Assembly: GCF_964019385.1 (NCBI RefSeq)
Contig: NC_088654.1
Location: 21,336,905-21,400,904, forward strand
Length of the DNA: 64,000 bases
Reading direction: 5' to 3'
From: Sycon ciliatum
Taxonomy: Eukaryota > Porifera > Calcarea > Leucosolenida > Sycettidae
The position numbers were made by a program, and so were the translations under genes. The notes below the pieces were generated by a model. It worked only from the letters and a program-made list of their open reading frames with translations. It did not search any database and was not told where the DNA came from. Every line of letters starts with the position of its first letter. Positions within the stretch are counted from its first letter, which is position 1. Shown one piece after another: positions 1 to 64,000 of this stretch.

Positions 1-295
1 GGGAACAGAAGGCTCTCAGCAAAGGAAGAAGAGAAAAGAAGGAACGAAAAAGAAGAATGATCGTGGTCACGGCGAGAAGAAAGCTTTTTAGCAAAAAGAG
101 AAAGGAAAGGATAAAGGAGAAAAGGGGGAGACACATCGTGGTCACGACCAAAGCCGGAGTAGCGGCAAGACACAGTAGACATAACAACAACAGGAACAAG
201 CACGCATGAAGTATGGGCCATGCCGGCCCAGAAGCGGGAGACACCGACAGTAAGAGAGAAGAGAAGAGAAGAGAGAGAAATCGAAAAAAGCATTG
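1..295. other. Unclassified purine-rich sequence
   Basis: Mostly A/G-rich sequence with short repeated runs of GAAAGA type and two occurrences of a 'cgtggtcacg' palindrome. No coding or repeat family is recognised. Confidence 0.4.
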
Positions 296-383
296 CACAT
301 CTACACCCACACATCCACACATACACACACACACACACCCACACGCACGCACGCACGCACGCGTGCGCACGCACGCACCCACC

Positions 384-415
<32 letters not shown>
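296..415. repeat. Compound CA/ACGC microsatellite
   Basis: Runs of CA, CACG and CCCA on the plus strand. Short open frames of His/Thr or Cys/Val across it are only products of the dinucleotide repeat. The alternating purine-pyrimidine order could adopt Z-DNA. Confidence 0.9.
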
Positions 416-416
<1 letters not shown>

Positions 417-454
417 CTTGGACCTTGGACCTTGGACGCGCTGCCATATTCTGG

Positions 455-1080
455 CTATGCGGACCCCATGGGGGGTTGAGCAGGTTCGGAACAGTAGGGG
501 CGATGACGGGATAGGTCCTGTGGTCTCCTGAAACGCCGACCGCAATTGCAAACGATGCAGAAGGAGCTACGGTCTGTGTTGGTTGCTCTGGCCGAGCCAC
601 GGCTGCACTTGTGACGTTTCATGCCTTGGCGCGATAGCACACAGCGGTTGCAGCGGGCGCAGTGGAAGCTGCAGCGTTCGCAGGACATATTGTTTGTAAC
701 CGGTGACTCAAGTGTGTCAGAAGATGCCTCTGCTGGTGATGTTGCTGGCGAGCACTTGTGTCGGGCAAATCCACCCTTGCTCCGGAACCATCTGTCGCAC
801 TGATCGCAGTGACAGCTTCCTGGCTGTTGGCTTACGGGTAGGGCTGTCACTTACACGACTGAAGGAGCGGTGACAAGTTTGGCACACAACCGGTGATGGT
901 CGAGGTCTGTTCTGCTTGTCTGGCAGACAACGGTAAGCCTGGCGCCATTTGGAGCGAGAAGAGGTGGCCACTTCATACCAGTCGTCAAGTGGTTTGACGT
1001 CACTCCGAACACAGTCTCGCCACCTTTTCCTCGGACCATGTGCAGGTCTCTTGTTTGGAAACGAACCGGACAGTAGAGCC
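455..1080 (-). pseudogene. LINE ORF2 C-terminal fragment with C2H2-like fingers
   Basis: On the minus strand the translation begins with a basic stretch (RKRWRDCV) followed by a W-Y and W-R-rich segment, then Cys-x2-Cys...His fingers (CQTCHRSF, CDQCDRWF...RHKC, CNRCVLS...RHKC). Many animal LINE ORF2 proteins end this way: an RKRWRD helix followed by C2H2-type fingers that probably bind nucleic acid. The frame shifts between about 720 and 850, and the upstream reverse transcriptase is missing, so this is a broken 3' fragment. Its upstream edge abuts the plus-strand LINE fragment starting at about 1081, giving two LINE pieces in opposite orientation. A host zinc-finger gene is less likely because of the RKRWRD motif. 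Confidence 0.65.
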
Positions 1081-1728
1081 TTCGGGATACTCGGCGTCAC
1101 GTTTGACCATCAGCTAAAATTCAGCCAGCATATCCGAACTGTTGTAGTCCGAGCAACGCAGAGACTTGGAGCCTTGCGCAAGGCATTTCACTTGCTGACT
1201 ATTCCTGCCCGGCTTCGAGCCTACAAAGCCTTTGTCCGGCCGGTTATGGAGTACTGCCCAATCGTCTGGATTGGGGCAGCTCCTTCCCACTTGAATCGGC
1301 TGGACTGGGTGCAGGAGCGAGCCATCAAGGCAATACATCCGCAATGCTGGCTTCCTAGCCTCATAATTCGCCTCACCATCGCTGCCCTCTGCCTCCTGTA
1401 TAAAGCCCTTTGCGATAATTCTCCCGCTCTTCTCTCGAGAATGGCTCCACCCCCGACACACCAACCCAGGACCACACGCCTCACCCGCCAGGCTGTACGA
1501 CTGTCCACCGCGCATCCCCATCAGTTACAGAATGTTCTTCCTGCCAATTCCCGGAACAATGTGAGCCGAGCCTTTCCCCACTCCGTCATCCCAATTTGGA
1601 ACCAGCTGCCTACCTCTATCATTCCCCACCCATTTCACCCAAAGAACATCCAAAAGTTCAAGACAGCAGCTTATCACCATCTCCTCAGAACGAACTGGCA
1701 CTGGGCCACTCATAGCATACGCGAGTAA
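1081..1728 (+). pseudogene. LINE reverse transcriptase C-terminal fragment
   Basis: About 215 residues open to a TAA. They match, by eye, the end of the complete LINE ORF2 at 32564-35494: both have the order ILGVTFD/LLGVRFD, RTV..RA.QRLG.LR, AYKAFVRPVMEY, QRLD..VQERA, then an ending with W..LP and a final NW.WAT. The catalytic palm (motifs with the Asp pair) is absent, so this is a 5'-truncated insertion, the usual result of aborted target-primed reverse transcription. Divergence from the intact copy is substantial, so it is a related subfamily and not a recent copy. Its 3' UTR continues to about 1985 and carries the family hairpin at 1941-1968. Confidence 0.85.
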
Positions 1729-1940
1729 GAGGGTACAGTGTCCTATCGTGCTTGGACATACATGTAATCTCTCCTCACGGGCAGTCTCCTCTTGAATTTA
1801 AAAGTCTAACAGCGTTCACATCAATACTCTACTTATTCTTTTGCTCACTGAGCAATACAATCTTTCCATTTTCTTTTTTCTGTTTTCTTTTCAATTTAAT
1901 CCTCCCCACCCAATATCCCTTTGGTGCGTCCATGGAGCTA

Positions 1941-1968
1941 TGAAGCCGAGACCTCTGGTCGGCGGAGC
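1941..1968 (+). promoter_or_regulatory. Conserved LINE 3' UTR hairpin
   Basis: The motif GCCGAGACCTCTGGTCGGCG folds as CCG/CGG plus ACC/GGT stems around an AG bulge. Nearly the same motif occurs at 35927-35954 in the complete LINE and, more diverged, at 49433-49460. Conservation in otherwise unlike 3' UTRs suggests a structure recognised by the reverse transcriptase; that role is inferred. Confidence 0.6.
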
Positions 1969-2046
1969 TTAATGGGCCCCACCACCACACTCCATCATTC
2001 ACCCCAGTGTCTGGAGATATGTGGATTTTGTAGAAAAAGAAAGAAA

Positions 2047-2300
2047 GAAAAAACACGCATGCGTGCACACACATGTGTGCGCATGCACACACGCATGGGT
2101 GCACACATGCATTGACCTTGACCTTCGACGGCCCATCTCCAGTGGAGATAATAGGCTACTGAGTTAGGCAGTATACATACATACACACACACATACACAC
2201 ACACACACACACATATGCGTATATGCACGGATATGCATGCACGCACGCGGCACACACACACATGTGCATGTGCACACACGCACATGCAGAATACACACGT
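2047..2300. repeat. Alternating purine-pyrimidine tract (CA/GCAT)
   Basis: Two blocks of CA repeats mixed with GTGCGCATGCAC-type palindromes (2057-2112 and 2170-2290). No coding content. It is a strong Z-DNA-prone composition. Confidence 0.85.
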
Positions 2301-2309
2301 CCGATAACT

Positions 2310-2790
2310 AATGAAAATGGTCCATATCAGCAACATTTTGCCCAGATACCACTCCAAAACCTTTGTTTTTCCAGCTCAGTAAGGGTCTGACTTGATCATA
2401 AAGAAGAAAAACATGCACATTTTCGGACCTATTTTTACATTTCATCCTCCTTGTAACAAATTTGACGTAAATTTTGCAACCCGGAAAAGCTTTTGAAACT
2501 ATAAAATAGTTGAATTCAAAGCTAGTAGTACTTCCCCAATGCACCAGTTTTGTTCAAGAGATATCCTCGGACGAAGTAGAGCATCAAGAAAGACGGCATT
2601 CGAATGAAAATATTTCCCGAAGATATGTCTTTCAAAGAACTCCGCAAAATCGCAAAATTTTAATTTTAATTATTTTTCTAGGCACCACACTGCAAGAGTT
2701 TGCCCAATTATCCCTCAGGGAATGTTTTTTCGCACTCAGTACACATGTAGGAAAGCGTGGAAAAAGTAAAACTAAACGATCTTTGGATCA
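2310..2790. repeat. 470-bp direct repeat, copy 1
   Basis: Starts at 'aaaatggtccat' and ends at 'gcgtggaaaaagtaa'. A second copy with scattered substitutions and small indels lies at 3698-4160 in the same orientation. No conserved reading frame is visible. The two copies flank a fold-back element at about 2858-3305. Confidence 0.85.
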
Positions 2791-2857
2791 AGTTTTTTTC
2801 CTATTGAGCTGCATTTAAAAGTACTTTTCAGGCAGTTTGCCAAACCTTTCCGAGATG

Positions 2858-3305
2858 GGGTGAAACGAGTATCTATTTTGACCAATCGATCACTCATTCA
2901 TAGTATTCGATCGAGTATCCGATTATTTCTTTTTTTTTTATCAAAATTCAAAAGCGCTAGATTTGTGAGTTCTCGACCAATTCGGAAGAAATTATCTGTG
3001 AACATAGAACAAAAGTCGCCAACGTCTTGTACAGAGTGTAAAGTAACGATTTTGATCAGTACTTTCATATCTCAGAACGTTAACTAACGTTACTTGCCGT
3101 GGTGATCGCATCGCATGCATAACGCATGCATACCAGTGGACGAGCGGTACAACCAACGTTTTGGAAAAATAGATTACCAATACTAAATAATTAAAATTTA
3201 AAAAAATAAAAAAAAACCCGATCGAGTGCAGAATTTCGAATATTTGCTCCTTTGAAATTTTCGAACGAATACTGGAATATTCGATCTAATCGTTTCACCC
3301 CTAAT
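2858..3305. mobile_element. hAT-like fold-back MITE
   Basis: Terminal inverted repeats: left GGGGTGAAACGAGTATC and right end CGTTTCACCCCTA. The body is rich in TCGAATATTCGA-type palindromes. The same kind of terminus (TAGGGGTGAAA) bounds the element at 37918-38305, which has a perfect 8-bp target duplication. No clear duplication is seen here, so the boundaries are approximate. Confidence 0.6.
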
Positions 3306-3344
3306 GAAAGGACAGCCGGACGGGTGAACAGACGGATGGACGGA

Positions 3345-3382
3345 CGGTTGGAGACAGATAGACAGACAGACAGACAGACATA
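3345..3382. repeat. GACA/GACG microsatellite
   Basis: Short tetranucleotide tract of GACG then GACA units. Confidence 0.8.
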
Positions 3383-3697
3383 CCGACAGAGAAAGAGCAC
3401 AGAGGGGTGATCATGAGAGATAAGAGGAAGATTACGAGCCACAATGGCCCTGATGAAAATCGGGGAGGCGGATATTAAGAGGCAGTGTGAATGATAGTTG
3501 TTTTTGGTACATAGACATTTTGGCATTGTGCATAAACTAATGTGTCAGGCTGATACAACAAATCCACTTACAACCTTTCCAGCTTAACGAGATTGGCAAG
3601 ATCATTTTCTTTAAAGGTTTTGATGGATCCTGTGGTCAAAGTTCTGCAATGAAGCATTTTTAACACAGACAAAAGAATGTCCATTGTAAACTCTCAG

Positions 3698-4160
3698 AAA
3701 ATGGTCCATTTCAGCAACATTTTGCCCAGATACCACTCCAAAACCTTTGTTTTCCCAGCTCAGTAAGGGTCTGACTTGATCATAAAGAAGTAAAACATGC
3801 ACATTTTCGGACCTATTTTTACATTTCATCCTCCTTCTAACAAATTTGACGTAAATTTTGCAACCCGGAAAAAGCTTTTGAAACTATAAAATAGTTGAAT
3901 TCAAAGCTAGTAGCACTTCCCCAATGCACCAGTTTTGTTCAAGAGACATCCCTGAACGAAGTAGAGCATCAAGAAAGATGGCATTCTAATGAAAATATTT
4001 CCTGAAGATGTGTGTCTTTTAAAAAACTCCGCAAAATCGCAAAATTGTATATTTTAAATTATTTTTCTAGGCACCACACTGCAAGAGTTTGCCCAATTAT
4101 CCCTCAAGGAATGTTTTTTTCGCACTCAGTACACATGTAGGAAAGCGTGGAAAAAAGTAA
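3698..4160. repeat. 470-bp direct repeat, copy 2
   Basis: Same orientation as 2310-2790 and highly similar. The copies diverge immediately after 'gcgtggaaaaa', so 4165 onward is unrelated to what follows copy 1. Confidence 0.85.
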
Positions 4161-4434
4161 TTCTAGAACTGCTTGTGTCGGCATTCGCAACTACTCCACG
4201 AAGCTGCTGGCCGACCATTTGCAGGGGGGCAAGTTCAGCAACATGCCAGCACAGCACCAATCCACAACAGCGAGTGTCCGCACAACAAATGTGGCTAGCG
4301 AGCGAGCTTTTGCTCTCCTGGACCGGTTGCAACGTGAAAAACCAAACGCGTCCACCATCGCCATCGAAGGCATCGTATTATTCTGCTGCAACCAAACCGG
4401 GGAATGGCTCCGAAGCCAATACTTGCTGAGTTGA
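4147..4434 (+). other. Unrecognised short open frame
   Basis: A 95-codon frame with a plausible protein-like segment around LLDRLQREKPNASTIA. I do not recognise it. It starts inside repeat copy 2, so the first codons are not native. It may be a fragment of a transposon gene or chance. Confidence 0.25.
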
Positions 4435-4737
4435 AGAGAGCTGTTCAAGAGCACTCTAGCAGGAGCCCAGCACCACCGACAGCTGTACCAGCAACGCAGC
4501 CAGGCCATTCGAGATTCCAGCGGGAAAGAATGATAGAGAAGGAGAGGCAGTGACAGCAGAAGGAAGCCCATACTCTTCAAGAGAAGCAACAGCTGGTGGA
4601 CAGCATTGCACTCACTTGACTATGGAGCACTCCAGATACTGTAGCAGAAAAGCTTGCGCTCCTTCCAACAGCGGCAGCAAAGCTGGCTGCTTTGAAAAAG
4701 CAAGTTCATTTCAGACGTGTCGTGTTGCAACAGCAAG

Positions 4738-6083
4738 GTGACAAGATATTGTTTCAGTCATGGTCGTTCGGCGACAAATGGGCAAGCACTTTCTACAGCT
4801 AATCAGAGAAGCTATAACGGACACGAATGAACTGCCTGTGGAGGAATAAGGTGAGTTCTCTGACCTGATCGTTGTCTCTAAAATAATTAATTGAAAAATG
4901 TTCTTCAACGATGACACGGCTAGCTGCTCCTCTTCCCCTTCATCATCGTCACTGTCGTTATCATTGATGCAGGCCGTCTTCAGGGAAGTCAGAAGGGTAA
5001 GATACCACGACAATGTGGAGTACTTCTCCCTTCCCAGATGCGTCATAATGGAATCGATCTTGCGTAGAATAGACAGCAGCTGCTTGCCAGTCTCCAAGCA
5101 GGTGGGTTGCAGTTCCAGCTGCTTTCTTTCCTTGTCCGACATATCAGCATGCAGCAGTTGGAGGGGCGACTGAAGCTCGACTAGTCTTACCTACATACGG
5201 TAAGAGCTGTTGCACCTGGTGGGGCAGCCCTGGATTACCTTCTTTGCCACTACTATGCCCAGTAGTGCCTGCTTCTCAGCCAGCTGCGTGGTCTTCAGTG
5301 CTGAATGTTTGATGCGGCGCACCAAACGGCGGCAGCGTGCAAGTAGGTTACAGAGCTGCTTCTTGTCCAGAGCATCCTTGATGGTGTGCAGCACATACCA
5401 GACTTGCTCATTCCAAGTCTTCCCGGAGAATTCTGCCTGAGGGCACAGAAGACAGAAGCACCAGACAAAAGCAATGTATTAGCCCTTTGTCATAACTTGA
5501 TTATGTTCAGCACCCTATAATATGCTTGAACAGTGCATGTTGAAATGCCAATCAGGAATTTAGTCCCTGCAAAACTAATGTTTACCATTGCATCAAAATA
5601 TTCTCCCTCAGTGCACAGTTCACACTTAGTACAATTCAAATATAATCAATAAAACAATATTGTCACATCATGAATAGAGAAAGCTAGCATGCATACTGTG
5701 AACTAACCTGCCAGCTTAACGTTCGCTGCTTCATTGTGCACAACCGCTACTACTTGCGAAGTTGGTATTGCAAATCGCGCCGCAGCACCCTTGAGCTGCT
5801 GGCTGATGTTGATGCCAGTGTGGGATTCCGGAAAGTGGGCAGTTTCGAGGACGGCGGGCACAAACTTCCAATTCTCATCAACAAAGTGGGCTGTTGTCGT
5901 CGCATACACTTCAGTGGCCTTGGACGTCCAAATGTCTGTCGTTAATGAAACATAGTCGGGCCTGGCGACTAACCGTTTTCCTTCCTGCTCGCCATCATCG
6001 TGCTGCTGTGTGCACCGCATATCCACAGCTAAATGGCCAGCGCCCTGGGGCCGGTAGACGTGCGACCGGATTTCCATGTCCAC
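4738..6083 (-). pseudogene. Decayed hAT-family transposase with an intron
   Basis: Three minus-strand segments read in family order. 6083-5708 has SLTTDIWTSKAT and AVVHNEAANV, the first catalytic region of ZBED-type hAT transposases. 5432-5191 has a KVIQGCPTRCNSSY segment (family pattern QD.PTRWNS). 5142-4738 has LGREKYSTLSWYLTLL and an acidic linker. The first two join cleanly if an intron is removed: donor at 5707 (CTGGCAG|GTTAGT) and acceptor ending at 5433 (CAGGCAG|AATT) keep the frame. After 5191 the frame meets a TAG next to a strong GTAAGA donor, and the C-terminal dimerisation domain is missing or unreadable. It could be a domesticated gene, but the loss of the C-terminus favours a dead element. 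Confidence 0.65.
5433..5707 (-). other. Predicted GT-AG intron in the hAT-like gene
   Basis: 275 bp on the minus strand with donor GTTAGT and a pyrimidine-rich acceptor ending GCAG. Using this acceptor restores the reading frame, whereas the CAG three bases upstream does not. Transcript data would be needed to confirm it. Confidence 0.5.
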
Positions 6084-9000
6084 AACAGTAGGGCTAGTAC
6101 TTGTGTGCGTAACTGCTGGGCATCAATGCCCATTTGGTTTGCGCCGTAAAATATAACTTCAAACAAACAAACGAAAACTGCAAGTGCAATTGCAACTTTG
6201 CAAGTGGTGCGGCAAGAGCATGTCAGGCGAAATAGCACATCATAGTACATTCGAGATCAGCGGGAAGAAGATGACGACGTCCGCTAGTTTAGTATCTGTG
6301 CACACAAATCTGCTGTGTGTTACTCTGTGTGTCAGCTATGGCATCATCGCCTGTGTTTCCATGCCTAGCATGTACGTCAGAACCATCCTGCAAAGTTTGA
6401 ATGACGTAGGTTGAGCGATCGCTCCGCGAAACATACTTTTTGAAATTCTCTTCATAGTATATCTTCCACCATTGAAATTTCGAATTTCTTCGAATTTTTT
6501 GCTGAGAGGGGTGGCTTGCAACTTCGATATGGCTTGTTCCAGGCATGCTTTGGAGCCATCGCCTGTTGAAGTAGTGGCGGGGATCTGCCCTGCAACTGCT
6601 ACAACAAAAATGATTCAATCTGAGAAAGGGTGAGACCTCGAATCTCGGTTGAATACTGAGTATTTAAAGCCTTTTCACGACGAAGATGGAGTTCTTTTTG
6701 GAGATGGACGTCGCGGCAAAGGACATGGTGTCCGACTTCTGGCGTCTAGTGAAGCCAGGGATCATTTGTCCAGTCAGGTCGGCAGCCTAACCGTCGGTAA
6801 GCTTGTGTTTGGATCCCGTTCTGCTCGATGTGGTAGATCACAAACAATTTGATATCGCACAAATTGATCTCAGCATCGTGCGTACGGTATTTATATTCAG
6901 AAAATCCCAAAGTGTCTCTGTGTGGCCGTCCTATGCCACGAGAAACTCCAATCAGGCTCCTATGTCCTCTGCCTTCATGATTGAATGTCCACTTCGTTTG
7001 AACAACGAACACAACAATCGAGGACGGCTTTGCAATGAAAAATACAGCAATACTGGAGCTGAAAAAAAGAAGAAAAAACGTGCTCAGGATGAGACTCGAG
7101 TACACGCATACTCTCCCGGCAGGTGAAACGCAATTTTTTGTGAAAAATGCGTGTCGCTGACTGACCAATAATTTCGCCTGACGAATGTACTTGCTAGCTA
7201 CCCATGAGCAGACTGAGCACTGTGTGATCTGGTGAACAGTGCAAGAGTGTGCAGCACTGCAGGCATTCAGTGACGGCCAGTTCCAGAGACTTTCACTTTT
7301 GACTCAGTTTGAGTTTGAGCGCCACCACTTGTGCCAGTTGTGGTTCAAGCACGGTTGGTGCATGCAGTGTAGACTGCATGTACTGGTACATGTACTAGCA
7401 CATGAGTTGCAGTGTGACTGCACTGTTGAGCAGGCCTCAAGCTACCTGTCGACATGTCATGCAGACACTGACTGTCGATGTCGAGGGTACATCGTACGGT
7501 ATACGGTGCTCGTTAGTGCAAACGAGCTGACCTATTAAACGAGCCGAGTTTCTTGCGAGCGAGCTAACAAGTACCCGGTGAGATCGTTTCAACACTAGTT
7601 TTGTAGGATATTAAAGTTGCGGTTTCGGTTTGTCACAATTTTCTTAGCTCACACTCCACCCTGGCAAGCAAGCACAGCTTTGTACATGAACAACCTTGCT
7701 TTTAGTTATTTTGTATTTGTAACTACTACTCCGACGTTCTGATTTCTGCCTCCTATGACCTGACGACGGCAAGACACACTGATCGATAATAAGGCTCCCC
7801 TTCAACATTGCCTTTAACCATCACAACCAACCAACCACCATCTGCTGCGCAATTCTCCAAGTTTGGCTGTCCAATTTGCAGCATCTGAATGCAGGTGTGC
7901 TTGCCCATGTACAAAACTGCTGCATTGTATGGTCATTATGGCTAAGTCTGATTCAGTCTAGCATTCTCTCATCAGGTCTTGTTGGTGTGAATCACAGCAG
8001 GTGAAAGAATGGAGTCCAGAGTAAAGAATGCAACACCAACCACCACAGCTGTCACCACTGCTGCCTCGGAAGAGACCCCTACTGCAACTACATACTTACA
8101 GGTCGGTTAGATTCTCCAAACAATTATTAAACCCGTGTGGAAGGCTATCCAATCCAGTACTCCAGAACCGTCTGTACCAGGTGAAATAGACAAAAGAAAG
8201 CTGGATAAGGCTAAGCGGACATTGGGTTTTGTGTCCAGGGTTGTCACAGTAAAGCCTGTGTGTAAGCACATTCGAGATTACGGCCACCTTCCATGTACAC
8301 GCCCAGTCAGGTGAAGTCAAAACTATTGACAGCACCCATGCCCATATACACCCAGGAATGCTGATAATCAATACCAGGGTAGGTATTGATACTCAAGAGA
8401 GCATGTCTGAGAAGTTGTGTGAATCGATCTCTCCAATTTCGCAAAAATATTTGCAGGTAAGTTTCCTTTGGAGTGTAGATCGAGTGTGCAAAGCCCACGG
8501 AAAGGTTTCTGAAGGGAAATCGACATTGGCATACCCCTCAAAACTAATCTCCTTTCCACACACACCAGTCCTGGTGATGTCCTAGATAGGACATCACGGA
8601 ACCCAGCATGCCCCAGCATACATACTATGCTGTTCCCATAGTAATCGTGACACGTGACTCAAAACTTTGTGTCGCGTCCGAGGAAGATGAACCTGTCGCA
8701 CTCAAAACAAACGCAACGAAGGCCTTTCGTCTCAAAAGTAATTATTATTAGTTGTTGTTCTCCTGGCGGCTTGCCTCAAGCGAGTCGAGATTCGTATCTT
8801 GCCTCTTGCTTTCACGAATTTTATTTTCCTCGTTGTGGAGTACGCCTGGACAAAGGAACTGGCATGCGAATCGTTTTGGTCGCATTGAAAATTGCAAGTG
8901 CACAAGAGGATTGGCGAAGCAATTTGTGTTCGCACTTTCAGTGGCAGTAGCTGCTGCTGCGATAAAGTTTTACTTTCACCATTGGTTTCAGGCAGCAGAA

Positions 9001-9164
9001 GGATCTGGCTGAAAGCAATGGCGATACGTCCATGACCACCATGTCCTGGGTTGATATCCAAGAAATACCGTCCAAGGTCCAGTTTTAGCCAAGAGCTGTC
9101 GTATCCAAGAAATCAAAAACGCCAACAGCAAGCTTTGGCCAAACAATATCTTCCAGGCACTATC
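6084..9164. other. Unclassified intergenic sequence
   Basis: Only short, low-quality open frames are present and I recognise no protein family. The one clear structure is a palindrome GATGTCCTAGATAGGACATC near 8576-8598. A short A-rich stretch occurs at about 7055-7080. Confidence 0.4.
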
Positions 9165-9169
9165 GCCCT

Positions 9170-9435
9170 GTGCATGCATTCCCCCGATACATTTCGCATA
9201 CATACTCATTCTTCCAAGTTGCTTCACGTTATGATCTTGCATTTGAAAGCCCTACTTGAATATTGTGGCCAGCTGTCTTTGATAGTACGGTACGGTACGG
9301 GACAGGTATGGGATAGCGCCAGGCTTGCCGATGGCACAAACAAACAAACAACAAACACCGAATTGAAGCTGTGTGGACCCTGGCTAGCGCCAGACGTTAC
9401 TGAAGTAACGTCTTTTGCATAGCTACGGGAATAGT
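9170..9435 (+). repeat. Dispersed 420-bp repeat, partial copy
   Basis: Matches the second half of the full copy at 39602-40022: 'cttccaagttgcttcacgtt', 'gaatattgtggccagctg', a GGTACGGGACAGG run, an AAACAAACA stretch, then GTGTGGACCCTGGCTAGCGC and the palindrome GACGTTACTGAAGTAACGTC. Other copies lie at 12655-16555 (interrupted), 16976-17186 with 20080-20340 (split by an LTR element) and 21200-21370. No coding capacity. Confidence 0.8.
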
Positions 9436-10170
9436 GCATCCCTGAAGTCAGATTTATTAAACGCCGACCCAGGTATGCGCATGGAAGGGGGAGGGCCAAG
9501 TAAAGTGGATACACCACCCTCACCTGCCACATCCACAAGGAGGAAATGCAAAGAGTAGCGCCAGCCAGGGGAGTCCGTCACCGATAACTTCACTAGGTGA
9601 GGGTGTTACATGATGTGGAGGCACTATCCGCGCAATTGGTTGCACTGGGGAACACTCTAACATATAACGCAAGGAGGGTAAGGTAATGCGGGGTAGGAAG
9701 CTGAGGTGAGAAAAAGGTGACAGTCCCAAAGGACGCCACAAACATGTGAGAACACGAATACTTGCAAGGAAAGCAGCCAAGAACACAACACAACCCAATA
9801 CCAAGAAAACAAAGGAGTACAGTACCATAAAACAGGTGCCCAATCTTTTCTCTCATTTCCCGTATTTTCCTGGTTTTTGCTAATTTCGGCCATTTTCTCT
9901 TTCTTTGGGGCAATTTTTGATTATTTTTGGCATATTTTCCGCAATTTTTGGCACTTTTTATTCATATCAAACCCATTGCTCATTGGGGGACGAAATCTGA
10001 GTTTCTTTATTGTCAGAGCGCCCCCCACATGTGTGATTCTGTGAATTTCAGGGCCGCATGTGCCCTTGTCACACCACAAAACAATATTTTTTATGAACAC
10101 TCATGGTTCAGTGCCAATACCGGTAGTTTTTCGATCAAAGTTAAAAGCCCCAGTATGCCGGTAGTGACCT

Positions 10171-10554
10171 TAGGCCTCGTTTACACGACAACGATTGAAA
10201 AACGTTTTTGTCAAAAAAGTTTTCAAAAGAATACGCTTCCACAGATTTTGATAAGAGCGTTTACACGACAACGCTGAAAAACGTTTCAAAAACGTTTCAA
10301 ACGAAAAACGGCCTCATAGTGTTTTTCAATCGTTTTCGTTCCGTTTCGTTCTCGTGTAAACGACAAAAACGTTTTACTAGTACGAGCCTTGTACTCAAAA
10401 CATGCCGCCGCCAGCCTGCGCCAGGCCAACTTTTTGCACGTGACCATTGCGCGCCGAAAAAAGTGTTGCAGTGTACACGATTATCGTTTTCGTGTAAACA
10501 GCAAAAACGTTTCGTAGAACGTTTTTCAATCGTTGTCGTGTAAATGAGGCCCTA
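10171..10554. mobile_element. MITE with GGCCTCGTTTACACGACAACG ends
   Basis: The termini are inverted copies: left TAGGCCTCGTTTACACGACA, right end TGTCGTGTAAATGAGGCCCTA, with pairing continuing through GATTGAAAAACGTTT. The interior repeats AAACGTTT-type motifs. 384 bp, no coding capacity. Confidence 0.8.
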
Positions 10555-10609
10555 GTTTCGCGGTATAATCCCAGGAAAACCGGTATGGTTGGCAAGTATG
10601 CACTCTTTG

Positions 10610-11009
10610 TGTTGTGAACCCTCTGGTTCTCTAAAGTATCAGGAACGAACGACCCCACACGGCACGAGGACAACTATTTATTCTTAACAATATCTTTCAC
10701 TTCCATCGACTAATAATAATGAACAATGAATGACTGAATGAACAACTGAATGAACTGAATGAACAACTGAACAACTAACACTAAAACCACCAGGTAGTTA
10801 TAGCGTTAAAATGACAGCGTATATGAGAAAAGCATACACATACAACATACAACTACAGCGCACACAGCAAACCGCACATAGCGCATGTAGCGTATACTAC
10901 GTCGTAAACATCAGCGGTACGGCGGAGTCGGGATACAGCTGCATTGGAACGAACACAATGTCACAAGCGAGAAGGCCTTTCACTCTCGAGAACTTGTGGT
11001 TTCACAACA
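10610..11009 (-). repeat. 3' LTR
   Basis: 400 bp, nearly identical to 12149-12548. In element orientation this is the downstream LTR. Confidence 0.9.
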
Positions 11010-11055
11010 TTCTCCCCACCAAAGGGCTTCTCACCGCCGTACAACAACTCACAAG

Positions 11056-12117
11056 TCAAACGATTTGGGGCTTACTACGCGTCATCTGCTGCTGCGGTGG
11101 TGGCCATGGTAGAATATCACTAATGCCCACCAATTCAGAAAACTCGACATCGCGAAGCTTGCCGCTTTGGACTGTCGCACACCACACTGTCACCGATCCA
11201 CATCGACATGGGGCAGACGCTGGACCAGACAACACACCACCGATAATGTCATAAAGCTCGACGATGTGGGCTGTCACACACGACATGGTCACCGGTACAC
11301 TGCTTCGACCCGGGGCGGGCGCGGAATCCGAGGACACACATCGGATCTCTGTGTTCCACACAGTCTCGCCGCTTACTTCTTCCGTGCTAACCAGTAGTAT
11401 CGCCCTTCTCATTTTCTCGGCTACTACGCCTTGCGTTTCTAAGTCTTGCGCCTCTAACTCTTGCGCCTCCAACTCTTGCGCCTCCAACTCTTGCGCCTCC
11501 AACTCTTGCGCCTCCAACTCTTGCGCCTCCAACTCTTGCGCCTCCAACTCTTGCGCCTCCAACTCTTGCGCCTCCAACTCTTGCGCCTCCAACTCTTGCG
11601 CCTCCAACTCTTGCGCCTCCAACTCTTGCGCCTCCAACTCTTGCGCCTCCAACTCTTGCGCCTCCAACTCTTGCGCCTCCAACTCTTGCGCCTCCAACTC
11701 TTTCGGCCGAGACTCCAGCTGCTTCTGAGCGTCTCCGACCGATGTCGCCATGCACTGTACCGACCCAGTGGGCCTCGGATCTGATCCTCCCACTGGCTTC
11801 GAATACTCTTCTGACCGCTGCTTGTCTGTAAGCAAAGTCTTACACGCCTTGTCCGGCGTCCTTCTGGGCGAGGCAAGCAAATCTCGCTTTGCTTCCTCAT
11901 AATATGTACTGACGGCGATGCGCTCGGCCATCTTCTTGAGCTTTTCGTTAAACTCTGCGCGGAGCGCACACTCTTGCCGTCTAGCACTGCGCTCTTCAAA
12001 CTCCTCGCTCTGTCGGAGCCTCTTCTCCACGTATTCTCTCAACCTATCACCTTCAAATCCATACCGAATTCCGTTGGCGATAAAGCTGGCTTCGATGATC
12101 CATAGTTCCTGTGCCAT
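11056..12117 (-). CDS. Gag-like coiled-coil protein with ELEAQ repeats
   Basis: 353 codons from the ATG at 12117; the frame stays open upstream to the LTR edge, but that start would not be ATG. The N-terminal third has the pattern FEGDRLREYVEKRL followed by many Glu/Arg-rich heptads, which resembles the N-terminus of gypsy-type gag proteins in other invertebrates. Residues about 140-230 are a run of about 17 ELEAQ pentads that should form a charged helix. The last 110 residues contain several Cys but no CCHC knuckle that I can see. The likely role is particle or RNP formation, supplied in trans to an enzyme-encoding relative. The gag assignment rests on context and general resemblance, not on a diagnostic motif. 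Confidence 0.6.
   Translation of the reverse strand: MAQELWIIEASFIANGIRYGFEGDRLREYVEKRLRQSEEFEERSARRQECALRAEFNEKLKKMAERIAVSTYYEEAKRDLLASPRRTPDKACKTLLTDKQRSEEYSKPVGGSDPRPTGSVQCMATSVGDAQKQLESRPKELEAQELEAQELEAQELEAQELEAQELEAQELEAQELEAQELEAQELEAQELEAQELEAQELEAQELEAQELEAQELEAQELEAQDLETQGVVAEKMRRAILLVSTEEVSGETVWNTEIRCVSSDSAPAPGRSSVPVTMSCVTAHIVELYDIIGGVLSGPASAPCRCGSVTVWCATVQSGKLRDVEFSELVGISDILPWPPPQQQMTRSKPQIV
11446..11700 (-). repeat. 15-bp coding minisatellite (ELEAQ)
   Basis: Sixteen identical head-to-tail copies of TTGCGCCTCCAACTC (11461-11700), preceded by one variant at 11446-11460. Each unit keeps frame and adds five residues. Lack of any divergence points to very recent expansion. Confidence 0.95.
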
Positions 12118-12148
12118 GCTCGCTTCGTATCCTGGCGTGGTCGCCAAA

Positions 12149-12548
12149 TGTTGTGAACCCTCTGGTTCTCTAAAGTATCAGGAACGAACGACCCCACACG
12201 GCACGAGGACAACTATTTATTCTCAACAATATCTTTCACTTCCATCGACTAATAATAATGAACAATGAATGACTGAATGAACAACTGAATGAACTGAATG
12301 AACAACTGAACAACTAACACTAAAACCACCAGGTAGTTATAGCGTTAAAATGACAGCGTATATGAGAAAAGCATACACATACAACATACAACTACAGCGC
12401 ACACAGCAAACCGCACATAGCGCATGTAGCGTATACTACGTCGTAAACATCAGCGGTACGGCGGAGTCGGGATACAGCTGCATTGGAACGAACACAATGT
12501 CACAAGCGAGAAGGCCTTTCACTCTCGAGAACTTGTGGTTTCTCAACA
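12149..12548 (-). repeat. 5' LTR
   Basis: 400 bp, partner of 10610-11009; upstream LTR in element orientation. The candidate primer-binding site lies just inside at about 12135-12148. Confidence 0.9.
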
Positions 12549-12764
12549 CTTTGTGACGATGATTTCCCATGATAGGCATATGAAAACGATGTTCAAATCT
12601 TTTAAAAAATATTGCTCCATTGTTCTCGTGGTAGGAGTGCGCTCACTTTACTTTTAACGAGAGAGCTTGGAAGCTCAGGGCCCACGCTATGCTTTTTTGC
12701 CAAGCAAGAGTCAACTTTCTCTTTGCATTCGGAGTAATACGACACTATCTACCACCTTGATCAC

Positions 12765-13165
12765 CTACAGTCCATTCAGAAAAAGATGGACTTCTAGCTT
12801 TTGGCCATAAATGGGTCAAACTGTGAGTTTTTTTAGAATTTTTTCTGCAATCCCCTATGGAGTCCTCTTCCAATTATGTTTCTGAAGTTTTTCTGTCCAA
12901 AAAGCAAGCCATAACAAGAATAGGATTTCGGCCAGGTTTTGCCCCAAAAGCACTGAATTGGGAAAAACCATAAAAATTCAGGTCGTTTGACCCCGCCTGC
13001 AACAGTGCATTGTGCGGTTCGAATCCCAGTTTAGGTACCCTTTTTGGACCCTTTTTCAAATTTCAAATTCCGCAGCATTGCACTGTGTACGATGAAATCA
13101 CGAAAAATCGCCAAATACGGGAGCTCGCCAGAGCCAGGGCCCATCTTTTTATGAATGGACTGTAG
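12765..13165. mobile_element. MITE, CTACAGTCCATTCA ends
   Basis: Left end CTACAGTCCATTCAGAAAAA, right end TTTTTATGAATGGACTGTAG. 401 bp. It interrupts the dispersed repeat just upstream of 'gcaaaaaaagcatag'. A GGTTCGAATCCC motif at 13016-13027 resembles a Pol III B box. Confidence 0.75.
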
Positions 13166-13280
13166 GCAAAAAAAGCATAGAGATGTTAAAAAAAATTCAT
13201 TTCTCCTCTTTTTTAACGACATAACCTGGGATTCGAACCCGCACTATCGCCCTGCATGCATTCTCCGATACACTTCGCAT

Positions 13281-13956
13281 ACTGTAAAACGACAAACTTT
13301 CGCAGCGGCTGAATTTAGCGTTTTGGCAAACTTGACCAGTTAACGGCGATTGATTTTAGCGACTTCTACCTTCCACCGAACATCTTCAAGAAATTTATTA
13401 TACGAAGTCTCGGAGTGATGGGACGCAGAGTGCACGAAGAATGAGAGAAGTCAATCAAGGAGATGAGTACTAGTACTTCATCGGAAGACTTTCTCTTCGA
13501 ACTGCTGAGCCACTGCGATATTAATGGCGATAGAATTCAGAAGACTTCTTCGAGCAGTACAACACAAAAATCTACGTAACAGCAAGCTGGCCAAACACTC
13601 CAACAAGTTGAACAACACTCTCCACAACACTGATACATTCTCCAGTCGTTCGTTTTGTTCTCTTCCGCCCGATGATTCTGGTTCAAGTCGCCGTACTCCA
13701 ACGACAACTAGGAAGACTAGTGTTGGTACGTAACTTTCAACAGCTGCGCTCTTTGGACTGTAGCCGGGCAAGCATCGATCAGCGCTAGTCCAGAGTCTGT
13801 GCAGTGCATTTGCAGACAGTGCACGATCGATCATGGACGCATCGCGTAGTACATGATTGTACAAATTTCTTATTCGCGTGTCAAACTTTCGCGATTCGGC
13901 CCTGCTCGCGAAAGTCACGAAAGTTAATCGCTCGCGAAAGTTTGTCGTTTTACAGT
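13281..13956. mobile_element. DNA element, ACTGTAAAACGACAAACTTTCGC ends
   Basis: The inverted ends match over about 23 bp: ACTGTAAAACGACAAACTTT on the left and its complement ending TTTACAGT on the right. 676 bp. No transposase is recognised inside. The ends resemble those of 22409-22997 (ATACTGTA...), suggesting one superfamily. Confidence 0.75.
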
Positions 13957-13967
13957 ACGTTGCTTAA

Positions 13968-14843
13968 GGGCCTATCCACACTACAACTAAAACCGCGTAC
14001 AAGTCACTTTTCCTTGTAAGTTGTCATGGAGAACCGTGGGAAACGGCGCGAAAGTGAAAAAGTCGCTTGAACGTAATCAGCAACTTCCGAACCCCGATAC
14101 AAGGCCACTTTTTACTTTCAAGTAGCTTTTCCAGGTTTCGGAAGTAGCTAGTTGTTGAAGTATTTGTTCAAGTATCTTGAGAAAATGCCGAGGGTTGTGT
14201 TCTGTGAAGAGCTGGAAGGAAAGGTCATTGAGCTGTGGGCTGCAGAACAGAAAGCGAGCAATGGGATGATCAAAAAGCGGTCGGTGAAGGAGAAGGAGAT
14301 TGCCGTGAAGTTGAATTTATTCGGCCGCGAGCTGTATGGCGATAAATTTCAGAATGAGATCACAGTGCCGATTGTCCACAATTGACGGCCAAGCGAAGTA
14401 GTGCTTGCACTCAGGAGCAGCAAGAGTCCTGCTGTGGGAAAGAAAGAAGATTGTGACTGTTCACCCGTTTCCAAATCGCGCGTGCAGTAAAAAAACTTGA
14501 TCGGCTCAAAGATTGGCTGATGTATGTCGCAAACAGCAACCTCTTTAGTCTTCGATTGTCCATAACTGGAGACATTCTCCACTCGAATCAACAAGCAGGG
14601 AGACATAGGTAGGAACAACAAGATAAAGCCTCCACGAACTATTTTCTGAGTCGATGATTTCTCTTTCAGATCAATGTGGAACTCTCTGAGATAAAATTTT
14701 GAATATGAAGGGAAATTCCCGCGGGCACTCCTCAAAAGTCACGTTTCACGCCGGCTGTTCTTGCCAGTGTGGATGCAAGTGCACTTGCACGCCACTTGAA
14801 AGAGGACGCTACTACGTTTTACACCTGTAGTGTGGATAGGGCC
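13968..14843. mobile_element. DNA element, GGGCCTATCCACACTACA ends
   Basis: Left GGGCCTATCCACACTACA, right end TGTAGTGTGGATAGGGCC. The 876-bp body contains a 71-codon frame (14173-14385 from MPRVVFCEEL) with a Trp-containing basic helix pattern that loosely resembles a MADF or Myb/SANT-type DNA-binding domain. That could be the remnant of an accessory protein of a parent element. Confidence 0.7.
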
Positions 14844-15079
14844 ATACGTTATGATTTATTTGAAAGCCCTATTTGAATATTGTGGCCAGCTTTTTTTAAT
14901 GGTACGGATCGGGATAGGTACGGGATAGCGCCAGGCATGCTGATGCTGTCCTTGATGGTACGGTACGGGACAGGTACGGGATATCACCAGGCATGCCAAT
15001 TTTGTCCTTGATGGTACGGTACGGGACAGGTACGGGATAACGCCAGGCATGCCGATGGCACAAACAAACACGGAATTAA

Positions 15080-16490
15080 AGGGGACGTCCGGTGAATAAT
15101 TTACAGTCACAGTCCGTAGAGTTCGGGGCGCTGAGTCGAATGGTCTTTGTCCGAGGAGGCTGTGGCCTATGGTTCGTCAGATACGCCCAATCGAACATGT
15201 GCGAATTTGAGCGCGCCTCACCCAGATCCAGGTGATGACGTCACAGCGTGCAGCCAGGTAGCCACATCATCTAGATGTGTACAAAACGGCCAAATTCGGA
15301 GCGCGTTCGATTGGGGAACCGTTTGTCGCAGCTTCTTCGGACCAAGACCATTCGATTCAGTGTTACAAACACTACGTACCCTGTGATTTTCAGCTCGGTA
15401 AACCTCGAGGTTATACTGTATTTTAGCCGTTTCCGAGTTGGACTTTTTCCGTCGGCATGCACTGGCCTCTACGGCTCTACAAATGCGCTTCGTGCATGCT
15501 AGCACACACTCATCACACACGGAACTACTCTCGCACTGCCGTGCTGGGGTAGGTACAACAAGACTCGAGTCACAAGACTCAGAAAACTAGTCAACACACG
15601 GACTTGTCATGTACTACACTCGTATCAGTCGTATTGAACAGTCATGTAGTCAGAGAACGAGCGTTTCTCCTTGCCGGTGCCAGTGGTTGTGCTTTGAGAA
15701 AGAAAAATTTAGTTTTCCGCTCTCGCCTCATTATTTTATGCTAGAGCGATGAGTGCACAACCGTGACAAATGACAAAACAGCGAACAGCTCCCGGACCTA
15801 GAACTTTCAGATCCCGTAGCGTTGCGAGCGAAGAGTCGTGCCCGTGGTTCAAAGAGCCTGCACTGTTCTCCAATTGAGTAGTCCGAAATATGCCAAGTTC
15901 GCACCAAAACATCACCATGTGGCAGGCTACTGGAGTCTTAGTGAATCGGTATGGAACAACATTTAGAGCACTCGCATCACTCTTCTCCATTTTGGCGACT
16001 CTGCTCTCCAGCGATCTGATAATTATATCAGCCTCGTCTGCAATAGCTGCTGCTTCTTCATCAGTCGGAAACTCAGTAGCGCTCACTCTTGACCGGCCAA
16101 CGCGGCCATTTCTTCAGCTGAATACTGAGGTTCTCAGCCCCAGACCGAACTCATGAAGGTCAGCCATGGCTGCATCCTCACTCTCACAAGGAGTTACGTC
16201 TTCGGAGTCGCTTGCACCACCTACTATGGGTCGCCAAATCATTTGAAATAGCACTGACACTATTGCTTTCCCGCACTCCTTTTGACCTAGCTAGTAGTAG
16301 CTGCATGCTATGACGTTGCGGAGGGTGTGGCGCGGCCGCATGACGTCATGGCGCAGCCCCCGAAACTCAGTTTTTCAAACGGAAATATCTCGAGAACGCT
16401 TTGTCGGAGACACGTGGGACCAACACCATTCGACGCAGTGGCCGAAACTCTACCGACCCTGAAATTTAAATTTTTCACCGGACTTCCCCT
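15080..16490. mobile_element. piggyBac-like element with TTAA target duplication
   Basis: Inverted ends AGGGGACGTCCGGTGAA and TTCACCGGACTTCCCCT, flanked by TTAA on both sides (15076-15079, 16491-16494). Uninterrupted repeat copies read GAATTGAAGCTGTGTGG (9359 on) and AAATTAAAGCTGTGTGG (39951 on), so the empty site is visible. The TTAA duplication is the signature of piggyBac transposition. A 116-codon minus-strand frame at 15736-16086 is acidic at its start; I cannot assign it to a transposase, so the element is probably non-autonomous. Confidence 0.85.
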
Positions 16491-16975
16491 TTAAAGCTCT
16501 GTGGACTCTGGCTAGCGCAAGCCGCAAGCTTGCATAGCTGTGGGAATGATTTAAAAATCATTTCATGGAGTGATTAAACGACACTGGAGGCTTCCGGAAT
16601 GGAATTCTCTAGGAGAGGAGCGTCTACCTACCTCTAAACAAGCATGTACATGTCTGTGTGAATGCACCTGCATGAATGACGTCTGACAGTTTCCCATCCT
16701 AGATACTGCGCACCAATTGGTCTATAATTACTTGTATGTACATTCGCTCCCGCAAGCTTTGCATGCCGTGGAGTAGAGAGACGGAGTGTGTCAGAAACAT
16801 AATGGAGAACATTCACTGAACAAGAAACTTACACAGATGTTACCCATTGGTGAGGAGATTTTCCTGCTAATCTGCAGCTTTCGGAGAAGCTGACAATACA
16901 GCATTAAGAAAACAAAAACAAAAAAACATTAATTTTCAGTAAGGGGCCATCCGTAAATATAGATATTTATTCCCG

Positions 16976-17182
16976 TAGCTATGCAGAAGACGTCACTTCA
17001 GTAACGTCTGGCGCTAGGCAGGGTCCACACAGCTTCATTCCCGTCGCTAGGCAGAAGACGTTACTTCCGTAACGTCTGGGGCTAGCCAGGGTCCACACAG
17101 CTTTAATTCCCGTAGCTAGGCAGAAGACGTTACTTAAGTAATGTCTGGCGCTAGCCAGGGTCCACACAGCTTTAATTCAGTG
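16976..17182. repeat. Triple 67-bp tandem repeat with ACGTTACxxxxGTAACGT palindromes
   Basis: Three units, each starting TTCCCGT and ending CCACACAGCTT, each holding an imperfect palindrome AGACGTTACTTAAGTAATGT or a variant. They are the terminal part of the dispersed 420-bp repeat, locally amplified. Confidence 0.85.
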
Positions 17183-17186
17183 TTTA

Positions 17187-17378
17187 TGTAGCGTTGGTCT
17201 CGCTACAAGCTCAGCATTTGCGTATACGCTCAGCGTACTGTTCAATACGACGTTCGTTCTACCATACAACGGTCGCATGACAGTACGTTGCTGGTTGTGA
17301 TTATTTTCCATAAATTGTGTTTATTTTATCTTTCACAATGAGTTCAGAGTTTTACTGCTAGAGGCAGTTTTTCCGTTC

Positions 17379-17415
<37 letters not shown>

Positions 17416-17472
17416 GTTTAAAATAAAGTTAGTTTCGAGTTGTTAGGTTGTTTTGCCTCCAGGCCCGCTACA
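17187..17472 (+). repeat. 5' LTR (286 bp) with GA microsatellite
   Basis: TG...CA ends. It contains a (GA)n run at 17380-17412 that is shorter in the 3' LTR. The ends form a short inverted repeat TGTAGCG / CGCTACA. Confidence 0.8.
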
Positions 17473-18445
17473 AAATTGGTGGCAGAGGTGGTTAAAGTCA
17501 ACTTTGTCAGATTCGACCCCACCTGTTTTACATTGGTAGCAATGGCGCTACAAAATTGGTGGCAGCGGTAAAGTTTTGCTCTCGTTGCATGTTTCCGACG
17601 TAATGGCCGCTACACATTTGTGACAGCTGTCAATTTTAGTTTTTTTCATAGTTTTCATACACGTTTCGCTGAGGGCTCAAGTTAGTGTATCTGAAGGAGC
17701 ACCCACCGTCACCCGCCGCTGCCCCAGCTCCGCTGCTCCTGCCGCCCGCCATAACTAGCCAGTCATGATGGCAGCCAGCGTGTCTCTAGTGATTGGGGTC
17801 CATGACAGTTAGCGGTAGTGTCTCAAACTCAAAGGATAGAGCTCCATGTACATTGCCAGTGTAAGCTAATTCCAGATAGGGCATTTTCTTTCCTGTCTTC
17901 CTTCAGTCTTCCTGTTCTCTTCAGTCTCCCTTTACGTGAGCGTGTGAATTCAGTTTAGTTTCGTAGGCGTCTGATCATGGTGAACCACGGTCTATCTAAT
18001 TAATCTGGGACGATGTTAAATATATAATATACTTTGAAGTAGTGTATTCAGTTCGGTTCTGAACTGCGGTTTTCCTGGCGGGTTGCGTCAGCATTTTACA
18101 GGAAGTGTAATGAGGTTTCCCTTTTGGAACCGTGAGATAGTTTGCCCCCAGGTGTGCTTCTTTTTTTTTGATTTGTTATCAGTTCATTTCTTCTGTCTAC
18201 TTTTTAAACGTTATAATTTCCGATAATATTTGCCATACATATCCCGGTTGACGTTCTATCCCGGTTGATGCTCCATGTTCTTTCATTGAGGTTGTCCCGA
18301 CGCGACCATGCATACCGCCAAATGTTTCGACCACCAACCCGCTACTAATCACGAGGATGTGATTGTTTTTGAGAGGGGATGTGTAGCGTTGGTCATGCGT
18401 TGGTCACGCTACAAGCTCAGCATTTGCGTATACGCTCAGCGTACG

Positions 18446-18571
18446 TATATAATATAACCTAACCAGTTGATTATATGGGAAATATAAACCTGTATACAAA
18501 CCGAGGCGAAGCCGAGGTTTGTATATTGGTTTATATTTCCCATATAATCAACTGAGTAGGTTATATTATGC
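18446..18571. repeat. Long hairpin with GCGAAGC loop
   Basis: Arms of about 58 bp with a few mismatches pair around GAGGCGAAGCCGAG. GCGAAGC is known as an unusually stable DNA mini-hairpin. Confidence 0.85.
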
Positions 18572-18903
18572 TTATACTGAGCTGATATACAAACTCCCCT
18601 CTCCCCCACAAGGGTAGAGATTGGAATTCCAACCCACAACCATGGCTCGACGAGTCTTCCTTTCACCAACCTGTGCGGATCAAGTACAAGACTACCACTG
18701 ACTCTGTGCAGTGCATGCAGTGCTAGTGCAGTACCATCACACACTCTTTGTGACTTCAGTTTAGTACTGAAGTACTAGTTACATCGGAAGTAACAGCTAT
18801 GCGCCAAGTAAGTTAGTTTGAACCTCACAGTGCTAGTGACCGTTACTGCGCGCAGATCTCACCGCGGGCTCTGTAAAAGAACCGTTTGCTCATTAGACTT
18901 TAG

Positions 18904-18944
18904 AGCAGGGAGTCGTATAGACCCGGTCTATACGACTCCCTGCT
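18904..18944. repeat. Perfect 20-bp-arm palindrome
   Basis: AGCAGGGAGTCGTATAGACC is followed after one base by its exact complement. The core GACTCCCTG recurs at 20350, 21390 and 27722. Confidence 0.95.
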
Positions 18945-19113
18945 TTAGAGACATAGAGTTCGTCTCCTTTCCAAAGTAAGAGTAAAATGAATCAGCACGA
19001 GCCTGTTGAATCGACTCCCAAACGTTTCTTCTGAGGACGACCACGAATCACGATGCCATTATTCAAGCAGCAGTTTCTAAGAACACTGGCAGTGCCACGG
19101 ATTATGGCTGCGC

Positions 19114-19446
19114 ATGTTCCGTCCGCTCTGCGAGGGACGCGGAAAGGAGAACATCGATTGGAAAACCATCAGTAGTGAAGTTCCGTCGCCCCTGCTATCT
19201 GCATTCTATGTCCATGCAAAAACGCAGGAGGAGCGGCACGCGGGGCTCTTCAGCCGCACATGTCGAGTGCTGCGCTTGACAGACGGAGTGCTGAAACAGC
19301 GAAAGAAGGACAGCCTCGAACGCCAGGTGCAGCACAAGGCACATGTTACAAAGGACGACGTTGTATTCTTCATCGTTGACGGGAAAGAGATCCTGAAGTT
19401 GGGACCGTCGTGCATGTCGAAAAACCATCAAGGCGGACTGCAGGTC
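19114..19446 (+). other. Unrecognised open frame in the LTR insertion
   Basis: About 110 codons from ATG with balanced, protein-like composition (for example ENIDWKTISSEVPSPLLS and DDVVFFIVDGKEILKLG) before running into an A-tract at 19462. No family is recognised. It may be a remnant of a gene carried by the inserted element. Confidence 0.3.
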
Positions 19447-20079
19447 ACTAGTGTAATCCTAAAAAAAAAAAAAAAAAGGAGTTTATATACCAGTTTATAC
19501 ACCAGTTTATATACCAGTTTATATACCAGTTTATATTCTCGTCATCGAAGTACCTGTTATATGCAAAATACAAGTCTGGAATGTTGTGTGGGGAGAGATA
19601 GGAGTTTGTATACAAGCTCAGTATAATGTTCAATACGACGTTCGCTTCAAGCTCAGCATTTGCGTATACGTTCAGCGTACTGTTCAATACGACAGTACGC
19701 TGAACGTATACGCAAATGCTGAGCTTGAAGCGAACGTCGTATTGAACAGTACGCTGAGCGTATACGCAAATGCTGAGCTTGTAGCGTGACCAACACATGA
19801 CCAACGTTACAGCTCCCCTCTTCAAGCTCAGCAAGCTCAGCATTTGCGTATACGCTCAGCGTACTGTTCAATACGACGATCGTTCTACCATACAACGGTC
19901 GTATGACAGTACGTTGCTGGTTGTGATTATTTTCCATAAATTGTGTTTATTTTATCTTTCACAATGAGTTCAGAGTTTTACTGCTAGAGGCAGTTTTGCC
20001 GTTCTAGAGAGAGAGAGAGAGAATTGTTAATGAAGTTAGTTTCGAGTTGTTAGGTTGTTTTGCCTCCAGTCCCGCTACA

Positions 20080-20340
20080 TTTGTTTGTTTGTGTGTTTGT
20101 GTCACGCCTGGAGCTACCGTATCTGTCCCGTATCTGTGATTTGGTGTTTGTTTGTTTGTGTGTTTGTGTCACGCCTGGAGCTACCGTATCTGTCCCGTAT
20201 CTGTGATTTGGTGTTTGTTTGTTTGTTTGTGTGTTTGTGCCGGTCACGCCTGGAGCTACAGTATCTGTCCTGTATCTGTCCTGTATCTGTGACTACAAAG
20301 GTTCTACAGGATTGTACATAACAGCTGGCCACAATATTTG
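20080..20340 (-). repeat. Dispersed repeat continuation with tandem units
   Basis: Three similar units of TTTGTTTGTTTGTGTGTTTG plus GCCTGGAGCTACCGTATCTG. This is the reverse-strand continuation of the dispersed repeat after the LTR element. Confidence 0.7.
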
Positions 20341-20359
20341 TCATATTATGTATACGACT

Positions 20360-21200
20360 CCCTGATGTAGAGGGAGATTGGGAAAGAAATAGGGAGACGA
20401 GGAGGAAATAAAATTAGAATAGACGCTAGTTGCGGAATAGGTGATATGATGCGTCAGCAAAAACATACTTTGGAAGAGAGATCCCGTCGTCTCCAAAATA
20501 AGCCTGGACGGGGGATTCAGCGCCGGTCACAGGAAACGTCGGAAGAGAGATCCTGTCGACTCCGGAACGCCCATGATCGGCAGAGTCAGTGCCGGTCCCA
20601 GGATATGATAACGTGCAGAAAAATTAAATCTGCAGCCTCTTTTGGCGTCGGACAGGATGCGTATTACAGGAGACTGTAAAGTTATGTAATGTGCTCCACA
20701 GGCAACCATGCATTCGGCAGGCAACAGTTAAAAGCACAAGCAAACTATCAAGGTACCAACTGTGTTAACCCACAATCTCACCTTCTCATAAATTTATCTC
20801 TTATTGGCGATGGTGCCATCGTGAGAATAAAGAATCAACAAGGTAAGGACATTTTTGTATTATTGTATTGTATCGTATTGTATGGAAAATAATTTTACCT
20901 CATTGGCTCAACAGGTCAATGTAAAAAGGCCAGAAAATCCGATTATAAGGAGATAAAAAGGAAAAGAAGGAGCAAACCAAAAGCGGATGAAGTGAGAGAA
21001 AAATAACAATCCGCAAAAAAATTCTGCAAATACTTTTGCCTAACTCATATTCAAACTGATTGAAACGTTTTTGCAATACAATGATGCAGCCAATCAACGG
21101 AAAAAACAAACATTTCCATCAGTTCTAGTAACATGCATGATGATCTAGGCAAAAAAGCATAGCGTAGGGCCCTGAGCTTCCAAGCTCTCTCGTTTGGTAT
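20360..21200 (+). repeat. Helitron-like direct repeat, copy 1
   Basis: Shared with 21398-23250, where it is interrupted. A frame at 20446-20679 encodes repeats of the type EERSRRLQN...RQSQRRSQET. Repeated Glu-Arg-Arg modules of this kind are common near the start of Helitron-type proteins, but no Rep or helicase motif is present, so the assignment is tentative. It ends in the element terminus CCAAGCTCTCTCGTT (21160-21198). Confidence 0.45.
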
Positions 21201-21659
21201 TTCACGGTTTGTGTGTTTGTGCCGGTCACGCCTGGAGCTATCCCGTATCTGTCCCGTATCTGTCCCGTATCTGTGACTACAAAGGCTCTACATGATTGTA
21301 CATAACAGCTGGCCACAATATTTGCTTGCTCCCGTATCTTTCCGATACCGTCCCGTACAAACAGCTGGCCACAATATTCGTCGTATTCTGTACATGACTC
21401 CCTGATGTAGAGGGAGATTTGGAAAGAAATAGGGAGAGGAGGAGGAAATGGATTTAGAATGGACGTTAGTTGCCGAATAGATGATAGGATGAGTCAGCAA
21501 AATCATACTTTGGAAGAGAGATCCCGTCGTCTCCAAAATAAGCATGAACGAGCGATTCAGCGCCGGTCACAGGAAACATTGGAAGAGAGATCCCGTCGAC
21601 TCCAGAATGCCCGTGATCGGCAGAGTCAGCGCCGGTCCCAGGAAACGTCAGGACAGATA

Positions 21660-22168
21660 TCCCGTTCGGACTCTCGCATCACACCTCCGTGCGCACCCTC
21701 CTGCTGAAATTGGACACCTACGGAGTATCCGAGATATTCAGGCAGAAGTTCATCATTCTTGTCTGGAGGTCTCGGAATGGGCACGCAAGTTCTGATCTGC
21801 AAGCCCTACTAGTTCCTTCGTCAGCTGGCCCAACTAGGTTGCACTACACCAGGGGTCTGCGCCAACCGCAAGTTTGCACCAGGTTCGGCAAGGGTTGCCT
21901 CGCGTTCCGGGGCGCCCAGCTGTGGAACACCTTACCCAGCGATATACTTGCCATCTCCACGCTCCGCCAGTTCCGCGCCAGCATGATCCCGCACACCCTT
22001 AGTACCTAGAGTACCAAACGTCCTGTTTGATGATCAGCTGGCTTAGTTTTTCTCCACCTTTATGCTTATTACATCAGTCCCCAATTTCATTTATTACACC
22101 TTTTCATTGGGCAGATCTGCCCGTTTGGTTTACAAATTAAAGTAAACACAACAACAACAAAACAACAA
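21660..22168 (+). pseudogene. LINE 3' fragment
   Basis: The frame ending at 22009 has the pattern FRGAQLWNTLPSDI....LRQFRASM, typical of the last 60 residues of CR1/Jockey-type ORF2. A 3' UTR follows with GGGCAGATCTGCCC and an (ACA)n-like tail at 22144-22168. The sequence TCAGGACAGAYATCCCGT from copy 1/2 flanks both sides, consistent with insertion into the Helitron-like repeat. Confidence 0.7.
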
Positions 22169-22408
22169 ACCGTCGACTCCAGAACGCCCGTGATCGGCAG
22201 AGTTAGCGCCGGTCCCAGGAAACGTCAGGACAGACATCCCGTCGACTTAAAGAAAAACTAAATCTGCAGCCTCTTTGCCGGCGGACAGGATACGTAATTT
22301 AGGAGACTGTAAAGAAATGTAATGTGCTCCACAGGCAACCATGCATTCGGCCGTCCTCATTGGCTCAACAGTTTAATGTATTACTATAAAAGGCCAGAAA
22401 ATCCGAAT

Positions 22409-22997
22409 ACTGTATTAAAATCAACTAATTTTCGCTGGCGATTTAATTTCGCTGATTTCGCCGCTAGGTACCAACCGGCCAAAGTAAACCGCAGGCCAAA
22501 GTTTGTCATAGAGGCAAATGATGCATGATTGATCAATGGATGCATGTGAGAGCAAAAAATACCGATCGATTTCTTTTTGAAAACTCCAATCGGCCAAAGT
22601 TTAATACGGAGGATTGGCAAGACGAAATTCGCGTTCGCGTTCACTCTCCAAGGAAAGTCGAACTCAGTGACGGAATTCGCATTATGAAAAGGATTAGCAA
22701 ATAGAATTCGCACATGCATGATGTTGACACGACGTACATTGTGTACAGACAGTACAGCATGGTAAATGTATGACTGCCCTGACACGAATCCGCGATTCGT
22801 GTTCCGACTACTTTTCCGAACGAAAAGGCAGAAGTTCGAAATCCAGTTCGCGAACTGAAAAATGTTTGCTAACGCGATCACGAATTTCGTCTTGCTAATC
22901 CTCCGTAATGACGGCGAAAAGGTGATGACGGCGAAAAGTTTAGTTTCGAGATCGGCCAAAGTTTCTCACCGGCCAAAATTTGTTGATTTACAGTATA
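22409..22997. mobile_element. MITE, ATACTGTA ends, host of a nested MITE
   Basis: Left ATACTGTATTAAAATCAACT, right end TTGTTGATTTACAGTAT. It splits the Helitron-like repeat between AAAATCCG and AAGGAGAT, which are adjacent-type sequence in copy 1 (20935-20950). Confidence 0.7.
22606..22906 (-). mobile_element. Nested MITE, ACGGAGGATTRGCAAGACG ends
   Basis: Left ACGGAGGATTGGCAAGACGA, right end CGTCTTGCTAATCCTCCGT. A second copy in the opposite orientation lies at 54176-54474. Both contain CGAACTGAAAAATGTTTGC and TGTACAGACAGTACAGC or close variants. Confidence 0.85.
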
Positions 22998-23529
22998 AGG
23001 AGATAAAAAGAAAAGAAGGAGCAAACCAAAAGTGGATGAAATTAGAGAAATAACAATCCGCAATAAATTCTGCAAATACTTTTGCCTGACTCATAATTAT
23101 TCAAACTGATTGAAACGTTTTTGCAAACCAATGATGTGGCCAATCAGCGGAAAAAACATTTCCATCAATTCTAATAACATGTACGATGAGCTAGGCAAAA
23201 AAGCATAAAGCACAGCGTAGGGCCCTGAGCTTCCAAGCTCTCTCGTTTAGAAACGAAAACTAGTCGTTTAGGGGGGAGGGGGTTGAGCGCATGTTTGTTT
23301 CTCGAAAAATATCGATGCACAGTTTGTATGTGTGGGCACGTCCAGAAAAGAAAAGAAAAAATATCGATCCTATGCATGGTTTGTATGTGTTCACTTCTGA
23401 GGGAGGGGGAGGGGGGTTGAAGAGAAACGACTAGTTTTCGTTTCTAAATAAATATCGGTATTTACGGATGGCCCCTAAAAGAACAATGGAAATTCCCCTG
23501 CAAACTTACCAGGGCAGACCACCATACTA

Positions 23530-23757
23530 CCCATGGTGTTAGCCGCACCTGGGTCTAAGCCGCACCGGGGTCTAAGCCGCACGGGGGTATGAACCACACA
23601 GGGGTCTCAGCCGCATCGGGGTCTAAGCCGCACTGGGGTATAAGCCGCACCGGGGTATAAGCCGCACCGGGGTATAAGCCGCACCGGGGTATAAACCGAA
23701 CCGGGGTCTAAGCCGCATCGGGGTCTAAGCCGCACCGGGGTATAAACCGAAAGGGGG
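23530..23757. repeat. 17-bp GC-rich minisatellite
   Basis: About 13 units of GCCGCACCGGGGTMTAA with scattered changes, followed by a run of 13 G and GGCGGGCGGGCG (23749-23779). Frames across it only reflect the repeat. Confidence 0.9.
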
Positions 23758-24705
23758 GGGGGGGGCAGGCGGGCGGGCGTTCGCCACATTACTCGGTCTT
23801 GGTGGAGAACCAAGGCACTGCTGCCCGATGTCCATCGTGTTGAGGGAGTCACTCGCTGTGGAAGTGCGCGGACTTCAAAGCCACACCGCAACCGAGGTGA
23901 TGGGCTTTAGTAAAGACGACTGGCTTGCGCTTCCGGTGTCTTGCTTGGGGACACAGTGGTGTGAGTGCAGGGGCGGCTGGGTGTGCGGCATTGGCGGCTG
24001 TAGCGATACACATCACCGGCTGCTGCATCCAGACACCGAGCGTAGTGAAGCTGGGTCTCAACACAATGTACCTGAGGAGCTGGCAATTAGTTCGAGAGAG
24101 AGACACACTGTGAGGTCAGCTAAGTCCGCACCAGCAGCAAAGTCGGACAAGAAGACATCCTCAATATTTCTGGGGCAGAATGCCCCCGAGGGGGATTCGT
24201 CACTGCAATTTGTTCCTGACAGAGTCACGTTTGCCAGTCCAGTTTATACTCAGCAGCTTAGATAGTGTTGCATCGAATATGACCATTGATGAGAGTACTC
24301 AAGGCTGACAGAAGCACTGGAAACCTGCATGAAGTGGATTGGACAGTGGCTGGGCCACAGATTGACCATCTCCAGTAGATTTCGTTTTGCCAGCTGGGCA
24401 AACCGATGCTGGTGGACGTGCTGATTGGTGGTGATCAGCCAGATCTTCATTGTGTCTCGGGAGGAAGTGACTGTGAAAGTCGGTCAATCTGTCGCCCGCC
24501 GTACACATCTCGGGTGGACATGTGTAGGTCCTCACTAACCAGATGCCATTATACCGGCTGGTCAATCCTGTCACGTCCCTGGACGTGACGACTGCTGACT
24601 GATAGTCCTGTGACAGCAGGATCTACCTAGTGAGGAGCTATATGCTGAGCTGTCACGCCCGTTTAGTACAACGTGGTTTGGCCAGTGTCTTGTCCTACAT
24701 GCTTA
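23758..24705. other. Unclassified sequence with a 145-codon frame
   Basis: A frame at 23828-24265 (+) has several Cys and Trp but no family I know. The stretch 24425-24545 resembles 26095-26215 on the same strand (GATCTTCAT..GTGTC, CACCTCTCGGGTGGA), so it is part of an old low-copy repeat. Confidence 0.3.
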
Positions 24706-25052
24706 GGGGGCGTTCGTTTTTGATCTACAGGTTTGGGTAGAAACTACTTCTTACGGTAGAGGTGTTCGTTTTTTGAAAAAAAATTCTACTCAAAAGGGTA
24801 GATTCTACTTTCCTCTACCGGCTCTACCGGGAAAAGGTTGGTAGAATCCGGTAGAAGTTGGTAGAGCTACGGGATTTCCAGCAAGATCAAGGATTTGTAC
24901 ACAACTTCATAAAAAAGAAACATTTCACGTACACATCGTGTAAACTACTAGATCTGGTAGAACAGCATTCGTACACTTGCCTCTACCATCTACCTCTATC
25001 GGTAGAGTGACTCTAGTCTACTCTACCAGGTAGCTAAAAACGAACGCAGCCT
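24706..25052. mobile_element. MITE, GGSKGCGTTCGTTTTT ends
   Basis: Left GGGGGCGTTCGTTTTTGATC, right end GCTAAAAACGAACGCAGCC. The interior has many CTACC/GGTAGA repeats. 347 bp with no gene. The terminal type is common among hAT MITEs, but I see no clean target duplication. Confidence 0.7.
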
Positions 25053-26944
25053 TAGCATGTAGGTTGAGCGGCACACGCTTTCCCACGTCGGTGACATGCC
25101 TTCTTGGCATGGCACATCATGTGACCCAACGCCGGAACCTGGTCAGGTAGGTTCTCACGTTGTACGTTTTCAGGAAGTGCTTCACTTCCTGGAAATGTGA
25201 CTCCAGGCTTTGTGCAAAACTACGTCACTACGACATTTCTACAGGTTTCCACGGTGCCTTGGCGCTTCGTGCAAAGAGCCAAGACTAACATGACATTGTA
25301 TAACAAGAGCTAAGTGCGAGAGAGGAGACATGTGCAAGAACCAAAACCGTGCGCAAGAGTATCACGCAAGCAAGACCAAGAATGCAGCAGAACTTACCCA
25401 TAAGAAGCCGCTGAGCAATAGCACGTTGGGTGAGCGGGCTCCCCACAGTGACCCTCACATAGACACATTGTACTCTGACGTGGGTGAGCGGGCTCCTCAC
25501 GTCCCAATATGGTATTTCTTCTCCATGTCTTTCTTTATCTTCCTTCTCGAATGATTACGTACGTGCATTCTGCTTTTCTGCTGACTGGCTGCTCATATTC
25601 CAGTTTTACCTGTTCTAGTAGGTCCTGGAAAATACCTCGTACCATTCTAGGCAATGATCATGCCATATCTCGAAATTGCGCTATAAAAGAAGCTCTCGCT
25701 CTCTCTTTTACTGCAGTCGAGACTCGGTCTCAGCTCTCTGTCTTGGTTTACTTTGAGCTCGGATTTGAATGATTACTCACAACGTAAAACTAACAGTCTT
25801 TGTCTGTTGATTGTGTGGGGTTGAACTTGGACCAAGCCAGCTATATTGGTTGGCCCCTGGGTTTTGTTGGGCTTGTCATGAGGCCACACGTCTATTCAGT
25901 CGCCGCTCGTAGCGATTTTGGGGTCTGGTCACTGAGAGCCAGGGATGCGACAATCCTACTTCATCTGCACAGAACTGGATAGTGACGCTAGTCTTGAACA
26001 AACCAAGCAGATAGGCAAGTACAAGTTCTCAACTGACGTGCAGGATCCTGGTCCTGTTTCGGAAACGAGGAGGCAGCACCGAGAGCACCACTCATAGCTA
26101 ACCGATCAGCTTGATCTTCATGTGTCGTGGGAGACAGTGACTGAGAGAACGCGTCAACCTGTCGCCGCACACCTCTCGGGTGGATGTGTGAAGGACCTCA
26201 CCAGTCAGATGTTTCTCAAGTACCATCAACCTCTTTCCACGGCTGAAACTGCAGCGATATTCAAGCTGGACTGAGACGCTGGCACTACTGTGTAAGTACA
26301 AATTTTTGTTCACGAAATCTTTTGTTAAATCACTCTTCCAGCAGGCTTGTTACACACTAAATTTCATTTTTGGTTGAAATCTCTCACCCTGAACGTTCAG
26401 AAAAAAAACTTTAGTTTGGTGCTTGGTACAACCTTTAGTTATTTCGTGCCCATTAACGAATATAGTGAAAGTTAATTCCAAACAAAACTTTGTACTTCTA
26501 CAGTAAGTGTAAGACCTCATAGGCCCAGTCTGGAAGAGATGGCAAAAGGAGTGGACCCCGACCCTGAATTCCAGACGCAAGTGGCTCCTATAGAGGTGGG
26601 ATATTCTCACAGGTGACGTCGTTCTGGTACTGCAACTGGATGTTCTTAGAGAACGTTGACCGCTGTGTCAAAGTACGGGCACCATGTCAGGACCGGATGG
26701 CCATGTTCACATAGCACAACAGCATGTACTTCCTCCGTTGACAAAAACTTCGTGATGGAAGGGACTGGTTTCCGCACAAACTGCCATGAAATGAGTCGCG
26801 ATCACTTTCTTGGCCTTCCCTGGCATGCCATGGAAGAGGTACGATGCAAGGAAAGTGATCTTTCACGACAAGCCAAACGAAATCGATGGTTGCGCTGTGG
26901 CAACATAGGTGATGACAGTCATGGCGAGCGTAACTGAAATACCA
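25053..26944. other. Unclassified intergenic sequence
   Basis: Only short frames. It contains the diverged partner (26095-26215) of the 24425-24545 repeat, and a short repeated GTGAGCGGGCTCC at 25431 and 25485. No gene is recognised. Confidence 0.35.
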
Positions 26945-26949
26945 CTTCT

Positions 26950-27330
26950 CCGAGGGGATACCGAAATTCCGCGCATATTAGCCCATGGGCTTATATGTGA
27001 AATAATGCAGTTTGGGAATAAAATATCCAGTAAAACATGTTCGTTCTTAGCCCATGGGCCAATATTCGAATTTTGAAGGTTCACGAAAAAGTACAAGTCC
27101 GTGCTCATAGTGGGTCTACCATACTCTACTGGTAAACTGAACTGACCTGCTGTACCCTGGTAGGAAGAGTCCATATTGTGAAAAATTCTACTTGACACGT
27201 GAGTTGCATTTGTGTCTGTTTATTAGCCCATGGGTTTATAAACGTAGGTGGGCTTATATCCGGATATAGGCCCGTGGGCATATATCCGGATATAGGCCCG
27301 TGGGCTTATATGCGCCGAATTACTGTAGTG
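26950..27330. repeat. Fold-back repeat with GCCCATGGGC palindromes
   Basis: GCGCATATTAGCCCATGGGC near 26972 and its relative GGCCCGTGGGCTTATATGCG near 27296 face each other. Between 27240 and 27310 the unit TATATCCGGATATAGGCCCG is repeated. It is probably a MITE. Confidence 0.6.
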
Positions 27331-27644
27331 CGCTGCACTCTTGGCCTCTCTACTACTCTAGCACTGAGTTTGAGAGTGATAGAGATCGATGGAACGGAGC
27401 AGCAAGCCTACACAATGAGCGAGTGAACAAGCAGCTGCTCCAATAGCACGGCACAATGAAATAATTCTGAATTCATGTTCTTGTTCAATGTGCGCAAAGC
27501 CCAGATTCGAATGCCGATTACCATACATTCTTTCAAAAGTCTGCAGTCCGACGCGAGTCTCTCGCCTAAGGAAAGTTGACTGCACTTGCTAGCCGTTGCT
27601 CTTCAGTGCTGGTAGGAGTATCGATCCGATAATTTGGAATCAGT

Positions 27645-27983
27645 TTGGCTGTGCCTTTACTCCAGCATTTCGCGGAGTTCTGGAAAGTGGAGATGAAACC
27701 AGGAGTTGTAAAATATTTGTACGACTCCCTGGTGGAAACGAGAAATCGCCACCGCAGCAGATCAAGCAGCTTGAAAGCCAACTTGAACCACGGCAACATC
27801 ACCAAGTTTCAGCGGAGTGTGATCAAAGAAGCCAAGGCAAGGCTGAGATTAGCAGAAAAACGACTTGAGAGAGATGACAACTCGCGTGCAGCAGATGACG
27901 ACAGCGACGGAGGGTCAAAAATGAGTCAAGCAAAAGCGAAACAAACTGAACTCTCTGCTCATTTTCACCAGTTTCTCTTGTAA
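27645..27983 (+). other. Unrecognised 112-codon frame
   Basis: A basic N-terminal half and a Lys/Arg/Glu-rich helix (KEAKARLRLAEKRLERDD), ending in a Gln-rich tail. It could be the end of a transposon protein. No family motif is seen. Confidence 0.25.
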
Positions 27984-28229
27984 AGAAGCTGTACATGGGC
28001 TGGAACTACTTTCGTCCAGTGATTTGCAGTCGATACAAACTGTTCTTTACCTGTTCTAAGCATTTTCATATCCATCAAAATCCATCACGATGGTTTTGTT
28101 AACGGAGGAAGTAGGCGGTAAGACCACGACAAGGCCAATTACCGGGATCTGCCCTTGGGATTGTGATGTCGAGAATTGACAGTTTGGCGGAGTTGCTTCT
28201 TCGCCTTGATTGCTAGTATGCGCATTGTA

Positions 28230-29215
28230 TCGACTATAGTCTGTTTCAAAAAGATTTACAATCAGGTTTGGATCTTAAAAAGTATGAAGATAAGGGAAAT
28301 TTGGACAACAAAGTACATAGAATGGCTTGTTAGGACACGGCAAATTGTTCTGTGAAGGTTTCGGAACAATTGGACCAACCGTTAAGGAGTTAGAATTTCG
28401 GCCAGGTTTCCGGCCTTTTCCCATGGTTTACAATTTGCCCAGGAAGCCAGTATCGATTTTTTATCAAAACCCACGATTTATCCTTTCCTTTTTGGCCTTG
28501 TGGTTATGAATGCTGTCTGCTGACCATGAAGTTGCGAGTTCAAATCCCAACCTATCCTCAAGTCAAACTTTTTTTTCATTGTTTTGGTGATCAAGCTGGT
28601 ACAAGCCTGTGACAAAGAAGATGGCTGCACCAAACGACTTGTTGTTGGAGCTCGCGCTTCCTGCCGAACTGACTGACACTTGACTGGCTCACGCCATGTG
28701 AACACACCCACAACACTGCAATGGTGTGAGTGAATTATAATGGAAGTCATCGCGCTGTAGCTTTTTGAGATTTATTTTAGTATTTCAAGATCGCCAATTT
28801 ATTTGAATTTAGCAGTCAACGCCGTCTTCTATCAGCGTTCACAAGCGTCTGCTTTTCTCAAAATGTCGTCGAAGTCACACGGATAGCTTTGCCAAGTCAT
28901 GGCCAGAGGGAATATGTCCGTGTCGATGTCGTCACACGGTGAGTAAATTGCATCGCAGCTCAAAGAAACTATTTTGGTCACAAAACGAATTGGGACCCAT
29001 GCAGCTCGTCAACATTTACAACACTTTCGTTTCGACATGTCCTCCGACTCCATTATCGATACGAGGAAGAACTCGTTTGTTGTAAACCAGACGTACATGT
29101 ACATGACAGTATCAACGTGAGTGAGTTGTCATTTTTCCTGCTTTCGCGCGGAATATTTCTTCGAGTTCACGGTGAGTTTTTCCAGGCAGCGCTCGAGTGC
29201 TCATACGGTAAGACG
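28230..29215 (+). repeat. Duplicated segment, copy 1 (uninterrupted)
   Basis: Collinear with 48490-52375: AAAAAGATTTACAATCAGGT, GGACAACAAAGTACAT, AAAACCCACGATTTATC, then the tRNA-like stretch and GGAAGAACTCGTTTGTTGTA. This copy has an empty site at 28471-28482 for the 592-bp tandem element. No continuous frame is conserved; it may be a dispersed repeat or an old segmental duplication. Confidence 0.8.
28490..28553 (+). repeat. tRNA-derived SINE-like stretch
   Basis: GCCTTGTGGTTATGAATGCT resembles a decayed A box and GAGTTCAAATCCC a B box, 33 bp apart, as in tRNA-derived SINEs. A second copy is at 51597-51655. It is too diverged to be a tRNA. Confidence 0.5.
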
Positions 29216-29499
29216 CCAAACTCTGCGGGCGATCGCCAGGATTGTAAATCTTTTTGAAACGGACTGTAGTAGCTGAAGGCATTTCTGATGAGAAGTATTT
29301 TGGACTCGCTTATGTATGATTTCTTTTTTATGCTGCTGCTGTCGGTGTGCATTGCGTTCATTGAATCAGTTTATGTTAACATTATCTAATGTAAACTCGG
29401 ATACTGAGCCAGTAATAAAATGTAAAAAAGAGAAGAAACACATGAGAACGAGTTATGCAGCAACTATCCACGACTGTAACAAGATGAATGTTGGAAAAT

Positions 29500-29672
29500 G
29501 TTGGAAAATATTTTGCTTATTTTGCTGCATACTGCGAGTAGGAGAATGTGCAGAAGATGTGTGCTCATGAGTGTTTGCGGGTATGTTGGAAAATATTTTG
29601 CTTATTTCGCTGCATACTGCGAGTAAGAGAATGTGCAGAAGATGTGTGTTCATGAGTGTTTGCGGGTATGGC
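29500..29672 (+). repeat. 85-bp tandem duplication
   Basis: GTTGGAAAATATTTTGCTTA through GTGTTTGCGGGTAT occurs twice head to tail with few differences. Confidence 0.9.
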
Positions 29673-30380
29673 GATGACAAGGAGTATGCGACTAGAGCCA
29701 TGCACTACCTTTTGCGCCAATAAGTCTTTAGCACCTATTCCTCCACCTTCATCACCCGTATTCCTGCTCTTTTTATCCGCGTTTTCACCTTTTCTCTTCA
29801 GTATAGCCCTGGAGTTTGCTTCTCCTTTCTTAGAGTAGCTTTGGATTAGTTTGAGAACGTCTCAAGATTTTGGAATCCCGTGTAAATGTACTAACTTATC
29901 ATGCTAAAAATATCTGCACTTACTCAAATATCTTTTTGGTAAATATCATTCTATACTTTGTCCCTGAATATCTCAGCAAGTATAATTGGTTTACTTTTGT
30001 ACGGGACACCCGCAATGGCATAGTTCTTCCCAGAGCTTTGTCAACTATGTTTACCACATCCCCTATCTTTTCTGCATATCCATATTGGCTCAAGCTGCCC
30101 ATGGAAATGAAGACAGTATCCAATTTTAGACTGGTCATGGACCATGTTAAATGTCATGCCAAGTTGTAGGCTCAATCTCCTCTTTTGCTAGCTTATCTCG
30201 CCACTCACCATCATGGTCAACATAGTGATAAATTTTACCCCGCTGATCTGTTCTTTTCTTCCGATTATTATGTTTTTCCTTCTTTCTTTCTTTTTTCTTC
30301 TCTTGCCATGGCTGGCTAACGCCCCCTCCTTTGCATTGGCTTGTGCCATTGGAGGGTGACATAACAATCATTTAAAAATA
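29673..30380. other. Unclassified sequence
   Basis: A 99-codon frame at 29870-30169 (+) is mostly hydrophobic and aromatic and is not recognised. 30256-30305 is CT-rich. Nothing else is supported. Confidence 0.3.
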
Positions 30381-30385
30381 AATAA

Positions 30386-30456
30386 AGCATCTGTTATCAA
30401 GTATCCGAACGTTTTCGGTCCTTTCTCAACGTTCGGATAATTGATGACAGATGCCT
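30386..30456. mobile_element. Short hairpin MITE
   Basis: GCATCTGTTATCAAGTATCC pairs with GGATAATTGATGACAGATGC around a TTTTCGGTCC loop region; the pairing includes CGAACGTT/AACGTTCG. 71 bp. Confidence 0.8.
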
Positions 30457-31025
30457 TATTTGACTGGATGTGCGTGTTTGCGTGGATACTTGTGACCTAC
30501 ATGTAATACTTACCTTTTTTTAATAGTAGAAAGGAAAAGGACATATGGAAACGAGTTAAGAGTAACTCTCCACCACTGTAACTAGATACTATATACAGTC
30601 AGAAAGTGCAACAACTAGGCACAAAACTGATAGAGTACTGAGACATTCGACGTCCTGACACCTAGCTTCAACACACCTCCGTAGCACTAACCGACAGCCT
30701 TCCAACTTGGAAGGTTCAAGGTTATGGAAATACCAAAGAGGGAAAGGCGAGCGCAACGAAAATGAGCACAAGCTACAGTCCCAACGGAACAAAGAATGTC
30801 GCTTGTTACTGGACGATGACGAAACCAGTAGGCGATTTGACAAAGCGGTCTAACTACAATTCGAAGCAGCACACCACCCAACTTGGGTGGGTCATAAATA
30901 TCAAAGATAAATAAAGAAGGGGGAAGCTTTGTGAGAACGAATTGTACAAGCCGAACGCCAAACTCCTACAGTACTCCTCATGCATGACATTGTGATGGAC
31001 TAGTTGACTACAAAACAAGTTGTTT

Positions 31026-31074
31026 CACACGACGTACGTTTCGCGGTATGGTTCATGATGGCTCATCAGGTGTG
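31026..31074 (-). ncRNA. Degenerate hammerhead ribozyme
   Basis: Minus strand: stem I CACAC/GTGTG, core CTGATGA, GAAA, ACGTACGT stem III and GTC site are all kept. Stem II (GCCAT / ACCGC) has lost pairs that are perfect in the 50.5-kb copies, so activity is doubtful. Confidence 0.7.
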
Positions 31075-31297
31075 CAATTTGAAACTCGGGTATTGAGCCA
31101 ATAATAAAAGTAGAATGCCTTCCCCTCTGTGGTATTTCCATAACCTTGAACCTTCCAAGTTGGAAGGCTGTCGGTTAGCGCTACGGAGATGTGTTGAAGC
31201 TAGGTGTCAGGACGTCGAATGTCTCAGTACTCCGTCCGTTTTGTGCCTAGTTGTTGCGCTTTCTGACTGTCTATAGTATCGTAAAGCTTGTACAGTC

Positions 31298-32503
31298 ATG
31301 GCGGGTGGGAGCAGTTTTGGCGCTCCTGCGTCCGCTTCCATACTGTTTAGAAGAGAGCCTGAGTGGCCGTCAGATCACGTTTACTATATAGAGGAACTGT
31401 CCAAAAATGGAGTTAGCCCTGCTGAGCTGAAGCAGGTGGATTTGCAAGGGAAGCCTGGCTGGTGCCTCGTAGCACTGTCCTGTGGAGCCGCACGCGACCG
31501 GCTTGTATCCTCTGGCTTGTCAATAAGCGGTAAGGCTGTACCTGTTACTGTGGGCGGCAGTGAAGTAATCACAGTATCGGTATTTGGATGCCCATTGCAT
31601 TTACATGATGGAGCAGTTGCAAGTTCTTTGGGGGCATTTGGAGATATTCATGGCCCAATAACAAGAAAGATCGTGGAGCATGGTGATTTTTCAATCGAAA
31701 CGGGAACCCGCCATGCAAGGATGAGTTTGAAGAAGAGCATGCCGTCTACTGTGCGTATAGGTTCCGGTAGTACTACGGTACGGGTTTGGTACCCAGGTCA
31801 AATGCAAACATGTTTTCGATGTCAGCAAGGCGGACATGAGGCAAAGGCCTGTCCAAATCGCCTCACCCACACACGGAGTACGACAAATCCATGGGGTCGG
31901 GGTCCACCAGCCAACCGCCAACTGGCCAGTGGCGTGGGGTCAGACAAAGAGGACTCATCTGCTGTAGGAGGGTCGGATGCAGAAAGAGTAGCAGGACGAG
32001 AGGCGGGAAATCCAAGCTCATTGGATCAGCAGCCTCCCTCGGCTACGACAGCCAACCGCCAGCTTGCCAGTGCCAGTGGCGTGGGGTCAGACAAACCGTA
32101 CTCGGACTCATCTGCTACAGGAGGATCGGATGCCGAAAGGGATGCATCCAGGGAACCCGAATCTGCCTCAGTGGGACGCACTGAAGGTGAGCCGGACTTC
32201 ACTCTAGCTCTGTCCCCCGACAGCAGCTGGGCTGAGGAGTCAGATGGAGGAACCCCCACCCCCTCCCCACCGCAGCCTGACCCCACCACGTCTCTGGCCC
32301 ACTCTGATCCTGCTAGTGACGAAGACAGAGCAATGGCCCTACTGGCTGACTGCGCTAAGAGCAACAGCAAAGCAGGCACCAACAGCAAACGGCAGCGAAG
32401 CTCGACCTCCCCCTCAGCTGAAACCGAATTCACCGAAGTCCGTGGAAGAAAGAAAAAGAGAAAGGGTCCAGCTGGCAGCAAGCAGAACACTTGGCGTTTT
32501 TAA
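31298..32503 (+). CDS. LINE ORF1 protein with CCHC zinc knuckle
   Basis: 401 residues. Residues about 10-165 look like the RRM-like or ZCCHC3-like region of LINE ORF1 proteins, ending ARMSLKKSMPSTVRIGSG...VRVWYPGQ. A single zinc knuckle, CFRCQQGGHEAKAC, lies at about 172-185. Residues 205-295 hold two copies of a roughly 45-residue module (ANRQLAS..GVGSDK...GGSDAERxAxREP), an internal tandem duplication. The rest is Ser/Pro-rich with a basic tail (RGRKKKRKG). ORF1 proteins bind the element's own RNA and form the transport RNP. It stops 60 bases before the ORF2 ATG in the same frame, so ORF2 needs reinitiation or a separate start. Confidence 0.88.
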   Translation: MAGGSSFGAPASASILFRREPEWPSDHVYYIEELSKNGVSPAELKQVDLQGKPGWCLVALSCGAARDRLVSSGLSISGKAVPVTVGGSEVITVSVFGCPLHLHDGAVASSLGAFGDIHGPITRKIVEHGDFSIETGTRHARMSLKKSMPSTVRIGSGSTTVRVWYPGQMQTCFRCQQGGHEAKACPNRLTHTRSTTNPWGRGPPANRQLASGVGSDKEDSSAVGGSDAERVAGREAGNPSSLDQQPPSATTANRQLASASGVGSDKPYSDSSATGGSDAERDASREPESASVGRTEGEPDFTLALSPDSSWAEESDGGTPTPSPPQPDPTTSLAHSDPASDEDRAMALLADCAKSNSKAGTNSKRQRSSTSPSAETEFTEVRGRKKKRKGPAGSKQNTWRF

Positions 32504-32563
32504 ATCTTAGAAACACGTTCAGGACTTTTTTGTTTTTAAGAACTTTAGCTCTAGGTTTACATT

Positions 32564-35494
32564 TTGGTATTTTTTAGCTTTTCGTTTATTTCTTGTTGTT
32601 TCTTCCATGGTTGCTCCATTTCGCCTCTTGTGCACAAATGCGTTCGGGTAAGTAGCAAGTTAGGCGACTTCCAGCACGCATTGCTACAGCACAACCCTGA
32701 CGTCGCAGTGGTAACCGAAACAAAGTTCACAACAGAGAAGGTCCAAGTGTCGGACACGATATTCCCGGGCTATAGCCCTCCATTCAGGCTTGACCGCACA
32801 GCACACGGTGGTGGAGTTGCAATCTGGGTGCGATCTACTCTCCCAGCCTTGATCATCGATGAACTGGCCGCCCCCCAGCATGAAGTCTTGTGGGTGTCCA
32901 TCCAGCTCAGCGCCGGGCACAAGATTGTCCTGGGAGGTGTCTACCGGCCGGGTTCTTGCGGGCCCGGTGACCTCTCACTTATCCATCATCTCGACGACAC
33001 CCTTCCTTTGGCCCGTCAACACGGCGCTAGTCTCATTCTTGCTGGGGACTTTAACGTTCACAACCGTGCCTGGCTAAACAGCTCAAAGACCACACCGGCG
33101 GGCGAAGCACTTGAGGACACTTGTGCCGCACACCTCCTTACGCAGCATGTTCAGACTCCTACTCGTGGCGACAATACCCTTGACCTCGTGATGTCTACCT
33201 TCAACTCCCCAGTATTGACAACCGCCACACCCCCTCTTGGGCGGTCTGACCACGTTATCGTTCTATCCGACTTCGTAGGCATATTACCTGGCCACGAGCC
33301 TGCAGCAAAGCGAACTGTCTGGTGGTACAAGAGCGCAGACTGGCATCACCTCCGAGCTTTCCTTCGCAGCTCTCCATGGCACGACATCATAACTGATGAC
33401 CCGGACACCTCCTGTGCGCGGGTAACCTCCACTATCAGAGGCGCAATAGCCAGGTTTGTCCCATCTAAGGAACTTACCACGAGGCCGAGTGATCCAAAAT
33501 GGTGGACACCGGAATGTACAGCTGCTATGAGGGAAAAGGACAAACGTTGGCGTTCCTGGAGAAAACACCCGAACGATCTTTCACTCAAACAAGCTTTCCT
33601 CCGCTCCGTTACCACAGCCGTCAACATCCTAAGGCGATCCCAGGAAGCTAAAGAGGCCAGTATCCGTCACAGCCTGTCCACGGGCTCACTCAAGGACAAA
33701 GAATGGTGGACCAAGTTAAAGTATGCTAGTGGGGACGGACGTAACACGGACATTCCTCTCATTGTTGACGCGGGCGGACGGGAGTTGGCAACAAGCCATG
33801 AGAAATCGGAGGCCTTTGCCACCTTCTTCTCCAGGAAGTGCAGTGTCACTGGCCAGGATTTTACTTCTGACGACTTACCTGACCTTGTTGCAACCGGAGC
33901 ACCGGCACTCGCAGCCGTTCATTTTCGCCCCGCCACTGTCTACCGTCTGCTAGCGCGACTCGACATATCAAAGGCGACTGGTCCTGACAGCATTTCAGCC
34001 CGGGTCCTGAAAGAGTGTGCCAAAGAACTGGCGAAGCCTTTGTCCCAGCTATTCGCTCTCTGTTTCAGGTGCGGAGTTCAACCAGAATCTTGGAAGACAG
34101 CTAACGTGGTACCGATCCACAAACGGTCCTCGCGCTCTGTTCTGAAGAACTACCGCCCAGTCTCGTTATTATGCATAATGTCCAAAGTAATGGAAACTAT
34201 TGTCAATCGCCAACTGATGAACCATCTTGAGCGCCAGCAGCTCCTCACTCCCCACCAGTTTGGGTTCCGTAGAGGTCTCGGCACGGCAGACGCACTACAG
34301 GCGCTTCTTAACGCCTGGGTGGACATCGTTGGCCAAGGTGGCGCGGCACGAATTCTCGCAGTCGATATAGCCGGGGCCTTTGACCGGGTCTCCCACGTGG
34401 GCCTCCTCTACAAGGTCCGGCAGCTCGGCATTACTGGCACTCTCCATAGCTGGCTATCGTCTTATCTTGACGGCCGTTCACTCCAGTGCTTAGTCGGCGG
34501 TCAGATTTCTTCTCTCTACCCAATCTCTGCAGGGGTGCCCCAAGGCAGTATATTGGGCCCTACGTTGTTTCTAATATACGTGAATGACGCTGCCGATGTT
34601 CTTGATGGCAATGCTCAGCTTGAGGCCTACGCAGACGATACGACACTATACAGTCTAGTATCCTCAGCTCAGTGCCCTCGGGACGCTGCACACACCTTGC
34701 AGGTATCCACAAACCGCCTGAATGAGTGGGGTTGCCGGTGGAAAGTGTCTTTCGAGCCCAGCAAGTTACAGGCTATGACTGCTACCCTCCGATGCACTGA
34801 CCTAGACCTGCCCCAAATCCTGTTTGGTGGTACCCCTGTACCGGAGGAAACCAGCATATCACTGCTTGGTGTTCGATTTGACTCCAAATTGTCCTTCGCT
34901 AGTCACCTCAGGACCGTGACCATCCGCGCCCAGCAGCGCCTCGGCTTTCTCCGACGAGCGGCCCACATTCTAACGCCAGCTGGCCGAACGACTATCTACA
35001 AGGCATTCGTGAGGCCCCTGATGGAGTATGCCCCGCTTGTGTGGATGGGCGCGCCAGCCAGCCACATCCAACGTCTGGATAATGTTCAACGCCGCGCACT
35101 GCGCATCATTGGCCCTGGTGCAATTCTCCCCAGTCTGGCTGTCCGCCGGACTGTTGCTGCTCTCTCGTGCATGTACAAATTGCATTTCATTACTGGTCCT
35201 CCTCAGCTACTTGCTGTATTGCCACCGCATCGCGTTTCTCCAGCCAACCCCAGAACCAGGAACCAGCACAATAATGCCACCAGCCACGCCTATCAACTGT
35301 CAGACACACTCCCTGTCTCAGCTCCATCCGTCGTGAAGCGGTCGTTCCCGTACTGCTGTATTGGCGCATGGAACTCCCTTCCTGACAGGCTGCTGTCGCA
35401 GCGCCCACACAAAACACGTTTTCAGTCATTCAAGACAAAGGTCTACCGACACCTGAGAGACAGCAACTGGTACTGGGCAACAGATTCCCTGTAA
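32564..35494 (+). CDS. LINE ORF2: endonuclease and reverse transcriptase
   Basis: 976 residues. The N-terminal 240 form an exonuclease-endonuclease-phosphatase domain with VVTETKF, GGGVAIWVR, VYRPGS, GDFNVH..W (about 160) and GRSDH (about 230). The reverse transcriptase follows: NYRPVSLL, FGFRRG, AVDIAGAFDRV (about 600), GVPQGSILGP, and AYADDTTLY (about 688), so the catalytic Asp triad is intact. The C-terminal region has LLGVRFD, FVRPLMEYAPLVW and a final W.ATD. The protein nicks DNA and primes cDNA synthesis at the nick. The first 30 residues are hydrophobic and unlike the usual endonuclease start, so initiation may be downstream or the true N-terminus altered. Confidence 0.93.
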   Translation: MVFFSFSFISCCFFHGCSISPLVHKCVRVSSKLGDFQHALLQHNPDVAVVTETKFTTEKVQVSDTIFPGYSPPFRLDRTAHGGGVAIWVRSTLPALIIDELAAPQHEVLWVSIQLSAGHKIVLGGVYRPGSCGPGDLSLIHHLDDTLPLARQHGASLILAGDFNVHNRAWLNSSKTTPAGEALEDTCAAHLLTQHVQTPTRGDNTLDLVMSTFNSPVLTTATPPLGRSDHVIVLSDFVGILPGHEPAAKRTVWWYKSADWHHLRAFLRSSPWHDIITDDPDTSCARVTSTIRGAIARFVPSKELTTRPSDPKWWTPECTAAMREKDKRWRSWRKHPNDLSLKQAFLRSVTTAVNILRRSQEAKEASIRHSLSTGSLKDKEWWTKLKYASGDGRNTDIPLIVDAGGRELATSHEKSEAFATFFSRKCSVTGQDFTSDDLPDLVATGAPALAAVHFRPATVYRLLARLDISKATGPDSISARVLKECAKELAKPLSQLFALCFRCGVQPESWKTANVVPIHKRSSRSVLKNYRPVSLLCIMSKVMETIVNRQLMNHLERQQLLTPHQFGFRRGLGTADALQALLNAWVDIVGQGGAARILAVDIAGAFDRVSHVGLLYKVRQLGITGTLHSWLSSYLDGRSLQCLVGGQISSLYPISAGVPQGSILGPTLFLIYVNDAADVLDGNAQLEAYADDTTLYSLVSSAQCPRDAAHTLQVSTNRLNEWGCRWKVSFEPSKLQAMTATLRCTDLDLPQILFGGTPVPEETSISLLGVRFDSKLSFASHLRTVTIRAQQRLGFLRRAAHILTPAGRTTIYKAFVRPLMEYAPLVWMGAPASHIQRLDNVQRRALRIIGPGAILPSLAVRRTVAALSCMYKLHFITGPPQLLAVLPPHRVSPANPRTRNQHNNATSHAYQLSDTLPVSAPSVVKRSFPYCCIGAWNSLPDRLLSQRPHKTRFQSFKTKVYRHLRDSNWYWATDSL

Positions 35495-35926
35495 TTTTTC
35501 GAGCTCGTCGCTTGCCAGACCCGCTAATCCGCGTACCTGGCCTTGCTCAGAGTGCTCAGCTGTGTTTTGCATACATGGAAAAACTTGTTATGATTCTTTT
35601 CTTTTCTCTGCTTATTCTTTTACCAGGCGTGGGCCATCCCCTGGATTATCAAAATGGGTGCCTTATTATTTTTCTGTTTTTTAGCTTGTTTTCTTTACAC
35701 TTCTTTGTGGGAGTTTCGTTTCAGATCTATTAAAAAAGTTCATAAGTTTTGGTTGATGAAGTTGACATGTACATTGTATATCAGTCCAAACACTGATAAT
35801 AAACAATCTCTTTTCATCTTGTTTTTACACCTACCGGTACTTTTACCTTCTATTCTACTTCCCCATAGCTAGATCTAGCTTTCCTTTACATTTCTGTTTC
35901 TTTTTCCTGGTGCGTGCTTGTGGCAT

Positions 35927-35954
35927 TGAAGCCGAGACCTTTGGTCGGTGGAGC
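35927..35954 (+). promoter_or_regulatory. LINE 3' UTR hairpin
   Basis: GCCGAGACCTTTGGTCGGTG. CCG/CGG and ACC/GGT stems as in 1941-1968; loop changes preserve pairing. Confidence 0.6.
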
Positions 35955-36304
35955 CCCTGGTACCTCACCATCACTGCTGCCCAGTGCAGCCCCTGCTCAG
36001 TAGCTGTTTGTTTTTGTCCACATAATTATTTATTTTACGAGTTGGGTTTGTGAATAATAGTAAAAAAAAAAAAAAAAAAAAAAAATCTAGTTACAGTGGT
36101 GGAGAGTTACTCTTAACTCGTTTCCATATGTCCTTTTCCTTTCTACTTTTATTATTGGCTCAATACCAGAGTTTTTTTAAATAATAATAATAATTACAAA
36201 TAGCGGAGTCCTCCGGATCAATAGAGTGCTCAATGCGGAAGCAGAGCAGTAACACACGAGTCACAGGAAAACCACGCGTCTTGATTGTCGTAACTTAAAG
36301 TTTC

Positions 36305-36925
36305 ATGCCATATAGGACAAACATCGGAGGCCATTTTCTCGCACTAGTAAGCAAGCATTTCCCAAAGAACGCCAAACTGCGAAAGCTCTTCAACAGAAAC
36401 ACCTTGAAATTCGGCTATAGCTGCATGCCTAATATGGAAACGCGGATCAAAGGCCACAACAAGAAAACGATGCAACCAAAGCACGAGAGAGTCCCCTGCA
36501 ACTGCCGAGTCGCCGCATCTTGTCCACTGAAAGGTGAATGCAAGTCGACCAATGTGGTGTAAGGGGCCGAAGTAACGTCGGACAGTGCCCTGAAGACATA
36601 CACTGGAATGTCGGCACCGGATTTCAAGTCCAGGTATGGAAATCATATGACGTCGCTGCGCCACGAGCGGTATGAAGCAAGTACGGAGCTGGCAAAGTAT
36701 GTCTGGAGCCTAAAACGCCAGAACAAGGCCTATGAGATTGGCTGGTTCATCAAGGAACGTGCACGGGCTTACACCAATGTCACCAAGCGTTGCAACCTAT
36801 GTATCGCAGAGAAATATCACATCAGCATATCCGATCGCAGCACCTCCCTCAACAAGCGAACGGAGCTCGTATCAAAGTGCAGGCACTCTGCCAAGTTCCT
36901 GCTTGTTGGGTACGGAGTCACGTGA
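36305..36925 (+). pseudogene. PLE reverse-transcriptase tail and GIY-YIG endonuclease, one stop
   Basis: One continuous frame broken by a single TAA at 36560-36562. Before the stop: the PLE thumb/linker pattern NTLKFGYSCMPNM, then a Cys-rich linker CNCRVAASCPLKGEC. After it: the GIY-YIG region (YTGMSAPDFKSRYGNH, LRHERYEASTELAKYVWSLK) and the conserved end with CNLCIAEK, LNKRTELVSKCRH. The stop sits where the family usually has an aromatic residue directly before the nuclease. The reverse transcriptase palm is missing. As the only visible lesion is one codon, inactivation is recent or the copy was truncated on insertion. Confidence 0.9.
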
Positions 36926-37415
36926 CCTGCAGCTACATGACGCGCGACAGCCATTTGCACCCGTCTGCAGCCCTTCTAATTATGGGTGTGGTATCTTGCA
37001 TATAGCCTCGCTTGACGTCGCGTCATCATGGTCATTTCTTTTTCATGTTCCTCGCCCATTCTAAGCACCTATAGCCATCACAGCGCGTGGAAATTTCCAT
37101 CTTGCACCTGTTTTGTTGGTGCATTGAAGAGCAAGTATCTCCCCTCCTCCTACTTATTTGAAGCGTTTACCAAAGTGTGTGGCATCTTGCACCTGCATGA
37201 TTGTGATTACAGGCAAGCCACATTATCATTATCATCCTTTCACACAGCCTTGCTTGCCTTCCTGCCATATCACATTTCTTTTCTCACTCACGGACCATGT
37301 GAGTTTGGCACATTTTCCATCCAGGACTTTTTGCACCTACCAGACCTCAAACCTTCACAGATTCCTTCCTATGCTGCTGTATAAATACCATACTAGCTGT
37401 GCATCACTGTAATCA

Positions 37416-37459
37416 GTTGTCTGAAGATTGCTATATGGCATGAAACTTTAAGTTACGAC
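37416..37459 (+). ncRNA. Hammerhead-like motif at a PLE 3' end
   Basis: Stem I GTTGT (37416-37420) pairs with ACGAC (37455-37459, one G-U). Core CTGAAGA fits CUGANGA. Stem II TGC/GCA has a U-U mismatch at its base. GAAA at 37442-37445 is followed by ACT/AGT stem III and a GTT site. Family knowledge: PLEs carry hammerheads in their terminal repeats. The weak stem II lowers confidence in activity. Confidence 0.6.
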
Positions 37460-37909
37460 AATCAATACGCGTGGTTTTCCTGTGACTCGTGTAATAATAA
37501 TAATGAAATATTGCGACAGAGCTTTCGGCCATATTTCCAAATTATTTCATTCCCAACTCATCACAACCACACGCTCTCAGCCGAACCACACAGACACCAG
37601 CCAGGACACTTCCGTAGAGAGATAATGTTGTTCCACACCTCTAGACAGCTGTTTCGCTCCCTGCCGGAGCTCCTCAGTAGAGAATGATAATGATGATAAT
37701 GTGTAAAGAAATGATCATTCTTATACACAAGAAATTGCGCAAGTGCCCATTTCCCACATAATAACAATGGCATATGCAAGCTGCTAAATGGTAAAGTGTG
37801 AACAGCGATAACTACTTATAGTATGCGCTCATTGGTGGAGGAACACACCACATAGGCGACGAAAATCTTACGCGGAATAATGATGACACTGGAAAGAACA
37901 TGTATGTTG

Positions 37910-38313
37910 TTTATTACTAGGGGTGAAAGTTGGCACTGAGATCCCGAGTTCGAGTACTCTGATTTTCTCCGATCGAATATTCGAGTATTCGAGTATTTTT
38001 CATCTCCTAAAAATTGCACACCAAGGGCTTTAAAATAACATGATACAACCCTGATTGAACCGAGTAGCAGTCATTTTTCTCGGGTATATTGGTTGGTGGG
38101 TCATTTGGGCTCTCTCTACTCGTGAACAAATGTTCACCACACAGCCTGCACATCACCATCTGCCGACTGCTTCCCTGAAACTGCAGATTTCTGTTGTAAA
38201 TGCATGTACCATGTATGAACGAGTACTCTGATTTATTCCGAGTACGATTATTTTTGAAAAAACCGAGCGAGTACTCGAGTACTCGGTATAATTGTTTCAC
38301 CCCTATTTATTAC
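37910..38313. mobile_element. hAT MITE with perfect 8-bp target duplication
   Basis: Element 37918-38305 (388 bp) with ends TAGGGGTGAAA and TTTCACCCCTA, flanked by TTTATTAC on both sides (37910-37917, 38306-38313). An 8-bp duplication is the hAT hallmark. The interior is full of CGAGTACTCG palindromes. No gene. Confidence 0.93.
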
Positions 38314-38716
38314 TATGATTGTTGCAATGTCCATGTGTGCAGGTAAGGCGAGACCCACCGCCGAGATCCCCAACATGACAGGTTCGGTTGCCTTCAGGAT
38401 TCACACCGACATGTCCGCCCGTCAACAGGATCGACAGCGGGAGGCCCCACTGATGCCGATATCGATGTGCACCAGGAAACTTGTAGTCATGAGTGTGATA
38501 CTAGCAGGTCTAGTAGCAACCACTGACAAACGAGAGGCCAGCTGGGGCATTCACTCCAGTCAAGGCTGCTTGGTCGATGCTTTGTATCAGCAGCTCAGCT
38601 CAGGTTGATCAAACCTATAGATGTTGCAGATGTGTCTTGCTTTTCTCCTTCCTTCTTCACCGACTTGTCGTGTCCACTCTGCTCTGCCACTAACGGTGCA
38701 TTAAAACTTCAGAACT

Positions 38717-39095
38717 AAATATTGCGACAGACCTTTTGGCCGTATTTCCAAATTATTGCATTCCCAACTCCTCAGCGAGAGCGCGTGCTTGTTATGAGTA
38801 TACACCTTTGTACACACATTTCCTGCAATTTCTCTGGTGAGCTGCTGCATACCCACTCTTTCAGCACACTTCTCCTTGTTTGTTGTACATGCAAATTCAT
38901 ACACTCAATTGCATACGGCTATTGTGTGTTTCGTTTGTTTTGCACTTGGACATACGTACGATCTCGCTTGCTTTCGTTATAAAAGGCCAGGTTCGACCCT
39001 TGTACATTGCTGTGACTATGGGTGACTGGCCCGAAACGTCAATACTTTTTTCAACATCATTAATAAAAGAATTTTCATCTAAATAGTGAATAGCA
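38717..39095 (+). mobile_element. PLE 3'-end remnant
   Basis: AAATATTGCGACAGACC..TTGGCC at 38717-38745 repeats 37506-37535, just downstream of the PLE fragment. At 39012-39045, GACTGGCCCGAAACGTC resembles the conserved 3' tail of PLEs (GGG/CCC stem, then GAAAC and GTC). The upstream CUGANGA core is damaged (CTGTGACTATG), so I do not call a ribozyme. Confidence 0.45.
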
Positions 39096-39099
39096 ACTA

Positions 39100-39600
39100 A
39101 ATAGAGCTGTTGTCAGTTGACAACCCACCTTTTATTTAATAATAATATACTACTTTATTATTCTTGTCGTGCAGTTGAGAGCCTGTTTGTGGATGGAGTT
39201 GTTCATAAATGAATAGATAATATGCACTAAAGTTGGGGCAGTAGCAGGGCATTGAATCATCCTCTGCATATCAGTGATCATTCATGTAACACAGTTAACT
39301 TACCTTTGTTTGTGGGCATATTGGGTCTGATATTCTAATAGCTGATACCACACACAATGACCCAAATCATCATCTAAGGGGGCGTTCCAATTCGCATCCA
39401 CAAGATGCACAGCCAAAGACATAAAGGTGGTTATAAAAATCAAAACCTGTCACGAAACACACAAGAACATTGAAGTGGCGATGTTACGCTAATTAGTTGC
39501 ATGAAAGTCACAACCACCTATTGAAGATTATTATAAAAAATCAAAAACAGTTTATACAAGATAAACAAGAACATTGAAGTTGCGAGGTTAAGCTAATTAT
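39100..39600. other. Unclassified AT-rich sequence
   Basis: A short (AAT)n tract at 39139-39150 and two similar stretches containing AACAAGAACATTGAAGT or CACAAGAACATTGAAGT (about 39460 and 39568). No gene. Confidence 0.4.
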
Positions 39601-39601
39601 T

Positions 39602-40022
39602 AACGAGAGAGCTTGGAAGCTCAGGGCCCTGCGCTATGCTTTTTTTGCCTTGATGACGTACGCAAAAAAAGCATAGGGATGTTATAAATTTTTCATTTCT
39701 CCTATTTTTTTAGGCATAACCTGGGATTCGAACTCGCCCTATCGCCCTACATACATTCCCCAGTACACTTCGCATTCATACTCATTCTTCCAAGTTGCTT
39801 CACGTTCTGATCTTGCATTTGAAAGCCCTATTTGAATATTGTGGCCAGCTGTTTGTGGCCAACTGTGTTTGATGGTACGGTATGGTACGGGACAGATACG
39901 GGATAGCGCCAGGCGTCATACAAACAAACAAATAAACAAACAAATACCAAATTAAAGCTGTGTGGACCCTGGCTAGCGCCATACGTTACTGAAGTAACGT
40001 CTTCTGCATAGCCACGGGAATA
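39602..40022 (+). repeat. Dispersed 420-bp repeat, full uninterrupted copy
   Basis: Reference copy for 9170-9435, 12655-16555, 16976-17186/20080-20340 and 21200-21370. It starts AACGAGAGAGCTTGGAAGCT and ends in the palindrome GTTACTGAAGTAACGTC plus CATAGCCACGGGAATA. It contains GGATTCGAACTC (B-box-like on the minus strand) but no A box that I can find. Family unknown. Confidence 0.8.
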
Positions 40023-40779
40023 ATACTAGTTTCAGTTCACATGTCACTATTGGAAGGATCCATGGGCTTAATGCATCTGTCAATAAATCCTGGCAGCATA
40101 GAAGACAAAAGGCATCTCAAATTTTTTTAAGAACGTATACCAGTAAAGAAGAACTAGGCAAGCGCTGAGTTGGTTGATGGGGTGCAAAAATACACTAAAA
40201 AAGACATACAATTTTAGGCCTAGGCTCATGCAACCACATGGTATTCTGAGGGAGGCAAAAAGAAGAACAATGGGGTAATTATGAGCCTAGGCCTAAAGTG
40301 GATTCTTTTTTGCGCATATTTTTCACCCCATCAACCAACTCACGCAATCATTTTCATAATTACACAATCAGCCCGGATCATCCATTCGCAAAGTTGCTGT
40401 CTGATAATCGGTTAAAACCGTGTTACACCAGAAACGCTTTTGATTCCTCTCAAGTGTGTGTACTAGGCTCTGCACCTTGGTGTAATGAGCACTGTCACGA
40501 GCAACCACAACTCCCTCTAAATCATTCATATTATATCCGCCTCAGAAATGATGCTTCTGCATTATAAGACTATGTTAGCCTCTGCGCCTTGATCCTATAG
40601 TTTGGTGTCGTTTCTACTGATGCAGAAATCTCAGCTTCCAGCCCAGTCTCATGCGAACCGTGATTTTTTTAAATTTAGCCCAAACACCTGTACACAACAA
40701 TCCGCCATCTGACAATTTTTCCAGCTGAACCCCCATACTTCAAAGTACAACACAACATGAACCATCAATCGAGCTATCC

Positions 40780-42725
40780 ATGGCCATTGCTTTGCCTTGT
40801 AACACTGCACGAAGGTTTTGTACCAAGCCCCACCTAACTAACCAGCGAAACACTGCACGAAGGTTTTTTACCAAGCCCCACCTAACTAACCAGCGACCGC
40901 ATGATCGTAGTACACGACGGGCACTGAAGCCTTGGATTACGCCGACCCTCAGGAGTGAGATCAAGAAGAAGCACTCTCTATTCAGAACGTATCTATCGAC
41001 TCGCTCTACTGAATCATGGAGAGCCTACACTGCGCAACGTAACAGTGTCACGGCCAAGCTGCGGTCCGCGAAGTCTGACTATGTGCACGGATACCTAGTA
41101 AGAGAGGACACGTGGATGAGCACGGTGTGGCATTCAATCGCCGCAACTTGTACAATGTGATGTCCCTCCTTAGAACCTCAGTACAGCGTGGTGTTCCCGA
41201 CTTGGAATGTGATGGGAACACCATTAGCTCTGACCTCGACAAGGCTACAACCTTCAACAACTTCTTCGTTGAGCAGAGCAGGCAGTCACTCCATGGGTGC
41301 ACCGGCTCTCCTCCTCCCATCCACACGCCAAGGGTTACTGACAGGACACTCCAGGATGTCACCGCCACTGAAGTGGAGGTACTCGAGCTCCTTCGTCACA
41401 TTGACACCAACAAAAGCGCCCGCCCGGACGGAATCCCGTCTATTCTTCTGAAGCTCACCGCCGAACGCATCGCCCCTTCCTTAACAATAATTTTCAATCA
41501 CTCCTTCACCCACAGACAAGTCCCGAGAGACTGGCGAGATGCCATGGTGTCTCCAATCTTCAAAAAGGGCAGTCGAGCCTGTCCCACAAACTATCGTCCT
41601 ATCTCCCTCCTACCTGTCGTATCAAAACTGCAAGAAAGAATCGCCCACAAAGCTCTCTACAGGCACATCCAACCCCATCGCCCTCCAGAACAGTCAGGCT
41701 TCAGGAAGAACGACAGCACAGAGTACCAAATAAGCCGCCTGCTGCACGAACTTGCTGCGGACCTTGAGGTCAAATAGTCAGTCCGCGTCTGCTTTTTTGA
41801 CCTCTCTAAGGCCTTCGACCTCGTGTGGCACCGTGGCCTCTGGCACAAGCTTGAACACCATGGCGTAAGGGGTGCAGCACTCCGCTGGTTTGAGAGCTAC
41901 CTCCTGGGCCGGAGGCAGCGGGTCTGAATCGGAAGCACAGCCTCCGACTGGCTTGACATACCTGCAGGAGTCCCCCAGGGATCGGCACTCGGCCCGCTGC
42001 TATTCCTCGTATACACGATGGACCTACCAGCAGCTTGCAACTCCCAAGCCACACGAAGCAGCCTCTTCGCCAACGACACCGCCTTAATCGCTAGCGACCA
42101 CTCAGCAGCGGCAGCAAAGCGAGCGCTCCAGTCCAGTGTGACTAAAGCCGCTACTTGGCTCAACACCTGGCACCTGACCGTCAACGAAACGAAGACGGTC
42201 GTGATGACACTGTGCGGTGCTTTCCCCCTGACAATAACGTTGAAAGGCAAAACACTGAACAGAGTCCAGAGCCAGCGACACCTGGGTATCATCGTTCAGG
42301 CCAACCTGAAGTGGAATGCCCACATCCAGCACATCGAGAGCAAAGTTGCGCGCACTCTCCACCTCTTGAGACGGATTCGTGGACGTCTTTCACCCACCGC
42401 GCTGGCAGCACTGTACACCACGTATATACGCCCCGTTATCGAATATGGTTCTTTGGCTATGTCAGCTATGAAGGTTCAGCAACAAGATGCCCTCGAACGT
42501 CTCCAACGGCGGTCAGCAAAACTCTGCCTCCGACTCCCCCTCTTCAGTCCTTGCCACCACAGTTCGTTACTCCACAACGTCACTTGGCCTACCTTCTCAT
42601 CCCGCAGGAAGCTCAAGCAGCTACTCTTTGCACACACCATCGCTGTCAAACGATCCCCGCCACACATCCAGGTTGCGACCTCAGGCTACATCACCGAGCC
42701 ACCAAGCCGAGAATTGAGGCGTCAT
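40780..42725 (+). pseudogene. Decayed LINE ORF2, interrupted by a hAT transposon
   Basis: A frameshift near 41112 separates the linker (KKHSLFRTYLSTRSTESW) from the reverse transcriptase, which then runs in one frame to 42725 with TAG at 41775 and TGA at 41925. Motifs: NYRPISLLPV, SGFRKNDST, FDLSKAFDLVWH, AGVPQGSALGPLLF. The catalytic box reads FAND (42069-42077), so the essential Asp before the last is Asn. Near 40802-40892 a 45-bp piece is duplicated. The frame continues after the hAT element (46225 to TAG 46369-46371), showing that the hAT insertion split it. Confidence 0.85.
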
Positions 42726-45700
42726 CAGTGGCGGGTTTAGGGGGGGGGGGGGCGCGGGGGGCGCGCGCCCCCCCCCCCCCCCTCAAAAGTTTCGACCTAG
42801 GTTTCAAAAAATAAACAACGCCAGGCATGCTGCACTCACCTGCAGCCCGCATCCTGCAGACGTGTGCAGTGCATGTCTGGGGGGCGCGCGCGGCCGGAAA
42901 CGAGCGTCCAAGCGGCCTGGTTCAGTGGTTGACTGTACACAGTCAGTACAGGCAGACTAGTAGTAGTATGCACGGCCAGTCACTGTGCTGCAGTCACTGT
43001 TCATTTCACACTAAACTGATCATCACTGCTTGGACGCGCTCGACGCGTCAGGTCTGGCCGGGAGATCGAGACTCTCGACTGTGTGTAGTACGTAGTATAC
43101 GCGAAGTGTACGGGATTACCTATCGTCGTATCGACGCGTATACTATCGGCGATGTATACGCATCGATAGGTAATCCCGTATACTAGAGTACGCGATCTGC
43201 GATGTGCAGCGCTGTGCAAGCGTATAAAGTGAACTTGTCACAGGAAAGCGCTTCAGAACTAAGACTTAGTAACTAACTTGAACGATCTTTCGAGCTCTGA
43301 TTTATCGCCTCGGCGTTCGAATCTGATTTGGTTGACTCTGTCGCGAAGACTTTTTGACGATGTCTCAGCGACATCCCAAAAGGCCAGGCTCTAGCCAGCA
43401 GAGCCTGGATGGATTTTTTGCAAAGCGTTCTTGTAGCGACGAAACTCCTGCTGCCGCTGCCGCTCTGCCGATTCCTGCTCCAGTTGAACTTACGGAAGTT
43501 TCCGAGCAGACTGACACTCCTCCAGATGTGGAAGCACTGGTTGTCAGCGAGCAGCCAGAACATAGCACAGCTGCCTATGTCAAGGATGCTTTGCGTGGTG
43601 AGAAATTGTCCGACTCGCAGAAATTGCAGTTGATTCGGTCCAGAAAACCAGTGCCCGGTTGCTCGCTGCCATTCTCGCTACTTGCTGACAAGAGAAAGCA
43701 GTCGGGCACATCGAAGCGATTCCTCCAGCTGTCTTTGTTTGAGAAGCACGAGTGGCTGGCGTATCACGACGGTGAAGGAGACGTATCAGCGGCTGGCGTG
43801 TATTGCTTGCCCTGCGTTCTCTTCCCCACTCTTCACCGAGGTGGATCGAGAAGGGCAGACACCCTGATCACCAAAGTCCACCGAAATTTCAAGAAACTTG
43901 GAGAGGACTTAGATGCCCATGGTCGCCTGGAGTACCATGCTGATTCGATTGCCAAGCTGTCGCACTTCATCTCCGTAGCAGAGAACCCACAGCAACGCAT
44001 TGACGCCACAATTACGGAACGGTCACAAGAACGTGTTCGGAAGAACAGACAAGTTCTCTTGTCTATTCTGCGCTGCCTGGAATTGGCTGGAAGACAAGGC
44101 CTGGCCCTTCGCGGACACCGCGATGATCTGACTGGAGATGGTGATCCAGAAGGCAATTTCCACGCGTTGATTCGGTTTGCTGTGGCAAGCGGCGATACAG
44201 TGCTGCACGACCATTTGCAAACTTGCGCAAAAAATGCAACTTACCTGTCGAACACGGCCCAGAACCAACTGCTTGTATGTATGGGTGACGAGATAACGGC
44301 GTCCATTGTCAAGAATGTCCGCGACTCTCACTATTACGGTATTCAGGCCGATGAGGTCACGGACGTCAGTGGATGGGAGCAGCTTGGTATTTCTGTGCGG
44401 TACATTTGTGACGGAGAGGCCACAGAAAGCCTGGTTTCATTTGCTGAGTGCAAGTCTGCTACTGGCGCAGCTATTTGTGACACGATTATGGGTGAGCTGA
44501 AGCGGATTGGTCTCAACCCAAAGTTCTGCCGCGCTCAAGCCTACGACGGTGCCGGAGCAATGAGTGGACATCTGAATGGCTGCCAGGCGAAGTTCAGTCA
44601 AGTAGTACCTGAAGCCCATTACTACCATTGTGCCAGCCATCAGTTAAACCTGGCGCTGACCAAGGCTTGCGCTGTGAAGTCTGTCCAGTGCATGCTATCA
44701 GACCTGCAGGCACTGGGCATCTTCTTCAAATACTCACCGAAGCGTCAGCGATGCCTTGAAACCTCCACTGCCTGGCTTAACTACCACCGTACGCAAGAGG
44801 GAAAAGAACCAATCCCAACCCTGAAGCTGAAGTTGCTGTCTGCTACCAGGTGGGTTGAGCGGCACACAGCCATCATGGATTTCAGGAAGGTGTATGAGGC
44901 TGTTGTGTTCTGCCTGGAGGTGATATGTGGCCAATCCTCAGCACCAACGCATGACCAGCAAGCTGAAGCTGGCATTGAGAAACCTTGTGAGCTGGCCAAG
45001 TTCGATGGCAAGTCAGTCACGGAGGCAAACGGACTGCTCCGAGCAATATCATCGGATGACTTTATTGTCTCCTTGCACTGTAACGTTTTCGTCTCTGCAT
45101 ACCTGAAAGGTCTGAGTGCTCTTCTCCAAGGTTCACATTTGGATATATTGGAAGCATACTCCCAGATATCCGGAGTCGTCGCTGTCTTTCAAGGTCACCG
45201 CGGGGAGGCGGACATATCATTCAAGAAGGTCTATGGTGAAATTTGCAGTCTAACAGCTGTCCATGGGAGAGAGAAACCAGTCATTCCTCGCACTTCAGCA
45301 CGCCAGACACAGCGTAGCAATGTGCCTGCCTCCGATGCAGAGGAGTACTGGCGCAGGTCAGTTTTCGTGCCGTTCCTGGATTCGGTTATTTCTGAAATGG
45401 GCAGTCGTTTCAGTTCCCTGAACCAGAAGGCCATCCAGGCACTCCTTCTTCTCCCTGCCAACTTGGATCGCATGACATCCGATCACATTGCCAACATAGA
45501 GGCAGCCTATGCTTCTGATCTCCCAGACAAGAGCAGTTTCAGAGCTGAAGTGGAGCTGTGGATGAAGAAGTGGGAAATGCGCCCAGCAGGACAACACCCA
45601 ACTTCTCTCCCCAGTACTGTCAAGGAAACCAATTCCATACTCTACCCAAACATCTCGTGCATCTTGCAGCTTGTCCTTGTCATTCCTGTGACATCCGCTG

Positions 45701-46219
45701 GCGTCGAACGTGCTAACTCCACCCTGAAGTTTATCAAAACGGAACGCCGCAGCACCATGACGCAGTCACGACTGAATGCCCTTGTGCTTCTGCATTGCCA
45801 CAAGAGCATTCCTCTCGATCTGGATGCTGTATTGAACAGGTTTGCTTCAGCTCATCCTCGGAGAATGCTGTTGGTGAACCCTGTCCAGGAGGAGTCCGAA
45901 GGCAACTGCCCCGATTTGTAACTTCTCTCCTGTTGACGTGCCCTGCCAAACTTTGAAGCAAAGCTGCGTGTACTTACCATGTGCAGAGGCAACTGCTATA
46001 TCCCTTCTATGTACTTTCATTATTAATTTTGTGATGCAAGCTTTGGAAATACATGTACAATAAATGATTTAAATACATTTTGTTTTTCGTGTTGTGTGAG
46101 ATTCAAGGCTTCTGGACATCATTTTCAAAATGGCCGACCCGGGACAGTAGCATGATGTCATCTATCCCCACCGCGTCCAGGCCGCAACCCCCCTCAGTCA
46201 AATCCTGGACACGCCACTG
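42726..46219 (+). mobile_element. Complete hAT transposon with intact transposase
   Basis: 3,494 bp with ends CAGTGGCGGGTTTAGG and CCTGGACACGCCACTG, which are inverted copies (CAGTGGCGKGTYYAGG). GTCAT flanks both sides (42721-42725, 46220-46224). Directly inside the left end is a long G-run then C-run palindrome (42739-42782). Removing the element and one GTCAT restores an open LINE frame for about 50 more codons, strong support for these boundaries. Some hAT groups make 5-6-bp duplications; most make 8. Confidence 0.88.
43360..45921 (+). CDS. hAT-family transposase (TTF finger / DUF4371 / dimerisation domain)
   Basis: 853 residues from ATG at 43360; no stop or frameshift. Order: QQSLDGFF at 13-20, a fit to the PCNA-interacting box; a TTF-type zinc region around 125-185 (W..Y, CLPC, H); DUF4371/RNase-H-like core with YYGIQADEVTDVSG (about 330) and AQAYDGAGAMSG (about 393) carrying the likely catalytic Asp residues; CASHQLNLAL (about 425); and the C-terminal hAT dimerisation segment, GVERANSTLKFIKTERRSTM..SRLNALVLL (about 785-820). 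It resembles ZMYM1/THAP12-type hAT proteins. The enzyme would bind the CAGTGGCG ends and cut and paste the element. An undamaged gene between matching ends suggests recent activity. A domesticated host gene is less likely given the flanking ends and target duplication. Confidence 0.92.
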   Translation: MSQRHPKRPGSSQQSLDGFFAKRSCSDETPAAAAALPIPAPVELTEVSEQTDTPPDVEALVVSEQPEHSTAAYVKDALRGEKLSDSQKLQLIRSRKPVPGCSLPFSLLADKRKQSGTSKRFLQLSLFEKHEWLAYHDGEGDVSAAGVYCLPCVLFPTLHRGGSRRADTLITKVHRNFKKLGEDLDAHGRLEYHADSIAKLSHFISVAENPQQRIDATITERSQERVRKNRQVLLSILRCLELAGRQGLALRGHRDDLTGDGDPEGNFHALIRFAVASGDTVLHDHLQTCAKNATYLSNTAQNQLLVCMGDEITASIVKNVRDSHYYGIQADEVTDVSGWEQLGISVRYICDGEATESLVSFAECKSATGAAICDTIMGELKRIGLNPKFCRAQAYDGAGAMSGHLNGCQAKFSQVVPEAHYYHCASHQLNLALTKACAVKSVQCMLSDLQALGIFFKYSPKRQRCLETSTAWLNYHRTQEGKEPIPTLKLKLLSATRWVERHTAIMDFRKVYEAVVFCLEVICGQSSAPTHDQQAEAGIEKPCELAKFDGKSVTEANGLLRAISSDDFIVSLHCNVFVSAYLKGLSALLQGSHLDILEAYSQISGVVAVFQGHRGEADISFKKVYGEICSLTAVHGREKPVIPRTSARQTQRSNVPASDAEEYWRRSVFVPFLDSVISEMGSRFSSLNQKAIQALLLLPANLDRMTSDHIANIEAAYASDLPDKSSFRAEVELWMKKWEMRPAGQHPTSLPSTVKETNSILYPNISCILQLVLVIPVTSAGVERANSTLKFIKTERRSTMTQSRLNALVLLHCHKSIPLDLDAVLNRFASAHPRRMLLVNPVQEESEGNCPDL

Positions 46220-46224
46220 GTCAT

Positions 46225-46371
46225 CGAGTGTTTGCCCTCCCCACCACCCACTCCACCCGCCTTCAACGTTCACCCTTGTACTCAGCATGCACTCAGTACA
46301 ACCACCTGCCACCACACTGTTACTCCCTCCGAGAAATAAATGCATATAAAAGAGAAGTTACCCGATCATAG
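46225..46371 (+). pseudogene. LINE ORF2 C-terminal remainder
   Basis: In frame with 42018-42725 once the hAT element is removed, ending at TAG. It shows the usual LINE ending with SPLYSACTQYNHLP. It is followed by AATAAA at 46336. Confidence 0.7.
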
Positions 46372-47170
46372 TATCATCTATTTGCACATGCTCCAACCCC
46401 CACTGTAGCCCAGCCTAGGTATAGTATTTTAATCAAGGTCTATCGCCTACCTGCCCTCGCAATGGATATACTTCCCTCCTCGTCTTTACTTAAATGAAAC
46501 ACCCAAACCACGGCTGTCACTAGCCACTGTTTCTCCCGGTTTATTGCACCCACTCTGATTGATAACACATAGTACTGTCTCTCTCTTATTGGCTACGGCC
46601 ACCGTGAGAATAAAGATAATAGTAATGAGAGGATTGAGTGGGACAGCTGAAGGTGATGTTATTACGAATTTTGTCTAGAAACGAATTATCTCTTATCTGG
46701 ACTTGCATGTACAACAGTTTTGCATCAGAGGATTTTGGATGGTTGTCAAGCATTGAGGGTAGTCTTGTAACCGATGTGCTACTAACAAGGCTTAACCTGT
46801 AGCATCCTTATATAGGGAGCATGAAGGCGATGTTATGACATCAGCAAATGGACAAGAGAAACAAGACAAATACCGTATTTTACCCGTTATAGGTCCACCC
46901 CAGCCCCCCAGCCCCCCCCCCCAGCCCCCCCCCCCTGCACCCGCCTGGCCTCCTACATGCTGATTTGGACCACAGTATGAGCATGCCCCTAGAGACGCTT
47001 TTTTACTCTTTTCATTCTTTATCTCTTGACTGCAAGTGACCAATTTTGAAGAGAGAAATTGTGAAGTGCAATGGAGCAGCAAGCTGCAAGGGCTGCAGCG
47101 CGGAAGCTAGATCATTAGCTCAGAAACGAGTTCTTCACTGCACACTGGTATGTCACTTTTCTGCTAAACC
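46372..47170. other. Unclassified sequence with C-rich tract
   Basis: No gene. 46899-46943 has runs of 4-13 C separated by CAG; the minus strand could form G-quadruplexes. Confidence 0.5.
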
Positions 47171-47174
47171 TTAA

Positions 47175-47810
47175 TTGAGCCTCAGGCTGAGAAAATGGTG
47201 CTATTGTCCACAACTGAGAAAAGGGCGCTTGAAAGCAGGGTACAGACTGTCACGCTGTAAAGTTCAGCCCTCATCATCGTCTACACGGATTTCAAAAGCG
47301 TCGACCTCCATTTTTGAAAACATGGTGGCTGGTCGTGCTACCCGTAGGCGCACGTGCCTGCCGCGTGTCTTCGCTCGAGCTTTGAGCTAGATCATGTCGC
47401 GCACCCATTTTCCTGTGTTTCCCCATTTCTTTGAACTCGCTCAGCTTTTGCTTCGTCTCCACGCTGTAGTCTGAGTTTAGTTCTCTTGTCTTCTTGAAGC
47501 AGAATGCTGCGAACTCTATGGCGCGTCAAGCTTCTCCTAGCATTGGCGAGGCATTTTACGTCGAGACAGACTGTCGATCGTTTCAGTCCTATCTTGCCGT
47601 CTTCTCACGAGCGCCCAAATGCAACAGTACCTTCTTGTCGTTCCGTTTTCTGGTGAACTCATTCACCTACTACTTCTTCCTTTATGAAAGCTTCAGGTGG
47701 CTGAGTTCTCCCATTAGCAACAATCATGCCACGGCTTTCTGCATACAAATCAGTGGGACTCAATTTGACCAAAAATGACAATAGCACACTTTTCTCAACC
47801 TGAGGCTCAA
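47175..47810. mobile_element. MITE, TTGAGCCTCAGGYTGAGAAAA ends
   Basis: Inverted ends of about 34 bp: TTGAGCCTCAGGCTGAGAAA on the left and TTTCTCAACCTGAGGCTCAA on the right, continuing through TGCTATTGTC. 636 bp. No gene is recognised inside. Confidence 0.8.
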
Positions 47811-48738
47811 ATATAAGTGCTCTTTCCACAACGAAACCTACCTCTTGCTCCTGACGATCTACTGCAAGCTGATGCCAAAATGCATTACACCCACGAACGC
47901 TGCTCTTGTCAATGGAAAAGGGAAGCACTTCATTCTCCGAAGTTGAAAAGTGTTTGGACTGCTGCTCCACAGCTGCAGAACATTCTGCAGCTCTTCACCG
48001 ACACGACCCACTTCACCAAACGAGTTTTCTGGTAGCAGCAACAATAATTGCGTCTGCAACGACAAGACGAAAGTCTCTCGCAAGCTAAAGTCCTGTTGCC
48101 ACGAAGACAGAGAAGATTCCGCAAGTCCTTCTGCTTTCCGTAGCTCTCCGGTCCACTGGCAGATCTTTCAATCCCACCCAACAAAAAAAGGATCTGCTTC
48201 TCTCTCCACAATCCTAAACACCTAACTATACTTCGCGATGGTCCGGGTTGGCCGTCTACATAGTGTATGTAGCGCATGCGGTGCACTTTCGCAGGACATG
48301 ACGCATGACGCTGATGCTAGAAAGTGCAGCCTAGCACGCTTGTACTTCGGATTTTGCGAATTTTTCAAGGGCAATGTCTTCCTTTTTTTCTACCTATGAT
48401 AAACAGAAATTACTAAAAATCCATGAGAAATTGTTTTTTGAGCTGGAGTTGTCTAATAAGTGCTAGGCTATAGGGAGCCCTCCTTTGCGGCTGTTCAGTC
48501 TGTTCCAAAAAGATTAGCAATCAGGTTTGGGATAAAGGGAAAATTGGACAACAAAGTACATAAAGGGAAAATTGGACAACAAAGGCATTCAAGGAAGGCG
48601 CCTACAAGTCGCTCCGCAGCCGAGACTGGCGTTCAGCCACAGATGCCCTCTGAACACTCCCTGAACACCCTCTCTGCTTTCACCCTGGCTCCCCCCTTTT
48701 TTATTTTTTAAATAATGTATTTATTTATTAACTTAGAA

Positions 48739-49043
48739 GTTGCGGCTTCGGCGGTAATAGTCATGAAGTTGGTTGCTCCAACGAGGAGCACACGCTTCTT
48801 GCCGAACTTGACACTTGACTGACTCACGATTGCCATCCGGAGCACACGAGGAGCACGTCGCACTGTGTATTGAGCAGGGAGTGGTGCTTTCTTACAGGTT
48901 TGCCGAGCGGAAGGTGCGTCGTGCTCCTCGTGTGCTCCGGATGGCAGTCGTGAGTCAGTCAAGTGTCAAGTTCGGCAAGAAGCGTGTGCTCCTCGTTGGA
49001 GCAACCAACTTCATGACTTTTACCGCCGAAGTCGCAACTTCTA
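48739..49043. mobile_element. Fold-back related to the 63.9-kb hammerhead element
   Basis: Arms 48739-48872 and 48911-49043 are inverted copies (AGAAGTTGCGGCTTCGGCGG / complement; AACTTGACACTTGACTGACT / complement). The loop contains CACTGTGTATTGAGCAGGGA, the stretch that in the 63.9-kb copy directly follows the ribozyme GAAA. The hammerhead core itself is absent here. Confidence 0.8.
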
Positions 49044-49123
49044 AGTTCGTATTGTTGTCCCTCACGCGGACGTGCGACTAGTTGTTGGAGGTGACAGCGT
49101 TGTGAATAGCTATACTGGCTCTC

Positions 49124-49290
49124 AAATTCCCCGAAACACTGTGTATTGAGCAGGGAGTGGTGCTTTCTTACAGGTTTGCCGAGCGGAAGGTGCGACGTGC
49201 TCCTCGTGTGCTCCGGATGGCAGTCGTGAGTCAGTCAAGTGTCAAGTTCGGCAAGAAGCGTGTGCTCCTCGTTGGAGCAACCAACTTCAT
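49124..49290 (+). mobile_element. Partial copy of the same element, broken in the ribozyme
   Basis: Starts AATTCCCCGAAACACTGTGT, the 3' half of hammerhead stem II plus GAAA and stem III, then continues as in 48873-49000. The CUGAUGA half is missing. Confidence 0.75.
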
Positions 49291-49575
49291 TATTTATTTT
49301 TTTATTTTTTTTCTTCCTCTATCACATGTATCATCTATCCGTTTTTCCTTCCTCTATATAAATGTACCCCCCCCCCCCTTCCCCTCCCCCTGTGCCTACT
49401 CCTCCCCAGTTTTTGGTGCTCTGAAGTGTCGCTGAAGTCGAGACCTCAGGCCGGCGGAGATTCTCCAGCTTCACCACCACAGTTGCGTCTGCAACCACCT
49501 CTACCATGCAGTATTCTGTTCTCGAGGTTCGTGGTTTCTCGTAAAAGAAAATTAAAAATAAATAAATAAATAAAT
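49291..49575 (+). pseudogene. LINE 3' UTR fragment with (TAAA)n tail
   Basis: C/T-rich region, the diverged family hairpin at 49433-49460 (AAGTCGAGACCTCAGGCCGG), CACCACCAC sequence, and an (AATA)n tail at 49553-49578. No coding part remains. Confidence 0.6.
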
Positions 49576-50544
49576 AAAATGGCTTGTTAGGGCAAGGCAA
49601 ATAGTTCTGTTAAGGTTTGAATTCTTTTATTCTCACGATGGCCTGTGGCCAATAAGAGAAAAATAATTACAGGCACGGGGATCAGATACAGAGAGATCAA
49701 AGTTTAGCTGCTTGCTGAGGCAGTAGCGATGGCAATACTAATTGGGAGTTAAAGGTTTCGGAACAATTGTTTGTTGTTGTTTTTTGTTTGTATTTATTTT
49801 GATTCGCGAATTCAAACGGGCATAGAACCCAATAACATGAAAGCGAATATGAAAATTATAATGAGAATTAAAATATTTAGATCTTCAGCGTAGAGTCAGC
49901 GGTACATCAGAGGGAGATCGGGTACAACAGATTTCGATTGGACCAACCGTTAAGGAGTTAGAATTTCGGCCAGGTTTCTGTCCTTTTCCCCTGGTTTATA
50001 ATTTGCCCTGGAAGCCCGTATCGATCTGTTATCAAAACCCACGATTTATCGACATATGGATACGAGTTTAGAGTAACTCTCCATCACTGTAACATGATAC
50101 TATATACAGTCAGAAAGTGCAATAACTAGGCACAAAACTGACAGAGTACTGAGACATTCGACGTCCTGACACCTAACTTTAACACATCTCCGTAGCGCTA
50201 ACCGACAGCCTTCCAACTTGGAAGGTTCAAGGTTATGGAAAAGACCAAAGAGGGGAAGGCAAGCGCAACGAAAACGAGCAAAAGCCACAGTCCCAACGGA
50301 ACAAAGAATGTCGATTGTTACTGGACGATGACGAGACCAGTACGATATTTGACAAAGCGGTCTAACTACAATTCGAAGCAGCAAAGCAGCACACCACCCA
50401 ACTTGGGTGGGTCATAAATATCAAAGATAAGTAAAGAAAGGGAAGCTTTGCGAAAACGAATTGTACAAGCCGAAAGCCAAACTCCTACAGTACTCCTCAT
50501 GCATGACATTGTGATGGACTAGTTGACTACAAAACACGTTGTTT

Positions 50545-50593
50545 CACACGACGTACGTTTCGCCGTATGGTTCGTGACGGCTCATCAGGTGTG
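50545..50593 (-). ncRNA. Minimal type I hammerhead ribozyme, unit 1
   Basis: Minus-strand order: stem I CACAC (50593-50589); CTGATGA (50588-50582); stem II GCCGT (50581-50577) and ACGGC (50566-50562), perfect; GAAA (50561-50558); palindromic ACGTACGT stem III; predicted cut after C 50550 in GTC; stem I partner GTGTG (50549-50545). Every core residue matches the consensus. The very short palindromic stem III is typical of PLE and retrozyme hammerheads, which are thought to work best as dimers. Confidence 0.9.
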
Positions 50594-51136
50594 CAATTTG
50601 AAACTCGGATGTTGAGCCATAAATAAATGTAAAATAGAAAAGGACATATGGATACGAGTTTAGAGTAACTCTCCATCACTGTAACATGATACTATATACA
50701 GTCAGAAAGTGCAATAACTAGGCACAAAACTGACAGAGTACTGAGACATTCGACGTCCTGACACCTAACTTTAACACATCTCCGTAGCGCTAACCGACAG
50801 CCTTCCAACTTGGAAGGTTCAAGGTTATGGAAAAGACCAAAGAGGGGAAGGCAAGCGCAACGAAAACGAGCAAAAGCCACAGTCCCAACGGAACAAAGAA
50901 TGTCGATTGTTACTGGACGATGACGAGACCAGTACGATATTTGACAAAGCGGTCTAACTACAATTCGAAGCAGCAAAGCAGCACACCACCCAACTTGGGT
51001 GGGTCATAAATATCAAAGATAAGTAAAGAAAGGGAAGCTTTGCGAAAACGAATTGTACAAGCCGAAAGCCAAACTCCTACAGTACTCCTCATGCATGACA
51101 TTGTGATGGACTAGTTGACTACAAAACACGTTGTTT

Positions 51137-51185
51137 CACACGACGTACGTTTCGCCGTATGGTTCGTGACGGCTCATCAGGTGTG
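51137..51185 (-). ncRNA. Minimal type I hammerhead ribozyme, unit 2
   Basis: Identical to the unit 1 motif, 592 bp away. Predicted cut after 51142. Confidence 0.9.
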
Positions 51186-51596
51186 CAATTTGAAACTCGG
51201 ATGTTGAGCCATAAATAAATGTAAAATAGAAAAGGACATATGGATACGAGTTTAGAGTAACTCTCCATCACTGTAACATGATACTATATACAGTCAGAAA
51301 GTGCAATAACTAGGCACAAAACTGACAGAGTACTGAGACATTCGACGTCCTGACACCTAACTTTAACACATCTTAACACGTCGGTTAGCGCTACGGAGAT
51401 GTGTTAAAGTTAGGTGTCAGGACGTCGAATGTCTCAGTACTCTGTCAGTTTTGTGCCTAGTTATTGCACTTTCTGACTGTATATAGTATCATGTTACAGT
51501 GATGGAGAGTTACTCTAAACTCGTATCCATATGTCCTTTTCTATTTTACATTTATTTATGGCTCAACATCCGAGTTCCACGATTTATCCCTTCCTT

Positions 51597-51655
51597 TTTG
51601 GCCTTGTGGTTATGAATGCTGTCTGCTGACCATGATTTTGTGAGTTCAAATCCCA
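51597..51655 (+). repeat. tRNA-derived SINE-like stretch, second copy
   Basis: Same as 28490-28553 with a few changes (GAGTTCAAATCCC B-box-like). Confidence 0.5.
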
Positions 51656-52375
51656 ACAAATCTTCAAGTCAAACATGTTTTCTTCATTTTTTAATTGTTT
51701 TGGTGATCACGCTGCACTGGTACAAGACAAAGAAGGTGGCTGCGTCAAACGATTTGTTGTTTGAGCTCGCGTTTCCTGCCGCACTGACTGACACTTGACT
51801 GGCTCAGGCCATGTGATGGTGTGAACACACACAACACTGAAACGGTGTGAGTGAATACGTAACTGTAGCTATGTGTTTTTGAATACAATGGCACATCAAT
51901 CGATTGATTTCTGTTTCAGAATTATTTTAGTATTAATTTTCAAGATCGCCAATTTATGTGAATTTAGGAGTCAATGACGTCTTCTATCAGCTTTCACAGG
52001 CGTCTGCTTTCTCAAAATGCCATCGAAGTCACACGGATAGCTTTGCCACATCATGGCCTTGGGAATGAGTCTGTGTCGATGCCGTTTTCGTCACATCGTG
52101 AGAGTAAATTTCATCCGCGGCAGCTCAAAGAATCTATTTCGTCACAAAACGAATTGGGACGCATACCAGTATGCGCATCCCGATCGTCAAAATTTACCAC
52201 ACATTCGAAATGTCTCTCTGACTCCATATCGATACGAGGAAGAACTCGTTTGTTGTAAACCAAACGTACATGTACCGACGTCAGTGAGTTGTCATTTTTC
52301 ATGCTTTCGTGCGGAATATTTCTTCGAGTTCACAGTGAGTTTATCCAGGCAGCCCTCGAGCGCTCATCCGGTAAG

Positions 52376-52840
52376 ACGATTTTTTTCTTCTCCAGGGGAC
52401 TCCCCAAACACACCCACCACCACCACCACTTCCAACCACCCTGCGATACCCCCGAGCTCACACCGAATTTGAATTACCGGAAAAAGTCTAGGGAGGTCAA
52501 TCCTTTGGAACGCACTATAGTATGGCATCGCTTGTACAGTTCAGCTCGGAGTTGGCCTGACTACCAATGGGCGCCATTTTAGGGAAACAGGTTTGAACGA
52601 CGACTTTGTCATGTGCGAAACCAGCCCCGCACAATTTTCCTATTGCATATCGAAGCTTCAAGCTTTGTTCAAGCGATTTCGCGAAAGTGAGAGGTGGGGA
52701 GAAGGAGAGACTTCCACGTAATCCAGACATCATAACACCATAGAAAACGCCAAGAGAAAGAAGAGAGGATAGGTGCATGAGAAAGCCATGGGAAATAATT
52801 CGCACATACCTGTAGCAAACGGAGGGACGACATGTTCTCG
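52376..52840. other. Unclassified sequence
   Basis: No recognised gene; a short CCACCACCACCACC run at 52411-52425. Confidence 0.35.
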
Positions 52841-53092
52841 TAGCAGCTTACGGGGATCGCCTAGGTTCAACCTGGTTGATGTCCAGTGATTGCTGATAGT
52901 CCTGTTTCAATAGAGGTTTCGATGAGGCCAATCAGGAATTCAGATATTTGCAGGGCGAATACGTGCGTAGCAGCTTGCGGGGATCCCCTAGGTTCGACCT
53001 GTCTGATGTCCAGTGATTGCTGATAGTCCTGTTTCAATAGAGGTTTCGATGAGGCCAATCAGGAATTCAGATATTTGCAGGGCGAATACGTG
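52841..53092 (+). repeat. 127-bp tandem duplication
   Basis: TAGCAGCTT...CGGGGATC...GGGCGAATACGTG occurs twice (from 52841 and 52968), with only a handful of differences. Confidence 0.9.
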
Positions 53093-54175
53093 GGCCCATC
53101 AAAAGCAGGACATCCTGTCTCAACTCACTTTGGACGTTTTTAAAATTTGTAACTTGACATTGACATTCCATCAAAGAATGTATCTTTTTACTCCCAAGCC
53201 GATCCGATCGAACATCACGTGAATTTTCTGCATCAACAGATCCACAACTACAAGCTGGTGGTAGACTAGTCGACTACAATATTTTATAGATATAAAAGGA
53301 GCTGCGAGCAACAACCATACCAGAGACCCCATGGGCCCAATATGGAAGTACGGTATGAACTGGGTGTGTACGGTTCACAAGTGTGGGCTGTATTGGATGC
53401 TTCTCGACACTAATGGCTCCAAACCAGGGAGTATTATAATACTCCCTGATCCAAACACAGAACATAGTGGGACTTAGCAAAGACCACACCAAGTGTCGCT
53501 ACTGCCAGTGTACTGGGGCCGGGGAGGGGGTATACCGGTAGGGGCCGAGGCTCGAGGACTTTCCATTACGTGATTTTCTTTTGGCGCCTTCCAGGCTGTA
53601 GACTATGAGATAGATATGAGCTGCGAGCAAAAACCATACCAGAGACGCCAATATGGAATTCAAAATTTAAATAATAAGGCCACACAGAATTAATTCGTTG
53701 TTTCGGGTCATACGTAGCCCTTTCCCAGAGGAGAAATGAATACCCACTCTTCCATTTATGGGCCCACGATAGGCAAAACAGGAAGTAAAGTTCAAAAACC
53801 CCACTTTTACAGCATTGTGTAGACTCTACACCGGGTACAAGCTTCACCAACTTGCAGCCCCTCCCCCAAAAAGCGGCGTGCCAAGGGCCGGCCCAAGGCC
53901 CGCCCATCGAGCACTCGGAAACTGTGATCGCATGCATGAGCAAACAGATTTTTTTACATTGAAAGCCTCTTGTACGGGCAACAGAAATAAAGACAATCAA
54001 TACTGAGGATTATATTATTATATATATTTGGAGGATTTCCCAAAGACGTAGTCTAAATTGAAGGGAGTTCCATTTCAATGGGAGGCTGTAGGGTTGAGAT
54101 AGCAGACAGTGAGTGGAGGGCTAATGATTGGTAATGAAAAGCCTAGCTAGAGAGATACAATTATGCTGAATGTTC
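53093..54175. other. Unclassified sequence with a direct repeat
   Basis: GAGCTGCGAGCAACAACCAT (53300) recurs as GAGCTGCGAGCAAAAACCAT (53619), both followed by ACCAGAGAC..CC..CAATATGG. No gene is recognised. Confidence 0.4.
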
Positions 54176-54474
54176 CAGATTAGCAAGACGAAATTCGCGT
54201 TCGCGTTCGCAAACATTTTTCAGTTCGCGAACTGGATTGCGAACTTTCGCATTTTTCGTTCGGAAAAGTAGTCGGTACACGAATCGCGGATTTGTGTCAG
54301 GACAGTCATAAATTTACTACGCTGTACTGTCTGTACACAATGGACGACGTGTCAAAGTCATGCATGTGCGAATTCCGTTTGCTAATCCTTCTCATAACGC
54401 GAATTCCGTCACTGAGTTCGACTTTCCTTGGAGAGCGAACGCGAACGCGAATTTCGTCTTGCTAATCCTCCGTA
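54176..54474 (+). mobile_element. MITE, second copy of the GGATTAGCAAGACG family
   Basis: Ends AGATTAGCAAGACGAAATTC and GAATTTCGTCTTGCTAATCC; reverse orientation relative to 22606-22906. Confidence 0.85.
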
Positions 54475-54479
54475 ATGAT

Positions 54480-55052
54480 TAGATCGAGCGCACGCAGTGA
54501 TGATCATGTATTTTACATTTGTTCCATTCAGACAGTACTCGAGTATGGGAGCAACTCATTTGCTCACTGCTTGTCAGTAACTCTGCATGACCGTCTAGTC
54601 CGTCTTAGTAATAGAGCTCTACGCATTGTGTTCAGTATGCCTCGTTTTTCTGACGTATCCCTTATTAATGCACGCCATCACATTCTCCCTTTGTCTGTGC
54701 GCTATCAGTTCAAACTCTATATCTTAGTGTTTCGTGTCCTGAATCAGTTAACTACTACTCTCCTTACTGATTGCTTTTGCCTTCGTTCTACTTCTACTCG
54801 TACCAATTCCTGCACTCGCTCCCAGGTATCTTCGTCTGTGACTCTACCCAAGGCTAAAACTCGTTTCGGTCTCTTTTCAGTTTCTTTCATCGGTTCCGAC
54901 CGTTGGAATGCCCTCCCCGCTGCAGTCCGCTTATGCTCTTCCCTGCATCTATTCCGTAATTCAGTACTTTCATTTCTAGGGTACCCTGTAAGAAGGCCTT
55001 AGGCCTGTGGGGATTGCCCTATCAAAAATTTGATAATAATAATAATAATAAT
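54480..55052 (+). pseudogene. LINE ORF2 C-terminal fragment with (TAA)n tail
   Basis: About 170 codons to TAG at 55000-55002: IQTVLEYGSNSFAHCL, RLVRLSNRALRIVF, then SDRWNALPAAVR near the end, the usual order for the C-terminus of CR1/Rex-type ORF2. The 3' end reads GGGGATTGCCCTATCAAAAA followed by (TAA)7-like repeats. 5'-truncated, so inactive. Confidence 0.8.
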
Positions 55053-55059
55053 GTACAAT

Positions 55060-55370
55060 CTCATTAATGCTTGACAGATAAAAATCACGGCAAGCCTCAA
55101 GCTGAGCTTCTTGCTTGAGCAACAACAAGCGCTGTCGAGTCTGAAGCCATAGCTGGTAAGAATGCCTTGCGTGCACCACGCAGGCACATCAGCGCTGAAC
55201 GGACCAGTGCAAAGCCAATCTGGCAGCGGAAGGAAGCTAGGGTGATGCTGTATGGCTCCCCAGTCTTGGCAGCGAGGAGAGAGGCGATACGTTTGTAGAG
55301 CGAAGCGCCATGCTTTCCCATGCCTCCAGTGGTAGAGAAGATGGTGGGGACTAGGCCTTGACGGATTATG
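55060..55370 (-). pseudogene. 3' end of a restriction-like-endonuclease LINE
   Basis: Minus-strand residues from about 55366 (LVPTIFSTTGGMGKHGASLY) to the stop at 55097 match in order the C-terminus of the 268-codon frame at 61138-61944 (PIVLSSAGALAKEATRF; LVR..LM..RG.R.AF). A short 3' UTR ends at a (TAA)n tract (55023-55052), shared with the converging LINE fragment on the other strand. Confidence 0.7.
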
Positions 55371-55535
55371 CTAATATTTTCGTGAAATTATGTTTTTTGC
55401 ATTACTGAAAAAAATTGCAGAATTATGCTATTTTTATGCTAAAAGTTATACATTTCATGCAATGTAAAAACGGTGGAGACGATGTGCAATAAAACGATGA
55501 AAATATGAAGAAATGGTGTAGGGAAAAAATATATG

Positions 55536-55573
55536 GATTCAAACAAGTTTTCGTACAACACTCATCAGGAATC
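55536..55573 (-). ncRNA. Hammerhead-like motif, left arm
   Basis: Mirror image of 55827-55864. Confidence 0.6.
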
Positions 55574-55826
55574 GTCGTTGTACTACAGGACACTGAACCA
55601 AAAATTGAACTATTATAGAAAATCTAAGTTACAGAAATAACACTAAGAGCAACAACAGTGAAATTTACAAGTGTGAATTTTAACAATCAAAGCGAGAAGT
55701 GAACTCGCTTTGATTGTTAAAATTCACACTTGTAAATTTCACTGTTGTTGCTCTTAGTGTTATTTCTGTAACTTAGATTTTCTATAATAGTTCAATTTTT
55801 GGTTCAGTGTCCTGTAGTACAACGAC

Positions 55827-55864
55827 GATTCCTGATGAGTGTTGTACGAAAACTTGTTTGAATC
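55827..55864 (+). ncRNA. Hammerhead-like motif, right arm
   Basis: Stem I GATTC (55827-55831) with GAATC (55860-55864); CTGATGA; stem II GTG/TAC with a 3-base loop; GAAA at 55848-55851; AA/TT stem III with CTTG loop; TTT site. Complete core, but a short stem II and a poor cleavage triplet. Confidence 0.6.
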
Positions 55865-56089
55865 CATATATTTTTTCCCTACACCATTTCTTCATATTTT
55901 CATAGTTATACATTTTATAATAATATTTGACGAGGAGACAATAATTTTACTATGGCAATAAGTAGGACGAGCTGAAGTGACATTTGTATTACTTTATTAA
56001 CAATGTAAGCGATGGAAACGATGCAAAAAAAACAATGTAAAGGGTAAGGAAGATACATGTATGAAGAAAAAAGCGATGGAAAGAAATAT

Positions 56090-56127
56090 GATTCAAACAA
56101 GTTTTCGTACAACACTCTTCAGGAATC
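56090..56127 (-). ncRNA. Hammerhead-like motif, third copy
   Basis: Same as 55827-55864 but with CTGAAGA; the changed base is position 7, the only free position in CUGANGA. Stem I GATTC/GAATC is kept. Confidence 0.6.
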
Positions 56128-56340
56128 ACCGTTGAACTAAAGAACAAAAATTAAATGAGAACAAAGGAAATGATATAGCAATCAAGGTAGGCTAGCAAGA
56201 TACAATGACAGCACTGGAATATCGAGGTGTGATTTCTCACAAATGCGTGCAGAAAACAAGGGTATACAAGTAAGAACTACGCGTGACAAGTGTGTATCAA
56301 CAACAGAAGAAATGTGAGAACGAATGATAATAATAACAAT

Positions 56341-57198
56341 ACGGAGCATCAGCAAATCGAATTTTCGATTTGATTATTCGAATGGCAAAAAGAAAATCAG
56401 AGAGAAAATTCGAATGAAAAAGAGGTTCAGCATGTAGCGCAGTCCAGTATTTTCGAATCGAGTTTTTTTTAGCTTGAGCAGTTGAGGACTGGGATTTTGA
56501 GATGTGCAATGAACGGAGTTGCTGTTGTTTCTCATTGCCTTTGGGGATGACGCGAAGCGGCGGATGCTTCATCCGATTCAGGCTATTGGCGATAGGATCT
56601 CTCTTGGAGACCCCTTGAAAAGGCGGATCTCGGCCGAGCTCCTCCGCTATCCCTTGCATATCAGGAGACCCGCGGACGAATAGGTGAGGGTGGGCCCTAC
56701 ACTGCCTCAGCAGAATGAGATCCATGGTAAGGTCGACCCTCAAATATTTGGCACACTTTGAGTTGCCCTCTCCCTGCGGGGAACTCACCATAGACGCAGA
56801 TGCCGAGACAACGCCAGCAGGGCTACTGCAGTACTGGGAGCAGGAGGCATACCGGGGCTGGTAGTTGGTGACAAAGCCATGATTCCAGGATACTTGAAAT
56901 GAAACAAAATGCACACTTGATAAAACTTTTCACAGTTCGAGAGAGAGGAAAGCGTCAAGATTGACAAGAAGTCCGGACTAGTACTTCTTTAGTAAGAACT
57001 AGTAGCTACATGCGCAAGAATGAGTACTCGTAGTGCGCCGTGTACTAGAGCACGCGCGGAGCATTCGAAAAGTATTCGAAAAGTATTTTCTGTTTGCGGG
57101 CATTTTTCAGTCGAACAAAGCCCTAGTTTCGACTGATTGAGTGCTTTTCGTGACGATTCTCGAATTTCATTCGAATATTCGATTTGCTGATGCTCCGT
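56341..57198. mobile_element. hAT-like element, ACGGAGCATCAGCAAATCGAA ends
   Basis: Left ACGGAGCATCAGCAAATCGA, right end TCGATTTGCTGATGCTCCGT. ATAACAA lies directly outside on both sides (shared T/A at the ends makes it 7-8 bp). The terminus is related to the 22606/54176 MITEs. The minus-strand frame across it (56297-56914) crosses the element edge and is not a credible gene. Confidence 0.75.
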
Positions 57199-57240
57199 AA
57201 TAACAAACAAGAAGGTGACAAACCACATTTAGGCACAAGT

Positions 57241-57312
57241 GGCAACAACGTTGCCACACTACACAAACGATGTTTGTGTAGATGTTTGTGTAGTGTGGTA
57301 ACGTTGTTGCCA
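57241..57312. repeat. Hairpin of 28-bp arms
   Basis: GGCAACAACGTTGCCACACT pairs with its near-complement ending GTTGTTGCC; each arm continues with ACACAAAC. Confidence 0.9.
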
Positions 57313-57320
57313 CACTACAC

Positions 57321-58183
57321 AATCGCTGTTGCCGATCTCCAGAATACCGTCCGAGACCTCACAACAACTATCCACCAGATGGTAAGCAAACTTTCTCAAA
57401 ATCATGAGCCACCATTGTTCACAGAGCCGCAATCAGCCAGTTCCTACATAAGTCTGACCAAAGGAAGCAAATCTAGTACATGTACATCTGGTACCACAAA
57501 GGTTAGTACTGGTACTGGAGCCATAAATAGCACGCTGGGAACACCCATATTGGGGCCACATCACTCGTACGCAGATGCTGCACAAAAACACTCGTACTCC
57601 ACAAATGCAACCACCAAATCGACGTACACACAGAGCCTAAAGGCAGCACCTGCTTCATATCCGGATCTAAACTCCTGGACCCTGATTGGAAGCAAGCGAC
57701 AGGCACGGCAAAGCACTGCTAACGAAGCCAACCCATCCAGGGTGAGAGGTGCTGAAAAAATTAAACGCGCCGTGGTTTTGTTGGCGACACCACGAGGAGA
57801 TCCGTGATAATGGGTTTTGGCCAGACGGCATCTACATCCGGGATTGGTGGTTTCCCGAGTCAGGTTAAATATTTCCAACTATGCCCACATCACCACACGG
57901 TTTTACTCTTAACCCAAATGCAGCCCCGTTCTCTCCCGGCCGACAATCGCAAGTGACCGCACTGAACCCTCTTGCTCCACCATTCCAACCGTCCCCTTTG
58001 ACTTTCAACTTTGCACCTTGTATTCCTGATATAAATTCTCCGTCGAGTATCAGGATCTGCACAGTTAAGGGGAAACTGAACGCCAAAAATAAGCATAGCT
58101 TATCCGAAGGGGAATTGGGCACTGATTCCGATGAGCTATGTCTCGAACCGATCAGAGAAGAGGAACCGTGTCAAATTTCATAA
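57321..58183 (+). other. Unrecognised low-complexity coding-like region
   Basis: Two frames in different phases (to 57807, and 57881-58183) are Ser/Thr/Pro-rich, with a predicted helix VADLQNTVRDLTTTIHQMV and HSYADAAQKH. This composition is seen in some LINE ORF1 proteins with a frameshift, but no zinc knuckle or RRM is visible. The frame before 57321 includes a hairpin. Confidence 0.3.
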
Positions 58184-58945
58184 AAAACACCTTCCATATT
58201 TGGAAATTGGCCTTGATGACGTGCGTACTGCTTAGCTGTTACCATGCTGTGCATGCTCAGCAGTGTAATTGAATGGAAGAAAACAATTACTTTGGTGTTT
58301 TGCAGCTCTATTTCGTTCCCTGACGGTAACCAAATCTAGATGTAGGAATTTGTTGAGCAGGAGAGTGACACATGTCTTCCCGAAGGCTGTCCAGGCTGCA
58401 GTGGTGATGAAGAAGACACGATCATCACCCCGAGATCGATTGTAGCGAATTGGAAAACTCATGGTGAACTTGCTTCCACCCCAAGGCAATGTCGAGGTAT
58501 GAAGGGTGCTTGTACTGCCTTCCAAAGTGAAGAGGAGATGAACATGGCTGTGCATAGCTGTTGTTCTATGCCAACTTACCTACTCTTGCTGGTACCGTAG
58601 TGCTATATTGCGAATTTCGTGGACGAACAACTCTCTAGTCACTAGTGGCTAGTGAGCAACACTAACAGGGGAGATTTTTCAATTTGATAAAAATTGTTTT
58701 TGTTTGAGAACTGACAGTGGTAGTCATTAGACTCAGTAGGTGTCTCTCTGCTGCTTCTTTCCCTTCATCGGTAGGGTTTTGCTTGAAGTAAAAATAAATA
58801 GAAAATGTGGAACAAAAATCTGATCATGTAGTTCGAATTTCAACTTCAAAGTATGTGTACAGTACATCAAATCACAAAAAGTTCAAGGTGGTGCTGTGCA
58901 TTGAAAAAGACTGGGAGCTGGCAGCAATGGAAAGGGTAGAAATAA
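58184..58945. other. Unclassified sequence with a 107-codon minus frame
   Basis: The minus frame at 58232-58555 has protein-like content (SKFTMSFPIRYNRSRGDDRV) but no family I can name. Confidence 0.25.
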
Positions 58946-58968
58946 TAATAATAATAATAATTTGAAAC

Positions 58969-59520
58969 TCGGGTATTGAGCCAATAATAAAAGTAGAAAG
59001 GAAAAGGACATATGGAAACGAGTTAAGAGTAACTCTCCACCACTGTAACTAGATACTATATACAGTCAGAAAGTGCAACAACTAGGCACAAAACTGACAG
59101 AGTACTGAGACATTCGACGTCCTGACACCTAGCTTCAACACATTCCCGTAGCGCTAACCGACAGCCTTCCAACTTGGAAGGTTCAAGGTTATGGAAAGAC
59201 CAAAGAGGGGAAGGCAAGCGCAACGAAAATGAGCGCAAGCTACAGTCCCAACGGAACAAAGGCTGTCGATTGTCACTAGACGATGACTAGACCAGTAGGC
59301 GATTTGACAAAGCGGTCTTACTACAATTCGAGGCAGCAAAGCAGCACACCACCCAACTTGGGTGGGTCAAAAATATCAAAGATAGGCCGTCGAATGTCTC
59401 AGTACTCTGTCAGTTTTGTGCCTAGATGTTGCACTTTCTGACTGTATATAGTATCTAGTTACTGTGGTGGAGAGTTACTCTTAACTCGTTTCCATATGTC
59501 CTTTTCCTTTCTACTTTTAA
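58969..59520. mobile_element. 592-type fold-back, short form
   Basis: Left arm 58969-59135, right arm 59388-59520; outer end TTTGAAACTCGGGTATTGAG at the left. It lacks the part of the unit that contains the hammerhead. (TAA)n lies on both sides. Confidence 0.85.
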
Positions 59521-59531
59521 TAATAATAATC

Positions 59532-59921
59532 AACGCAATAAATAGAGTAAGCTGCGCACTCAGTACAAACACCATAAGCAAAACTTGTTTTCATGTAAAT
59601 AAAGAAGCTTGTTCCTAAACGTTTTCGTTTGTGGTTGCATGGTTACTTTGTAGTGGTGAATTTATCGCATCTGTTGTCACCTGATATCGTTGATTGGTGT
59701 AATGTTTCTTTCAGCTCTCATTTTCTCGCGCTAGTTAGGGTCTAAATTATTACTTGCATTGTGCGTATATATATTGAGTTAAGAGCTATTTTTGATTTGC
59801 CAGTAATCCTCTGATGAGATGGCGACGAAAACGTTTAGGAACAAGCTTCTTTATTTACATGAAAACAAGTTTTGCTTATGGTGTTTGTACTGAGTGCGCA
59901 GCTTACTCTATTTATTGCGTT
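59532..59921. mobile_element. Fold-back with 97-bp perfect arms
   Basis: Arms 59532-59628 and 59825-59921 are exact complements. The right arm starts inside a hammerhead-like motif (59807-59840); the left arm stops at the corresponding point. The flanks are (TAA)n at the left and ATTACATT at the right. Confidence 0.92.
59807..59840 (+). ncRNA. Hammerhead-like motif
   Basis: Stem I TCCT/AGGA; CTGATGA (59811-59817); weak stem II in GATGGCGAC; GAAA (59827-59830); AACGTT palindromic stem III; T at the cut position. Complete core, but stem II is nearly lost. Confidence 0.45.
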
Positions 59922-59948
59922 CATTACATTTTTATCTCCACGGAAGCT

Positions 59949-60042
59949 TAATAATAATAATAATAATAATAATGACAGTCAATTTTTCCTTCAGACTTTT
60001 CCCGTTTGTCTCTTTCCCTCAAATTAGTCAATAATAATAATA
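59949..60042. repeat. (TAA)n tracts
   Basis: (AAT)8-like run at 59949-59974 and another at 60031-60042. Similar tracts: 55023-55052, 58946-58968, 59519-59530, 60759-60771, 61945-61960, 61986-62001, 62831-62850. Confidence 0.9.
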
Positions 60043-60762
60043 ATGTAGAAGAGAAAAGGACATATGGATACGAGTTAAGAGTAACTCTCCATCACTGTAA
60101 CATAATACTATATACAGTCAGAAAGTGCAATAACTAGGCACAAAACTGACAGAGTACTGAAACATTCGACGTCCTGACACCTAGCTTCAACACATCTCCG
60201 TAGCGCTAACCGACAGCCTTCCAACTTGGAAGGTTCAAGGTTATGGAAAGACCAAAGAGGGGAAGGCAAGCGCAACGAAAAAGAGCAAAAGCTACAGTCC
60301 CAACGGAACAAAGAATGTTGATTGTTACTGGACGATGACGAGACCAGTACGATATTTGACAAAGCGGTCTAACTACAATTCGAAGCAGCAAAGCAGCACA
60401 CCACCCAACTTGGGAGGGTCATAAAATATCAAAGATAAGTAAAGAAAGGGAAGCTTTGCGAAAACGAATTGTACAAGCCGTTTTGCTCGTTTTCGTTGCG
60501 CTTGCCTTCCCCTCTTTGGTCTTTCCATAACTTTGAACCTTCCAAGTTGGAAGGCTGTCGGTTAGCGCTACGGATATGTGTTGAAGCTAGGTGTCAGGAC
60601 GTCGAATGTTTCAGTACTCTGTCAGTTTTGTGCCTAGTTATTGCACTTCCTGACTGTATATAGTATCATGTTACAGTGATGGAGAGTTACTCTTAACTCG
60701 TATCCATATGTCCTTTTCCCTTCTACATTTATTTATGGCTCAACATCCGAGTTTCAAATAAT
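60043..60762. mobile_element. 592-type fold-back, long form
   Basis: Left arm 60043-60290 and right arm 60481-60762, with a 190-bp centre. The right end is GGCTCAACATCCGAGTTTCA then (TAA)n: the fixed terminus seen also at 58969, 36170 and 51576. No hammerhead region. Confidence 0.88.
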
Positions 60763-61944
60763 AATAATAATTTTTTTTTATTGGAAAGAAGGTTCTTGTC
60801 CGGGCCAATAACACCAAAAAAGCAGATAGATGTGAGCTCAAAAATGGAACGAAAAATAGCAAATAGAATCAAAACTCACGATGGAATCAAACTCACGATG
60901 GAATCAAACTCATGATGGAAACCACAACCCAATGAGTTGGAAAACCAAACACAGAATTAGATATTGGGAATAGAGTCAGACACAACAACAACCGAAATCA
61001 GTACACCAAAAATCCGTCCTACAAAAAACAAAGGAACAAGAAAAACAAGAAAGACGAAGTACAAAGAATCCCCAAAAAAGAGGGGAGAACGGGATGAAAG
61101 AGGACCGGAGAGCGGCAAACCCCAGGAGGACTTAGCGTCACGTAGTGGCGGGAATGCGGCCCTCCACAGAAACAGCATCCACATCCGCCGCCAGACCAGG
61201 TGCACGGAATGCACGGCGACTCCCACGAACCATCAGGACGGAGTCGCGGACAAGGCTGAAAGCCAGGTCCGTCCGCAGCTTTCCCATCACGAGGGGATAA
61301 GGCTGCGAGAGCTTGGTGGAGAGCTTCGTTCCGAGCAGCTTCAGGAACCGGGTGGCCTCCTTCGCCAGGGCACCAGCAGAAGACAGGACGATCGGGGTGA
61401 ACGACGCGTGCTCAACTTCCCGGATCCGGGCACCGTATGCCGACTGCTTCTGACGCTCGTGCCATCGGAACACATCAGCCAGCGGGCGAGATCGGTACGA
61501 CTGTGCGTTGGGATAGAACACCCTTACATCAAAAAATGCATCAGTCTGTACCGACCAAAACCCCCTGGCCTTGATGTCCGGTCTGGCGTCGTCCGCAGTG
61601 AGCAGGGCAGGACCATGGTCAAACGTGCGGACCGTCGGTAGAGGTTGCAGTGGTGGCTCCAGCTGCACATCCTCAGACACTTGAGAGAGAAGTTGGCCCA
61701 GGTAGTTGGGGACATGGTTGTGCCGGTGGATGGGATAGCCGCCCAACTTGCAGATCATTGCGCGGTCAATGGTGAACGGCCGGCCGCATGGACACTGGGT
61801 AGGTGAATCGTGGATGGTGAGGCCATACCAAATGCATAGGGCATCAACGAAGGGCCACCGGTCGAGGGAGTATCCATGCTCGCGAACAGGAAGACAGGTC
61901 AGCCACGCACCTGTTCCCTTGGCCTGGAGGTGCTCCAGAAGCAT
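60763..61944 (-). mobile_element. 3' fragment of a restriction-like-endonuclease LINE
   Basis: Frame 61944-61138 plus a 370-bp 3' UTR ending CCAATAAAAAAAATTATTAT at 60762-60790. It lies between (TAA)n tracts on both sides. Elements of the R4/Dong type with this endonuclease are known to insert in TAA repeats, which fits the placement. Confidence 0.7.
61138..61944 (-). CDS. Restriction-like endonuclease domain of an R2/R4-type LINE (fragment)
   Basis: 268 codons, no stop. It shows the ordered signature of the C-terminal RLE: a Cys pair CPCG (51-54), C65, RHN (74-76), RPD (121-123) and FFDVRVF (137-143), the PD-(D/E)XK-like core. The usual His of the CCHC finger is Arg at residue 61 (DRAMIC where relatives have D-H-A-x-x-C), so zinc binding is probably impaired. 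The reverse transcriptase upstream is missing; the frame starts beside a (TAA)n tract, so the ATG is incidental. The protein would cut the target DNA during target-primed insertion. A homologous C-terminal piece lies at 55097-55370. Confidence 0.7.
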   Translation of the reverse strand: MLLEHLQAKGTGAWLTCLPVREHGYSLDRWPFVDALCIWYGLTIHDSPTQCPCGRPFTIDRAMICKLGGYPIHRHNHVPNYLGQLLSQVSEDVQLEPPLQPLPTVRTFDHGPALLTADDARPDIKARGFWSVQTDAFFDVRVFYPNAQSYRSRPLADVFRWHERQKQSAYGARIREVEHASFTPIVLSSAGALAKEATRFLKLLGTKLSTKLSQPYPLVMGKLRTDLAFSLVRDSVLMVRGSRRAFRAPGLAADVDAVSVEGRIPATT

Positions 61945-62062
61945 TGGTAATAATAATAAGAATAATAAGAAGTGAATAAAGGAGATAATAATAATAATAA
62001 TGCAATGAATATAACTAAATGCGCACTCATATCACAACCATGGGGACGAATCATGTACATGT

Positions 62063-62100
62063 ATTCCAGAACGTTTTCTTGTCACAATTATCAATGGAAT
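62063..62100 (-). ncRNA. Hammerhead-like motif, left arm
   Basis: Mirror of 62697-62734. Confidence 0.5.
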
Positions 62101-62310
62101 TCGTGACTAAAGAGAATGATGAAACTACAATAGGATTTATACACTTGGAGTGGAACAGCGAGGATACAAGCATAGTAAGAAAAATAGCACAAACCTAGGA
62201 ACAATGTGCACAGGTAATAAACTATAGGTGAGGTGAGAAATGATAGGAAATTCAGCAAGTGCAGTGTGACAATGGACATGCATGTGCAAGTGTGTGTGAG
62301 TGCGAATTTA

Positions 62311-62634
62311 CTGGAATAGCGTAAGTGCGGTGACATTTTCTTTTTGTTTACAAAGATTTGGATCACGAATGCGAATGTAGACTGCTTCTAGAACTTTCAA
62401 CTGCTTGAAACTACTTGCAGAACGAACAACACTGAACCAAGAATCATCATAACTTTCACGACACACGGGGTTAGACAACAAATGCAATTTAATTGCCGAT
62501 GTATTCTTCTTCTTCTCACCGCCTCTGCCTTCACTTGGTTTCTGACCACCACCGTCCTTCACACCATCTGCACCATCATCGTCATCATCGTCATCGTCCT
62601 CCTCATCATCGCTGCCACCTTCACCTGTCGTCAG
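62311..62634 (-). pseudogene. PLE GIY-YIG C-terminal fragment
   Basis: An acidic stretch (DDEEDDDDDDDD) leads into SFKQLKVLEAVYIRIRDPNLCKQKENVTALTLF, the pattern that closes many PLE GIY-YIG domains (LE-A-x-x-I, P-x-L-x-x-Q). The open frame runs outward into the right arm, where it is no longer native. Only the last 40-50 residues are recognisable. Confidence 0.6.
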
Positions 62635-62696
62635 CTCGCTGTTCCACTCCAAGTGTATAAATCCTATTGTAGTTTCATCATTCTCTTTAGTCACGA

Positions 62697-62734
62697 ATTC
62701 CATTGATAATTGTGACAAGAAAACGTTCTGGAAT
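62697..62734 (+). ncRNA. Hammerhead-like motif with U3-A8 core
   Basis: Stem I ATTCCA (62697-62702) and TGGAAT (62729-62734), perfect; core TTGATAA in place of CTGATGA; stem II TTG/CAA; GAAA (62719-62722); AACGTT stem III; C at the cut position. The two core changes are at positions 3 and 8, which pair with each other in the known fold. Confidence 0.5.
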
Positions 62735-62798
62735 ACATGTACATGATTCGTCCCCATGGTTGTGATATGAGTGCGCATTTAGTTATATTCATTGCATT

Positions 62799-62850
62799 AT
62801 TAAGATTATTGTCTCCACGTCGCCTTTTTAAATAATAATAATAATAATAA
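62799..62850. repeat. (TAA)n tract
   Basis: (AAT)7-like run directly before the first tRNA-like unit. Confidence 0.85.
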
Positions 62851-62927
62851 TTTGGAAAGGATTGGGAGAACTTCAAATTCAAAGGATCAGTCGGGGAAGT
62901 GAACTGCCTGAAAAGAGAAAAAACGCC

Positions 62928-62998
62928 AGACTCACCAGGACTCGAACCTGGGACCCTGCTTGTCATGAGCAATGCTCTAACCACTGAGCTATGGGACC
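62928..62998 (-). ncRNA. tRNA-like sequence, unit 1
   Basis: Minus strand: GGTCCCA acceptor, A box TAGCTCAGTGG, anticodon stem TTGCT/AGCAG with loop CATGACA, B box GGTTCGAGTCC, then TTTTTT. The loop lacks U33 and the acceptor has mismatches, so it is a Pol III promoter module and not a working tRNA. Confidence 0.8.
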
Positions 62999-63235
62999 AG
63001 GCTGAACCTAGAAGGTGCTGACAAGTTTTTCACTCCAAAGGCAGCTCACAACACGTGCCACACATACTGATGGCACTTGGGTCTTTTTCCCTCCCCCAGG
63101 GGACCAACCACGGTCAGTTTCTGGAAACTACCAGAGGTGAAAGAAAGTGATTAAATTTGGAAAGGATTGGGAGAACTTCAAATTCAAAGGATCAGTCGGG
63201 GAAGTGAACTGCCTGAAAAGAGAAAAAAAAACGCC

Positions 63236-63306
63236 AGACCCACCAGGACTCGAACCTGGGACCCTGCTTGTCATGAGCAATGCTCTAACTACTGAGCTAT
63301 GGGACC
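63236..63306 (-). ncRNA. tRNA-like sequence, unit 2
   Basis: As unit 1 with two or three changes; followed by a run of nine T on the minus strand. Confidence 0.8.
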
Positions 63307-63540
63307 AGGCTGAACCTAGAAGGTGCTGACAAGTTTTTCACTCCAAAGGCAGCTCACAACACGTGCCACACATACTGATGGCACTTGGGTCTTTTTCCCT
63401 CCCCCAGGGGACCAACCACGGTCAGTTTCTGGAAACTACCAGAGGTGAAAGAAAGTGATTAAATTTGGTAAGGATTGGGAGAACTTCAAATTCAAAGGAT
63501 CAGTCGGGGAAGTGAACTGCCTGAAAAGAGAAAAAACGCC

Positions 63541-63611
63541 AGACCCACCAGGACTCGAACCTGGGACCCTGCTTGTCATGAGCAATGCTCTAACCACTGA
63601 GCTATGGGACC
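63541..63611 (-). ncRNA. tRNA-like sequence, unit 3
   Basis: As units 1 and 2; followed by TTTTTT on the minus strand. Confidence 0.8.
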
Positions 63612-63812
63612 AGGCTGAACCTAGAAGGTGCTGACAAGTTTGAAGTTCTCCCAATCCTTTCCAAATTTAATCACTTTCTTTCACCTCTGGTAGTTTCCAG
63701 AAACTGACCGTGGTTGGTCCCCTGGGGGAGGAAAAAGACCCAAGTGCCATCAGTATGTGTGGCACGTGTTGTGAGCTGCCTTTGGAGTGAAAAACTTGTC
63801 AGCACCTTCTAG

Positions 63813-64000
63813 GGTCAGCCTGACTGCCACGACTGCCATCCAGAGCACACGAGAAGTCCATCGAACCTTCGACTCGGCAAACCTGCAAGAAAGCACCACT
63901 CCCTGCTCAATACACAGTGTTTCGGGGAATTCACCCCTCATCAGTTGAGCTTGAGTAGGCTGAGGAAGATTGTGCCTGAAGAGCACTGGAAGCGGAGCGT
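63813..64000 (-). mobile_element. Second hammerhead element, running off the window
   Basis: Minus-strand relative of 48739-49290 (GGCAGTCGTG, CTTGCAGGTTTGCCGAG, GCACCACTCCCTGCTCAATA on plus). Unlike those copies it keeps the whole ribozyme. The other end lies beyond base 64000. Confidence 0.75.
63905..63950 (-). ncRNA. Near-ideal type I hammerhead ribozyme
   Basis: Minus strand: stem I GCTCAA (63950-63945) with TTGAGC (63910-63905), six perfect pairs; CTGATGA (63944-63938); stem II GGGG/CCCC with loop TGAATT; GAAA (63923-63920); stem III ACA/TGT with loop CTG; cut after A 63911 in GTA. All conserved positions match the consensus. Confidence 0.88.

What the first reader, a model, noticed from the sequence alone, without database searches (positions are those of the whole stretch)
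50039..51588. A 592-nt tandem hammerhead element with a 12-bp target duplication and an empty site in the same window
Seen: units exactly 592 bp apart, one full minimal type I hammerhead per unit, perfect CCACGATTTATC duplication, and the unoccupied paralogous site at 28471-28482. Known: plant and animal retrozymes are non-coding, tandem, hammerhead-bearing and give circular RNAs. Inferred: this is an animal retrozyme-like family with an unusually long monomer and an inverted third unit, made by reverse transcription of a circular or dimeric RNA.
Basis: partly seen in the sequence, partly recalled or inferred. Interest (0 to 1): 0.95.

Follow-up and report, generated by a model that had tools for sequence, protein, structure and literature searches.

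The report
Hammerhead retrozyme inserted like Penelope elements
The window holds a short mobile element without genes that carries a self-cutting RNA; its copies across the same genome indicate that it is pasted into DNA from both cut strands at once, as Penelope retroelements are, which points to the still unknown helper of animal retrozymes.

Summary
Two identical 592-bp units (50051-51234) plus a partial third, each full unit with one type I hammerhead on the minus strand, are followed by an inverted 0.34-unit arm. CCACGATTTATC flanks them; a paralogous empty site lies at 28471.

The window has three more copies. The genome has 1,404 matches to the hammerhead (39-mer, up to 3 mismatches; reversed-pattern control 0). 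The family is an animal-type retrozyme with an unusually long monomer.

The two-armed copies read share one build: two outward-facing arms of 0.05-7 tandem units with RNA 3' ends outside. One outer end lies at site S (U10-21, once U592), the other at site L ~30 nt away (U42-53): 53 of 54 elements. Most sit in (AAT)n; duplications are ~11-13 bp. Arms of one element match each other far better than arms of different elements, so one template or source served both.

Penelope-like (RT + GIY-YIG) elements of this genome show the same head-to-head, one-tailed build (13 of 13 read directly; 23 of 26 with listed pairs). Best reading: two-sided target-primed reverse transcription of a circular (or clean multimeric) RNA by Penelope machinery. 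Expression, cleavage and the partner are untested.

The parts
50039..50050 (+). left target-site duplication CCACGATTTATC
   Evidence: paralogous empty site at 28471-28482
50051..50642 (-). retrozyme unit 1 (592 bp; RNA sense on minus strand; U1 = 50642)
50643..51234 (-). retrozyme unit 2, identical to unit 1
51235..51373 (-). partial unit 3, same orientation; end of left arm (2.23 units)
51374..51379 (.). 6-nt filler at the junction of the two arms
51380..51576 (+). inverted right arm (0.34 unit), RNA 3' end facing right
51577..51588 (+). right target-site duplication CCACGATTTATC
50544..50594 (-). type I hammerhead of unit 1; deduced cleavage 50550|50549; palindromic helix III ACGUACGU
   Evidence: RF00163, 26.8 bits, below gathering 34
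51136..51186 (-). type I hammerhead of unit 2; deduced cleavage 51142|51141
50622..50633 (-). site S (U10-21): short reverse-transcription start used at one end of each insertion (this copy's own S-type end is at U592, slightly outside)
50590..50601 (-). site L (U42-53): long ('tail') start used at the other end
28471..28482 (+). unoccupied paralogous target site
30526..31280 (.). copy B: left arm 30526-31116 (-), right arm 31116-31280 (+), continued at 36088-36174 after a nested LINE; hammerhead with mismatches in stem II (core starts 31069, minus)
36088..36174 (+). outer end (L) of copy B, followed by (AAT)n
58959..59519 (.). copy C: arms 58959-59384 (-) and 59384-59519 (+), in (AAT)n, ends L/S
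60042..60759 (.). copy D: arms 60042-60480 (-) and 60481-60759 (+), in (AAT)n, ends S/L
29393..29485 (-). old fragment of the tail end of a relative (77% identity)

Best explanation
The element is a non-autonomous animal-type retrozyme (592-nt monomer, type I hammerhead). Inferred cycle: a tandem copy is transcribed, the hammerheads (probably as dimers, through the palindromic helix III) cut it to monomers, and these are closed to 592-nt circles. A Penelope-like RT/GIY-YIG protein binds the RNA, makes a staggered cut (about 11-12 nt) in AT-rich DNA, here mostly (AAT)n, and primes reverse transcription from BOTH strand ends, one at site S and one at site L ~30 nt apart on the RNA. Each polymerase may run several times round the circle, giving tandem arms; the two cDNA ends are joined by microhomology or filler. 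Shown here: two-armed build, S/L rule, target, duplications, arms of one element from one template or source, the same build in the genome's Penelope-like elements. Inferred: circle, hammerhead activity, and the Penelope protein acting in trans.
For: Copies have outward-facing RNA 3' ends on both sides. Ends are S on one side and L on the other in 53 of 54 elements with both ends read (51 of 52 rows, minus 2 S/L rows of a duplicated locus, plus 4 S/L elements whose ends lie in separate pieces); SL 27 and LS 24 rows, so neither orientation is favoured. S ends are at U10-21 (once U592), L ends at U44-53 in the table, U42 for copy B. On contig C1 the exact-match ends pair as 22 S/L (7 of them already in the 53), 0 S/S, 5 L/L candidates; the 4 candidates fetched each resolve into separate neighbouring elements, the fifth was not fetched. 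Arms reach 6.70 units (6.98 in the S/S element); 34 of 49 elements have an arm over one unit and 10 have both. Arm breakpoints do not pile up at the deduced hammerhead cut (1 of 98 within 10 nt of U93; about 3.5 expected). Left and right arms of one element differ at 17 of 13,246 sites against a mean of 0.62% with shuffled partners, 0 of 2000 shuffles as low (37 elements within 2% of the unit). Unit length is constant in all 18 multi-unit elements. Circle fold -177.9 kcal/mol against -143.8 +- 6.4 for 20 shuffles. Penelope-like frames are present (GIY-YIG over cut-off; RVT_1 seen in L061 just under its cut-off), and their copies are head-to-head with a tail on one side only: 13 of 13 read directly, plus 10 S/L and 3 L/L pairs from capped lists. 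Published: a Penelope-like protein cuts and extends both strands and starts RT at two adjacent internal sites (PMC11167929, parts 1-3 of 4 read).
Against: No RNA data; hammerhead activity not shown; the Rfam score is below gathering and the minimum-energy fold of the isolated motif is not the hammerhead. Invariance of the hammerhead (39 of 40 elements) is not exceptional: 85 of 543 equal windows are as invariant in the non-window copies. Exceptions: one S/S element (C8:24733613); L031 and L039 second have an atypical left end; L033, one in L067 and one in L080 have only one arm. The Penelope copies examined share no sequence with the unit and mostly sit in AT-rich non-repeat DNA (one of ten in an ATT repeat; also L060), whereas the retrozyme prefers (AAT)n (46 of 49; 39 of 42 without the 7 elements found by an AT-flank pattern): the actual partner is not identified. 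Among Penelope copies one is L/L (C1:65743015) and two more L/L pairs were not resolved; S calls rest on lists cut at 100 of 118 tails and 100 of 221 ends. One listed retrozyme array mixes spacings of 592 and 596 (C1:2634014). A clean linear multimer would leave the same marks as a circle.
Confidence: 0.72

Rival explanations
1. LINE-type twin priming: a LINE protein nicks, primes at the RNA 3' end, and the second strand primes internally by microhomology, giving a 5' inversion.
For: Head-to-head inversion, 3' ends outward and 11-13 bp duplications fit in outline; a LINE with two long open frames and poly(A) lies in the window at 31281-36087.
Against: Twin priming is known (recalled) to start the inverted arm at scattered internal sites and in a minority of copies; here both arms start at two fixed sites ~30 nt apart in 53 of 54 and the inversion is the rule. 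No poly(A) at the ends printed.
Confidence: 0.08
2. Self-priming (snap-back) on an antisense template, as proposed for head-to-head Penelope copies in PMC3846280.
For: Palindromic head-to-head structures; proposal read in passages of that paper. Turning points of the two arms are somewhat closer than chance (14 of 49 within 50 nt, 9.6 expected), not significantly.
Against: A snap-back arm would copy the first arm from its turning point and end with the same outer site. Observed: different outer sites (S and L), and turning points spread over 0-294 nt (median 107, shuffles 133, P 0.09).
Confidence: 0.05
3. Same two-sided priming, but the template is a long linear multimeric transcript of a genomic tandem copy, not a circle.
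For: Genomic tandem copies exist; PMC11167929 proposes multi-copy transcripts as the Penelope template. Constant unit length and one source per element are also expected.
Against: Arms of up to 7 units show no source flank in the copies read; non-unit sequence was met only at arm junctions (fillers up to 141 nt, L080), with a few same-strand jumps there (L037, L041, L050). The middles of three large loci (C10, C11, C14) were not read.
Confidence: 0.2
4. The mobiliser is another AT-repeat-targeting element (for instance a Dong/R4-type LINE, recalled to sit in TAA repeats), not a Penelope-like element.
For: Strong (AAT)n preference (46 of 49), which most Penelope copies examined lack.
Against: The one-tail, head-to-head, both-strand mark is found in this genome's Penelope-like copies and in published Penelope work; R4-type elements were not searched for here.
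Confidence: 0.1
5. Satellite-like amplification by unequal crossing-over, or assembly error.
For: Tandem, near-identical units; one locus pair looks duplicated (M2/M3).
Against: Dozens of loci with target duplications or repeat targets, an empty site, different unit counts and private variants.
Confidence: 0.02

Closest known systems
Metazoan non-LTR retrozymes (Cervera & de la Pena 2020, PMC7229834; parts 1-4 of 6 read)
   Same: Non-coding tandem units, type I hammerhead, GC under 50% (43%), target duplications over 4 bp, highly self-paired predicted circle, co-existing Penelope-like elements. LTR, PBS and PPT motifs were not searched for.
   Different: Monomer 592 nt against ~170-400 nt; copies two-armed with S/L ends; (AAT)n targets. 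The weak palindromic helix III is like that described there for amphibians.
Penelope-like elements (PMC11167929 parts 1-3 of 4; PMC3846280 passages)
   Same: Head-to-head arms, 'tail' on one of the inverted ends, short duplications, AT-rich target, hammerhead motif, tandem copies.
   Different: No ORF of RT/EN; hammerhead cut ~45-80 nt downstream of the start sites (in the published Anolis element the cut lies ~85-92 nt upstream of them); mostly (AAT)n targets; no sequence similarity to the Penelope copies read here.
Plant LTR retrozymes (PMC4918200 passages; PMC7229834)
   Same: Hammerhead, circular RNA model, 600-800-nt circles.
   Different: Type III hammerhead, LTR/PBS/PPT, 4-bp duplications.

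Membership tests
Metazoan non-LTR retrozyme | type I hammerhead in each unit | tested here: met
   RF00163 26.8 bits, E 7e-4, but below gathering 34; 1404 matches in the genome
Metazoan non-LTR retrozyme | short non-coding tandem units, 150-450 bp | tested here: inconclusive
   tandem; longest stop-to-stop frame 103 codons; unit 592 bp, longer than reported
Metazoan non-LTR retrozyme | low GC, self-paired monomer | tested here: met
   43% GC; circle -177.9 against -143.8 kcal/mol for 20 shuffles
Metazoan non-LTR retrozyme | target duplications longer than 4 bp | tested here: met
   12 bp here; 11-13 bp elsewhere where readable
Metazoan non-LTR retrozyme | expressed as linear and circular monomer RNA | not testable with these tools
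   no RNA data
Metazoan non-LTR retrozyme | self-cleavage | not testable with these tools
   no bench data
Penelope-like element (as insertion mechanism) | head-to-head arms with tail at one end | tested here: met
   53 of 54 elements; Penelope copies 13 of 13 read directly, 23 of 26 with listed pairs
Penelope-like element (as family member) | RT and GIY-YIG ORF | tested here: not met
   longest stop-to-stop frame 103 codons; so it works like one but is not one
LINE-mobilised retroelement | one fixed 3' end (often poly(A)) with only occasional twin priming | tested here: not met
   two fixed ends, two arms as the rule; the definition is recalled

The most novel reading that the evidence does not exclude
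Penelope machinery works as a pair on one RNA: its two polymerases are set at two fixed template positions ~30-37 nt apart, each takes one strand of a staggered cut, and on a circular retrozyme both run round and round, a two-sided rolling-circle target-primed reverse transcription. The 'optional tail' of Penelope elements is then the distance between the two polymerases, present once per insertion.
Probability: 0.45. Interest if true: 0.88.

Novelty: new variant of a known kind. Interest (0 to 1): 0.74.

Why it matters
Which enzyme moves animal retrozymes is open in print (PMC7229834 and PMC11722881 name LINEs or Penelope-like elements as candidates). This family gives a readable mark, with about 1,500 L-type ends in the genome: two arms, one S end and one L end, one template or source. 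It ties a retrozyme to Penelope machinery, gives a reason for the odd Penelope 'tail' and inverted copies, argues against self-priming, and makes the two-sided mechanism testable in vitro with a 592-nt circle.

Tried and rejected
LINE as autonomous partner: the ORFs next to copy B (31277-35491) and the unit's tail at 36090 at first looked like a LINE built from the unit; the poly(A) at 36063-36085 and the unit coordinates (U382-546 | LINE | U550-634) show a LINE nested in copy B. Hammerhead conservation as proof of selection: rejected, many windows are equally invariant. Strand preference of the S end: none (24 AAT-primed, 22 ATT-primed, 3 other). S arms are slightly longer than L arms (31 of 49, Wilcoxon P 0.047); not used. 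Viral contigs hold no exact match of a 33-nt hammerhead stretch. Rfam at E up to 1 found no hammerhead in six Penelope loci, although a core-like CTGATGA...GAAAC is there. Papers PMC8557442, PMC4209133 and PMC5785218 are not held. Literature searches that bear on novelty; of these I saw listings with starts of abstracts, none of which mentions the one-S-one-L rule; six papers were opened, PMC7229834 and PMC11167929 in large part, the other four (PMC3846280, PMC7761336, PMC4918200, PMC11722881) as passages.

Full report
What is there. The window carries two identical 592-bp units and 139 nt of a third (50051-51373), joined through a 6-nt filler to an inverted arm 51380-51576, all between two copies of CCACGATTTATC. 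A paralogous stretch around 28471 holds the site once, without insert. Each full unit has a type I hammerhead on the minus strand. The longest stop-to-stop frame is 103 codons. I number the unit in RNA sense, U1 = 50642 to U592 = 50051; the hammerhead core starts at U55 and the deduced cut follows U93.

More copies in the window. Copy B (30526-31280 plus 36088-36174) is split by a LINE with poly(A); copies C (58959-59519) and D (60042-60759) sit in (AAT)n. All are two-armed, like the reported copy. An old tail fragment is at 29393-29485.

Genome. A 39-nt hammerhead stretch occurs 1,404 times with up to 3 mismatches, none for the reversed control. A DNA search reported 228 unit matches (a lower bound) and listed 150, which I grouped into 39 loci. 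I read the ends of all 39: 20 fetched whole, the others from search loci, smaller pieces or the window; the middles of three large ones (C10, C11, C14) were not read. I added window copies B, C and D, four loci chosen as possible exceptions and one copy met beside a Penelope element.

The two-arm, S/L rule. Every copy with two arms has a left arm with sense on the minus strand and a right arm with sense on the plus strand, so both RNA 3' ends face outward. Outer ends fall at S (U10-21, once U592) or L (U42-53). The automated table has 63 rows: SL 27, LS 24, SS 1, two with an atypical left end (L031, L039 second), nine cut by a locus edge. Removing two rows of a duplicated locus (M3 = M2) and adding four elements whose two ends lay in separate pieces (B, C10, C11, C14) gives 53 S/L of 54. 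The exception is S/S (C8:24733613), whose arms meet near the L site; a deletion between two neighbours could make it. One-armed: L033, L067 second, L080 first; a few hits under ~150 nt in the table's remainder were not classed. Two elements (M1 first and L038) have the same turning points (U383/U424) in mirror image, with different flanks and unit lengths; a short palindrome there may be a hot spot. On contig C1, exact-match ends (28 S, 94 L) pair as 22 S/L, 0 S/S and 5 L/L; 7 of the 22 are already in the 53. Four of the five L/L were fetched; three (L081-L083) are two neighbouring S/L elements whose S ends mostly carry substitutions, and the fourth (L080) is a one-armed L piece beside an S/L element. 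The fifth (8,966 bp apart) was not fetched. Whole-genome counts of ends in AT-only flank, up to 2 mismatches, are 831 S and 1,502 L; the S pattern is the more variable one, so the two are not comparable.

Target. Of 49 elements, 25 are in AAT repeats, 21 in ATT repeats and 3 elsewhere; leaving out the 7 found by an AT-flank pattern, 39 of 42. Where the target is not a pure repeat the duplication reads 11-13 bp. Either repeat strand can prime the S arm (24 and 22).

One template or source. Units within an arm and between the two arms of an element differ by 0.37 and 0.33 changes on average (70 and 45 pairs) against 3.1 between elements (400 random pairs). For 37 elements within 2% of the unit the arms differ at 17 of 13,246 shared sites; with partners shuffled the mean is 0.62% and 0 of 2,000 shuffles reach the observed 0.13%. 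With all 50 elements that share 60 sites or more (cut ones included) the figures are 0.37% and 2.0%. One very active source locus or gene conversion could help produce this. Arms run across the hammerhead cut without stopping (1 of 98 breakpoints within 10 nt of U93), and reach 6.70 units (6.98 in the S/S element), as expected of a circle or a clean multimer. All 18 multi-unit elements have one unit length, though one locus in a listing (C1:2634014) mixes spacings of 592 and 596. Junctions: 26 with shared bases, 6 blunt, 17 with filler of 49, and no significant closeness of the two turning points (P 0.09).

Penelope-like elements here. 13 GIY-YIG hits include frames with RT-like and GIY-YIG parts (RVT_1 in L061 is just under its cut-off); the best hit is a UvrC-like gene on a small contig. 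Two long copies, L061/L064 and L062/L065, have an inverted 3' arm upstream. Reading ends: L059, L061/64, L062/65 and L063 (by eye) and nine of ten short loci fetched because they carry a tail (the tenth, L087, runs out of the piece) have one short and one tailed end: 13 of 13. Having chosen ten by their tail, that sample could show L/L but not S/S. Pairs from two pattern lists are 15 S/L, 0 S/S, 3 L/L of 18; 5 of the 15 were already counted, so the union is 23 of 26. The lists showed 100 of 118 tails and 100 of 221 ends, so some listed S ends could carry an unlisted tail. The unit shares no sequence with these Penelope copies, apart from a retrozyme copy inserted beside L059.

Reading. A published Penelope-like protein cuts and extends both strands and starts RT at two adjacent internal sites, with no difference between strands overall (PMC11167929). 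[quoted passage not shown] The copies read here show the tail on one side in nearly all cases and arms that share a source but not a turning point. This fits two-sided target-primed reverse transcription by a protein pair better than snap-back or LINE twin priming. Animal retrozymes were proposed to be moved by LINEs or Penelope-like elements (PMC7229834; PMC11722881); the mark found here favours the latter.

Limits. No RNA, no cleavage test, no identified partner protein, no name for the organism. The Rfam score is below gathering and the isolated motif prefers another fold. The retrozyme's (AAT)n preference is not shared by most Penelope copies read.

Noticed in passing
window 31281-36087: LINE with ORF1 (408 codons, no Pfam hit) and ORF2 (979 codons, endonuclease + RVT_1) and poly(A), nested in retrozyme copy B.
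   Followed up: partly
window 43336-45918: 861-codon open frame with DUF4371 and hAT dimerisation domain: hAT-type transposase.
   Followed up: no
window 62849-63641: 308-bp tandem repeat, 2.6 copies, with three tRNA matches on the minus strand.
   Followed up: no
G000 contig C291, L051: 17.5-kb contig with a UvrC-like gene (best GIY-YIG hit; name recalled from the frame): perhaps a bacterial contaminant or symbiont contig.
   Followed up: no
L058, L063: A second Penelope-like family with a different 3' end; L063 also shows one short and one tailed end with duplication CTAATATTCTA.
   Followed up: partly
C8:16818586-16829432 (L006-L013): Two neighbouring loci with the same two retrozyme elements and identical junctions: a local duplication or assembly duplicate.
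   Followed up: partly
C10:28066324-28067656: Penelope tail ends repeated on one strand at 421, 421 and 455 bp: likely a tandem array of a short Penelope derivative.
   Followed up: no
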